DNA of 39,893 bases. Source: a virus. The translations under genes and the position numbers were made by a program. Location: positions 1 through 39,893 of the IMG/VR virus record IMGVR_UViG_3300009529_000017. One strand, written 5' to 3'. Position 1 is the stretch's first letter. Each line of letters opens with the position of its first letter. Shown here piece after piece: positions 1 through 39,893 of this stretch. The notes below the pieces were generated by a model. The model was not told the DNA's origin, made no database searches, and was given only the letters and a program-made list of their open reading frames with translations.

Positions 1-10
1 AGGACTCTTT

Positions 11-790
11 ATGGTACAGGACGGCCACGCGCGGTACTCGCTCAATATGTGGGTGACGTCGAATAGGAACTTGCTTGAGGATATGCACGAGGCCAGCAAC
101 CGCAAGGTCAAAGGCATCGCGAATGAAGGACGATTGATATCGAAAGTCATAAACGAGAAGTATGAGGCCGCCCACCTGGACGGTATGATCTATAACTTCG
201 GTCGTGACATCTTCCCGGCTGCCCAATGTATCGATGGACGAATATCGTATGAGCATAAAGGCGCCCCGATCTTCCCGATGATCGTGACGGATTCGAGGCT
301 TGATGATGGTAGCCGCCCAGTGAATCATGCTATCGAGAACTACCTCACTGAGCGGATCGATCCCTGGCTGCCCTTCCCATTGCCGGTAGGTATGGATGCC
401 GAACACTATCTTGCGAGCTGTAAGATAGGATCGGCATGTGTCCGGATGGTTAAGCTCCTGGACTTGAGGGCGAAGGTCTATATCAAGGACGACTGCAAGT
501 TTGTTCCGGTGAATGAGAATCCCGCAGCTCTTGCAGTGGCCGGGGACTGGCAGGTATATGAGGACTACCATTGCTTTGTAAAAGAGCATGCGAACCCGAA
601 GGACGATCATACGCTCGAGAAGTTTAGGGTGACTATCGAATCGATCCGCGAGCGCGGTTATGATACGAAGACGATGCTGCTTGTACTGAACGGGTCGAAC
701 GAGATTTGCGATGGGCAGAACCGGGCTGCCATCCTCTACTCGCTCTTCGGTAATATCAGTATCCCCGTACTCGACGTCACAATAGGCTGA
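11..790 (+). CDS. Hypothetical protein with ParB/sulfiredoxin-like C-terminal motif
   Basis: The predicted product has 259 residues. An AGGA at the window edge lies six bases before the ATG, so the start looks complete. The first 200 residues match nothing I recognise. The last 35 residues read ICDGQNRAAILYSLFG followed by IPVLDV, which resembles the 'I-DGQ/GxHR-AA' strand-helix and following 'IPV' strand of ParB/Srx-fold domains. That fold binds nucleotides or acts as a nuclease-like domain, but here only its end is recognisable. The next gene, a nucleotidyltransferase, begins 10 bases downstream, so the two are probably co-transcribed and may act on a shared nucleotide or sugar substrate (inference). 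Confidence 0.6.
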   Translation: MVQDGHARYSLNMWVTSNRNLLEDMHEASNRKVKGIANEGRLISKVINEKYEAAHLDGMIYNFGRDIFPAAQCIDGRISYEHKGAPIFPMIVTDSRLDDGSRPVNHAIENYLTERIDPWLPFPLPVGMDAEHYLASCKIGSACVRMVKLLDLRAKVYIKDDCKFVPVNENPAALAVAGDWQVYEDYHCFVKEHANPKDDHTLEKFRVTIESIRERGYDTKTMLLVLNGSNEICDGQNRAAILYSLFGNISIPVLDVTIG

Positions 791-800
791 GAGAGGTATT

Positions 801-1607
801 ATGAAACATCTAACGGCAATCATCCTGGCCGGTGGCAAGTCGAAACGCTTCGGCGGTAAGGTAAATAAAAACCTGTTCAAGGTCGATGGTGCGCCATTGA
901 TCTCAAGAACAATAGCACAGCTCAAAAAGCGTGGCGTGCCAACGTGGGTCTTGGTGCGTGACAAGGCGCCGTATGTGGCGGCCGGTGTAAAGGCCAATTT
1001 CTTCGAACCGGTGCGGAGTCGATGGCAAACCGAAGGGCTGCTCGTATCGAGAAAATACTGGGGCCGAGATCAGGTGCTGATCCTTTTCGGTGACGCATAC
1101 TATAGCGAGGCCTGTATGGATCTCCTAGTCGCGGGCAAGACGATATTCTATTGCTCGACGGCCGAGATATGGGGCGTATCAATCGACAGTAGATGGTACA
1201 CGCGGGCCGAGCAGATCGCAAGGAAAGTGATCAAGTATCTGGAGAAACATCGGCATCTAAATGAGAACTTGTGGCGCTTCTATTACTTCTGGTACGGGCA
1301 ACCATTTTGCGGTGTGCCTAAACATAAGTGGACACCCGGGCTCGCATTCCGGAAGGCCGGTAGGACGATCATGGTCTTCGATGAAACTGTGGACTTCGAT
1401 AGGCCCGGCGAATACGAACGCTGGCAGAGAGGTGTCCGTGGTCGTCAGGTGAAAGCCCCACATCGAGCACCGCTGTGCGTGGGTCGTAAGATCGTCCAGT
1501 TTATAGGTGAGACAGAGAACTGGCGCTGCCCGATCACGAAAAAGGTCTATCGAGGGTTCCTGCACTGCGAGCCAAAGGGCTGTCCACATCATGTACCTCA
1601 ATCATGA
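801..1607 (+). CDS. MobA/IspD-like nucleotidyltransferase with Cys-rich C-terminal extension
   Basis: Residues 4-20 contain the nucleotide-binding signature AIILAGGKSKRFGG, followed by a conserved-type lysine (NKNLFKVDG), as in NTP-transferase GT-A folds that join NTPs to sugar phosphates or cofactors. GDAYYS near residue 98 supplies the usual metal-binding Asp, and VDFDRPGEYERW near residue 200 resembles the family's closing 'DIDTPEDY' strand. The last 60 residues form an extension with CPITKK, CEPKGCPHH and basic residues, possibly a zinc-binding tail. The substrate cannot be read from sequence. A role in making a modified sugar or nucleotide for the phage is an inference. GAGG precedes the ATG. 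Confidence 0.75.
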   Translation: MKHLTAIILAGGKSKRFGGKVNKNLFKVDGAPLISRTIAQLKKRGVPTWVLVRDKAPYVAAGVKANFFEPVRSRWQTEGLLVSRKYWGRDQVLILFGDAYYSEACMDLLVAGKTIFYCSTAEIWGVSIDSRWYTRAEQIARKVIKYLEKHRHLNENLWRFYYFWYGQPFCGVPKHKWTPGLAFRKAGRTIMVFDETVDFDRPGEYERWQRGVRGRQVKAPHRAPLCVGRKIVQFIGETENWRCPITKKVYRGFLHCEPKGCPHHVPQS

Positions 1608-1618
1608 GGAGGTGAATC

Positions 1619-1834
1619 ATGGCTGCTGTTGAAATACCCTTCTTGGCCGGTAAGAAAAAGGTACTTGCGGGCTGGGTACTCTGGCCCATAGTTACAACTG
1701 TGATTACGATTGCGCTGGTGAAGATTCTTGGCGTCTCCTTGCCCGATGCGGTGAAGGCTGCACTCGCAATCGGGGCTTCGATCCCGCTGTATATGGTGGG
1801 TGAGTTTGTGAGAGATATCAAGAGAACGAAATAG
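1619..1834 (+). CDS. Small two-span membrane protein (holin-like candidate)
   Basis: The product has 71 residues and a strong GAGGAGGTGA site before its ATG. Two hydrophobic segments (about residues 17-37 and 45-62) are separated by a short turn (LGVSLPDAV). The N-terminus is lysine-rich (AGKKK) and the C-terminus is basic (RDIKRTK). Size and topology fit class II holins and other small phage membrane proteins, but no lysin gene is adjacent, so holin is only a possibility. A GGGGA-TTGA-TCCCC hairpin follows the stop codon directly. Confidence 0.55.
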   Translation: MAAVEIPFLAGKKKVLAGWVLWPIVTTVITIALVKILGVSLPDAVKAALAIGASIPLYMVGEFVRDIKRTK

Positions 1835-1872
1835 GGGGATTGATCCCCGAGCCTTTAGAATCATCTTGCCAT

Positions 1873-2013
1873 TTGCCCGTCGCCTGGAGTCTACTGCCTA
1901 TACGGGTTAGAGCCGTTTGGTATTTCTCCGTCCTGGGCATCCTACTGTTTATGGGCTTCTCCGTGCCCTTCCTATTTGCCATGGATCGGGCCATCTACGT
2001 TCAGGCCTCCTGA
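1873..2013 (+). CDS. Possible short hydrophobic ORF (TTG start)
   Basis: An open frame of 46 codons runs from a TTG to a TGA inside the otherwise gene-free 1835-2553 interval. It reads as a membrane segment (YFSVLGILLFMGFSVPFLFA) with a basic lead-in (RVRAVW), and its codon third positions are C-rich, as in neighbouring genes. No convincing Shine-Dalgarno site precedes it. It could be a second small membrane protein paired with the holin-like gene upstream, or chance. Confidence 0.25.
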   Translation: MPVAWSLLPIRVRAVWYFSVLGILLFMGFSVPFLFAMDRAIYVQAS

Positions 2014-2042
2014 GGATACCCAAGACCCGTTTTTAGAGGTAA

Positions 2043-2089
2043 GCCCTAATGTCGTCTGGGCTATACATTTAGGGGCCATCCTTTTTTTT
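2043..2089 (+). terminator. Rho-independent terminator candidate
   Basis: GCCCTAA (2043-2049) pairs with TTAGGGGC (2069-2076) with one bulged G. A run of eight T follows at 2082-2089. An inner alternative pairs AGCCC with GGGCT. It would end the transcript of the first genes just before the promoter at 2100. Confidence 0.55.
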
Positions 2090-2099
2090 CTGAATTGGC

Positions 2100-2129
2100 T
2101 TGACCTTGGTATGGATCTTGATATAGAAT
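2100..2129 (+). promoter_or_regulatory. Sigma70-type promoter candidate
   Basis: TTGACC (2100-2105), an 18-bp spacer and TAGAAT (2124-2129). An overlapping TATAGA lies 16 bp from the -35 box. It sits 10 bases after the T-run of the preceding terminator and upstream of about 400 bases of non-coding, hairpin-rich sequence, so transcription would start near 2136. Confidence 0.5.
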
Positions 2130-2135
2130 AGAGTT

Positions 2136-2540
2136 GTACATAGGGAATAGAGGAGAGTGAGAGGCCACAAAGAGCGTTGGCCTTGCGACACCGGCCTGGT
2201 GGCGAAAGGTTTAAGCAAGGTGCGAAGGGGTCAACCGAATAGAAGAACGCCGAAGCGAGCGTTCAGGACCGAAACGGGGCAAGAGAGATCTGGTGCCGAG
2301 CCGCTATTATAGAGACAGGTGCCGGGGACACGAACGTAGTAGGTCCGGCCCGAGTAGCGACCGGGCATGAAGCAATCGCTAAGATGGGGTTGAAGTGAGT
2401 CGAAAGGCTCCACCTCGTATCCGGGTTGAGCGCCCGGAAGCCCGGCAGCACGTGTTCCAGTAGGTTCCGTCAGCGGCGGGAAATGAAAGTTCGATTTAAG
2501 AGTAGTGAGTGAGAATGAGAAGATGATCAAACCTTACCGA
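2136..2540 (+). ncRNA. Candidate large structured RNA or 5' leader
   Basis: About 400 bases with no plausible gene lie between a promoter candidate and the next ribosome-binding site. Helices visible by eye: AGGCC/GGCCT (2162-2166 with 2179-2183), competing with CCTTGC/GCAAGG (2181-2186 with 2215-2220); GAACGC/GCGTTC (2245-2250 with 2259-2264), enclosed by GGTC/GACC; GCCCG/CGGGC (2348-2352 with 2362-2366); a GAAA-tetraloop hairpin GTGAGTC...GGCTCCAC (2395-2413); and TCCGGG/CCCGGA (2420-2425 with 2433-2438). The density of GC stems and GNRA-type loops is unlike the rest of the window. I do not recognise RNase P, tmRNA, a group I or II intron or a named riboswitch. Confidence 0.5.
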
Positions 2541-2553
2541 GGAGGTAAGAGAG

Positions 2554-2907
2554 ATGTCAGCAATACTGTGTGTTATTTGTGACAAGCCCATTGAGGGCTT
2601 CGTGGTTACTGATCCCGAGACCGGCAAGACCTATCATGCCGGTTGTGTTCCTAAAGTGTTTCGCGAAGAGGCCAAGGCGCAGCGTCAGGTGACGAGAGAG
2701 AATCGGGTGCCTCAGAATGTTCGGAATAAACTCAAACGTGCCGTAGGCAAAATGGGCCGTTCAATCGAGCGTTGTGAGAAGCTCGCCGCTAAGGCCGGCA
2801 AGGCCAAGGATGATGTTCGTGATACCTACCAGCTGATGGTCGAGCATGGTCAAGAGGATGCTGCGAACGCTATCCTCGAGAAGTATCATTTCAGCCTGAC
2901 CGACTGA
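2554..2907 (+). CDS. Small zinc-finger-like basic protein
   Basis: The product has 117 residues, with GAGGAGG before the ATG. The N-terminus has CVICDKPIEGF and then TYHAGCV, a CxxC/HxxC arrangement that could bind one zinc ion. The remainder is lysine- and arginine-rich and mostly helical (about residues 40-100), suggesting nucleic-acid binding. It is the first gene after the structured leader and is closed by the terminator at 2931, so it may form a single-gene unit controlled by that leader. I do not recognise a named family. Confidence 0.65.
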   Translation: MSAILCVICDKPIEGFVVTDPETGKTYHAGCVPKVFREEAKAQRQVTRENRVPQNVRNKLKRAVGKMGRSIERCEKLAAKAGKAKDDVRDTYQLMVEHGQEDAANAILEKYHFSLTD

Positions 2908-2930
2908 GGGCTGGATCGGTGTAGTAACAG

Positions 2931-2992
2931 CGGGCTGGGATCTGGGAGCGCAAGCGGGTGTAAACCCAAAAGATCCTGGCCCGTTGTATTTT
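2931..2992 (+). terminator. Terminator with 12-bp stem and structured 29-nt loop
   Basis: CGGGCTGGGATC (2931-2942) pairs with GATCCTGGCCCG (2972-2983) in 12 consecutive pairs, two of them G-U. TTGTATTTT follows. The loop contains a smaller TGGG/CCCA stem. The 3' half plus T-tract recurs at 3844-3862. Confidence 0.65.
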
Positions 2993-3018
2993 GAGACTGA
3001 TAGTGGAGGTGTTGCAAG

Positions 3019-3234
3019 ATGGCCGAAATATGTGACGCCAAGTGTGAGGAGCATCGACAGAAGATGATTGCCGCCCTGAGTTGTATAGGACCGCATCTAA
3101 GGGTGAACCAAATCTATGCTGGGTACCGAGTATATCGAGAGCCAGAGGCGGGCGACAGCCAATGCAAGGGCTGTGTTCTGGATGAATACTGTGTGGGGAT
3201 CCGGCGAGGATTGCAGAGTTCGATAGGGTTCTGA
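3019..3234 (+). CDS. Small Cys-rich protein, paralogue of the 3401 gene
   Basis: The product has 71 residues, with GGAGG before the ATG. It has two cysteines near the N-terminus (CDAKCEEH) and a C-terminal block CKGCVLDEYC followed by basic residues. This block aligns with CCWGCENEKLC in the gene at 3401 (CxGCx5C then x3R), so the two look like diverged copies. Four or more cysteines suggest a zinc site. Function unknown. Confidence 0.6.
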   Translation: MAEICDAKCEEHRQKMIAALSCIGPHLRVNQIYAGYRVYREPEAGDSQCKGCVLDEYCVGIRRGLQSSIGF

Positions 3235-3400
3235 GGCCAAGGACGGGGATAGGACGCTCATAGGTGCGCTGAGAGGGGCGATCTCTGGTAGGGTAAGGGA
3301 ATGGTATAGGTGAAATGAGATCGTGCCCTCCTGCGCTTAAGGCAGCGAATGCAAGCATACTACCGAATATGTCGTGGTATAGAATGGAGGTAACGGCCAT

Positions 3401-3661
3401 ATGGGCAAATTCGAACGGGACCGGGAGAGCGAGGATACTTTCAGGCGTGTTACGACTTGCATGGGCCGTGTGAGTAAGGTTCATATTTTCTTCCGACTGA
3501 ACGAGACCGGCGAGCGGACAGAAACAGACCTCAGCCCGTGCTGTTGGGGTTGTGAGAATGAAAAGCTGTGTGAGGCAATGCGGAGTGCAGCCCGCCGGAT
3601 ATTCAATCAGCAAAGGGAGGATAAGATCCGCGCAGAGGCCGAAAGGTCAAGACGTACTTGA
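3401..3661 (+). CDS. Small Cys-rich protein, paralogue of the 3019 gene
   Basis: The product has 86 residues, with GGAGG ten bases before the ATG. It is rich in Arg and Glu. A first Cys in TTCMGRVSK is followed by the block CCWGCENEKLC (about residues 47-57) and a basic helix (RSAARRIF) plus a charged tail. It shares the CxGCx5C block with the gene at 3019. The 165 bases between the two genes show no gene; a TATAGAAT near 3380 could be a -10 element, but I see no matching -35. Confidence 0.6.
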   Translation: MGKFERDRESEDTFRRVTTCMGRVSKVHIFFRLNETGERTETDLSPCCWGCENEKLCEAMRSAARRIFNQQREDKIRAEAERSRRT

Positions 3662-3671
3662 AATTCAAGCG

Positions 3672-3862
3672 ACTGGGCCAGCGGTCCTAAAAGCTGGTGA
3701 TCGCGACCAACCCTTCGCCCGGGTTAACGGTCGTGCGTCTTTGGCCTGGGGTGGCGTGTGGTTCGCCGGCTCCGTAATCGTTGGCAGTATCGAGTCGATG
3801 TAAGTCTAGGTGGCTTGCTTTATTATCTAGCTATCGCATGTCCCTGGCCCGGTTGTATTTTT
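3672..3862 (+). terminator. Possible long-range stem terminator
   Basis: ACTGGGCCAG (3672-3681) can pair with CTGGCCCGGT (3844-3853) over 10 bp, followed by TGTATTTTT. The 162-base interior holds a smaller AACCC/GGGTT hairpin. The 3' end repeats the motif seen at 2976-2992. No gene is evident in the interior. The long loop makes simple terminator function uncertain. Confidence 0.35.
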
Positions 3863-3884
3863 CTAAACGTAGGAGGTTTCGATT

Positions 3885-4418
3885 ATGGCGAATAAGGGTA
3901 TTCGTTGTGCGATCGAGGGGACTAGTGCATTGCTGATGCATTCCTTCCCCATGGAACCGATCGAAGCAATAGCGAAGAAAACAAAAGAGGAGCAGGCGGA
4001 GTATGCCGCATATCGCGATCCGGATACGGGAGAGCTTTACATCCCTGGCATCGCGATCCAACGAGCGCTGGTCGGCGCAGCAGTGTATAGTAAAGGCAAG
4101 GGTCGTGCGAGTTTGCAAAAGGTCGTTGCTGCATGTGTGATCATATCGCCTGAGCGTTGTGGCTTAGGTGTGAAGGAGTATCTTGTCGATAGCCGTCCTG
4201 TTGTGGTGCCGGCCACCAAAGGCCGGATCATTCGGCATAGGCCGCGGCTTGATACTTGGACTGTCGAATTCTTCATCGATTATGACGACACCCTGATGAC
4301 AAGTATTCAAGTCCGGAAAGTGGTAGATGATGCGGGTTCGCGTGTTGGTCTGCTGGATTTCCGGCCTGAACGTAAGGGTCCATTCGGTAGATTCATTGTC
4401 ATAAAATGGGAGACTTAA
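3885..4418 (+). CDS. Conserved-looking phage protein of unknown function
   Basis: The product has 177 residues, with AGGAGG before the ATG. It resembles small proteins I have seen near phage recombination genes: an N-terminal strand (GTSALLMHSFPM), an acidic/basic linker, YIPGIAIQRALVGAA, and a C-terminal block VGLLDFRPERKGPFGRF. The overall strand pattern and glycine-rich end could suit an RNA- or DNA-binding ferredoxin-like fold, but I cannot assign one. The YNNGG array starts two bases after the stop codon, and the Sak4/SSB pair lies 1 kb downstream, so a recombination role is possible. Confidence 0.6.
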   Translation: MANKGIRCAIEGTSALLMHSFPMEPIEAIAKKTKEEQAEYAAYRDPDTGELYIPGIAIQRALVGAAVYSKGKGRASLQKVVAACVIISPERCGLGVKEYLVDSRPVVVPATKGRIIRHRPRLDTWTVEFFIDYDDTLMTSIQVRKVVDDAGSRVGLLDFRPERKGPFGRFIVIKWET

Positions 4419-4420
4419 GA

Positions 4421-4749
4421 CGAGGTTCGGCTAGGTAAGGCTAGGCCAGGTAAGGCCAGGTAAAGTCGGGTTTGGTAAGGCGAGGTTCGGTATGGTACGG
4501 CTAGGCGGGGTCAGGCGCGGTGCGGCAGGCTAAGGCATGGCAAGGTACGGCGGGATCAGGCCAGGCGAGGCATGGTGCGGTAAGGCTGAGCGTGGCAAGC
4601 TGAGGCTAGGCGGGGCCTGGCAGGGCCAGGTACGGTAAGGTTTGGTACGGTAAGGTAAGGCAGGGTAAGGTATAGACTGGTTAGGTTAGCCGGGGCGAGG
4701 TCAGGCTTGGTCTGGCAAGGCAAGGCGAGGTAAGGTAGGGTAAGGTAGG
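4421..4749 (+). repeat. 65-unit YNNGG pentanucleotide array
   Basis: From 4421 to 4745 the sequence divides without slippage into 65 pentamers of the form Y-N-N-G-G, ending in a partial TAGG. 64 of 65 begin with a pyrimidine; unit 52 (actgg) is the exception. All but seven keep both final G's. Positions 2-3 vary (taagg, ctagg, ccagg, cgagg, tacgg and others). No open frame on either strand looks coding. The + strand is therefore a near-continuous (GGN3)n tract, the pattern expected of two-layer G-quadruplexes in single-stranded DNA or RNA. Confidence 0.95.
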
Positions 4750-4773
4750 AATCTAAAGCGAGGTGAGAACATC

Positions 4774-4890
4774 ATGGTCGAGATAGTCCCATTATTCGAC
4801 ATTGTTGATTTGACGATCAAGTTTCTAATTATGTGCGGGGGCCTTGTGATCGTGATAGGTATGATCTTTTGGTTCTGCCATAAAGGGTAG
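4774..4890 (+). CDS. Single-span membrane microprotein
   Basis: This 38-residue protein starts just after the pentamer array, with GAGGTGA before the ATG. It has a short acidic N-terminus and one long hydrophobic helix (FLIMCGGLVIVIGMIFWFC) ending in HKG, so it should sit in the inner membrane. The following gene begins within ten bases, implying translational coupling. Function unknown. Confidence 0.5.
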   Translation: MVEIVPLFDIVDLTIKFLIMCGGLVIVIGMIFWFCHKG

Positions 4891-4899
4891 GTGAATAAG

Positions 4900-5115
4900 A
4901 TGAAACTCGAGCCTGGAATATACTGTGGATGGTGTCGTAAGAAGACAGGCGAGGCCAAGGACGGAGAAGTAAGCCATGGTGTGTGTCCATCATGTAGAGT
5001 GATTTACCTGCAACCAGAGCTCGACCGGGCAAAGGAGGAGCGGGCTAATGCTGACACCGGAAGGCTTGATGCTGATGTGCAACGAGTGCGGATATGTCCA
5101 TGTGACAATAGCTGA
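4900..5115 (+). CDS. Small zinc-ribbon protein
   Basis: I chose the ATG at 4900 because GGTAGGTGA precedes it; an in-frame GTG at 4891 is possible. The product has 71 residues. CGWC and CPSC pairs (about residues 9-12 and 29-32) form a four-Cys zinc ribbon, followed by a charged helix (ELDRAKEERANAD). The last 22 codons overlap the next gene in another frame and read as low-quality protein, so the functional part is probably the ribbon plus helix. Confidence 0.5.
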   Translation: MKLEPGIYCGWCRKKTGEAKDGEVSHGVCPSCRVIYLQPELDRAKEERANADTGRLDADVQRVRICPCDNS

Positions 5116-5260
5116 GGCCTTCGATGGATTCCAATGGTGGGATTATTGCCCTGTGGGCTGCGGCCGAACTCCACATGCCAATACTTGGCCCGGAGTCGAG
5201 GCTATGGAAGTATTCGACGAGGAGTATGAGTTTGATATGTGTCCTGTGCCTGAGGTATGA
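5048..5260 (+). CDS. Small zinc-ribbon protein
   Basis: The product has 70 residues. AAAGGAGG lies ten bases upstream of the ATG, inside the preceding gene, which supports this start despite the 68-base overlap. It has CNEC near residue 11 and CPVGC near residue 34, enough for a zinc site, and a C-terminal acidic stretch (EVFDEEYEFD) that could mimic DNA or contact a partner. The terminator at 5263 follows at once, so this closes the operon. Function unknown. Confidence 0.55.
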   Translation: MLTPEGLMLMCNECGYVHVTIAEAFDGFQWWDYCPVGCGRTPHANTWPGVEAMEVFDEEYEFDMCPVPEV

Positions 5261-5262
5261 AG

Positions 5263-5339
5263 AACGGGCCTAGGGGTTCCATCTAAGACTTGCGCTTGGC
5301 GTCCAACGTGCAGTCGATAGCTCCTATGGCCCGTTTTTC
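5263..5339 (+). terminator. Terminator with long structured loop
   Basis: AACGGGCC (5263-5270) pairs with GGCCCGTT (5328-5335), extended beyond a 2x2 internal loop by GGGG/CTCC-type pairs, and TTTTT follows. It starts three bases after the stop codon of the zinc-ribbon gene and isolates it from the recombination operon. Confidence 0.65.
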
Positions 5340-5422
5340 TATCTGAAAGGGGGGTGATAGCCACGAATGATACCCTGGGGGAGTAGAATTATCGGCTAGG
5401 GCAGTAGTACATGGAGGGGATA

Positions 5423-6220
5423 ATGACGGAGCGTGGAGAGTATTCTGAACAGACAATGGAGTGGCTTGGAAAAGAACTGCTGGCGAAACGAATCACTGAA
5501 ACAAGGCCGGGGATCCGGATGGTCCTTTATGGTAAGCCGGGTGTTGGCAAAACGGTGTTCGGTGCGACGGCACCTGCCCCACTTATACTGGCAGTCGAAA
5601 AGGGTGTGCTGTCGATCGCAAAGCATTTTAAGCAGTTGACTGTAATTGCTATCGATCGATATGACGAACTCAAACTGGCACTTGCATTCTTGAGGAGGGA
5701 TGCGGGCAAGACCTATAAGTCCGTTGTGATCGATTCATTGAGTGAGGCCCGTCGTAAACATATGGACGATCTCCTAGAGCAGCATCAGAAAACGGCACCA
5801 TCGCTTGATCTATACCTGGCGAATACGACTGAGCTCAGGCGACTTGTTCGTGACTATTGCGACCTTTCAATCAATGTCCTTTTCATCTGTAGTATCAAGA
5901 CGGAAAAGGACGATGAGAGTGGTGGCCGCTATATTAGTGTGGGCCTTACACCACAGCTTGCAGGTGAGATGCCGGGCTATGTCGATCTGGTCGGTTATAT
6001 GGGTGTAAAGGTCATGCGGGATGCTGAGAAGAAAACAACCGTCGAGCGGTTCATTCTGACAGAGCCGACTGATCGGATCGATGCCAAGGACCGATCGGGG
6101 AAGCTCCCGCGGATCGTCCAGCCAGTAACATTTGGCGTGATCCAGGATGCGATCTTCCCGGCTAAGGTCGAACCGAGCGGGAAAGGTCCGGAAGATAAGA
6201 CTAGGAGCGAGGCGCCATGA
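5423..6220 (+). CDS. Sak4-like single-strand annealing ATPase
   Basis: The ATG at 5423 is chosen because GGAGG lies five bases upstream; the ATG at 5411 has no such site. The product has 265 residues. It shows Walker A GKPGVGKT (about residues 35-42), a Walker B-like strand SVVIDSLSE and the RecA-core order of the AAA_24/Sak4 family. These phage proteins bind single-stranded DNA and promote annealing-type recombination, usually beside an SSB. Its ATGA overlap with the SSB-like gene fits this. A Cas4-like nuclease downstream could supply resected ends (inference). Confidence 0.85.
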   Translation: MTERGEYSEQTMEWLGKELLAKRITETRPGIRMVLYGKPGVGKTVFGATAPAPLILAVEKGVLSIAKHFKQLTVIAIDRYDELKLALAFLRRDAGKTYKSVVIDSLSEARRKHMDDLLEQHQKTAPSLDLYLANTTELRRLVRDYCDLSINVLFICSIKTEKDDESGGRYISVGLTPQLAGEMPGYVDLVGYMGVKVMRDAEKKTTVERFILTEPTDRIDAKDRSGKLPRIVQPVTFGVIQDAIFPAKVEPSGKGPEDKTRSEAP

Positions 6221-6681
6221 CAAGGATCGAGTTGCCAAAACGAGATGAGAACTCGCCTCGATATAAACTCTTACCTGAGGGTTCATATCGTGTGCGGATT
6301 TGGTCGGCCGTTGAAAAGATGAGCAGCAAGGGCAAACCAATGGTCGAGGTGCAATACAAGATCGATGACATCGGCTTCGAGGCCTGGAAACGTATCTATG
6401 ACTTCTTCAGTTTGCAGGAAAATGCCCTTTGGAAGTTAAGTAATTTGTTCGACGCCCTGGGCCTACAAGCGGAAGGCAATGTCGAGATGAACTGGCAAGA
6501 CGATCTTGTCGGGCGGGCACTCATCGTCATCGTTGTGCATGAGAAGCGTACACAGGGGCCGCGAACAGGCGAACTCTGTGAGAGAGTTGAATCGTATCGC
6601 TCTATCGAGGAGCAAGAGGCCGACTTGAATATCGGCCAGTCTACGGCATCGACGGCCGAGGAGGACGAAGTACCATTCTAA
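6217..6681 (+). CDS. SSB-like single-stranded DNA-binding protein (DUF669-like)
   Basis: The product has 154 residues and overlaps the Sak4-like gene by four bases. The body has the strand pattern of phage DUF669/SSB-like proteins: LLPEGSYRVRIWSAVEK, GKPMVEVQYKID, a WKLSNLFDALG helix and GRALIVIVVHEK. The tail is a low-complexity linker ending in AEEDEVPF, closely matching the acidic DDDIPF-type tip that SSBs use to recruit partner proteins. It probably coats single strands for Sak4 and the replication initiator. Confidence 0.75.
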   Translation: MTRIELPKRDENSPRYKLLPEGSYRVRIWSAVEKMSSKGKPMVEVQYKIDDIGFEAWKRIYDFFSLQENALWKLSNLFDALGLQAEGNVEMNWQDDLVGRALIVIVVHEKRTQGPRTGELCERVESYRSIEEQEADLNIGQSTASTAEEDEVPF

Positions 6682-6700
6682 TAACCATGGAGGGTCTAAG

Positions 6701-7822
6701 ATGTCGTCAGCGGAATATGAGAATGGCGAGCCTACAGACGAGCGTATCGGTTTCGTCTTCGACTGCGACTTCTTTCTCCGTGGTTTCGTGCAGGTGCCGG
6801 GGTATATCATTCTCGATCCGGATCTCAATGATGCTGCCTTCCGAACGCTTCTGGTGATCATGCAGCATGCCTGGCGAGAGGGTGAATGTTACCCCGGCCT
6901 GCAACGGCTGGCCGATATGAGGGGGAAGGGCCGACGAGCGGTCATGCGACATATCCAAGAACTGGAGGAAAGTGGGCACCTGACAAAACACCGACGAGGC
7001 CGTGGTAAGACGAACCTTTATATTATAAATACGCAAAGGAGAGTGGTTGATTTAAGAAGTGACAAAAATGGCACCTGTAGAAGTGACATTTTTGACACCC
7101 GAAGTATAAGTAGTATAATATCCTCTACCGATCTATTCCACAAGTCCACCACCGACGGAGTCGGTGCGGACGGGCAAGCCCGTCCGGTGAGCTATAGCTC
7201 TATACCTAAGGGTGAGAGGATCAAACGAGTGATCAATAGTTTTCGTGATAGGCATCTCAAAGCAGGTGGAGTTAAGTATATGGTCCGTGAGCCGCAGGAC
7301 CGTGTACTCGCGACCGCCTTGATCAAGACCTATACCGACGAACAGATTGAGGCCTTGCTTGCCTTGTACTTCCAGGCGGCCCGTGGGGGAGTGTATTCGT
7401 TTGGCGGATTCCATAAACGTGTGCCTGAGTTATTGCAAGACTATGCCGTTGCGTGTGAGGACATAAAGGCTGATACGGTTCGTCAAATAGAATTCGAGAT
7501 GGTGGAACGTATGATTGCGAACTGGGATGAGGCTATGATTGAGCGCCGTGAGTGGATCGAAAGCCTCGAGGGTCGTATTGATGAGCTTACGAAGACACAG
7601 CCTATCCCAGACGAGGATATGCGTGGGCGTCTTAAGGCTTTGATATCGGACTTGAGTAGCGCCTATAAGTCGGCATTGACAATTCTATGTAAGACATTGG
7701 GTGTGCCGTTGGTTCTTAAACATGAACTGCATCGGCTACTGGATGGTGATTATCTCGAGGTGCGAGCTTGTCTTGTCCGGATGCGTGATAGCCGATCAAA
7801 CGAGGGAGGTGAGAAGATATGA
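6701..7822 (+). CDS. Replication initiator-like protein with N-terminal winged helix
   Basis: The product has 373 residues, with GGAGGG before the ATG. Residues about 30-110 form an HTH/winged-helix unit (LNDAAFRTLLVIMQHAW, CYPGLQRLADM, RRAVMRHIQELEESG, a basic wing and NLYIIN), as in phage replication proteins of the HTH_36/DnaD type. A low-complexity linker (about 110-165) follows, then a helical domain. The linker DNA contains two iteron-like repeats and strong hairpins, as lambda O carries its origin inside the gene. The N-terminal domain would bind the iterons and the C-terminus would load a helicase (inference). Confidence 0.7.
   Translation: MSSAEYENGEPTDERIGFVFDCDFFLRGFVQVPGYIILDPDLNDAAFRTLLVIMQHAWREGECYPGLQRLADMRGKGRRAVMRHIQELEESGHLTKHRRGRGKTNLYIINTQRRVVDLRSDKNGTCRSDIFDTRSISSIISSTDLFHKSTTDGVGADGQARPVSYSSIPKGERIKRVINSFRDRHLKAGGVKYMVREPQDRVLATALIKTYTDEQIEALLALYFQAARGGVYSFGGFHKRVPELLQDYAVACEDIKADTVRQIEFEMVERMIANWDEAMIERREWIESLEGRIDELTKTQPIPDEDMRGRLKALISDLSSAYKSALTILCKTLGVPLVLKHELHRLLDGDYLEVRACLVRMRDSRSNEGGEKI
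7020..7190 (+). other. Candidate replication origin inside the initiator gene
   Basis: Two 19-bp direct repeats, AAGTGACAAAAATGGCACC (7057-7075) and AAGTGACATTTTTGACACC (7081-7099), begin 24 bp apart. Each contains the dyad GTGnCA-N4-TGnCAC. AT-rich stretches flank them (tttatattataaatac near 7016-7031; gtataagtagtataatat at 7104-7121). Two adjacent perfect hairpins follow: CACCGAC-GGA-GTCGGTG (7150-7166) and CGGACGGG-CAAG-CCCGTCCG (7167-7186). The encoded residues are a poorly structured linker, consistent with selection on the DNA itself. Confidence 0.55.
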
Positions 7823-8193
7823 AAACCGAACGCGTGGTGAACCCTGTTGAATCAAGTGTGTTACTTATCCTCGCGTTCGAAACGAGTGAACGAGCAGGTA
7901 AGGTTTACGAGAAGTTTAGAGATGGCTTGATAGTTGACATGCATCGAACCTGTTTAGACAGACCGAGCCATGATAGATTCTTCATGCTGATGCAACAGCA
8001 TCTGGGTCTTGATCATGAAGGCGCGAGGCGGGAAGTGCTTAGGGTTGCGAAAACTATTGCGATCCTCGAGCTCACAGCAATAGGTAAGGCTCCGGGCAAG
8101 GGCAGCAAGGGCTTATGTACAACATATGAATCTGCTGGCAAGGCTGCCTGGACCTTGTATTGGAATCTTGTATCTGACGAACAGACCAAATAA
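7819..8193 (+). CDS. Hypothetical protein
   Basis: The product has 124 residues and its ATG overlaps the stop codon of the initiator gene. It is mostly helical and charged, with a single Cys near residue 45, a HEGARREVLRVAKTIAILEL helix and a basic Gly-rich segment (GKAPGKGSKG). I do not recognise the family. Its place directly behind the initiator suggests an accessory replication role such as a loader or adaptor, which is inference from context alone. Confidence 0.55.
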   Translation: MKTERVVNPVESSVLLILAFETSERAGKVYEKFRDGLIVDMHRTCLDRPSHDRFFMLMQQHLGLDHEGARREVLRVAKTIAILELTAIGKAPGKGSKGLCTTYESAGKAAWTLYWNLVSDEQTK

Positions 8194-8207
8194 AAGGAAA
8201 GGTGGTT

Positions 8208-9227
8208 ATGAGAGTACTTACGCATTACAACTATGAGTTTACCAATATCAAAGATGCATTGGATCATCTGCGATCGCATCGACGTGTTGAAGACATCGAA
8301 GTGAGAACAGGTTCAGATGATCTCATTTTCGATGGTGATATGGTTTCGGTCCATGGTGCGGAGCCTATCAGAATGTCGGGAGCATTCCTGAGAGCGTTTT
8401 GTGATCGTGTTGAACCGCATCTGCCATTACGGTTTGCTTCGAAGCTGCCGGCCGACCTATTCGAAACGAATGCGAATAGGCTGATGCATATGGTTAAGAA
8501 CAGGGGCCAAAGGCTGACGGTAAGAGTTGAAACGTGGCTTAACGATGATGGCTCCCCGGTGAAGCGGACAGCGCAATCCCTGGTGACGGACGTATGTCAG
8601 TTCATCGATCATGAGGATGTGCTTGAGCGAGCACTTGCAATCAATGGCCGGCCTATTAGTACAAAGGTTGTTCTGACCGATGAGCTCCTCAGGGTGAATG
8701 CGATTGTAACTGCTTTCGATGTTACGGATCGCCAAGGTGAGGCCGAGCATTTCCAAATCGGTTATGATCTTGTGAATAGCGAAACACGGAATACAAGGAT
8801 CGTAGTTGCGAGTTTCTTGGAACGACTCGTATGTGCTAATGGTGCAGTTGCGGCTATCCCAGGCTTCGGTGGCTCCTATGGTAAACGCCATGTCGTCGAT
8901 CCAGACAAGGCCCTTGATAAGGTTGAAAGTATCCTGGCAACGATCGACTGGGCTGGAAGTAATAGGGCATTCTATATGCGACTACAAGAGATGATCGCTA
9001 ACGAAGTCTCGCGTGAAACTATCTGGCGGCATCGTATTGATGCGGAAGCGATTGCCGGCCCTGCATTGACACGCGAGTTCTGGGAGCAGCCTTGGCCTGA
9101 GACCGTTACGGAATTCGATGTCTTCAACCGTATGACAAGGCTTGCCCGGGATCTGGCTGCTGATAGCAAACACAGCCTTGAAGTGGTTGCCGGCAAGTCG
9201 TTCTTGTCGTTCTTGGGAGACATCTGA
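8208..9227 (+). CDS. DUF932-like phage/plasmid protein
   Basis: I use the ATG at 8208, which follows AAAGGAAAGGTGG; a GTG at 8202 is less likely. The product has 339 residues. The central block FQIGYDLVNSETRNTRIVVA and then LERLVCANGAV matches the 'NSE-G... R-xCxNGM' pattern of DUF932 (phage/plasmid-like TIGR03299) proteins. That family is common in large phages and plasmids beside recombination genes, and its biochemical role is not established. A helical C-terminal third follows. Two strong stem-loops lie between it and the Cas4-like gene. Confidence 0.6.
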   Translation: MRVLTHYNYEFTNIKDALDHLRSHRRVEDIEVRTGSDDLIFDGDMVSVHGAEPIRMSGAFLRAFCDRVEPHLPLRFASKLPADLFETNANRLMHMVKNRGQRLTVRVETWLNDDGSPVKRTAQSLVTDVCQFIDHEDVLERALAINGRPISTKVVLTDELLRVNAIVTAFDVTDRQGEAEHFQIGYDLVNSETRNTRIVVASFLERLVCANGAVAAIPGFGGSYGKRHVVDPDKALDKVESILATIDWAGSNRAFYMRLQEMIANEVSRETIWRHRIDAEAIAGPALTREFWEQPWPETVTEFDVFNRMTRLARDLAADSKHSLEVVAGKSFLSFLGDI

Positions 9228-9239
9228 GAGTATGCTTAA

Positions 9240-9324
9240 GGGGGCTGGTCGGGAGAATCGTGGCAAGTTCGGTGCTGTCCCGTCCGATGTGCAGCCATGT
9301 GCAGAATTCGGGTCACCAGCCCCC
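9240..9324 (+). other. Stem-loop closed by a perfect 10-bp stem
   Basis: GGGGGCTGGT (9240-9249) pairs with ACCAGCCCCC (9315-9324) around a 65-base loop. No T-tract follows, so it is not a standard terminator. It is the first of two tandem large stem-loops in this 223-base intergenic region, which contains no plausible gene. Confidence 0.55.
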
Positions 9325-9336
9325 ATTGAAAAGATA

Positions 9337-9421
9337 GATTGTCCCCGGGTGTGGAACCTTCCTATGGCCCATGAGTTCTTCGGGCCATCCAGCTAACACA
9401 TCATCTGCGCCCGGGGCAATC
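9337..9421 (+). other. Second tandem stem-loop, 14-bp outer stem plus inner hairpin
   Basis: GATTG-T-CCCCGGGTG (9337-9351) pairs with CGCCCGGGGCAATC (9408-9421), leaving one T bulged. Inside, ATGGCCC pairs with GGGCCAT around an 11-base loop. It ends about 15 bases before the GAGGAGG of the Cas4-like gene, so it could tune that gene's mRNA stability or translation. Confidence 0.55.
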
Positions 9422-9450
9422 TTGAATCAATCGAGCTTGAGGAGGCCTAT

Positions 9451-10212
9451 ATGGGATTCGTAAAGATCCTATCAGTTTCGCAGGAACGGGTCTATCATGG
9501 CTGCCCGCATAAGTGGAAGCTCGAACGCATTGAGAGAATCCCAGGAGTTATATCCTTAGAACAGATGTTCGGCCGGGCCGCCCATAAGGTGCTAGAGACA
9601 TTCAACCGCGGCTTCCGGAGTGGAGTCGAGCTGCCCATGGATTTCCTGATGCATGTCTTTCGCCGAGAGATGGGCAGCCTATGTTCGAAGTACTGGGAGT
9701 ATAGAGCGAGGACACTTGTTGGATTCTATATCGATCAGGTGGCTGCTGAATTCCCACCGATGCTTGTCGAGGAGCAATTCTATCTCGATCTCTTACCTGG
9801 CTATGTAGTGACGGGTGTAATTGATCTTATTACGCGTGACATGAGGATTGCAGACTACAAGTTCGTGCGTAAGATCTATCCGCCAGAAGATCGGATACAG
9901 GAGGCTTGTTACTATGAGGGTATGCGGAAGCTGCTGGACGTTGCACCGGATGCCCATGTAACCCTATCATTCCTGCGGGACGAGGATCCAGCCCATCTAA
10001 TCGGAAGCATCTACCATGTAGGGCAAAAAGATATTGACGACTTCTGGCAGCGGATGGTAATCTTTGCAAGAGGTATTGAGAATGCTGTGTATCCAAAGCG
10101 CTCAAAGACTCGCTGGTGCCATCCGCTCTGGTGTTCCTACTACAATACCCACTGTGATCATATTGCAGCTGAAGGGGAGGTGATTGATTGGGAAAGTATC
10201 TATTCGCCATAA
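9451..10212 (+). CDS. Cas4/RecB-like PD-(D/E)XK nuclease with Fe-S cysteines
   Basis: The product has 253 residues, with GAGGAGG before the ATG. The first Cys lies in the N-terminal motif RVYHGCPHKWKLERI (about residue 18), and three more lie near the C-terminus (WCHPLWCSYYNTHC), the four-cysteine arrangement of Cas4/AddB-type 4Fe-4S nucleases. The nuclease core shows EEQFYLDL, GVIDLI and IADYKFV, fitting the acidic and D-x-K active-site positions, and a following QEACYYEG matches the usual QxxxY helix. A 5'-end resection role beside Sak4 and SSB is the likely job (inference from family and context). Confidence 0.8.
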   Translation: MGFVKILSVSQERVYHGCPHKWKLERIERIPGVISLEQMFGRAAHKVLETFNRGFRSGVELPMDFLMHVFRREMGSLCSKYWEYRARTLVGFYIDQVAAEFPPMLVEEQFYLDLLPGYVVTGVIDLITRDMRIADYKFVRKIYPPEDRIQEACYYEGMRKLLDVAPDAHVTLSFLRDEDPAHLIGSIYHVGQKDIDDFWQRMVIFARGIENAVYPKRSKTRWCHPLWCSYYNTHCDHIAAEGEVIDWESIYSP

Positions 10213-10766
10213 TCGTTCTATTGGTTCTGATGCCGGGACCGACTGTCGGACGTGATTATGATTATGAGTTTACGTTCATGCTTGAGGATGGAACGGAATA
10301 CTCAAGCATGGGCGGTGTCTGTAAGTATTCGCTATGGCGTGGGAATTGGACGGCACTCGATAAGTTGGCAGCCCGTGTTGGCGGCCGATTACTAAAGCAG
10401 TATATCGAGGATGTCAAAGGGGACTGGGTCTTCTTCCACGTCTGCCCGCCTGAATCGCTAGTCATTGAGTACGACCCCTATGTAGAGTTTGTACTGGGTT
10501 ATGAAGACGGGCATGAGGTGAGGAGCCTAGAGATCGTGCTGACGGATACGCCCTTGGAACATAAGGTCTGGTCATCGGGCCTTGGGTTGATCCGGCTGGA
10601 ACGGGACCAGGGGCCGTATTGGAAACCAATCTTCCGTCGAGAATGCTTTGTGCTGTTTGTCAGATTCCCGTACGAGAGCTTGGCCCTCGATCATGATAGG
10701 AGCCTCGAGCGAGCGCCATTCCCGCTACCTGACACCTTTATGGTGGAAAGGAGGCGAATAGAGTGA
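10188..10766 (+). CDS. Exported protein of unknown function
   Basis: The start is TTG, with GGGGAGG seven bases upstream, inside the end of the nuclease gene. Residues 1-21 (MGKYLFAIIVLLVLMPGPTV) are a clear signal peptide. The mature part, about 170 residues, is rich in strands and aromatic residues and has three cysteines (VCKYS, HVCPP, RECFV). No family is recognised. It is the first of three consecutive genes with export signals, which is unusual within a replication/recombination operon. Confidence 0.6.
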   Translation: MGKYLFAIIVLLVLMPGPTVGRDYDYEFTFMLEDGTEYSSMGGVCKYSLWRGNWTALDKLAARVGGRLLKQYIEDVKGDWVFFHVCPPESLVIEYDPYVEFVLGYEDGHEVRSLEIVLTDTPLEHKVWSSGLGLIRLERDQGPYWKPIFRRECFVLFVRFPYESLALDHDRSLERAPFPLPDTFMVERRRIE

Positions 10767-10912
10767 GCCGATTACTTACCATCTTCGTGCTAGTGACGGT
10801 TGCCATCGGTGCTTCACCTGCGCTGATCCTGGCAAGCGAGCCTAAGACTGAATGGTACTGGTGGGTCCTTAAGTTCATCACTGAGATGGGCAGCAACTGG
10901 GCCATCTGGTAG
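10763..10912 (+). CDS. Secreted or membrane microprotein with signal sequence
   Basis: The product has 49 residues and starts at a GTG overlapping the preceding stop codon, with AAAGGAGG upstream. Residues 1-25 form a signal-like helix (LLTIFVLVTVAIGASPALIL) followed by ASE, a plausible signal-peptidase site. The remaining 24 residues are Trp-rich (EWYWWVLKF ... NWAIW). Such a tryptophan-rich short peptide could associate with membranes. It lies between two other exported proteins and probably works with them. Confidence 0.5.
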   Translation: MSRLLTIFVLVTVAIGASPALILASEPKTEWYWWVLKFITEMGSNWAIW

Positions 10913-10930
10913 GAAAGGAGGTAAGGATTT

Positions 10931-11221
10931 TTGGAGTGGCGTACTGTGCAAATCACGGGAAAGGTGTGGCTTATGATCTATGAAGTTTCAGACTTCTTGA
11001 GCCGTGCACGGCGACGCCGGATATCACTTACGCGGACGGTCTCGGCAATCTTTCAAGTGCTGCTCGATGATGGCTGGTTCTTGGCAAACCGGGAACGGAT
11101 CCTTGAGCAGTTAAGAACACCTACTAAGGAGCGTCATGATGCGAAACATGATAGTACTATTGCTGGCATTGCTCATCAGCCTGGTCTTCATAAGCCCGGC
11201 GGTGACGCAGCCCAACAGTAG
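10931..11221 (+). CDS. Small basic protein, possible ribbon-helix-helix
   Basis: It starts at TTG, with AAGGAGGT eight bases upstream. The product has 96 residues. The segment RRRRISLTRTVSAIFQVLLD followed by DGW resembles a ribbon-helix-helix DNA-binding unit (basic strand, then two helices). The last 28 codons overlap the next gene in another frame and read as poor-quality protein. If real, it could regulate this exported-protein operon. Low to moderate confidence because of the overlap and TTG start. Confidence 0.4.
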   Translation: MEWRTVQITGKVWLMIYEVSDFLSRARRRRISLTRTVSAIFQVLLDDGWFLANRERILEQLRTPTKERHDAKHDSTIAGIAHQPGLHKPGGDAAQQ

Positions 11222-11732
11222 TAACGGCGGTATGATGTGGAAACCGCAGGTGGCATATGTCTTCTTCATTCCAGAAGATGACGATGCTGATATCACTACC
11301 CGAGCAATGGGTGATTTTGGCCTGGGCTACCTCTTACCGCTTACAGATGATGGTGAACATAATCTCAAAGTTGGGGCAGGTGGCGGTGGTAGTCCAGGAG
11401 ACGAAGGCTTTGCCAATGCCGGATTCAAACTCGGCTATGCATACGCGCCTGTGAAGGTCCGTAATGTGATTTTTGGAGTAACCGGTGTGTTCGATGCCGT
11501 GTTCCCGACAAGTGATTTGGCAATGAGGATAACCGGCGAGGACGATCAATCGACATGGCTGATGGTTGGCCTCCAGGGCTCGTTAGATTTTACAGCCCCG
11601 GGCGGATTGCCCGGTACGCTCATCGTAGGCTATAATGGTGGGCTGAGAAATGCGCCAAGTAAATTCTACTTCGCCTTCGGTATGATCCTGAAACCCACCC
11701 CGGCAGAGGAGACTGTGAGAAGATCGAACTGA
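11136..11732 (+). CDS. Exported beta-barrel-like protein
   Basis: The product has 198 residues, with AAGGAG before a double ATG. Residues 1-24 are a signal peptide (MIVLLLALLISLVFISPA, then VTQ). The mature part alternates hydrophobic and polar residues in many short strands with glycine-rich turns (GAGGGGSPGDEG, FKLGYAYAP, LIVGYNGGLRNA, FYFAFGMIL), the look of an outer-membrane beta-barrel, although a short basic tail follows the last strand. This favours a Gram-negative host. Surface alteration or superinfection exclusion is conceivable. Its TGA overlaps the ATG of the resolvase gene. Confidence 0.6.
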   Translation: MMRNMIVLLLALLISLVFISPAVTQPNSSNGGMMWKPQVAYVFFIPEDDDADITTRAMGDFGLGYLLPLTDDGEHNLKVGAGGGGSPGDEGFANAGFKLGYAYAPVKVRNVIFGVTGVFDAVFPTSDLAMRITGEDDQSTWLMVGLQGSLDFTAPGGLPGTLIVGYNGGLRNAPSKFYFAFGMILKPTPAEETVRRSN

Positions 11733-12238
11733 TGTCGAAGATTCGTATGGAGCTGATCTTCAAGTGCAAACCTCTGAGTAAGGATAACAGGCGTTTCCCG
11801 GCGAGATCATATCGTACGGGGACGCCTGTTATCGCGATCCCTAAACAATACAAGGCATGGGAAGATGCACGCCGCCTGGAAGCGACCTTGCAGGTCAGAG
11901 GTGACGATCGGTTTCCGATACTTAAGCCTACTAAGGTGCGCCTCGACTTAATTTTCGCCTACCCCTATATGCCAATGCAGAACGATGTTTTCAATGCGCC
12001 TAAGAGTATATGCGATGCGATGGGGCCGGCGAACCTACCGCGACGGCTGCGTACGAAAATCAAACGGGCTGGCCCGATATATGAAGACGATAGTCAGATC
12101 TGGATCGGGAGTGTCGTGAAAGTGAAGACGACTGGCGATCCGGTTATCATAGCCTTACTGGAGACAATGACCAATGAGGAGTATAGGGCCGAAGTGACTC
12201 GGCGAATGGAGGCAATAACCTATGCGTTATCTTATTGA
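11732..12238 (+). CDS. rusA: RusA-like Holliday junction resolvase
   Basis: The product has 168 residues and its ATG overlaps the previous stop codon. It carries KPLSKDNRR at the N-terminus, the family's usual substrate-loop start, NDVFNAPKSICDAM in the middle and YEDDSQIWIG towards the end, corresponding to the acidic metal-binding positions and the 'DD-x-QI' motif of RusA endonucleases. RusA dimers cut four-way junctions from recombination or replication. Its position after the Sak4/SSB/Cas4 set completes a recombination pathway. Confidence 0.8.
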   Translation: MSKIRMELIFKCKPLSKDNRRFPARSYRTGTPVIAIPKQYKAWEDARRLEATLQVRGDDRFPILKPTKVRLDLIFAYPYMPMQNDVFNAPKSICDAMGPANLPRRLRTKIKRAGPIYEDDSQIWIGSVVKVKTTGDPVIIALLETMTNEEYRAEVTRRMEAITYALSY

Positions 12239-12689
12239 TGGCGAGATGCATGCGGCCCATAGGCTAGATGATTACAAAGGCAAGTGTGCCAATCTGCATG
12301 GGCATACCTACAGTATCCAGATTGTCGTGAATGTGCCTAATAAAGATGTCTTCAAGGATGGAAGTAATCGGGCAGTTGACTTCGCCGAAGTCAAGGGGAT
12401 CTTCAAAGCGCATGTGGCATATGGTGATCATGCCTGCTGGTTATCTCGTCCTAGTTGTAATCTGCTTTTCGGTGAGGAGTATGATTCTCCGGCAGTTGTT
12501 TGTAAAGGCCAACGGATCATAGTTACAGATGGTGAGCCAACGGCCGAACTGATGGCACGTCTGCTTTTCCAATGGATGCAGAACGACTATAGAGCGCTTG
12601 GCGAGAGCCGTAAGGTTGCGCTGCAACTCATCAGCGTAACGGTTTGGGAGACAGCGGAACAGGGGGCGACCTATGCTCCGGGTGAATGA
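12222..12689 (+). CDS. queD: 6-carboxy-tetrahydropterin synthase (QueD)
   Basis: The product has 155 residues and overlaps the end of the resolvase gene by 17 bases. It shows AAHRL for the first zinc histidine and CANLHGHTY, the CxxxHGH motif that marks QueD rather than plain pyruvoyl-tetrahydropterin synthase. [15 protein letters not shown] supplies the conserved Glu near the C-terminus. QueD turns dihydroneopterin triphosphate into 6-carboxy-tetrahydropterin, the second step to preQ0. It overlaps queE and is followed by folE, so three consecutive genes give the first three reactions. Confidence 0.92.
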   Translation: MRYLIDGEMHAAHRLDDYKGKCANLHGHTYSIQIVVNVPNKDVFKDGSNRAVDFAEVKGIFKAHVAYGDHACWLSRPSCNLLFGEEYDSPAVVCKGQRIIVTDGEPTAELMARLLFQWMQNDYRALGESRKVALQLISVTVWETAEQGATYAPGE

Positions 12690-13410
12690 GATTTTTGATT
12701 CCATCCAGGGTGAAGGGATCCATGTCGGCCGCCTGGCAACCTTTGTCCGATTGCAAGGATGTAATCTCGACTGCCCCTGGTGTGATACCGCAAATGCGAA
12801 AGCCATAGATGGCGGCCGGCCTATGAGCGAGGAGCAAATCCTTGGACAAATCTTCCATCCACTTGTGATCATTACTGGCGGGGAGCCGCTTGTACAGGAT
12901 ATCAGGAAGTTGCTTGAAATGATGCAGCTCAAGAAGTGGGAAGTTCATATCGAAACGAATGGAGTAATCATGCCCGGGGCTACGCATCGTGAGATCGTCG
13001 CCTTCTGGTCCGTATCGCCTAAGCAGCAGGCAGAGGCGGAAGCCCATAATATACTGCGAGGGCTTTTCCAGACCGGATGCCAGGGGCAGGTTAAGTTTGT
13101 TATCGATGCCATGAACGGCACGAAATGCGATCGGGCTTTGCGTTGGGCCTATGACTTCATGATGGCATTAGGCAAGAACAGCATGATGCCGGTGGTCTTG
13201 CAGCCCTGCTGGATCGATCCGGCCATAACGTATATGGACCGGGCGAAATATGTGGCACGATATAAGGAGATGTCGTATTTCATCAAACAGCACTGGCCTG
13301 ACTGGGACGTGCGCCTGATCCCCCAGATACATAAGATGCTTGCCCTAGATCGGCATTGCCATAAGACGATAAATCGTAAGGAGCCTGGGGAACAATGGAA
13401 AGGGGCCTGA
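12673..13410 (+). CDS. queE: 7-carboxy-7-deazaguanine synthase (QueE), radical SAM
   Basis: The product has 245 residues. [13 protein letters not shown] at the N-terminus and [11 protein letters not shown] provide the CxxxCxxC ligands for the 4Fe-4S cluster. [10 protein letters not shown] is the glycine-rich SAM-binding strand, and HIETNG and WSVSPKQ follow in the family order. QueE contracts 6-carboxy-tetrahydropterin to 7-carboxy-7-deazaguanine. The start overlaps queD by 17 bases. A short piece of this gene, from its 'MMQLKKWE' region, recurs in decayed form at 14261. Confidence 0.93.
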
Positions 13411-13411
13411 G

Positions 13412-13984
13412 ATGCCAGAGAGTGTAGCGAGGGATGATGTCAGGAATGCGGCTGGGGACCTCATATCTGCGCTGTGTGAGGCGATCGGGGACGACCCTGC
13501 CCGAGAGGGCCTTATTGATACCCCATGCCGTCTGGCGGATATGTGGATTGAGATGCTTACAGCCAAGAAGTTTGTCCTGTCGAAGTTCATGAATCCAGGC
13601 TATGACGAAATGATTATCTCAAGTGGGATCCGGTTTGTATCATTATGTGAGCACCATCTACTGCCGTTCATAGGGACCGCAACCGTTGCGTATATCCCAG
13701 CAGAGGATGGTTATGTCCTGGGCTTATCGAAGATGGCACGCATAGTCGATATGTTCGCTGCCCGATTGCAACTACAAGAACGTATGACCCGTGAGATTGC
13801 AGATTACCTACAGGCAGAACTGGAACCGCTTGGCGTTGCAATTGTGCTTGCAGCAGAGCATATGTGTATGTCGATTCGTGGTGTTAAGAAGCTCGGGCAT
13901 GTGACAACCACATCGCATCTCACTGGTGTCTTTCGTGATAAACCTGAGACAAGAGCTGAGTTTTTGAGATTCGTGCATTCATGA
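13412..13984 (+). CDS. folE: GTP cyclohydrolase I (FolE)
   Basis: The product has 190 residues, the usual length. It has [18 protein letters not shown] near the N-terminus, CEHHLLPF with the first zinc Cys and His, [16 protein letters not shown] with the family's 'GLSK-R' motif, the QLQERMT helix and EHMCMSIRG with the second zinc Cys. It converts GTP to dihydroneopterin triphosphate, feeding QueD. It starts one base after the queE stop codon. The host also has a FolE for folate, so a phage copy suggests high demand for 7-deazaguanine. Confidence 0.94.
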
Positions 13985-13995
13985 GAGGAGGTATC

Positions 13996-14052
13996 ATGCT
14001 GTCGTTTTTCTTGGTAGTCCTGAACTGGTGGGCCGGTGACGTTGATATGTAG
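13996..14052 (+). CDS. Possible leader peptide (18 residues)
   Basis: A very short ORF follows the folE stop codon, with a strong GAGAGGAGG five bases before its ATG. The peptide is hydrophobic with adjacent tryptophans (LSFFLVVLNWWAGDVDM). It is followed by a folded RNA and a terminator, the general layout of a translation-controlled leader. No homologue is known to me, and the strong ribosome-binding site is the only positive evidence. Confidence 0.3.
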   Translation: MLSFFLVVLNWWAGDVDM

Positions 14053-14065
14053 GGGATCGGTCAAG

Positions 14066-14166
14066 TGAGATCAGGAACGCCAAGCTAGAATTCCCAGGGG
14101 CGGGCGGCTTGGTAGGAGGTTCTAGTTGGCGGCCGCCAACTATCGGTTCAATTCCGACTGGTCTTG
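14066..14166 (+). ncRNA. Candidate tRNA-like structured RNA
   Basis: TCGG-TTCAATT-CCGA (14143-14157) is a canonical T-arm (GGTTCAATTCC). Directly after it, CTGGTCTTG (14158-14166) pairs with TGAGATCAG (14066-14074) over nine pairs, as an acceptor stem stacks on a T-arm. In place of D and anticodon arms, a 12-bp hairpin with one bulged G joins CGCCAAgCTAGAA (14078-14090) to TTCTAGTTGGCG (14120-14131). No anticodon arm or encoded CCA is apparent, so this is not a normal tRNA. Confidence 0.45.
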
Positions 14167-14174
14167 CGAACGGG

Positions 14175-14220
14175 CTAGGTCGGCCAGGACAAGGAGGTCG
14201 GGTCGGCCTAGTTGTTTTCT
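14175..14220 (+). terminator. Rho-independent terminator candidate
   Basis: CTAGGTCGGCC (14175-14185) pairs with GGTCGGCCTAG (14201-14211) in 11 continuous pairs, two of them G-U, around a 15-base loop. TTGTTTTCTT follows. It lies just after the tRNA-like element and would end the queDE-folE transcript or that RNA. Confidence 0.6.
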
Positions 14221-14260
14221 TATCTGGCTGAGTGGGGCGTGCGGAGGACGGACTCCATAG

Positions 14261-14368
14261 ATGATGCGGCTTAAGAAGTGGGAAGCCCATATCGAGACGA
14301 AGGCTGTTAGTCATAATACCCTTTCTGATGGCTTCGCAGAGGACGGTAAAGACGGTGATCGCACTTAA
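14261..14368 (+). pseudogene. Decayed queE-derived fragment
   Basis: Bases 14261-14301 match queE bases 12919-12959 at 36 of 41 positions, in the stretch ATGATGCrGCTyAAGAAGTG and onward to ACGAA. Both copies still encode MM(Q/R)LKKWE(V/A)HIET. After that the similarity stops and a 35-codon frame runs to a TAA. There is no good Shine-Dalgarno site. It looks like a partial duplication or recombination scar rather than a working gene. The remaining bases up to the next gene (14369-14413) show nothing beyond its ribosome-binding site. Confidence 0.55.
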
Positions 14369-14413
14369 ACGGGGTGAGGCTGACTACTCAGCTATTATCA
14401 ACAGGGAGGCGAA

Positions 14414-15610
14414 GTGAGAGTCGCGCTGGTAAATTGCGCTACAAGGCGGGAGTTGAATTGTGGGAATATCGAATCGCAAGTGGCGCCGCTAGGTGCACTC
14501 TATCTTAAAAGCTGGCTCGATCTGTGCCGGGCCGAGGATACGCTGCTCGATTTCGTCGATGAGAAACGACTGGCACAGGATAAGGGCGTGCCGGTATGGG
14601 AGCCCGTGAACTTGGATGTGATCTTCTACTGGATCCGGCCTGCGACTGTAACGAAAAGCATCGAATGCGCGGCGAGGGCTCAGGCCGCGGGCAAAAAGCT
14701 TATAGCGGTAGGCCCGGGCGCCTATGGATGGTGGAGTAAGTTCACCGACCAAGGCCCATTCGATCTTATAGTCGATGGCGGCCCGTACAAAGTTGTCGAA
14801 CGGGTCTTGAAAGGGGAGGCCATTACTGGTACGGTGACAGGTAGCCCTTTCATGCCGCCCATGCGACTGCCTGAGGCTGCCAGTAGTTATCCCATTGGGC
14901 GCCTAACAACAACCTGGGGCGCGCTTACAGCGACAACGTTCTGTATTCTGCCTAAGATGCAGCGATTCAAGTTTCGAAATGCCGCCTCTATCCGGGCAGA
15001 AATCAAGATGCTTATCGCATCAAAGGATGTTAAGTATATCGAAGTGGCAGATGAAGCCTTGTTCATGCATCCGGATTGTAGAGAACTGATCGGGGCATTC
15101 GCCAATCGTAAACGCTGGGCCGCTGGCCTGAACTGCGAAAGCAAATACGGTAAGATCGCGCGGCTGCCCGAGGCTGTCAATGAGGGATTGAGCTTACTCC
15201 ATATAAACGCGCTCTCACGAAACAATGAAGTGTTGAAAAGCATTTCCCGGAGAGTGACACGCCGTGAGGTCGATCGAACATTCAAGTATGCATTGTCATT
15301 ACGTAAGCATGGCGTTACGGTGATTGTCCGACTCATCTATGGGCTGCCCCATCAAACATGGAATACTGTGCTTGAGGACATGGATTATTTTGGACGACGG
15401 GATGGCGTGTATGTCAAACTGGATCGCCTTATCGTCCAGCCCGGGACATGGCTTTGGCATCATAGTAAGATGTCTGGGATGGTCGTCAATGATGACAATG
15501 AGGTTGTATCAACACGCTATATGACCGAGGAGGAGATCAAGAACCTAAACCTGACGGCGCCAATAATAAACCAGCAGCTTAACTCTGTTGGGCCAAGGGT
15601 GGTAGCATAG
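14414..15610 (+). CDS. B12-binding/radical-SAM-like protein lacking two cluster cysteines
   Basis: It starts at GTG with GGGAGG upstream. The product has 398 residues. The N-terminal third resembles a cobalamin-binding Rossmann domain (MRVALVNCATR, APLGALYLKSWLDL, LDVIFYWIRP, KLIAVGPGAYG, FDLIVDGGPY). A radical-SAM-type barrel follows (SIRAEIKMLIASKDVKYIEVAD, LLHINALSRNNEVLKSISR, VTVIVRLIYGLPHQT, VQPGTWLWHHSKM). Where these enzymes carry GCxxxCxxC, this one reads GALTATTFC and keeps only the last Cys. It may therefore be non-catalytic, bind a cluster differently, or only bind a partner. It ends three bases before the DpdA gene. Confidence 0.65.
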   Translation: MRVALVNCATRRELNCGNIESQVAPLGALYLKSWLDLCRAEDTLLDFVDEKRLAQDKGVPVWEPVNLDVIFYWIRPATVTKSIECAARAQAAGKKLIAVGPGAYGWWSKFTDQGPFDLIVDGGPYKVVERVLKGEAITGTVTGSPFMPPMRLPEAASSYPIGRLTTTWGALTATTFCILPKMQRFKFRNAASIRAEIKMLIASKDVKYIEVADEALFMHPDCRELIGAFANRKRWAAGLNCESKYGKIARLPEAVNEGLSLLHINALSRNNEVLKSISRRVTRREVDRTFKYALSLRKHGVTVIVRLIYGLPHQTWNTVLEDMDYFGRRDGVYVKLDRLIVQPGTWLWHHSKMSGMVVNDDNEVVSTRYMTEEEIKNLNLTAPIINQQLNSVGPRVVA

Positions 15611-15612
15611 CC

Positions 15613-16491
15613 ATGCTGATCTACTGTGTGACAGATGTAAACCATAAACTACCGCAAGGTGTCCCGGTAAATAGTCTGATTACATACTTCGGTATGAGAG
15701 ACAAGAGCACTAGCCTTGCACAGATAAAGAAATCGAAGGGCTGGCAAAAGCTGTTCCTCGACTGCGGTGCATTCGCTGCCGATAATGCGGGACGTGAAAT
15801 CGATATCGAAGCGTATAGTAAGTACTGTCAAAAGAACCGAGCGGCGATCGATGTCTTTGTAGCACTAGACATCCGTGGCAAGATGCGTGAGAGCATCAAG
15901 AACTATCGTTACATGAAACAGTACGGGCTCAATCCAGTACCAGTATTCCCTGTCCTTTCGGGCGATGATAAGGAGTGGATATATCTTGAGGAATTACTTG
16001 CCGAGGCCGACTACATCGCACTGCGTAATCTAGTCGGCCGACCATGGCCTAAGACAATACTTAAAGCCCACCTTGATAAGATCTTCGCGATCAATGCGAC
16101 CTATAAATGCCGGATCCATTCGTTTGGTTATACTGCCCGGTGGGCATTGATCCGCTACCCGTTCTATAGTGTGGACACCGCCCGATGGCTCCAAGAGACT
16201 GCCTGGTGGCGATACCATCTCATGGATCGATCCCAGGGTAAATTGAGGATACAACAGCTCCGTCAAGCGCCCGAGACTATGTGTGACATGGCTGCATCGC
16301 AAGGGCTTAGGCAGCGGACTAGATGTAACCGGACCGAACAGATCAGCCGATCGGCATTGGCTATGCATGACTACGGGGCATGGCTGACAGAAGTATGGGC
16401 CGCCCGTGGTATTCTGTGGGATGATCCCGCACACCGCCGGGCTTACCCCTGGCTGATGAACGATCTAACCAAGGAGAGCGGAGATGCCTAA
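15613..16491 (+). CDS. dpdA: DpdA-type DNA-guanine transglycosylase
   Basis: The product has 292 residues. It has LFLDCGAFAA with the first catalytic-type Asp, the ALDIRGKMRESIKNYRYMKQ helix that aligns with the TGT/DpdA 'LD' nucleophile region, PVPVFPVLSG, ADYIALRNLVG and IHSFGYTARWALIRYPFYSV, with a DTARW continuation, all in the order seen in phage DpdA. Relatives of tRNA-guanine transglycosylase of this type swap guanine in DNA for preQ0 or a related base. With FolE, QueD, QueE and QueC in the same window, the phage can make and insert the base. Modified DNA resists many host restriction enzymes. Confidence 0.82.
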   Translation: MLIYCVTDVNHKLPQGVPVNSLITYFGMRDKSTSLAQIKKSKGWQKLFLDCGAFAADNAGREIDIEAYSKYCQKNRAAIDVFVALDIRGKMRESIKNYRYMKQYGLNPVPVFPVLSGDDKEWIYLEELLAEADYIALRNLVGRPWPKTILKAHLDKIFAINATYKCRIHSFGYTARWALIRYPFYSVDTARWLQETAWWRYHLMDRSQGKLRIQQLRQAPETMCDMAASQGLRQRTRCNRTEQISRSALAMHDYGAWLTEVWAARGILWDDPAHRRAYPWLMNDLTKESGDA

Positions 16492-16708
16492 CCCTGAGGA
16501 TGATACGCGTATAAGACTTACGAATTACTTCAAGTCATGCCCCAGTTGTGGCCGTAAGGTGCATATCTCCAAACGGTATCCGGAGACTAAAGCCTGGCAC
16601 TGCCTCGGCTGTGATAAGATCGTTACGATTGCCGAGATGCCGGATGTACCTGAAATAGAGGCACGACGCATCGGTGGGATTATTGACAAGACAACGACCG
16701 AAGGTTGA
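16484..16708 (+). CDS. Small zinc-ribbon protein
   Basis: The product has 74 residues, overlaps the end of dpdA and has AAGGAG before its ATG. CPSCGRKVHI and CLGCDKIVTI (about residues 19-22 and 40-43) make a classical four-Cys zinc ribbon. The C-terminus is a short charged tail. Coupling to dpdA suggests it may help DpdA or a neighbour contact DNA, but this is inference from position only. Confidence 0.6.
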   Translation: MPNPEDDTRIRLTNYFKSCPSCGRKVHISKRYPETKAWHCLGCDKIVTIAEMPDVPEIEARRIGGIIDKTTTEG

Positions 16709-16715
16709 AGGTAAC

Positions 16716-17387
16716 GTGATCGAATTCAAAGATGAGATTGAGCTCGTTGCGATAAATACAATCAAACCGAACCCGTGGAATCCCCGTAAACGTGAGGCGA
16801 AACAACTGGTCATAGACGCTGCTAAGCATATTACGGAAGTCGGCTTTATCGGCGCGATCTTCGTACGCGATATGAGACAGGTAGCACTCCATGGCAGAGC
16901 ATGGCAGATCATAGATGGCGAACATCGCTGGAAGGCACTTGAGAGTTTAGATGCTAAACGTTGTCCCATAATCAACTTGGGCGAGATGACAGATGAGGAC
17001 GCCAAGGCACTTACCCTTAACTTCAATATCATCCACGGGCAGATGGAAGTCATTGATGTGGCCTACCTCATTGGATCCTTGAAGAAGAGCCTTGGCGATG
17101 AGGTTGTGAGTGGGCAACTGGCATTGAGCGATCAGGAGTTATCTGATCTGAATGACATAGCAAGATTCGATTACGGTGAGTTTGCATCGGCCCGGGATGC
17201 CGAAACGCCGAATATGGATGTGCATGTGTTTCATCTTACGCGAGCGCAAAACGATCAGGTTAACGAGGCGATGGCGATAGTGGAAAAGGAGGCCGGGGGC
17301 GGAACGAAGTCGAGACAACTCGAACTGATCTTCGCTGACTATCTAGCCGGTACAACACCGGTAAAGGAGGAGAACCATGAATCTTGA
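16716..17387 (+). CDS. ParB-like domain protein, copy 1
   Basis: I chose the GTG at 16716, which follows GAAGGT, because the product then aligns from the first residues with its paralogue at 17667 (IEFKDEIELVAINTIKPNPW against IDFKRAIERVAIAKVKPNSW). An in-frame GTG at 16674 would add 14 residues. The core IIDGEHRWKALESL is the ParB/Srx nucleotide-binding motif, with LNFNIIHGQMEVID following. The protein lacks an obvious HTH, so it is not a standard partition ParB. It overlaps groES by 11 bases. Such domains can have NTPase or nuclease activity. Confidence 0.7.
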   Translation: MIEFKDEIELVAINTIKPNPWNPRKREAKQLVIDAAKHITEVGFIGAIFVRDMRQVALHGRAWQIIDGEHRWKALESLDAKRCPIINLGEMTDEDAKALTLNFNIIHGQMEVIDVAYLIGSLKKSLGDEVVSGQLALSDQELSDLNDIARFDYGEFASARDAETPNMDVHVFHLTRAQNDQVNEAMAIVEKEAGGGTKSRQLELIFADYLAGTTPVKEENHES

Positions 17388-17664
17388 ACCGCTACAGGAT
17401 TATGTGCTTGTCGAGTGCGATCCGGAAAAGGGGAAGGGGATCCTTATTCCTGATAATGTGAAACAGCCATTGATAACTGGCAGAGTCGTTGCGGCCGGCC
17501 CGGGCGTATATCAAGACGGTGTGTTCGTTACTGTCAAGGTGAAGCCCGATCAGAAGATACTGTTCGAACAGAGTGCCGGCCTCAAGGTGCCGAGCAGTCA
17601 GGGTATGAGGGAATGGCGGATACTTAAGGAAGTACATATACTCTGCGTGATCAAGGAAGTATAA
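17377..17664 (+). CDS. GroES-like co-chaperonin
   Basis: The product has 95 residues, the usual GroES length, with AAAGGAGG before the ATG. LEPLQDYVLVECDPEK starts the fold as in GroES (LRPLxDRVLV). KGKGILIPDNVKQPLITGRV covers the mobile-loop and GKV-type region, and VVAAGPGVYQDG the following turn. The mobile loop looks short. Phage co-chaperonins such as T4 gp31 work with host GroEL to fold capsid protein. No GroEL is seen here, so it should use the host chaperonin. Its place between two ParB-like paralogues is unusual. Confidence 0.85.
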   Translation: MNLEPLQDYVLVECDPEKGKGILIPDNVKQPLITGRVVAAGPGVYQDGVFVTVKVKPDQKILFEQSAGLKVPSSQGMREWRILKEVHILCVIKEV

Positions 17665-17666
17665 GG

Positions 17667-18323
17667 ATGCCGATTGATTTCAAGAGAGCAATCGAACGTG
17701 TAGCAATCGCCAAGGTGAAACCAAATTCATGGAACCCACGAAAGCAAAATGAGGATGCGCTTATCCATAAGGCAGTCCGGAGCATTGAGCGTGTGGGTTT
17801 CTGCGGAGCGCTAGTCGTCCGGAATTGTAAGGACGGTGACTATCAATACGAGATCATCGATGGCGAGCATAGATATAAGGCGCTTCTTAAGATGAACGAA
17901 TCGATGTGTTCGATAATCAATCTTGGTAATATCAGCGATCATAATGCGCAGATGCTTACACTTAACCTCAATCTGATCCAAGGTGAAATGCTAGTCGTAG
18001 ATGTGGCGTCAGTCATAAACGACCTGGCGGAACGGCTTGGCCCGGACATCCTCAAGGATAAGGTTGTTCTAAACGATGATGAGCTTAAGGAACTCCTTGT
18101 CCTTGCCGATATCGACTGGCAGGCATACCAGGATGATAAGACAACGCGGCTGGTGAATCAGATCAAACGGGTCTTCGTGTTTGTCCCAGATGCGCATCGA
18201 GTGATTGAGGAGGGGCTTAGACGAGCAATGACAGTTGAAGGGGTTGTAGATGAGGCCGATGCATTGGCCTTCATCTGCCGGGAATTCAAAGATAGCCGAG
18301 AGGAGGTGGCTAATGGCAAGTGA
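17667..18323 (+). CDS. ParB-like domain protein, copy 2
   Basis: The product has 218 residues and begins three bases after groES. It carries the same layout as copy 1: VAIAKVKPNSWNPRK, VGFCGALVVRN, EIIDGEHRYKALLKM, LTLNLNLIQGEMLVVDVASV and a C-terminal helical part. DGEHR is the ParB/Srx signature. The two copies arose by duplication and then diverged, with groES either inserted between them or gained before the duplication. Function is unknown; DNA-site recognition linked to base modification is a possibility suggested only by context. Confidence 0.7.
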   Translation: MPIDFKRAIERVAIAKVKPNSWNPRKQNEDALIHKAVRSIERVGFCGALVVRNCKDGDYQYEIIDGEHRYKALLKMNESMCSIINLGNISDHNAQMLTLNLNLIQGEMLVVDVASVINDLAERLGPDILKDKVVLNDDELKELLVLADIDWQAYQDDKTTRLVNQIKRVFVFVPDAHRVIEEGLRRAMTVEGVVDEADALAFICREFKDSREEVANGK

Positions 18324-18510
18324 CGAACTCGACCAGAGAGTTAAGGACGTGTATAGGAATCTTCATAGGCTGTTCGCCCTATGGCAATTGGAAACAAAGG
18401 CTGACGAGAAGATGACAGCAGAGGTCGAGAGACTTCAGAAACTTACGATAGGCGGCCTGGACGGTCTTATATTCCTAATGGGCCTGGAGGTGCCGGACGA
18501 TGGGACATAA
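18313..18510 (+). CDS. Small helical hypothetical protein
   Basis: The ATG at 18313 follows GAGGAGGT and overlaps the end of ParB-like copy 2. The product has 65 residues and is almost entirely amphipathic helix (LDQRVKDVYRNLHRLFALWQ, then MTAEVERLQKLTIGGL), fitting a small dimerising coiled coil. It overlaps queC by 11 bases. No family recognised. Confidence 0.55.
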   Translation: MASDELDQRVKDVYRNLHRLFALWQLETKADEKMTAEVERLQKLTIGGLDGLIFLMGLEVPDDGT

Positions 18511-19222
18511 GCATAAGTCGGTCGTGCTGTTAAGTGGCGGCCTGGACTCGATCGTCAACCTCCGGGCCGCATGGGAGGAGGCCAATGGTAGCGGAGAGAA
18601 TATGCTTGCGCTGACGTTCGACTACGGCCAGATGGTATATGGTAACGAGGTGGTCGCCGCCGTGAATGCGGCAACTGCATTAGGGGTTGAACACCGAACG
18701 ATCCTGCTCCCATTCTATTATCCACTCTTGGATATGCTTGGCCATTCCTTCCGCGATCGCGAGAAGATCCGGCAGTATAAAGACGGCGAGAAGATCATGA
18801 ACGGAAATGCCTGTGATGTTCTGGCAGAGGCATGGGTGCCGGGTCGGAACCTGGTCTTTCTTGCTATCGCTGCCGCCTTTGCTGAGGCCGAGGGGTTTGA
18901 TCAAGTTGTGATCGGGACCAATGCTGAGGAGGCCGAAGCGTTCGCCGATAACAAGCAAGCCTTTCTCGATGCAGCAAGGGCCACCATGGCCTACTCCTCG
19001 AGGACACATGTCAAGGTCCGGTCCTATACTGAGGCTATGAACAAGGAGCAGATCATCTTGGCAGGCATTGCGATCGGTGCGCCGATCCAGTACTTCTATT
19101 CGTGCTATCTCCCCGATGCGACTAATATGAACTGCGGGCGATGCCAATCATGTATGCGGACAAAGGCTGGCTTCAAGGCTGCTGGTAAGTGGGATGAGTT
19201 CAAAGGACGGTTCAAGGTATGA
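18500..19222 (+). CDS. queC: 7-cyano-7-deazaguanine synthase (QueC)
   Basis: The product has 240 residues. VVLLSGGLDSIVNL is the PP-loop that activates the carboxylate with ATP, LTFDYGQ follows as in QueC, VPGRNLVFLAIAAAFAEAEG is the conserved central block, and NCGRCQSCMRTKAGF gives the zinc cysteines near the C-terminus. QueC converts 7-carboxy-7-deazaguanine to preQ0 in two ATP-dependent steps. No glutamine-amidotransferase domain is fused, so this is plain QueC. It sits 4.5 kb from folE and shares a four-base overlap with the DUF366 gene. Confidence 0.93.
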   Translation: MGHKHKSVVLLSGGLDSIVNLRAAWEEANGSGENMLALTFDYGQMVYGNEVVAAVNAATALGVEHRTILLPFYYPLLDMLGHSFRDREKIRQYKDGEKIMNGNACDVLAEAWVPGRNLVFLAIAAAFAEAEGFDQVVIGTNAEEAEAFADNKQAFLDAARATMAYSSRTHVKVRSYTEAMNKEQIILAGIAIGAPIQYFYSCYLPDATNMNCGRCQSCMRTKAGFKAAGKWDEFKGRFKV

Positions 19223-19812
19223 TACCTATATTCAGTACGCGTAGCCTGACTTATACGGGCCGTGAACTCCGACCGCATTTCATTGCTAGCCTGACACAGC
19301 GAGTGCTTGACGATGATACGATCATTGCGTGGATCGGACCGGCCAAAGTTACGACCGACCAATTAGTTGATATCGCGGATCGTGCAGCCGGCGCCATCAT
19401 AACGGCCGACCTGATGCTGCATTTCATCGTCGAGTTGTTTGGGCATAACCTTTATCAGACAGCTTTATTTCAATACTGGCTTGTTGAACTGGTTACGAGA
19501 CAACTACGCAGTAAAACCAATGGCGTGCGATTCGATGTTCGGAGTGATGATATTATGGTTCGCCGGCCAGATGATCCGATCGGGCAGGCGGCTAAGCTGT
19601 CTGTATCGATTGCGACTGTATCCCCGGTAAGTGGGCTGATCCATCTTGGACTTAACGTAATCAATGCAGGGACACCTGACGGCATCAAGACTGCATCGTT
19701 GCTTGATGGGCTTGGGATAATGCCCAAGGACCTCGCGATTGATGTGATTCATCAGGTAACCGAGCAGCATAAGAAAATGATGGCAGCCACCTGTAAGGTA
19801 CTGCCGCGTTAG
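19219..19812 (+). CDS. DUF366-family protein
   Basis: The product has 197 residues and its ATGA overlaps the queC stop codon. It shows the DUF366 pattern as I recall it: YTGRELRPHFIASL at the start, ADLMLHFIVELFG, the paired-aromatic helix FQYWLVELVTRQL, RRPDDPIGQAAKLSVSIAT followed by VSPVSGLIHLGLNV, and GTPDGIKTASL. The role of DUF366 is unknown to me. Tight coupling to queC and the many conserved Asp, His and Arg residues suggest an enzyme acting on preQ0 or the modified base (inference). Confidence 0.75.
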   Translation: MIPIFSTRSLTYTGRELRPHFIASLTQRVLDDDTIIAWIGPAKVTTDQLVDIADRAAGAIITADLMLHFIVELFGHNLYQTALFQYWLVELVTRQLRSKTNGVRFDVRSDDIMVRRPDDPIGQAAKLSVSIATVSPVSGLIHLGLNVINAGTPDGIKTASLLDGLGIMPKDLAIDVIHQVTEQHKKMMAATCKVLPR

Positions 19813-19813
19813 T

Positions 19814-19889
19814 ACTGGCCCTATCCTCCTTTTTCAACAGCGTTCTGCCTCACTACACCCGCTATGAATCTGTGACGGATAGGGCTGGT
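19814..19889 (+). terminator. Long-range stem terminator candidate
   Basis: ACTGGCCCTATCC (19814-19826) pairs with GGATAGGGCTGGT (19877-19889) over 13 pairs, two of them G-U, and TTCTTCT follows. The 50-base interior is pyrimidine-rich and holds no gene. It closes the 7-deazaguanine operon right after the DUF366 stop codon. Confidence 0.55.
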
Positions 19890-19913
19890 TTCTTCTAATG
19901 AGGAGGTAAGCCA

Positions 19914-20510
19914 ATGCCAATAAGCCCGTACGGTCAACAGGACTATCAAGATCCAGATGGCAAGGCCTGGACATTCGTGTGGGGGACATTGCAGCAGGGA
20001 TGGTCTATACAGCAAGTGCTTATGATTGTACGGTCTAACTGTGTGCGTGCAACCAATGCGACACAGACCTGGCTGGACACCCTGCATGCGATCGGTGAAA
20101 GTAAGATGTATTCAATCACCACCCCCCGGAACAAAAACGTCGATGAGATTGCCGCCCATTGGCTTGCAACGCTGCGTGATAAGGACAAGATCGGGTACTA
20201 TCGAGCATTCATTCTTGTGCGGGCACGGCCGACAAAGGCTGCGGGCGTACTCATATTCTCCTGCCATGCAGTAACGCGTGGGCAATTGATACGTATGACT
20301 GTCGAAATGGGAGCGCGGATCAGGCCAGAAAAGCCCGCGCCTATCTGGACGCCACAGGATACCGTAATCGAAATCTTAGATACCGGCGCGGCAAAGAACG
20401 AACGGGCTATGGATCCAGCCATCGGTCTATTACATGACTGTGTAACAGAGCTGGCACCCTGGGCACCTGAGAATAATATCAAGCGGGAGGGGATCGATGA
20501 CAAGCTGTGA
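19914..20510 (+). CDS. Hypothetical protein
   Basis: The product has 198 residues, with GAGGAGG before the ATG. It is a mixed alpha/beta protein with a YGQQDYQDPDGKAWTFVWG start and central TTPRNKNVDEIAAHWLATLR. A hydrophobic strand, AAGVLIFSCHAVT, precedes a basic helix. I do not recognise the family. It opens a new operon after the terminator at 19814 and overlaps the next gene by 14 bases. Confidence 0.55.
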   Translation: MPISPYGQQDYQDPDGKAWTFVWGTLQQGWSIQQVLMIVRSNCVRATNATQTWLDTLHAIGESKMYSITTPRNKNVDEIAAHWLATLRDKDKIGYYRAFILVRARPTKAAGVLIFSCHAVTRGQLIRMTVEMGARIRPEKPAPIWTPQDTVIEILDTGAAKNERAMDPAIGLLHDCVTELAPWAPENNIKREGIDDKL

Positions 20511-20691
20511 TATTATGAGCTGGATCTTGGCAGCGGTACTACTAATCGTTTCGGTCCTGTATCATCGTAAACTGCGATACAACAAACGACTGTATGCCGA
20601 ATACTGCGAGATGCGGGACGCTGCCTTGGTTATTCACCGAAGAAACGAAGAGCTCGAAGCGCGAGTATTATCGGAGGGCAAAGATGAATAA
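20497..20691 (+). CDS. Small membrane-anchored coiled-coil protein
   Basis: The product has 64 residues, with GGGAGGGG before the ATG. There is one transmembrane helix (about residues 7-24, IMSWILAAVLLIVSVLYH), then a basic stretch and a charged helix (RRNEELEARVLSE). The layout resembles small spanin-like or Rz-like proteins, but these normally sit with lysis genes, which are absent here. Overlaps the next gene by eight bases. Confidence 0.5.
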   Translation: MTSCDIMSWILAAVLLIVSVLYHRKLRYNKRLYAEYCEMRDAALVIHRRNEELEARVLSEGKDE

Positions 20692-21406
20692 GGGCGGCGA
20701 TGAATGGTGGGACTGGACCTGGAATCCTGTAACCGGCTGCAACAAAGGCTGCGACTACTGCTATGCCCGCCAATGGTGGCGCCGGTTCCATGAGGCTAGG
20801 TATGGCGCATTTGAGCCGAGACTGTGGCGTGGGAGGCTTGACGAGCCATGTGGCAAGAAGACGGCCGGAGTGATCTTCACCGTGTCTATGGGCGACCTAT
20901 TTGATCCGCATCTCTGTAATGCCGATCGGGACGCGGTCATGTGTATGTTCGATGAGTGCGCCCGACATGAGTATGTTATTCTGACCAAGAACGAATCCGG
21001 CCTGGGTCGGTACGCCCAATATCTTGATGTGCATGGCAAGTCGTGGCCTGAGAACTTGTGGGTCGGTGTGTCGGTTACCCGGGAACAGGACCTTGATAGG
21101 GTCAATGTCTTGCAGGCTACGGTGCCGACCGGGCAGAGAGTTGTATGCTTCGAACCACTTCTCGAGCCGGTCTTGACTTCATTCATGCATATCGACTGGG
21201 TAATTATTGGAGGTATGACGGCGCAGCTTGGCTGTTTGAAGTTCGTGCCGCCCGTGGACTGGATCATGAGGATAGTGAGACAGGCCCGTCGTGATAAGGT
21301 GCCTGTCTGGATCAAACGGAACGCTTGCCTCACGAAGCTCAATCTTACGCAACTGCCCGAGGCCATGCGTGAACGGCTGGCAATCAATAAGGTCGAGAGG
21401 CGGTGA
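20684..21406 (+). CDS. Gp37/Gp68-family radical SAM-like protein (DUF5131)
   Basis: The ATG at 20684 follows GGAGGG. The product has 240 residues. WDWTWNPVTGCNKGCDYCYAR carries the CxxxCxxC cluster motif in the exact context of phage Gp37/Gp68 (DUF5131) proteins. VIFTVSMGDLFDP, YVILTKNE, LWVGVSVTREQD, CFEPLLEPV and WVIIGGMTAQ follow in family order. These are radical SAM-type enzymes found in many phages, with no settled substrate. It is the only intact non-QueE radical SAM protein seen in the window, so it might act on the modified base. Confidence 0.8.
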   Translation: MNKGGDEWWDWTWNPVTGCNKGCDYCYARQWWRRFHEARYGAFEPRLWRGRLDEPCGKKTAGVIFTVSMGDLFDPHLCNADRDAVMCMFDECARHEYVILTKNESGLGRYAQYLDVHGKSWPENLWVGVSVTREQDLDRVNVLQATVPTGQRVVCFEPLLEPVLTSFMHIDWVIIGGMTAQLGCLKFVPPVDWIMRIVRQARRDKVPVWIKRNACLTKLNLTQLPEAMRERLAINKVERR

Positions 21407-21410
21407 GCAG

Positions 21411-21644
21411 GTGAACCGTTGGGCTAAACCCGACAAGTGGTACTGCGAGGCCTGCCGTGAGCGGGCCGATACCAAGCTGGGTGCGCATCCGTTTTGTGAT
21501 ACGCATTTCGATGAGGCGTTTCTTGCCAGGATGCTTGCCATTCAAGAGGCATGGGAGCCTGCGCCCGAGCCTATCAAACAACCTGTTCCGCGGACAGCTC
21601 TACGCCGTACGCCCAAACCTAAACTACAGGGAGAGTTATTTTGA
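21411..21644 (+). CDS. Small zinc-finger-like protein
   Basis: It starts at GTG, five bases after the preceding stop codon. The product has 77 residues. CEACRERADTK and FCDTHFDEAF give a CxxC...CxxH arrangement for one zinc ion. The C-terminal half is Pro/Arg-rich (PEPIKQPVPRTALRRTPKPK), like an unstructured DNA- or RNA-binding tail. Function unknown. Confidence 0.5.
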   Translation: MNRWAKPDKWYCEACRERADTKLGAHPFCDTHFDEAFLARMLAIQEAWEPAPEPIKQPVPRTALRRTPKPKLQGELF

Positions 21645-21877
21645 ATTCCTCGTTTGAAGAGCTCCCGGGTATACTCAAGAATTCCGGGTATGCATATGCG
21701 GTAACAGCAATAGTTGGCGATCTATTCTGTCCTGGTTGTGGCAAGATGGTACGGATGAGGCAGCCATGTAGCGGAGATTACTTTCATGGCCAGTGCACAC
21801 GATGTGGGAAGTACATAGAAGCACGGATAGTATTGTCCTCTTGTCGTATAACAGGAGTATGGAGAATATGGAAATAA
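21641..21877 (+). CDS. Small zinc-ribbon protein
   Basis: It starts at TTG overlapping the previous stop codon, with GGGAGA upstream. The product has 78 residues. CPGCGKMV and CTRCGKYI (about residues 30-33 and 52-55) form a four-Cys ribbon, and a hydrophobic/basic tail follows. It precedes the SMC-like ATPase by 24 bases. Function unknown. Confidence 0.5.
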   Translation: MNSSFEELPGILKNSGYAYAVTAIVGDLFCPGCGKMVRMRQPCSGDYFHGQCTRCGKYIEARIVLSSCRITGVWRIWK

Positions 21878-21901
21878 TTCCAAAGATTGGAGGAAAAGGA
21901 T

Positions 21902-23176
21902 ATGGCAGCATTGCAACACTTGATAGTGCTTAAGGCATCCAACTTCAAACGGCTGGTAGCTGTACGGGTTGCCCCGGCCGACCCGGCCAAGCCGAGCGGC
22001 GTCATGCGTATCACAGGCGAGAACGGTGCCGGCAAGAGCTCACTACTGGATGCGATCGTCGCTGCGCTCCTGGGTAAGAAGTATACACCCGCCGAGCCGG
22101 TACATAAGGGCGCGGACAAGGCAGAGGTGATCCTGGAGACTGAGGACCTTACGATCAGTCGAACATTCACAGCGGCTGGTGGCGGGACGCTCAAGGTGCA
22201 GGATAAGGAGGGCCGGACGTATACATCGCCCCAGGCCCTATTGGACACGCTCTGCTTTAAGACCGGGTTCGATCCGCTGTCGTTTGCCCGGATGGATGAT
22301 AAGAAGCAGACAGCGACGTTGCTTGAGATCTGTCCGGTGGCGATCGACCTTGAGGCGAATGCGGCCGAGCAGAAGACGGCGTTTGATCATCGCGCCGACC
22401 TCAAGAGGGACCTCAAACGTGAGGAGGCCGCGCTCGCGGCATGGACGCCGCCTGATGTCGACGTGCCAGAGGCCGAGATCAAAGTCGCCGACCTAGTCGC
22501 CCAGGCGGATACGCTCAAGGCAAAGGGCCGGGACCGGGTTACGCTCGTCTCGGACATAGCTGATACCGAGAGGCAGATCGAGCAGATCAAGGAGGAGATT
22601 GCCAGGAAGCAGAAGTATCTTGACGAGAACTTAGCCACGCTCAAGATGAAAAAGGCAAGGCTAGCTACAAGTATGGATCCGATGCCTGCGATCGAGGCCC
22701 TACGGGTAAAGATCGAAAGCGCTGGGGACCATAACGCGCTCTTCCGCTCCTGGGAGACGCGGCGTAAGACACAGGGGGAGATTGCGAATCTTGATGGCGA
22801 GATTGGCAAGGCCACCGGCGAGCTCGAGACCGCGAGACAAGCTCGGCTCGATGCCCTTAAGGCTGCGAAGTTTCCAGTTGAAGGGCTATCACTTACCGAG
22901 GACGGCAAGGTGGCATTCGATGATCTGCCATTCTCCCAGGCGGGAACGGCCGAACAGATCAAGGTAGGTATAGGCCTGGCGGTTATGGCGAACCCGACCC
23001 TGAGACTTGCCTTCATCCGGGACGGATCGCTCCTCGATAATAACTCCATGCGGATGCTTGCCGAGATGGCAGAGGCATACGACCTGCAGGTACTGATCGA
23101 GCGCGTCGATGACAAGTCGCCCGCAGCGATCGAGATCGTGGACGGCAGCACTAAGGAGGTGATTGCAGATGCATGA
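21902..23176 (+). CDS. SMC/Rad50-like ATPase
   Basis: The ATG at 21902 follows GGAGGAAAAGG. The product has 424 residues. ITGENGAGKSSLLDAI is the Walker A of RecF/SbcC/SMC-type proteins. The middle (about residues 150-310) is a short antiparallel coiled coil rich in Glu and Lys (DIADTERQIEQIKEEIARKQ). FSQAGTAEQIKVGIGLAVMA is the ABC signature region, and RLAFIRDGSLLD corresponds to Walker B. Compact proteins of this type occur in many phages and probably tether or process DNA ends with a nuclease; the Cas4-like protein is a possible partner. Confidence 0.8.
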   Translation: MAALQHLIVLKASNFKRLVAVRVAPADPAKPSGVMRITGENGAGKSSLLDAIVAALLGKKYTPAEPVHKGADKAEVILETEDLTISRTFTAAGGGTLKVQDKEGRTYTSPQALLDTLCFKTGFDPLSFARMDDKKQTATLLEICPVAIDLEANAAEQKTAFDHRADLKRDLKREEAALAAWTPPDVDVPEAEIKVADLVAQADTLKAKGRDRVTLVSDIADTERQIEQIKEEIARKQKYLDENLATLKMKKARLATSMDPMPAIEALRVKIESAGDHNALFRSWETRRKTQGEIANLDGEIGKATGELETARQARLDALKAAKFPVEGLSLTEDGKVAFDDLPFSQAGTAEQIKVGIGLAVMANPTLRLAFIRDGSLLDNNSMRMLAEMAEAYDLQVLIERVDDKSPAAIEIVDGSTKEVIADA

Positions 23177-23387
23177 TAGCCGTGGACTCGTCTTGAAGTA
23201 CTTCGTCCTTAAGCCGCATGGAACTGATGCCTATGCGATTGCCTCGCGTGCTGCTATGGCACAGTACGCGAATATGATCAGGACGATCGACCCTGTTATG
23301 GCAAGCCAACTTACATACTGGGTCAATGAGGAACAGGAAAAGGCGATCGTTAATAGGGATGATAGTACTGAGGAGATAAGTACATGA
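23169..23387 (+). CDS. Small conserved-looking phage protein
   Basis: The ATG at 23169 is nine bases after AGGAGG; a TTG at 23163 is too close to it. The product has 72 residues. LVLKYFVLKPHGTDAYAIAS followed by RAAMAQYA resembles a small protein often found directly behind phage SMC-like ATPases. Overlaps the ATPase gene by eight bases. Function unknown, possibly an ATPase partner. Confidence 0.6.
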   Translation: MHDSRGLVLKYFVLKPHGTDAYAIASRAAMAQYANMIRTIDPVMASQLTYWVNEEQEKAIVNRDDSTEEIST

Positions 23388-23590
23388 TTACATGGATGTG
23401 CCATATCTGTGGCAAGGAACGCCCGGATGATAAGATCAGCGTCCATACGAAGGATGTGAGTGCGGACTATGGTGGGCTGCCTGGGACAATGAAGATGAAT
23501 ACCCGGTACTGTAACGACAACCCGGACTGCATCAAGGCGGCAAAGACCTTTCGGTTCGACAAGAAAAGGGAGGGGGAGCATGGCGGTTAG
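23384..23590 (+). CDS. Small zinc-binding protein
   Basis: The product has 68 residues and overlaps the preceding gene by four bases. CHICGKERPDDK and YCNDNPDC supply four cysteines, a treble-clef-like pattern seen in small phage proteins. The C-terminus is basic (FRFDKKREGEHGG). Overlaps the next gene by 11 bases. Function unknown. Confidence 0.55.
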   Translation: MITWMCHICGKERPDDKISVHTKDVSADYGGLPGTMKMNTRYCNDNPDCIKAAKTFRFDKKREGEHGG

Positions 23591-24035
23591 ATTTACGCAA
23601 TTTCTTATGCCGGACGGGCAGCAAATGCCAGTCGATGTCGATCTTGACCCTGTTACTGAGGCAAAGGCATTTCTGCTCCAGAAAAAAGCGTATAGGTTCG
23701 AGATCGAAATGCTATCGACTATGGGAACTGGCATGCCGGACGTTAGTATGGAGATCGTGCAACCGGATGGTGAGCCCTTATGTGGACGGCTCGCTGTCAA
23801 TGGGCCTGATGTCATTGAAAAAGCAACCGCGATGATTGCCGAGGGCCATGCGCTGGTCTTCGGTGAGGAGGAGGAGAACGATGAAACAAGACGAGTGGAT
23901 GGAAGTAACCGAGATCAACCTGACACTCATCAAGCCATCGCCGAAGCAGCCAAAGATGAGGGGGAAGGACGTAGCGGCCCTGGCAGCATCGATCAAGGTC
24001 CTGGGGGTCATTCAGCCGATCCATGTAGTGAATAA
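23580..24035 (+). CDS. Hypothetical protein with out-of-frame overlap of parB
   Basis: The product has 151 residues, with GAGGGGGAG before the ATG. The first 100 residues are well formed (PDGQQMPVDVDL, AKAFLLQKKAYRFEIEMLST, IAEGHALVFGEEEEN), then the frame continues 155 bases into the ParB-family gene, giving a low-complexity Gly/Asp/Glu tail. The acidic EEEEND run coincides with that gene's GAGGAGGAGGAG ribosome-binding site. The tail may be a by-product of a lost stop codon. Confidence 0.5.
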   Translation: MAVRFTQFLMPDGQQMPVDVDLDPVTEAKAFLLQKKAYRFEIEMLSTMGTGMPDVSMEIVQPDGEPLCGRLAVNGPDVIEKATAMIAEGHALVFGEEEENDETRRVDGSNRDQPDTHQAIAEAAKDEGEGRSGPGSIDQGPGGHSADPCSE

Positions 24036-25461
24036 AGGCGATGGCCTTTTCGAGATCGTTGCCGGCCACCGTAGATGGGCCGCAGCGAAAGCAGCAGAGC
24101 TGCGGACTATTCCCGCGATCATCCTTGAGGTCGATAAAACCACCGAACAGGTTATACGGCTAACTGAGAATATGCATCGTAAGCAACTGACCGCATTCGA
24201 AGAAGCGATGGCGATCGAAGTGTTGCTTAAGATGCATCGTTCTTATGATGAGGTCGCGGCCGACCTTGCCATGTCGGCGACCACCGTTGCACGCCGGGCG
24301 AGACTCTTAGCTCTGATCCCCAAATGGCGGAAGTTGATTGACGATGTCCCCGCATCATCCCTGGAACTCATTGCCCGCTATAATGAAGACAGGCAATCCG
24401 TCCTTTATGATAGGTTCGAGGGCTACCTGCCACCTACCGAACGACTCAAAGAGATGCTGGCCGAGACCGATCATCGACTGACAAGTGCACCCTGGAAACA
24501 AGACGATATAGCCCTACTGCCAGCCGCCGGGGCCTGTCAGCTATGCGAGAAGCGAAGCGATTGCCAAGCGCTTCTGTTCCATGACGATAGGATACGAGCA
24601 CCCAAGGAGGCACTATGCCTCGACCCCGCCTGCTGGGCTGTGAAGTTGGAAGCATATATCAAACAGCGCCGGCATGACTTGACTGAGCAGCATGGTCGTA
24701 AGCCACTTGAGATCCAAACCCTATACACAGGCAATACGATCAAAGGTGTACTCCGGCCATACCAATTCACGCGATGTAAGAAAACCGATAAGGAGGCCCG
24801 AGCCGCTATCATTGTTGACGGACCGTCTGCCGGCTGGACGACATACGTGAAGGTTAAGCAAGAGGGAAAGGCACCATCGAGAGGCAAGAGCAAGCTGGCC
24901 GATATGAAACCGGCCGAGAGGTTGAAGGCCCGGGATGCTCGACTCCTGGGTCGACGTGCTATGCATATCGTCAAGGTATTGCGTGAGATCTTGGACAAGA
25001 AGACGCCGGCCATGCGGAAGTGGCCCAAAGGGCAGAGACAGACGATGATGCTTGATCTATCCATTGAGTTTGGAATTCGGCCCGGCGATAAGTATGAGGC
25101 TGCCGGGCAGAGTACATGGGCGCATTGCCTAGACAGAGTCGGGTACGAGGCCGATAAGACCTTCGACGACTGGTGGGAGTTCATGAAGCATAGCCTCTAC
25201 CGACCGCTAGCCCTTATCCAAAGGACAGATGAGGCGGCCAAATACCTCGAGAGCTTCGAGTACTTTGCTGCTGAGATCATGGGTTGTGACTGGGATACGT
25301 TAAAGCAAGGTGCGGTAGAGGCGATCCCGGACCGGCGGCTTAAAAAGGGCGAGCCGGATCCATTCAACCCCGGGGACCGTAAGCCTAAGGTGAAGGCACG
25401 CCCGATTAGACCACAACCCAAGCCCAAGGGAAACGGCCGTAAGGGCAAACGTAAGAAGTAA
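23881..25461 (+). CDS. ParB/RepB/Spo0J-family protein with Cys-rich insert
   Basis: The ATG at 23881 follows GAGGAGGAGGAG. The product has 526 residues. N-terminal ParB core: IKVLGVIQPIHVV, FEIVAGHRRWAAAKAAEL (the GHRR motif), RLTENMHRKQLTAFEEA. An HTH follows (YDEVAADLAMSATTVARRAR). A metal-binding-type block CQLCEKRSDC...CLDPACW sits near residue 215, as in ParB proteins of PRTRC-like systems. A long C-terminal region ends in a Lys/Arg/Pro-rich tail. It could bind iterons such as those at 31.5 kb. No ParA partner is seen in the window. Confidence 0.82.
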   Translation: MKQDEWMEVTEINLTLIKPSPKQPKMRGKDVAALAASIKVLGVIQPIHVVNKGDGLFEIVAGHRRWAAAKAAELRTIPAIILEVDKTTEQVIRLTENMHRKQLTAFEEAMAIEVLLKMHRSYDEVAADLAMSATTVARRARLLALIPKWRKLIDDVPASSLELIARYNEDRQSVLYDRFEGYLPPTERLKEMLAETDHRLTSAPWKQDDIALLPAAGACQLCEKRSDCQALLFHDDRIRAPKEALCLDPACWAVKLEAYIKQRRHDLTEQHGRKPLEIQTLYTGNTIKGVLRPYQFTRCKKTDKEARAAIIVDGPSAGWTTYVKVKQEGKAPSRGKSKLADMKPAERLKARDARLLGRRAMHIVKVLREILDKKTPAMRKWPKGQRQTMMLDLSIEFGIRPGDKYEAAGQSTWAHCLDRVGYEADKTFDDWWEFMKHSLYRPLALIQRTDEAAKYLESFEYFAAEIMGCDWDTLKQGAVEAIPDRRLKKGEPDPFNPGDRKPKVKARPIRPQPKPKGNGRKGKRKK

Positions 25462-25608
25462 GACAGAGGCAGAGGTGGCAGAGCATAGGACAGTTAGACG
25501 ATAACCAAATGAGGGAGGTACTCGCCCACCATCCCCGGAGCGCCGGTGCGGCTACTACGGCCTGAATCGCTCAGAATCCTATGCCGTACTCCGCCCATAA
25601 TACGGGAT

Positions 25609-25689
25609 GGCGGCCAGCCATGGAGGGTATCGGCCCGGAACGCAGACCCGATACTTTCCACCTGGCGAAAGCCTAAGATGCTGGCCGCC
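25609..25689 (+). ncRNA. Three-way-junction leader RNA candidate
   Basis: A perfect 10-bp closing stem, GGCGGCCAGC (25609-25618) with GCTGGCCGCC (25680-25689), encloses two hairpins: GGAGGGTATCGG with CCGATACTTTCC (25622-25633 with 25648-25659, 12 pairs, two G-U) and GGC-GAAA-GCC (25664-25673), a GNRA tetraloop. The ribosome-binding site AAGGAGGTG of the next gene lies 10 bases further on. The whole 25462-25711 gap has no gene. Layout suits a riboswitch-like or protein-bound leader; I match it to no named class. Confidence 0.55.
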
Positions 25690-25711
25690 TATCTGCCAAG
25701 GAGGTGTGATT

Positions 25712-25897
25712 ATGCCCCGAGAGATCTTTGTGACTATGAGGGTCGTCCTTAGCGACAGCGTTAATGAACTGTATAAGGCGAACGAAATGGCTGAGCATTG
25801 CCGTAAGGCCATCCTGAGTGTGCGTTATGTACAGGTCACTAACTTCAGGCGAGGTGCGAAACTAATGGAGCAAGCCGATGGAAACTATGACAACTGA
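25712..25897 (+). CDS. Small hypothetical protein behind structured leader
   Basis: The product has 61 residues, with AAGGAGGTG before the ATG. A short strand (REIFVTMRVVLSD) is followed by an amphipathic helix (VNELYKANEMAEHCRKAILS) and a strand (VRYVQVTNF), so it could be a compact alpha/beta or dimerising protein. Function unknown. It is notable for following the three-way-junction RNA. Confidence 0.5.
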   Translation: MPREIFVTMRVVLSDSVNELYKANEMAEHCRKAILSVRYVQVTNFRRGAKLMEQADGNYDN

Positions 25898-25946
25898 ATC
25901 GCCCGACATGAGGACCACCAAAAGAGGTTGAATGGGAGGTGATATT

Positions 25947-26297
25947 GTGAGAAGAAGAAAACGTGAGGATCCGAGCCTATTCTATATCCAAGTCCACCCT
26001 AAACACTTCTCGACGGCAACAACTGTCGAGCGGCCGACGATAGATATAGTGCGTGCTAAGGGTAGAGGCAAGAAACGTAAGCCTGAACGTGTGCGACTGA
26101 TGTTCCCACGGACAATGGAAGTCATCGAGGGTACATTCGAAGTAAAGTGTACGCCTCTACCTCTCGAGCAGCCTATTGGTTTCCCATTGTACCCATCTGA
26201 GATAATGCCCCAAGGCGGCGGCCAAGTGCAACTGTCCGCCCGAGTGTGTATCGGTCGGCAGATTTTCAAGTTGACCATGGAACAGGAGGCTACTTGA
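25947..26297 (+). CDS. Hypothetical basic protein
   Basis: The GTG at 25947 is placed after GGGAGGTG; the ATG at 25932 overlaps that site. The product has 116 residues. It starts RRRKREDPSLFYIQ, continues with a Lys/Arg-rich segment (KGRGKKRKPERVRLMF) and ends in strands (GQVQLSARVCIGRQIFKLTM). It is probably nucleic-acid-binding from its charge, and has no recognised family. Its stop overlaps the next ATG. Confidence 0.5.
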   Translation: MRRRKREDPSLFYIQVHPKHFSTATTVERPTIDIVRAKGRGKKRKPERVRLMFPRTMEVIEGTFEVKCTPLPLEQPIGFPLYPSEIMPQGGGQVQLSARVCIGRQIFKLTMEQEAT

Positions 26298-26509
26298 TGC
26301 GACGGATGAAGGTAGCAGCCCGAGCAGAACGATATGTCGAGCAGGGGCGTGCACATAACTGGTCAAGGGAACGTGTGCTTGCCCAGATGGTCGCTGACTG
26401 TAGCCGTAGAAGCATATCAATGTATACGCAAATCGATCTCACGGAATATATCGTCGCGCACTGGCATGCCGACCTGACAGCGATAAAGCCTGAGGAGAAA
26501 ACGCCATGA
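26297..26509 (+). CDS. Small helical hypothetical protein
   Basis: The product has 70 residues and its ATG overlaps the previous TGA; AGGAGG lies in the end of that gene. It is mostly helical and basic at the N-terminus (RRMKVAARAERYVEQGR), with a middle helix RERVLAQMVADCSRRS and a final amphipathic part. No family recognised. Confidence 0.5.
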   Translation: MRRMKVAARAERYVEQGRAHNWSRERVLAQMVADCSRRSISMYTQIDLTEYIVAHWHADLTAIKPEEKTP

Positions 26510-26874
26510 TCCCAATCTGTATTTCGATCATTGCTATCTTTGGAATGATTTACTGGTGTATCCGGTACATCCGGGCCCAGGCCGATCGAGATGCGCTGAG
26601 TATGGTAGTCGGCGAGTTGAAGGCACTCAATGCGGCACTCGAGTATGATAAGGCCCGGCTGGACTGGCTCGAGCAACAGCAGGAAAGGTATCCGGACCGC
26701 GGCGGTGTCCTATTCCGCTGGTCTCTCCATGGTCGTGGATGGCGGCTCCATCAGACAACCAGAGAGGGGAGCGTCTCGACTGTACGGGGTGCGATCGATG
26801 CCGCTATGCAGATGAATACGATCAATCTCTCCGCCAATCTCGATTACATACCTGAGGAGAAAACTAATGACTGA
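26506..26874 (+). CDS. Membrane-anchored coiled-coil protein with small C-terminal domain
   Basis: The product has 122 residues and overlaps the previous gene by four bases. There is an N-terminal transmembrane helix (residues 2-20, IPICISIIAIFGMIYWCI), then a coiled coil (LKALNAALEYDKARLDWLEQ) and a compact C-terminal unit (FRWSLHGRGWRLHQTTR, VRGAIDAAMQ) of a type common in small phage proteins. It probably faces the cytoplasm from the inner membrane. Function unknown. Confidence 0.55.
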   Translation: MIPICISIIAIFGMIYWCIRYIRAQADRDALSMVVGELKALNAALEYDKARLDWLEQQQERYPDRGGVLFRWSLHGRGWRLHQTTREGSVSTVRGAIDAAMQMNTINLSANLDYIPEEKTND

Positions 26875-26889
26875 GAGGGTGAGAATGAC

Positions 26890-27258
26890 ATGACGAACGA
26901 AGCCCTGAACGCCCGCCGGAAAAAGATCGAGGCCATCCAAGGGATCCGCCATGCACTTACACTCATCACCCGGCCTAATGCCAAGAGAAAACGAGCGACA
27001 TGGCGGAAATATAGACGTGTCCTTGTTATGCTCGAACGTGATCTCGAAACGCCAGTCCATGTCGTTGCTGCATTCGCTGACGTCCTTACAATCGCGATCC
27101 AGGGCAAGACCCGGGCGGGTCGTAAAACAGCACTTGCCCGCTGCCATGACGCGCTCGATATGGCAGAGGCCGAGGCGAAGGGCGAGCCCTATGAAATGCC
27201 AGCATATGCCGAGCAGCAAACCAATAATGCATGTGAGGTGAGAGATGATATGGATTGA
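26890..27258 (+). CDS. Helical hypothetical protein
   Basis: The product has 122 residues. It consists of long basic helices (NARRKKIEAIQGIRHALTLI, ATWRKYRRVLVMLERDLE) and an Ala-rich helix (LARCHDALDMAEAEA). It may be a nucleic-acid-associated or scaffold-type small protein. It overlaps the next gene by 14 bases. No family recognised. Confidence 0.5.
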   Translation: MTNEALNARRKKIEAIQGIRHALTLITRPNAKRKRATWRKYRRVLVMLERDLETPVHVVAAFADVLTIAIQGKTRAGRKTALARCHDALDMAEAEAKGEPYEMPAYAEQQTNNACEVRDDMD

Positions 27259-27550
27259 TAAGGTATCATTCGGACAGATCACCTGCTATAAGTGCGGGAT
27301 CATCTTTCTTGTACCTGTTCAATGGCAAGCGCAACGGCTGGAGGATCATAAGACGTTCTACTGCCCGAATGGGCATAACCAATACTTCTCGGGCAAAGAT
27401 GAGGCCCAGAAACTTCGTGATCAAAAAAGACGACTGTTGAACGAACGAGATGAGGCATGGGAACGCGCCAAACATTGCCGGCACCGCTTCAATGGCCTTA
27501 AAGGCTATGTCTCACGACTTAAGCGCCAGATTGGAGGAAGTAGCGAATGA
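27245..27550 (+). CDS. Zinc-ribbon plus coiled-coil phage protein
   Basis: The product has 101 residues, with GAGGTGAGAG before the ATG. CYKCGIIFLVP and FYCPNGHNQYFSG form a CxxC...CxxGH metal site (about residues 14-17 and 39-44). A coiled coil follows (EAQKLRDQKRRLLNERDEAW). The same ribbon-then-coil layout is common in phage small proteins whose role is not known; DNA or RNA binding as a dimer is plausible. Confidence 0.65.
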   Translation: MIWIDKVSFGQITCYKCGIIFLVPVQWQAQRLEDHKTFYCPNGHNQYFSGKDEAQKLRDQKRRLLNERDEAWERAKHCRHRFNGLKGYVSRLKRQIGGSSE

Positions 27551-27978
27551 AGGATGCCACCATGAAAGTCAAACGTGAGGATATGTACCACGGTCATTCA
27601 AGTGCCAATGACCGAAATGCGCCTACCTCGGTCATTGTCACTGGTAGGCGTATTTCTGAGATTGATTATCTCCGGCAAATCTCGGCTGCACTTACCGGGA
27701 TATGGGAACGGCTCGGGGCAGACCGCAATTGCTTCAATTTGCCTGGGGGATTTAGGCTCTCGATGGAAGCGGACGATACGGGCGCCGAACCGGACATAAC
27801 CGTCAAGGCCCCTATCTCCGGACCATGCGCGGCGATAGTGAAGCATTGTCGAACTGAGTGTGCAATGCCTGAAGACCTTAGTGAGTCTGAAGTGGCTGAG
27901 TGCACAGAGTATGCCTGTCCGCTCTGGCCGTTTCGCAATGGCGGTTATGAGGAACTGCCGGGGAAGGAGTCGAGCTGA
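27547..27978 (+). CDS. Hypothetical protein with C-terminal Cys motif
   Basis: The product has 143 residues, with GGAGG nine bases before the ATG. The N-terminal half has a helix (ISEIDYLRQISAALTGIWERL) and strands. The C-terminus has CRTECAMPEDLSESEVAECT followed by EYACPLWPFRNG, a four-Cys block ending in CPLWPFRNG that recurs in phage proteins and probably binds zinc. The first 100 bases of the coding region hold overlapping inverted repeats, so its expression may be controlled by mRNA structure. Confidence 0.6.
   Translation: MKDATMKVKREDMYHGHSSANDRNAPTSVIVTGRRISEIDYLRQISAALTGIWERLGADRNCFNLPGGFRLSMEADDTGAEPDITVKAPISGPCAAIVKHCRTECAMPEDLSESEVAECTEYACPLWPFRNGGYEELPGKESS
27591..27650 (+). 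promoter_or_regulatory. Mutually exclusive hairpins / pseudoknot in early coding region
   Basis: CGGTCATT occurs at 27591-27598 and again at 27629-27636, with the complement AATGACCG at 27607-27614 between them, so two hairpins compete. The downstream one extends to 15 pairs with one mismatch (27601-27615 with 27628-27642). Its loop CGCCTACC (27620-27627) is complementary to GGTAGGCG (27643-27650), which allows an H-type pseudoknot. No slippery heptamer precedes it. Confidence 0.55.
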
Positions 27979-28217
27979 TGGCAAATAGAAACTGGTATAT
28001 GCACCTGATGGGCTTGGAACCGGCTTACTATGCCCCCGGCAAGCAAATCATGTGCTCAGTCATGACCCGGCCTATTATCCTGGTGCCAACCCTGAGACAG
28101 ATATACCGCGAGCAACGGGCTGGCAGAAGATGGCGCAGGAAGCAAGGGTACCCCCCTCGCGGCCGAGGCGAAGAATATAGCTACCGGCGGATTCAGTTAC
28201 CAAAGGAGCACGCCTGA
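27978..28217 (+). CDS. Small basic hypothetical protein
   Basis: The product has 79 residues and its ATG overlaps the previous stop codon. The N-terminus is aromatic (NRNWYMHLMGLEPAYY). The C-terminal half is strongly basic (QRAGRRWRRKQGYPPRGRG), as in small DNA- or RNA-binding proteins. No family recognised. The next ATG overlaps its stop codon. Confidence 0.5.
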   Translation: MANRNWYMHLMGLEPAYYAPGKQIMCSVMTRPIILVPTLRQIYREQRAGRRWRRKQGYPPRGRGEEYSYRRIQLPKEHA

Positions 28218-28555
28218 TGCCCGGTGAGCTAGTAATCCGTGCTGATATGAACAAGACCTGTATCAAGTGCGGCAAGCCAGGTGCGACACAAAAGGGTATC
28301 TGCTTGGCTTGTTTTGGCAAGGGCATCGCAGAGAAAGGACGGCGAACAATGGCAGCAGTGAAGACTGTTTTCTTGCTTGGCGATGTACACCCAAAAGTGA
28401 AGATCGACGGCGAAGGGGTTGCACATCATATGCTCTCGATCCGGTTGGATCGATCGGCCTATGCAGAGGCAGACGCGCATGCGCTAGTGGACATGCTTGG
28501 GGAGCGTGTGGTTGTAACCATTGCCCGTGAGCAGGACAAGCTTCCAGGAACCTAG
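28217..28555 (+). CDS. Zinc-knuckle protein of unknown function
   Basis: The product has 112 residues, with AAGGAG before the ATG. CIKCGKPGATQKGICLACFG near residue 14 is a compact four-Cys knuckle. A separate alpha/beta part follows (KTVFLLGDVHPKVKIDGEGV, HMLSIRLDRS). An internal ATG (MAAVKTVFLLGD) could start the second part alone, but no strong ribosome-binding site precedes it. Function unknown. Confidence 0.5.
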   Translation: MPGELVIRADMNKTCIKCGKPGATQKGICLACFGKGIAEKGRRTMAAVKTVFLLGDVHPKVKIDGEGVAHHMLSIRLDRSAYAEADAHALVDMLGERVVVTIAREQDKLPGT

Positions 28556-28577
28556 AACGCGACAAGGAGAAGACGTG

Positions 28578-28829
28578 ATGGCGGGTAACACTCCAGAGGA
28601 GAAAGTGTACACCGTGTCAATGGTAACTATTCTGACCACAACCAAACTCGATATCATCAAGGAACGCTTCGCTGATCTCGTCGAGACCTTTGAGGACAGC
28701 CCCGACCTCAATATCGAGGACGTGATCGGCAAGGGCGACATCTTGATGCAGACCACAACGGACGAGGATGCTCAAGTCCATACTCACCTGCGGATCGACC
28801 GTGAGGAACCGCCCGTGGAGGAAACGTGA
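28578..28829 (+). CDS. Small acidic hypothetical protein
   Basis: The ATG at 28578 follows AAGGAGAAG. The product has 83 residues with many Asp and Glu. A strand (KVYTVSMVTILTTTK) is followed by a helix (DIIKERFADLVETFED) and an acidic end (REEPPVEET). No family recognised. Its high negative charge could mean DNA mimicry or just solubility. Confidence 0.5.
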   Translation: MAGNTPEEKVYTVSMVTILTTTKLDIIKERFADLVETFEDSPDLNIEDVIGKGDILMQTTTDEDAQVHTHLRIDREEPPVEET

Positions 28830-28883
28830 AGATTTCTTGCGATCAATAGAGTAAAGGCCATAACGAAGCCCAAGGAGATATAA

Positions 28884-29042
28884 ATGCATGCGGGTAACAG
28901 ATTCGAACGCTGGTTCGTGCTCATAACGCTCTATACTGGGATCGTGCTTATCGAACGGGGAGCGCCCACATGGCACCATCTCATCGGCGCCGCCCTACTC
29001 TATATGGCGGTTGGCGTGCTGATGTATAAGGGAAAGGAATGA
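28884..29042 (+). CDS. Two-span membrane microprotein
   Basis: The product has 52 residues, with AAGGAGAT before the ATG. Two hydrophobic spans (WFVLITLYTGIVLI and LIGAALLYMAVGVLM) are linked by a short loop with ERGAPTWHH, and the C-terminus is basic (YKGKE). It has a holin-like size, but no lysis genes adjoin it. Confidence 0.5.
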   Translation: MHAGNRFERWFVLITLYTGIVLIERGAPTWHHLIGAALLYMAVGVLMYKGKE

Positions 29043-29046
29043 CCCA

Positions 29047-29382
29047 ATGCCTGAAAACGAAAAAGATCACCATGACGATCGATTTGAGTACTCCGACGAA
29101 GATGTCGCCCGGATAACCAAAACGGTCAACCACACGCACGAAAAGATCAAGGGCATCGCCAACGCATGGGTGCAGGCATGGATGGGCGACGAGGATAGCG
29201 CCGATCTGGACGAGATCATGCCGAAAATCAATCTCGCAGGCATGATGGCCACCGCCGGACTCATGCTCGCCATCTGTACATGCATCGATAGTAGCCTCGT
29301 TAAACCCCTAACCGACATACTCAATACAGTTGTCGCCGCCCGAATCAAAGCCGATTATAAACCCACGAAAGGAACGTCATGA
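29047..29382 (+). CDS. Hypothetical protein
   Basis: The product has 111 residues, with AAAGGAA before the ATG. The N-terminus is acidic and His-rich (EKDHHDDRFEYSDEDVARI). A hydrophobic helix (LAGMMATAGLMLAICTCI) could be membrane-associated or a buried core helix. It overlaps the next gene by four bases. No family recognised. Confidence 0.5.
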   Translation: MPENEKDHHDDRFEYSDEDVARITKTVNHTHEKIKGIANAWVQAWMGDEDSADLDEIMPKINLAGMMATAGLMLAICTCIDSSLVKPLTDILNTVVAARIKADYKPTKGTS

Positions 29383-29744
29383 ACAATAAACCACCGGCCG
29401 ATAACGCCTATGATTATCTCAATGATGTCTATGCCAACCACCCGGGCCTAAAAGAAGAACTCGAACGACGCGCCAGCGCCAAAGGCCTTGAACTCGGACG
29501 TATACTCCTCAAACGTAAAGACTTGCCCCCCGATCTCTATGCCCCACTGCCGCCCAAAGATATCGTCAAGCATATAACAGTCGAACGTATGCATGAAGCG
29601 ATCAATGTGCTCCTAGAAGTCGACCTGCTCTCCGACGGACAATGGACCGAAATCGAAGCGCTCCGTACAGCACATGCCGGACTCATCGTCCTGCTCACAC
29701 TCGCCGAGATCGCCCAAGAAGAACAAACCAAGGAGGATAAATAA
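29379..29744 (+). CDS. Hypothetical helical protein
   Basis: The product has 121 residues, with AAAGGAA before the ATG. It is helical throughout, with a Pro-rich middle (KDLPPDLYAPLPPKD) and the helices TVERMHEAINVLLEVDLLS and HAGLIVLLTLAEIAQ. Codon third positions here and in the next two genes are richer in C than in the genes upstream. No family recognised. Confidence 0.5.
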   Translation: MNNKPPADNAYDYLNDVYANHPGLKEELERRASAKGLELGRILLKRKDLPPDLYAPLPPKDIVKHITVERMHEAINVLLEVDLLSDGQWTEIEALRTAHAGLIVLLTLAEIAQEEQTKEDK

Positions 29745-30064
29745 TGCCCATGACCTGGAAGCAACTCGGAAACCTCAAACGAGGCGATATCGTCCGACAT
29801 GATGGAAACGGCGAAACGTATGTCATTATCTGCGCCGCACCTCTCATCGCCTGCCAAACGGTCTGCATAACCAATTACCAGGAATGGAGCTGCGTTAGGG
29901 CAGAGTTTACGCTAATGAATACAAAAGCACGTGACGATTCGCCCGAAATACTCCGTAGTGCCATTGCATGCCTGAACTCAATGATCCTCTCCGGCGAACA
30001 ACATACCGAGGAAAGCTGCACCCTCATGCGACGAGCGCTCGAGATAATCAATATGATGCAATGA
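29744..30064 (+). CDS. SH3-like small protein
   Basis: The product has 106 residues and its ATG overlaps the previous TAA. LGNLKRGDIVRHDGNGETYV followed by IICAAP is the strand pattern of a small SH3-like barrel found in many phage and bacterial proteins that contact RNA or DNA. The second half is helical (ILRSAIACLNSMILSG, LMRRALEIINM). Function unknown. Confidence 0.5.
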   Translation: MPMTWKQLGNLKRGDIVRHDGNGETYVIICAAPLIACQTVCITNYQEWSCVRAEFTLMNTKARDDSPEILRSAIACLNSMILSGEQHTEESCTLMRRALEIINMMQ

Positions 30065-30104
30065 CACCACCTAACCCCCGAAACCAATAAAGGAGATACC
30101 CCAC

Positions 30105-30434
30105 ATGGCAGCGGACCGTTCCCGTAAATACAGATACCTCAAAGAGGCATTCGATGCTGATGCATTACGAACCCGTATGAACGTAAGCCCCCAAGACCTC
30201 TCTATGCGCCTCGTAAATGCCACCATCCGACATCTCGAACGCAAGATGTTCATGCCCGGCTTCGATTGGAACCCCGACTACGACCTATGCTTCAAATGCG
30301 GCCAATGGTGGCCCGTCGTACTTATGAAACGATCCACCATCATGGATCTTAAGGCCCTTGAATACCATAGCCAACGCCACCTATGTATCAGGTGCGAAAG
30401 GAAACAAACAGATGCCCGGAGAAAAGACCCCTGA
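30105..30434 (+). CDS. Small zinc-ribbon protein
   Basis: The product has 109 residues, with AAAGGAG before the ATG. CFKCGQWWPVVLM and HLCIRCERKQ give a CxxC...CxxC ribbon with a long spacer (about residues 62 and 94). The N-terminus is basic and helical. It overlaps the next gene by 23 bases. No named family. Confidence 0.5.
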   Translation: MAADRSRKYRYLKEAFDADALRTRMNVSPQDLSMRLVNATIRHLERKMFMPGFDWNPDYDLCFKCGQWWPVVLMKRSTIMDLKALEYHSQRHLCIRCERKQTDARRKDP

Positions 30435-31038
30435 ACCACCACCTGACGATCAGAAGAAACCGGAACCACCTCCCGTACCGCCTGAGTCTGTCGGCATAAC
30501 GCACGTACGGGCGAGGATAGCGAAGTGGCTATATCTATTTGCGCGGGTCGTGCAGATGGAGTCACGCGCGCTGTCCCCAATAGCCCCGCATACGGAGGAC
30601 GCCTATAAGGGCTTCCTGGAAGACGCGCAGCGCGTGTGCGATACGATTGCCGGGAGAGCGTTCTCCCCACCTGCAGGCGCCGATAGGCTCCCGGGCTTGC
30701 CCATGAAAAAGCCAACCGAAACACCACCTGACGATCAGATAGAGGAGCCAAGCCGCCAATACCGAGCCGAGTTCGAATACCGATGCCGACGATGTAGTAA
30801 GGTCTTCGTCGCACTCGACCAAATAGTCAAAGACGAAAAAGACCTCACACCCCTTAGATTCTTGCGTAGGATCATTACCACCGAACCTGGGCGCCCAGCT
30901 ATGCTCGCTATCCACTTCTGTACGCACTTAAGCCAATGTGAAGTCGGAGTCGCCGACCTCATCGGCTATGCCATCCGCGGAAGGGGCGAACGCCTAACGC
31001 CAAGAAGGAAAGGAGAAGTGAACCAAAGGACGGAATGA
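30412..31038 (+). CDS. Proline-rich protein with Cys/His motif and internal repeat
   Basis: The ATG at 30412 follows AAAGGA. The product has 208 residues. The first 25 are Pro/Lys/Glu-rich (PEPPPDDQKKPEPPPVPP). A helical unit follows (about residues 30-80). Then the PPDDQ motif returns (TPPDDQIEEP), leading to a CRRCSKVF...HFCTHLSQC block that may bind zinc. A DNA direct repeat (18 identical bases, 30437-30454 and 30722-30739) flanks the helical unit, suggesting it was inserted or duplicated in. Function unknown. Confidence 0.5.
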   Translation: MPGEKTPEPPPDDQKKPEPPPVPPESVGITHVRARIAKWLYLFARVVQMESRALSPIAPHTEDAYKGFLEDAQRVCDTIAGRAFSPPAGADRLPGLPMKKPTETPPDDQIEEPSRQYRAEFEYRCRRCSKVFVALDQIVKDEKDLTPLRFLRRIITTEPGRPAMLAIHFCTHLSQCEVGVADLIGYAIRGRGERLTPRRKGEVNQRTE

Positions 31039-31411
31039 AGACTCTTAACCCACCAAGACCCGAGAACCTAATAGACGCGCCTAGAGTAGGCTTGAGCTAA
31101 GGGGGAAAGCCCGGGGGGGTTGCTCTCAGAACCAGACGCGGAACCTGGAGAGATAGCTTCGCCGTGGTCACCATACGCCCTGGAACCGCCTGAGACGGTC
31201 GATCGTGAGGGTGCTGGTGGTAGGACAAGGGCTATGGTGTGATCGTGGCCTGGTGGGCCTGTGAGCGTGTGGGAGGTAAGAGTGAGGGGTGAGGCCTGGG
31301 GGTATATGGTTGGCCTCATGGCTATCGCAAGCAAAGCATGTCCTAAGTGGTGGTATATCAACACGTTCACCCAACGTCCTATAACCCGTATTATGGCAAC
31401 TTGCCAGGAGT
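31039..31411 (+). other. Non-coding region, G-rich, with local hairpins
   Basis: No frame on either strand looks coding. The first half is G-rich with short palindromes (GCCTA-GAG-TAGGC near 31080). TGAGGCC/GGCCTCA (31290-31296 with 31312-31318) forms a clean 7-bp hairpin. No promoter or T-run stands out. It leads directly into the iteron array, so it may be part of the same replication, partition or packaging site. Confidence 0.4.
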
Positions 31412-31798
31412 CACCGATTGTCACCATTTATCACCGATAATGACCTGACGGCACTTACCGCAGCTTGGGGGTTTACTTGTTGATTGTCTGGTGTAATCAC
31501 CGATAGTCACCAATAGTCTGGCATTATCTCGTACTGTCGCCGATTATCTGGTACTTTCACCATGTTTCACCAGGTTTGATGAGGATTGAAATTCGTGGTC
31601 ATAGTAGCCGATGTTAGTGATTGTCTGGTACTTTCACTACCTTTCACCGATTATCTGGTGTTATCTGGTGCTTTCACCGATTATCTGGTGCTTTCACCAA
31701 CTATCAGTAGGTTTGATCAGGACTGAACGTTGCCGATTGTCTGGTACTTTCACTGATTGTCAGCTATTATCTGGTGCTTTCACCAGAAGTCACCAACC
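31412..31798 (+). repeat. Iteron array with 17-bp unit TTRTCTGGTRCTTTCAC
   Basis: Six copies matching TTRTCTGGTRCTTTCAC begin at 31544, 31621, 31661, 31681, 31737 and 31767; a diverged copy (GATTGTCTGGTGTAATCACC) begins at 31482. Each copy can form a CACC...GGTG dyad with its neighbour, e.g. CACCGATTATCTGGTG at 31645 and 31675. A longer block, AGGTTTGATSAGGAYTGAA, recurs at 31572 and 31709. Degenerate CACCRA/CACCAA units flank the array. The region is gene-free and AT-richer than its surroundings, as expected for an origin, a centromere-like site or another protein-bound site. Confidence 0.8.
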
Positions 31799-31896
31799 AT
31801 CACCAACCCTGAGAACCCGTGCCTATCGCCAACAGAGAGGTGTGAGAGCTGGAAATCGCCGTTTTTGTGTAGGAAAGTTGATAGGCCTTCCCCTAC

Positions 31897-31919
31897 TATA
31901 ATCTACAGTAGGCACAGGT
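31897..31919 (+). promoter_or_regulatory. Possible -10 element with overlapping dyad
   Basis: TATAAT (31897-31902) matches the consensus -10 exactly, but no good -35 lies 16-18 bp upstream (TTGATA is only 13 bp away). CTACT-N9-AGTAG overlaps it and could be an operator. It lies 58 bases before the next gene. Confidence 0.3.
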
Positions 31920-31959
31920 GGCCCATTTTGGAGTTAGGGTACGAGACCTGGAGGAGAGC

Positions 31960-32166
31960 ATGCCTGACAAGGACGTAACGAGTGAGGCCCGATGTGGTGA
32001 TATTGATGGTGAGGTTATGGAGCTTCGGCAATGTGTCTGTGGGGCGACTTTTGATTGCTGGGATGCTATCCTGAACATCTACTGTGATCTGGCCTGGAGA
32101 TGTCCCTCATGTGGTCGACGGCTGTATTTCCGCTACAAGGTAACGGTACTGGAGGTGATCGAATGA
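31960..32166 (+). CDS. Small zinc-ribbon protein
   Basis: The ATG at 31960 follows GGAGGAGAG. The product has 68 residues. CVCGATFDCW and CPSCGRRLYF (about residues 25 and 48) suggest a metal-binding ribbon. It overlaps the DUF6884-like gene by four bases, so the two are likely co-translated. Function unknown. Confidence 0.55.
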   Translation: MPDKDVTSEARCGDIDGEVMELRQCVCGATFDCWDAILNIYCDLAWRCPSCGRRLYFRYKVTVLEVIE

Positions 32167-32651
32167 CGTATATGGAGCAGGTGGTGATCGTGGCGTGTGG
32201 TCGGTTGAAGGTTTGGCGTGACAAGCCTGACATGGGGCCGGTCTGTGCGAGGGAGGCATATGTATCGACGTTGGCTCAGTTATCGATGCGGTACGCGGAG
32301 TTGTTAGGCCATCCGTGGTACATCCTGAGTGCGAAGTACGGGTTGATCGGGCCGGACTTCATAATTGAGGGGCCTTACGAGGTGACATTCATGGACGAGA
32401 GTACGAGGCCGATAGGGTCGGAGGTCTTGGCGGCTCAGGTGCGTGTATTGGGCTTCGACCGGCTGGACAGTATTATCTGCCTTGCGGGTCCGGAGTACTA
32501 CCTCGTGTTGCGGATAGGGCTATCGTGGGCGGGTGTATTTGTAAAGATGGAATGTCCTATGAAGCGACTCAGGATCGGCCAGCGCAACCAATGGCTCAAG
32601 CGGCAGATTGAGAAACAACAACATCTACTTGACGGGTCGGGTGTGCTATGA
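32163..32651 (+). CDS. DUF6884-like protein
   Basis: The ATG at 32163 follows GGAGGTG. The product has 162 residues. VVIVACGRLKVW, CAREAYVSTLAQLSMRYAEL and WYILSAKYGLIGPDFIIEGP followed by YEVTF match the 'ILxxCsxxK... A-x-x-Y-S... wyILSAKyGL-xPd' layout of DUF6884 proteins as I recall them. Related domains occur beside base-modification and phage genes, with no proven activity known to me. The C-terminus is a basic helix. A link to the DpdA pathway in this phage would be inference. Confidence 0.6.
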   Translation: MTYMEQVVIVACGRLKVWRDKPDMGPVCAREAYVSTLAQLSMRYAELLGHPWYILSAKYGLIGPDFIIEGPYEVTFMDESTRPIGSEVLAAQVRVLGFDRLDSIICLAGPEYYLVLRIGLSWAGVFVKMECPMKRLRIGQRNQWLKRQIEKQQHLLDGSGVL

Positions 32652-32711
32652 GACGATTCAATAGAGAGGAGCCTAGGTGAGTGTAGTTAGTAAGTACGGA
32701 GGGAGTCAGTT

Positions 32712-33023
32712 ATGATACTCAAGATCCGTGACGGCTGTACGTGGGTTTTCTGTGACGAAGTGGTTCGGGTCCGTGTTTATGATCCGCAGACTTATTCTTG
32801 TGAACCCGATGGAGCTGTCCATTTTGTGGAGGGCGAGAACAAGGTTCGTGAGGCTAGTTACTTCACTCGTCTTTACGGTATATTGGGAGATGGCAAGCCG
32901 CGTTCGGCTCGGGAGGTTTTCCTGAAATTTAGGGATGGCAAGGAGTCGATTCTGCTTATTGGCGGAGAGGTCTATCTGCTGAATGATGCCGGTCAGACAG
33001 TAGAGAAGTTCATAGAGATATAG
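32712..33023 (+). CDS. Small hypothetical protein
   Basis: The product has 103 residues, with GGAGGGAG before the ATG. It is almost entirely strands (MILKIRDGCTWVFCDEVVRV, ILLIGGEVYLLND, AGQTVEKFIEI), suggesting a small beta-barrel or sandwich. It is the last gene before the strong terminator and promoter that open the packaging operon. No family recognised. Confidence 0.5.
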   Translation: MILKIRDGCTWVFCDEVVRVRVYDPQTYSCEPDGAVHFVEGENKVREASYFTRLYGILGDGKPRSAREVFLKFRDGKESILLIGGEVYLLNDAGQTVEKFIEI

Positions 33024-33125
33024 GGAGACTAGGCTCCTCTCATATGATGACTTCTTTTCTACAGTATGTGCTTGACAGGCCAAGTGTGTTATGAGATCGT
33101 GGTCGTAGGGCTTCTTGGCGACGGG

Positions 33126-33163
33126 GGGGGTTGGTCTTCGGACCAGCCCCCTCAATTTTTTTT
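33126..33163 (+). terminator. Strong Rho-independent terminator
   Basis: GGGGGTTGGTC (33126-33136), loop TTCG and GACCAGCCCCC (33141-33151) form 11 pairs, one G-U, with a stable UUCG tetraloop. A run of eight T (33156-33163) follows. This is the clearest terminator in the window and separates the early/middle genes from the late genes. Confidence 0.92.
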
Positions 33164-33166
33164 GTT

Positions 33167-33195
33167 TTGACATTTGTGCGGGTAGTAGGTATGTG
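33167..33195 (+). promoter_or_regulatory. Late-operon promoter candidate
   Basis: TTGACA (33167-33172) matches the consensus exactly. A 17-bp spacer leads to TATGTG (33190-33195). Transcription would begin near 33202, only about 11 bases before the small-terminase ATG and within its GAGGTG site, so the message may be nearly leaderless. Position right after the strong terminator supports it. Confidence 0.55.
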
Positions 33196-33212
33196 TGGGG
33201 TGAGGTGATTAT

Positions 33213-33884
33213 ATGCGCGGAAAGCTTCTAAAAGATGCTGAGCGGTGGGAGCGTGAGAAGCGGATCTTGAATCTGCGATCCACTGGGTTATCGCTTGTGG
33301 AGATAGCGGACCGTGAGAACTGTGGTGTTGAAACGGTGCGTCATGCCTTGAGCCTAGTGTATAAGCGATATGTGGACTTGATGATCCTCAACGGTGCGAA
33401 TGCACTTACTGAGCTCGTACTGCAGAGCGATCAGATTCTAACCTTGGCGTTGGGCGCGTTCAGTCAGGCGAAGCGGACTGTATCCGTAGCGGTTGAGGAA
33501 TCAACTGGCGAACGTGTAAATATCGAGGTACCGGACTGGAACTCTAAATCGCTCTTCCTGGGCAAGGCACTTGAGGCGATCCGCCTGAAGGCGACTGTCA
33601 TGGGCTTTACCCGGGCGGATGTAACGCCGATAATCAATTTCATCCAATCGCAGAACACCGAGATCACGCAGACAGTTGTGGGTAAGGACATCAAGCCGGA
33701 AGACGTGCCGGCCATCCGTAAGCATTTACGGGAAGCACGTCAACTCATGCATCGTGCTGCCGCCAGGCGTGTTGATGTTGGCGAGATGCATCGGCTCGCG
33801 GGTGTCAAGGACGTGCCTGATCGTACAGACCTTCCTGGCATCATGGTAGGCGAGGGGCAATCGGATGATAGAGCCGCCAAGTAA
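33213..33884 (+). CDS. Terminase small subunit candidate
   Basis: The product has 223 residues and lies 75 bases before the large terminase gene. The N-terminus has a helix-turn-helix (REKRILNLRSTGLSLVEIAD, CGVETVRHALSLV) as DNA-recognition subunits do. The middle is helical and would support ring assembly (TELVLQSDQILTLALGAFSQ). The C-terminus carries basic stretches (REARQLMHRAAARRV). Identity rests on the HTH and gene order, not on a diagnostic motif. Confidence 0.65.
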   Translation: MRGKLLKDAERWEREKRILNLRSTGLSLVEIADRENCGVETVRHALSLVYKRYVDLMILNGANALTELVLQSDQILTLALGAFSQAKRTVSVAVEESTGERVNIEVPDWNSKSLFLGKALEAIRLKATVMGFTRADVTPIINFIQSQNTEITQTVVGKDIKPEDVPAIRKHLREARQLMHRAAARRVDVGEMHRLAGVKDVPDRTDLPGIMVGEGQSDDRAAK

Positions 33885-33963
33885 GACACGCCGGATCCTT
33901 TTCGCGTGTGACATGGTCTCGGCTATGGCCGGGGTACTGCTTCTCTGGAGATTGCTCTCATGA
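33865..33963 (+). CDS. Possible membrane microprotein between terminase genes
   Basis: A 32-residue frame starts at an ATG with GAGGGG nine bases upstream, overlaps the end of the small-terminase gene, and its TGA overlaps the ATG of the large terminase gene. The peptide has a basic N-terminus (PPSKTRR) and a hydrophobic helix (MVSAMAGVLLLWRLL). A small ACACGC/GCGTGT hairpin lies within it. It may serve translational coupling rather than encode a function. Confidence 0.35.
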   Translation: MIEPPSKTRRILFACDMVSAMAGVLLLWRLLS

Positions 33964-35519
33964 GCGAGGCGCCGAGTAAGATCGAGCACGACCCCGATAT
34001 CCTGGACATGAAGGATATCGCCGCTTATGAAGCCGATGCGATCCAGATGGCACGGCTGGATCCGTCTTTCTACTGCGAGTATGTCTTCGGTTGGACAAAC
34101 CAGCCATCTCATGACGAATGGCATACGCTATGCACCGACCATGACCGGCTAGTCATCTTTGCACCGGTCGAGCATGGCAAGAGCTCACAAATCTCTATGG
34201 GCCGTTTGACTTGGGAGATCGGCAAGAAGCCGAATATCCGCGCGGCCTGTATCTCCGATGCGGCAACCCAAGCCCAGAAGTTTCTGGGCGTCGTCCGGCA
34301 GACAATCCAATACAACGAACGCTATGCACGTGTGTTCCCCCATATACGGCCCGAACGTAGGCGTGGTCGTGTGCAGGGCTGGCAGGACTCCCATATCGTT
34401 GTCGAACGTGAAGATCTCAATAATAAGGACTTCACCGTACAGGCAATTGGCGTTGGCGGCCGTATCATGGGTGCGCGGCTGGACCTCATTATCCTTGACG
34501 ATATACTCAACTTCATCAATACACTTACACCCACCCAGCGCAGACGAATGATCGACTGGCTGAAAACGACGATCCTCTCACGTGCAACTGCGACTGGCAA
34601 TGTGTGGATTATCGGTAATGCATGGCATGAGGATGACGTTATGCACTGGGCCGCGAAGAACCCGCGTTTCCATGTCGCGTTCTATGACGCCGAAGACGAC
34701 CTTTGGCCGGAACTCGTCGTGATGCCGTCCGGTGAGGTTTGCGGCTGGCCCAGGTGGCGGATCCAGGAACGTAAGGACGAAGTTGGTATCATCGAATATA
34801 ACCGATCGATGCGGAATATCGCACAGCGCCAGGGTGCAACAGACGATTTCAAACGTGACGATATCGAGTACTGTGTAGAATTGGCCGAACGGCAAAACGA
34901 GCAATTCGTGAATGAATACCACCGCGATGATTTGCTTGTCTATGTCGGTGTGGATCTCGGTATCCAGAAAAAAATGGGCTCGCATATGACCGTCTTCTTT
35001 GTCGTTGGCGTTGATCCTAAAGGCATCAAGCATGTCTTGAACATCTACGCCGGCCGGCTGGGCCTTGTCGAGATCGTCAAGCAATTCGTCGCTATCCAAA
35101 AAGGCTTCCGGCCGGTTATGTTCATGGTCGAGAACAATTCCGCGCAGGACTATCTACTGCAATTCTTCCGTGGTGCCGAGGACATCTTCCGCGCTATCCT
35201 TATGAACGATCCCGAGGGGGATAAGGATCCAAAGGGCCTGCGTACGATCGCATCCCGTATTCGGCTTAAGCCGTTTACTACGGGAACCAATAAGGCCGAT
35301 CCTATACTCGGTGTACGTGCAATGGCTGTTGACTTCGCTGCCCATAAGTGGCGCATCCCGCGACATCGGCAAAGTGAAGAATGGATCAAGGAGATGATCC
35401 GGTTCGATCCGAGTGAGCATACGGGCGATCGGTTGATGGCGTCCTGGTTTGCCACACATGCATGTACGAGGCGGCGGCGAGTGCATCTTAGAGCATCATC
35501 TATCGCAGTGGGAGGATAG
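33960..35519 (+). CDS. terL: Terminase large subunit
   Basis: The product has 519 residues. ATPase part: Walker A-like VIFAPVEHGKSSQ (about residues 64-76), Walker B LDLIILDDIL (about 177) and a coupling-type RRRMIDWLKTTILSRA block. Nuclease part: YVGVDLGIQKK with the first metal-binding Asp (about 325) and MFMVENNSAQDYL with the second acidic site (about 388). This motor packages and cuts phage DNA at the portal. The last 40 codons overlap nothing and end in a basic, low-quality tail just before the portal gene. Confidence 0.9.
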   Translation: MSEAPSKIEHDPDILDMKDIAAYEADAIQMARLDPSFYCEYVFGWTNQPSHDEWHTLCTDHDRLVIFAPVEHGKSSQISMGRLTWEIGKKPNIRAACISDAATQAQKFLGVVRQTIQYNERYARVFPHIRPERRRGRVQGWQDSHIVVEREDLNNKDFTVQAIGVGGRIMGARLDLIILDDILNFINTLTPTQRRRMIDWLKTTILSRATATGNVWIIGNAWHEDDVMHWAAKNPRFHVAFYDAEDDLWPELVVMPSGEVCGWPRWRIQERKDEVGIIEYNRSMRNIAQRQGATDDFKRDDIEYCVELAERQNEQFVNEYHRDDLLVYVGVDLGIQKKMGSHMTVFFVVGVDPKGIKHVLNIYAGRLGLVEIVKQFVAIQKGFRPVMFMVENNSAQDYLLQFFRGAEDIFRAILMNDPEGDKDPKGLRTIASRIRLKPFTTGTNKADPILGVRAMAVDFAAHKWRIPRHRQSEEWIKEMIRFDPSEHTGDRLMASWFATHACTRRRRVHLRASSIAVGG

Positions 35520-35523
35520 GAGA

Positions 35524-37122
35524 ATGAAAGCCGCAGACAAAGGCAAGCATCGGCTGAAGGGCCTGCGATCCGAATCGATCGGGATCATGCAGGGCGAGGG
35601 CGAGAAACGCATCTGGCCAATCTCACGCCAAATAAGGGATCCATTCAGCCAGAACAGGTACAAGACCTGGAACCTCGAGCCGCTGCCATTGGGTCCGAGC
35701 TCGCTTGAGCAGTTGGCTGACTTGCTTCTCGATTCGACAGACTTCGCGACGACCGTCTCGCAGATTTCTGCCGACGTCACCGGCCTGGGCTACCATTTCG
35801 TGTCCACTAATAAGGATGGTGTGGAAAACGAAAGCGATCTCAAGAAGATAAAAGCCTTCTTTGATGAATGTAACCCGGACCTCTCGTTCGATGAGATCTG
35901 CATCATGGTCAATATGGACTGGGAAGCGCTCGGTAACGGCTATATTGAGGTAACCCGGCAAGCCAACGACCCTAACAAAGTTGTCGAACGACTCGACTGG
36001 GTGCCGGCCAAAGAGGTGCGGGTGACGAAGGACGGCAAGAACGCCGTACAGATCAAGGGCGGCAAAAAGGTCTGGTACAGGTGGTTTGGCTCCGATCCCA
36101 ATGCCGAAGGCTCCCGGAATCCAATGTATAAGCGGGATAGTGATACCCCGAACCCGGTGCTCAATGAACTCATATGGTTCAAGCATCCGCACCCGATATC
36201 AAGCCTGTATGGCATCCCACGAATCATACCGGCATTGGACGCGATCCGTGGCAACCAATTCCAGGCCGATCGTAACCTCTCATTCTTCCTCAATAAGGCC
36301 ATGCCCGAATGGTCACTTGAGGTAAGTGGCGAGCTCGTAGGGACTGGCGATGATGCGGACGAGGCCGAACTCGAGAAGTTCAGAACCAATATACAGAACC
36401 ATCTGGAATACATGATCAAGGGCCAGCATTACCGGCTGCTGTATATCGAACGGCCACCTGGTATTGAGATCACCTGGCATATGCTCTCGTCCGAGCACCG
36501 GGATCAGGACTACGGTAAGTACCGAAAGGACAACCGCGATGAGGCTGTCCGGTCATACGGTATGCAGCCAAACCGGATTGGGATTATCGAAAGTGGTAAT
36601 ATCGGTGGTGGCACTGGTGAGAGCCAAATCGAAATCTACAAGAACTCGATTGTCAAGCCGCGTCAGGAAAAATGGGAACGTAAGATGACACGGCTGATCC
36701 ATATCGGGCTTCGGATTACTACCTACCGTATGAAGTTTGACGAGATCGATGCGCTTGATGAGGAGCGTGAGGCCAAGATACTGTCAATGATCGGCAACCT
36801 GCCCTACATGACGATAAACGACGGCCGTGCATATATGAGCACGTTCCTGAAAATTGCGCTTAAGCCATTTGACGAGCCGTGGGCCAACTACCCATTTGTG
36901 ATTATCGCTACGCAGTTGGCTATGATGAATTTCGGCCTTACTGACGGGACGGATGTCAAGTCGATGCTGAAAGGTGATCTGCCCTGGTTACGTGCTCTGT
37001 TCAGTAGCGAAGGGCCAGATGATGAGACAAAAGCCATGTATGAGCGTGTCGCTGAGACACTTCGTAACCAGCAAGGAGTGAAAGGTGGCGGAAGTTACAA
37101 GGGCGCGCCTGATAGCGACTGA
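35524..37122 (+). CDS. Portal protein (HK97/SPP1-type)
   Basis: The ATG at 35524 follows GGAGGATAGGAG. The product has 532 residues, a normal portal length. SLEQLADLLLDSTDFATTVS, DWEALGNGYIEVTR, WVPAKEVRV, IWFKHPHPISSLYGIPRIIP, ALDAIRGNQFQADRN and the glycine-rich IESGNIGGGTGESQIEIYK are in the order seen in phage portal proteins (the strand-turn 'YG-P' core and hairpin region). A dodecamer forms the DNA channel. It lies between terL and the head-morphogenesis gene, as expected. Confidence 0.88.
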   Translation: MKAADKGKHRLKGLRSESIGIMQGEGEKRIWPISRQIRDPFSQNRYKTWNLEPLPLGPSSLEQLADLLLDSTDFATTVSQISADVTGLGYHFVSTNKDGVENESDLKKIKAFFDECNPDLSFDEICIMVNMDWEALGNGYIEVTRQANDPNKVVERLDWVPAKEVRVTKDGKNAVQIKGGKKVWYRWFGSDPNAEGSRNPMYKRDSDTPNPVLNELIWFKHPHPISSLYGIPRIIPALDAIRGNQFQADRNLSFFLNKAMPEWSLEVSGELVGTGDDADEAELEKFRTNIQNHLEYMIKGQHYRLLYIERPPGIEITWHMLSSEHRDQDYGKYRKDNRDEAVRSYGMQPNRIGIIESGNIGGGTGESQIEIYKNSIVKPRQEKWERKMTRLIHIGLRITTYRMKFDEIDALDEEREAKILSMIGNLPYMTINDGRAYMSTFLKIALKPFDEPWANYPFVIIATQLAMMNFGLTDGTDVKSMLKGDLPWLRALFSSEGPDDETKAMYERVAETLRNQQGVKGGGSYKGAPDSD

Positions 37123-37972
37123 TCCTCTCGCTCGGATATATCAGGCTGCCCTGCGTAAGGATGTTCGTAAGGCCAGAGATGCTTACCTTGCTACGCTGAT
37201 TGATCATGAGCTCTTAGAGGCGATCAAACGTGACGAGGTGAGACGTGCGGGTGAAAAATCCGCCAAGACTGTCATTACTACTTCTCATGGCGTGAAGGTC
37301 ACTTCAGGTCAAGAGGGGTTTGTTCGCCGTATGATCCTCGACGATTTCCGTGATACTACTGATAACCTGACTGCGGAATTGCAGCTGACAATCGATACGA
37401 ACAACATCAAGGCGTATAACCTGGGCGGCCGTGCTGGGCAGTTACGGCTTGGCTACCGTGGCGTCTTCGATCTTAGAAACGCGGCCGTGCTTGACGAAAT
37501 CCATGCCCGGGCATATGGCCTAAGTGAATTTTTCGCAGATGATATCGTTGATGGCATTGTTGACGAGATAGCAGTTGGCTTCTATGACAAAGGGCAGAAC
37601 CCATTTGAAGTTGCACGTGCGATCAGGGGTCGCTTTAGCGAGTTCGAGATCAGCCGCAGCCAGAACATTGCCCGGACCGAAGTTAATATCATGTCGGAAA
37701 CGGCAACTTTCAAGCAGTACTCCCGTGTACAGATAGAATACAAGGAATGGCTGGCATTCATTGATCGTAAGACACGTATGGATCACAGGGATGTAAGTGA
37801 AGATGCGATCCCAATGCAGGAGCCATTCATCATGCCACATACCGGGGATGCGATTATGCACCCCGGGGATGCGCGGGCGCCTGCACGACAGTTATGCCGT
37901 TGTCGTTGTACCCTACTACCGGTGTTCAAAGATGTCAAAATCGCAGAAGATAAAATCTGGACAGGTGCCTGA
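37085..37972 (+). CDS. Phage head morphogenesis protein (Mu gpF/SPP1 gp7-like)
   Basis: It starts at GTG with AAGGAG upstream and overlaps the portal gene by 38 bases. The product has 295 residues. The C-terminal signature is clear: NIARTEVNIMSETAT, EWLAFIDRKTRMDHRDVSED and a final PARQLCRCRCTLLPV, corresponding to the 'RTE... W... D-RTR-xH... CRC' pattern of Mu gpF-like minor head proteins. These proteins bind portal complexes and may enter the capsid or host with DNA. The N-terminal part is helical. Confidence 0.85.
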   Translation: MAEVTRARLIATDPLARIYQAALRKDVRKARDAYLATLIDHELLEAIKRDEVRRAGEKSAKTVITTSHGVKVTSGQEGFVRRMILDDFRDTTDNLTAELQLTIDTNNIKAYNLGGRAGQLRLGYRGVFDLRNAAVLDEIHARAYGLSEFFADDIVDGIVDEIAVGFYDKGQNPFEVARAIRGRFSEFEISRSQNIARTEVNIMSETATFKQYSRVQIEYKEWLAFIDRKTRMDHRDVSEDAIPMQEPFIMPHTGDAIMHPGDARAPARQLCRCRCTLLPVFKDVKIAEDKIWTGA

Positions 37973-38093
37973 GAAGCGATGCCCGAAATGCGGCAAGAAA
38001 CTCGGGCAATTCGCATCGCAGGGCCAAAAGGCACTGAGTGATCGGCATGCGCCGATCCGGATAAAATGCCCACGATGCAAAACTATTTCTTGA
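37932..38093 (+). CDS. Com-like zinc-ribbon protein
   Basis: The product has 53 residues and its ATG lies inside the end of the gpF-like gene, with only a weak ribosome-binding site. EKRCPKCGKKLGQFAS and IRIKCPRCKTIS give the 'CPxCxKLL...IKCPRC' pattern of Mu Com and related small proteins. In Mu, Com activates translation of the DNA-modification gene mom. No mom homologue is seen in this window, so here it may regulate another transcript or have a different job. Confidence 0.6.
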   Translation: MSKSQKIKSGQVPEKRCPKCGKKLGQFASQGQKALSDRHAPIRIKCPRCKTIS

Positions 38094-38118
38094 CACATCC
38101 TGGGAGTCATGCTATATG
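38090..38118 (+). promoter_or_regulatory. Promoter candidate upstream of head genes
   Basis: TTGACA (38090-38095) matches the consensus, with a 17-bp spacer to TATATG (38113-38118). It starts at the end of the Com-like gene and would give an 80-base leader before the gene at 38206. The spacing equals that of the promoter candidate at 33167. Confidence 0.55.
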
Positions 38119-38150
38119 CAAAGTGAATGACGCGCTCGTAATGAGGCTCT

Positions 38151-38187
38151 AGAAGCCCTTCATGGAGACCTATCCTGGGGGGCTTCT
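38151..38187 (+). other. Leader hairpin
   Basis: AGAAGCCC (38151-38158) pairs perfectly with GGGCTTCT (38180-38187) around a 21-base loop, inside the leader of the promoter at 38090. An alternative GGCT-CTAGA-AGCC uses the same 5' bases. No T-run follows, so control of translation is more likely than termination. Confidence 0.45.
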
Positions 38188-38205
38188 GCTTCCTGGAGGT
38201 AAGAG

Positions 38206-38508
38206 ATGCCAGGCAAACCGATTATAATGGGGCCGGACGGGAGACCGATCGATCCCGCACTTGCTGCACGACTCGCTAAAAACCCGAACCTTATGGTCGG
38301 TCATATGAACGCCCCAGGTGGGAACCAACGGCCGAAAATGGAGATCGACGTTGCGGTAAGTGCTGAAAGCGTTAAGAAGACAGAAGAAGTGATCAGCCGG
38401 TTAAAGGCAGAAGCGGTTGCTCTACGAGAGATGTTTGATAATCTGCTTGAGCAGGCGGCCGAGCTTCAAATAAAGCTGGAGGCGTTGAAAAATGCCATAC
38501 ACACGTAA
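38206..38508 (+). CDS. Small coiled-coil head-region protein
   Basis: The product has 100 residues, with GGAGG before the ATG. The first 45 are flexible and Pro/Gly-rich (MGPDGRPIDPALAARLAKNP). The rest is a long helix (VSAESVKKTEEVISRLKAEA, LREMFDNLLEQAAELQIKLE) likely to form a coiled coil. It overlaps the protease gene by 17 bases. A head-completion or assembly role is possible from position alone. Confidence 0.55.
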   Translation: MPGKPIIMGPDGRPIDPALAARLAKNPNLMVGHMNAPGGNQRPKMEIDVAVSAESVKKTEEVISRLKAEAVALREMFDNLLEQAAELQIKLEALKNAIHT

Positions 38509-39893
38509 GAACCCTCCGGACTGGCTTAAGGGCATGCCGAGTGGCGCGATCGGAATAGGGATAAGCGTATTCAATTCGACCTATCGGACTCTTACAGGTG
38601 CCGAAAGTACGCGTGATGAAAAAGCGCGTATAGCAGCATGGTCTGCAATCAAACAGAAGTATTACAAAGGCGATGACGATAAGTGGCATGCCCGAGAGAA
38701 GCAAATCACCGATCCATATGAAATCCTCGAACTGATCACAACCGCCAGTGGCGATAAGGCGTCCTGGTTTGAAATCAATCTTGAGCCGAATCGGTATGTC
38801 TATACCCGCCAGGCGATGGTTACTTTCCGTGAGAGTGAAGGTGTCCGGCTTGAGTGGGGCAAGAACGATGCAACCGGTGACTGGGATCTTGTTACTGTCT
38901 GGTTCGATGATGGTATCTATACGCGGACGGCTGCCGAGAAGATAATCAAGAGCTCTGGCGATCAGATGCATGCAGATCGATACAAGCCGAAATCGATTAC
39001 TGGCGCATTCAGTACGAAGACGTTTACGACCGAAGTGCTGGATGCCGAGGAGCAGACAGTCTATGGCGAACTCTATGTGCCTTGGGATACGGATACGAAA
39101 GGCCATTTCGCATCTGACTGGGATGTGGAAAGGGCACTTGAAGATTTCATGGCACGCTATGGACGTGGTGAAACAAAGGGCGTTGGGATCGAGCATAAGG
39201 TTTTCGAGGATACGGGCGATATCGTGCAGGGCTTCGTAGCGCGCGAAGGTGATAAGACATATGACCCAGGTGCGGCAGTCCTCGGAATCCGCTGTACTGA
39301 TACGACCTGGCAAAAGGTGCAGGACGGCCTCCTTAATGGCCTATCATTATCTGGTAGATGGGACATGATACCTGTTGTGCCGGCCGACGAGACAAGCAAA
39401 GGTATCTGGCAACTCACCAATATCATAATAGAAGAACCGAGCTTGGTTCTTAAGGGTGCGACCCGACGAGATTTCAAGGCGTTCAAGTCGGTAGCAGTTG
39501 AGGAGGGCGGCAATGGTGACGAGTTGAATGCAGCGAGTAAGAAAAGCGCGTCAGATGTATGGTGGCTAATAAGCCATAAAGGAGGCAATGCCATGAAAGG
39601 GATGGATCTCAAGACTGCCAAGGATGCTGTCAGGAGAGTTCTCCAGGATGTGCTCGGTGACAAGACGGACCTTGAGAAGATATCGGCTGATGACTTGGGC
39701 GATCCGAAGGCAACGGCCGGTGTTATCAATGGTCTGATCGAATCGGTCAACGAACTACATGGATCGATGAAATCGATCAGCGAAAACCTGGAGACGATCA
39801 AGTCGATGGTCGCCGATGGCAAGGGTGGCAAGCAGGAGCCGGGTGCGGCTGCCGAGGAGAAGCCTAAAGGCAAGGACGAGGGCGAGGAGAAGC
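38492..39893 (+). CDS. ChaB-like/XkdF-type prohead protease (runs off the window)
   Basis: The frame stays open from the ATG (preceded by GGAGG) to the window end, at least 467 residues. Residues 2-70 resemble a ChaB domain (PYTRKNPPDWLKGMP, ISVFNSTYRTLTG, IAAWSAIKQKYYKGD). A strand-rich linker follows. FASDWDVERALEDFMARYG, GVGIEHKVFEDTGDIVQGFV, YDPGAAVLGIRCTDTTWQK and LNGLSLSGRWD (about residues 210-295) match the XkdF-like phage serine protease, with His in IEHK and Ser in SLSGR as catalytic candidates. The tail is acidic, like a scaffold. Confidence 0.8.
   Translation, partial: MPYTRKNPPDWLKGMPSGAIGIGISVFNSTYRTLTGAESTRDEKARIAAWSAIKQKYYKGDDDKWHAREKQITDPYEILELITTASGDKASWFEINLEPNRYVYTRQAMVTFRESEGVRLEWGKNDATGDWDLVTVWFDDGIYTRTAAEKIIKSSGDQMHADRYKPKSITGAFSTKTFTTEVLDAEEQTVYGELYVPWDTDTKGHFASDWDVERALEDFMARYGRGETKGVGIEHKVFEDTGDIVQGFVAREGDKTYDPGAAVLGIRCTDTTWQKVQDGLLNGLSLSGRWDMIPVVPADETSKGIWQLTNIIIEEPSLVLKGATRRDFKAFKSVAVEEGGNGDELNAASKKSASDVWWLISHKGGNAMKGMDLKTAKDAVRRVLQDVLGDKTDLEKISADDLGDPKATAGVINGLIESVNELHGSMKSISENLETIKSMVADGKGGKQEPGAAAEEKPKGKDEGEEK
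39593..39893 (+). CDS. Possible in-frame internal scaffold start
   Basis: Inside the protease gene, AAAGGAGG lies eight bases before an in-frame ATG. From there the product would be a separate helical, acidic protein (KDAVRRVLQDVLGDKTDLEK, GLIESVNELHGSMKSISENL, then AAAEEKPKGKDEGEEK) running off the window. Protease genes with a nested scaffold start are known in lambda (C/Nu3). The Shine-Dalgarno strength and the sharp change from protease to scaffold-like composition support this reading. Confidence 0.45.
   Translation, partial: MKGMDLKTAKDAVRRVLQDVLGDKTDLEKISADDLGDPKATAGVINGLIESVNELHGSMKSISENLETIKSMVADGKGGKQEPGAAAEEKPKGKDEGEEK

Follow-up and report, generated by a model that had tools for sequence, protein, structure and literature searches.

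A pentameric GGYNN tract beside a Cas7-like gene in a viral DNA stretch: very probably the guide array of a phage-borne VIPR system

In a stretch of 39,893 nt from IMG/VR virus record IMGVR_UViG_3300009529_000017 (the whole stretch is called the window below), a gene for a Cas7-like protein is followed directly by a long tract of in-phase pentamers. We are confident that the gene and the tract together make up a phage-borne VIPR system, the tract serving as its guide-RNA array. The protein family, the fold, the tract, its orientation and its linkage to the gene were observed here; the guide code and the repression of targets would be carried over, by analogy, from the system of SUSP1. With this assignment the window would provide a further VIPR member, one whose single guide block is unusually long.

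VIPR (Viral Interference Programmable Repeat), known at the time of our search only from a 2026 preprint, is a newly reported kind of RNA-guided DNA recognition with a noncontiguous code; it has been suggested that class 1 CRISPR is related to it or descends from it. According to the preprint, the system consists of Vipr, an early-branching RAMP protein, and of vrRNAs in which GGY and NN alternate; a vrRNA carries 9–16 YNNGG units, with GGY constant and NN hypervariable, and then an invariant folded 3′ tail (PMC13142463). The NN dinucleotides act as the guide and pair with double-stranded DNA, leaving out one base between successive pairs; the complex acts as a repressor of transcription and is naturally aimed at competing phages and satellites (PMC13142463). 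Expression, binding, code and repression were shown in SUSP1 and in a Pseudomonas fulva prophage, and a SUSP1 vrRNA with altered NN lost silencing of the matched target (PMC13142463). The variety reported so far comprises seven types, overlapping (staggered) and hammerhead-interspersed arrays, and single-guide systems (PMC13142463). VIPR loci typically also have an accessory gene (vap), which differs between types.

RESULTS

The vipr gene and its protein

Judged by profile matches and by a predicted structure, the product of the gene upstream of the tract is Vipr, a CRISPR RAMP/Cas7-like protein (Table 1). It matched phrog_4652, a family with unannotated function, with E = 3.9e-18; the same family was matched by 64 of 65 aligned family members. 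A profile of the 65 members found PDB entry 36pp (‘SUSP1 Vipr protein’) with E = 1.3e-33, and P0001 alone found it with E = 3.1e-5, the pairwise identity to SUSP1 Vipr being 24%. The family has no entry in Pfam or NCBIfam. The AlphaFold model of P0001 had a pLDDT of 96.6; the solved folds nearest to it were Csm3/Cas7 backbone subunits (Foldseek E = 8.4e-8), and comparison with Csm3 gave a Z of 13.3 and an rmsd of 4.0 Å over 161 residues.

Table 1. Features of the window in and around the putative VIPR locus
Feature	Position	Strand	Basis
vipr, coding for the 177-aa predicted Vipr protein P0001, single-RRM RAMP/Cas7-like, phrog_4652	3885–4418	+	Profile, structure and fold matches
Putative vrRNA guide array, 65 GGYNN (YNNGG) units, NN as presumed guide dinucleotides	4421–4748 (YNNGG register)	+	Phase count; same-strand tract beside 57/60 Vipr homologues
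Weak candidate for a 3′ tail/leader, GAATCTAAAGCGAGGTGAGAACATC, also containing the following ORF's ribosome site	4749–4773	+	Resemblance to a relative
Membrane microprotein ORF, 38 aa	4774–4890	+	Sequence

Architecture of the tract

Read in the GGYNN register, the tract is a run of 65 in-phase units (positions 4424–4748, + strand) with zero indels. Both Gs are present in 58 of the 65 units and the pyrimidine in 64, so that the counts given in an earlier, sequence-only reading of this DNA were reproduced exactly. The array starts 2 nt past the stop codon of vipr and forms a single unbroken block; the imperfect units are the seven numbered 8, 21, 26, 33, 35, 50 and 53 (0-based). At the GG frequency of the window, 0.080, the probability of at least 58 in-phase GG in 65 units is ∼1e-55; shuffling the tract gave no more than 25. 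Neither strand of the window holds a second run of five or more in-phase GGNNN units. At positions 3277–3298 lies a 22-nt partial repeat of the tract end, which looks like a chance occurrence. As the two N positions are free, Tandem Repeats Finder reported the tract only as fragments.

The three + frames of the tract contain 9, 7 and 7 stops. With stops in every + frame, a coding sequence was ruled out; translation in a conserved frame, a possibility that the sequence-only reading had itself named, does not occur. The NN of the window tract are A-rich, a feature that would fit an origin by adenine mutagenesis (DGR-like), which we considered.

Elsewhere in the window, positions 801–1607, near its start, encode a MobA-like nucleotidyltransferase (Pfam NTP_transf_3, E = 7.6e-12), which is not usual in the early region of a phage. 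Scattered repeats with a 10-bp period (TCACC.., TTATCTGGTG) occur at positions 31410–31808, in or near the 31-kb genes.

Linkage of gene and tract across viruses

Scanning IMG/VR for 11 or more perfect GGYNN units gave at least 120 loci; similar tracts thus do occur in other phages, as the sequence-only reading had stated. Considering the IMG/VR matches listed together with the window, we saw highly diverse NN with GGY kept in 112 of 121 loci, whereas 119 loci turned up when bacterial and archaeal genomes were scanned for the same 11 units, high diversity being seen in 7 of them and slippage repeats in the other 112. Many viral loci contain several modules of ∼8–20 units between short constant delimiters or hairpins. 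Short phage-specific delimiters separate the guide modules of L056, L102, L103, L021, L011, L078, L053, L005, L035 and L095 (our locus handles); they take the form of ATG after GGCTA, of GGAACNN, GGTACNN, TCAR or CCTCAR, or of a 4-nt GGCA unit shifting the phase by one.

In the strand analysis the tracts were masked and a codon-scored gene caller was used; the antisense strands of the tracts are stop-poor and mislead naive ORF calling. Among the matches listed, the gene located 5′ of the tract was co-oriented with it in 291 of 315 tracts, which pointed to RNA. Genes annotated along GGYNN tracts or antisense to them are probably spurious; gene 40 of Gordonia phage Trine (L425, MH271318) is a public ‘hypothetical protein’ annotated over a guide array.

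Blind clustering of the ORFs of tract loci produced the vipr family as by far the largest one, with 69 loci among the matches listed; its members were situated no more than 300 nt from the tract in 53 of these 69 loci and on the same strand in 66. A start from the protein only (the profile search of viral contigs used a nine-sequence sub-alignment) gave 60 loci with Vipr homologues; a sense GGYNN tract was present within 2.5 kb in 57 of them and an antisense tract in none (0/60). In keeping with VIPR being a system carried for the most part by viruses and proviruses, Vipr homologues are present in phage isolates; the window itself is an IMG/VR virus record.

The vipr gene and the tract stay paired in 29 close relatives with 56–73% identity, while homologues of Sak4, SSB and other early genes of the window were found beside none of the 29. 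As gene and tract are kept while the flanking genes differ, the vipr–tract module moves between unrelated phages. No recurrent neighbour other than vipr was seen in 25 non-redundant close relatives; a vap accessory gene was not recognisable or conserved in the clade. Long unbroken blocks occur in relatives as well: 78–81 units in L274, 65 in L320/L321 and 61 in L278.

A second family of ∼160 aa with the motif FEWDD..YRL.QAR (phrog_15946) was found beside vipr and a tract in 14 of 15 loci (L048, L051, L073, L077, L080, L090, L093–L096, L105, L106, L117 and others); it probably represents the vap accessory of a different VIPR type.

Guide code and search for targets

The NN of 152 loci (4,596 units) fitted codon positions 1–2 best, with a log-likelihood gain of +149 over base composition and a bootstrap of 100%; the values for the other codon phases were +27 (positions 2–3) and −470 (positions 3–1), and the codon fit was 70–80% in sense orientation. 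A fit of this kind would be predicted for guides that match genes and skip the wobble base. A free compositional model was better than every codon model; the NN, therefore, carry other constraints too.

Five 8-unit windows of the array compared with all of IMG/VR under the 1-nt-skip rule revealed no targets: there were 97 matches with extension at chance level (agreement of flanking units 7.0% versus 6.25% expected). A comparison of skips 0–5 in 3.0 Mb of DNA gave nothing above chance, with no signal at skip 0, 1 or 2; an excess at skip 3 was made up of the GGYNN tracts themselves.

Ends of the arrays

A stretch resembling the candidate tail, GGAAAAATCTAAGGCAAGGAG, follows the upstream tract of a relative (L087/L264); Rfam had no match for the candidate. 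In the tracts of relatives NN is AA or AG in 60% of second-last and 52% of third-last units, versus ∼15% inside, and GGR follows the tract end in many close relatives of the window vipr, L087/L264 included. The window array ends with ...GGTAA GGTAG GGTAA GGTAG. It is likely that the AA/AG ending is a 3′ handle. The signature was not informative for internal vrRNA ends in the 65-unit block, because the block is A-rich. As to the microprotein ORF downstream, nothing that we saw makes it part of the VIPR system; none of the genes next to vipr is conserved within the clade.

In other arrays, those of Gordonia phage Trine (L098, positions 4715–5005), L017 (positions 6878–7231) and L427–L454, guide modules are separated by ∼41-nt tRNA-like minihelices composed of a perfect T-arm (GGTTCGANTC) and an acceptor-like stem, with a conserved GG in the linker. 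A dedicated scan for a T-loop followed by GGYNN units found 30 viral stretches; 25 of these loci had a Vipr profile match. Ordinary phage tRNA clusters accounted for L445 (with a Vipr match) and for three scan loci with no Vipr match; L427 and L443 had one ARAGORN tRNA call each. The pairing test was made with 38 elements, drawn from the scan hits and from additional copies at those loci; the tRNA-cluster loci and L427/L443 were left out. The T-stem was paired 5/5 in all 38 elements, versus 3.4 with strands swapped between loci, and an acceptor-like helix of at least 5 pairs was formed in 37 of 38, versus 35% with swapped strands. ARAGORN calls nearly none of the minihelices tRNA. Over 20 viral VIPR loci have such tRNA-like minihelices between guides; tRNA is unmentioned in the main text of the preprint (PMC13142463). 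tRNase Z or RNase P would be obvious candidates for shaping the guide ends at these elements. A tRNA-like tail in many arrays, apparently undescribed, would reveal how the guides of those arrays are cleaved and terminated.

DISCUSSION

Proposed mechanism

The tract would be transcribed in the direction of vipr, from upstream through the gene, to yield vrRNA guide(s). Vipr subunits, each with its glycine-rich loop and thumb, would line up on the RNA; one subunit on each 5-nt GGYNN unit would account for the strictness of the phase and for GGY being fixed while NN is free. The NN pairs would read a double-stranded DNA target two bases out of three (NNxNNx...), and the complex would block transcription of genes of rival phages or satellites. 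The 65-unit block may be processed into overlapping or successive guides, or may serve undivided. One could also speculate, tentatively, that the window VIPR is a stripped-down form, consisting of a lone Vipr gene, without an accessory protein, and of a continuous tract giving overlapping guides or one very long Vipr filament; a single RNA could then carry several targets in staggered registers.

Our survey provides independent blind support for the pairing of gene and array in well over a hundred viral contigs; it also independently supports the wobble-skipping code.

Other explanations of the tract

A DNA element serving the Sak4/SSB module (a two-layer G-quadruplex, an R-loop or a recombination/replication pause) had to be considered, since the + strand fits (GGN3)n and both a Sak4-like protein (P0002, phrog_124) and an SSB-like product of the 6217 gene are encoded nearby. 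The sequence-only reading had proposed such a G-quadruplex, pause or protein-loading site, and had suggested looking for phage tracts beside recombination genes. However, the conserved partner of the tract turned out to be vipr; none of the 29 close relatives, in which vipr and tract stay together, has Sak4, SSB or the other window genes alongside, and these genes thus are not conserved neighbours of the tract. Also, a G-quadruplex needs no Y at position 3 and cannot explain the near-absence of purine there, nor the fixed sense orientation of a tract that follows transcription. We consider a DNA element very improbable; an RNA element between the vipr gene and the microprotein, another option listed in the same reading, agrees with the sense orientation and the vipr linkage.

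Such an RNA element could still be a cis site for a ring- or filament-forming regulator, bound with a TRAP-like 5-nt periodicity and having no guide function. The period, the three fixed and two free bases, the sense orientation and the adjoining single gene with an RNA-binding fold would all suit a site of this kind; yet the fold of the partner is RAMP/Cas7, the NN statistics resemble codon positions 1–2, and the homologous SUSP1 system targets DNA through NN (PMC13142463), which leaves little room for a regulator site. Still less credible, to the point of being negligible, is a neutral satellite, i.e. an old pentamer expansion without function. Low-diversity slippage arrays of pentamers are indeed common in bacterial chromosomes, making up 112 of the 119 matches there, but in the window tract the NN are randomised and GGY is kept, which upholds the earlier argument for selection on GG(Y) spacing rather than recent slippage; besides, high-diversity tracts are virus-enriched (112/121 loci among the matches listed versus 7/119) and tied to one gene family.

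Comparison with known systems

The VIPR assignment of the window places it next to the systems of SUSP1 and the P. fulva prophage, with which it shares a homologous Vipr, same-strand GGY/NN pentamers next to the gene and a phage-borne location. The published vrRNAs are ∼100 nt long, with 9–16 units and a folded tail, whereas the window has an unbroken 65-unit block with no clear internal tails. In SUSP1 a CDS lies between vipr and the array, while in the window the array adjoins vipr, with no vap1-like gene.

RNA bound by TRAP (tryptophan attenuation protein) has, like the tract, a period of 5, each repeat containing three fixed bases and two free ones; the TRAP fold, however, is unrelated, and its sites are GAG/UAG in ∼11 repeats. 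To our knowledge, TRAP-bound RNA has no guide function.

In comparison with class 1 CRISPR-Cas, no CRISPR array (identical repeats with unique contiguous spacers) was found in positions 1–9300, the tract having no constant repeat, and no Cas proteins (Cas5/6/10, Cas1/2) were found when the main neighbouring genes were compared with Pfam, PHROG and PADLOC; a marginal CARF3 match (E = 0.001) was seen in the neighbouring HTH replication protein. Thus the window differs from these systems in having neither CRISPR repeats nor cas genes, and its guide would be noncontiguous, two bases per five. What it has in common with their backbone (Csm3/Cas7, types III and VII) is the RAMP fold and, presumably, a filament of subunits formed on guide RNA.
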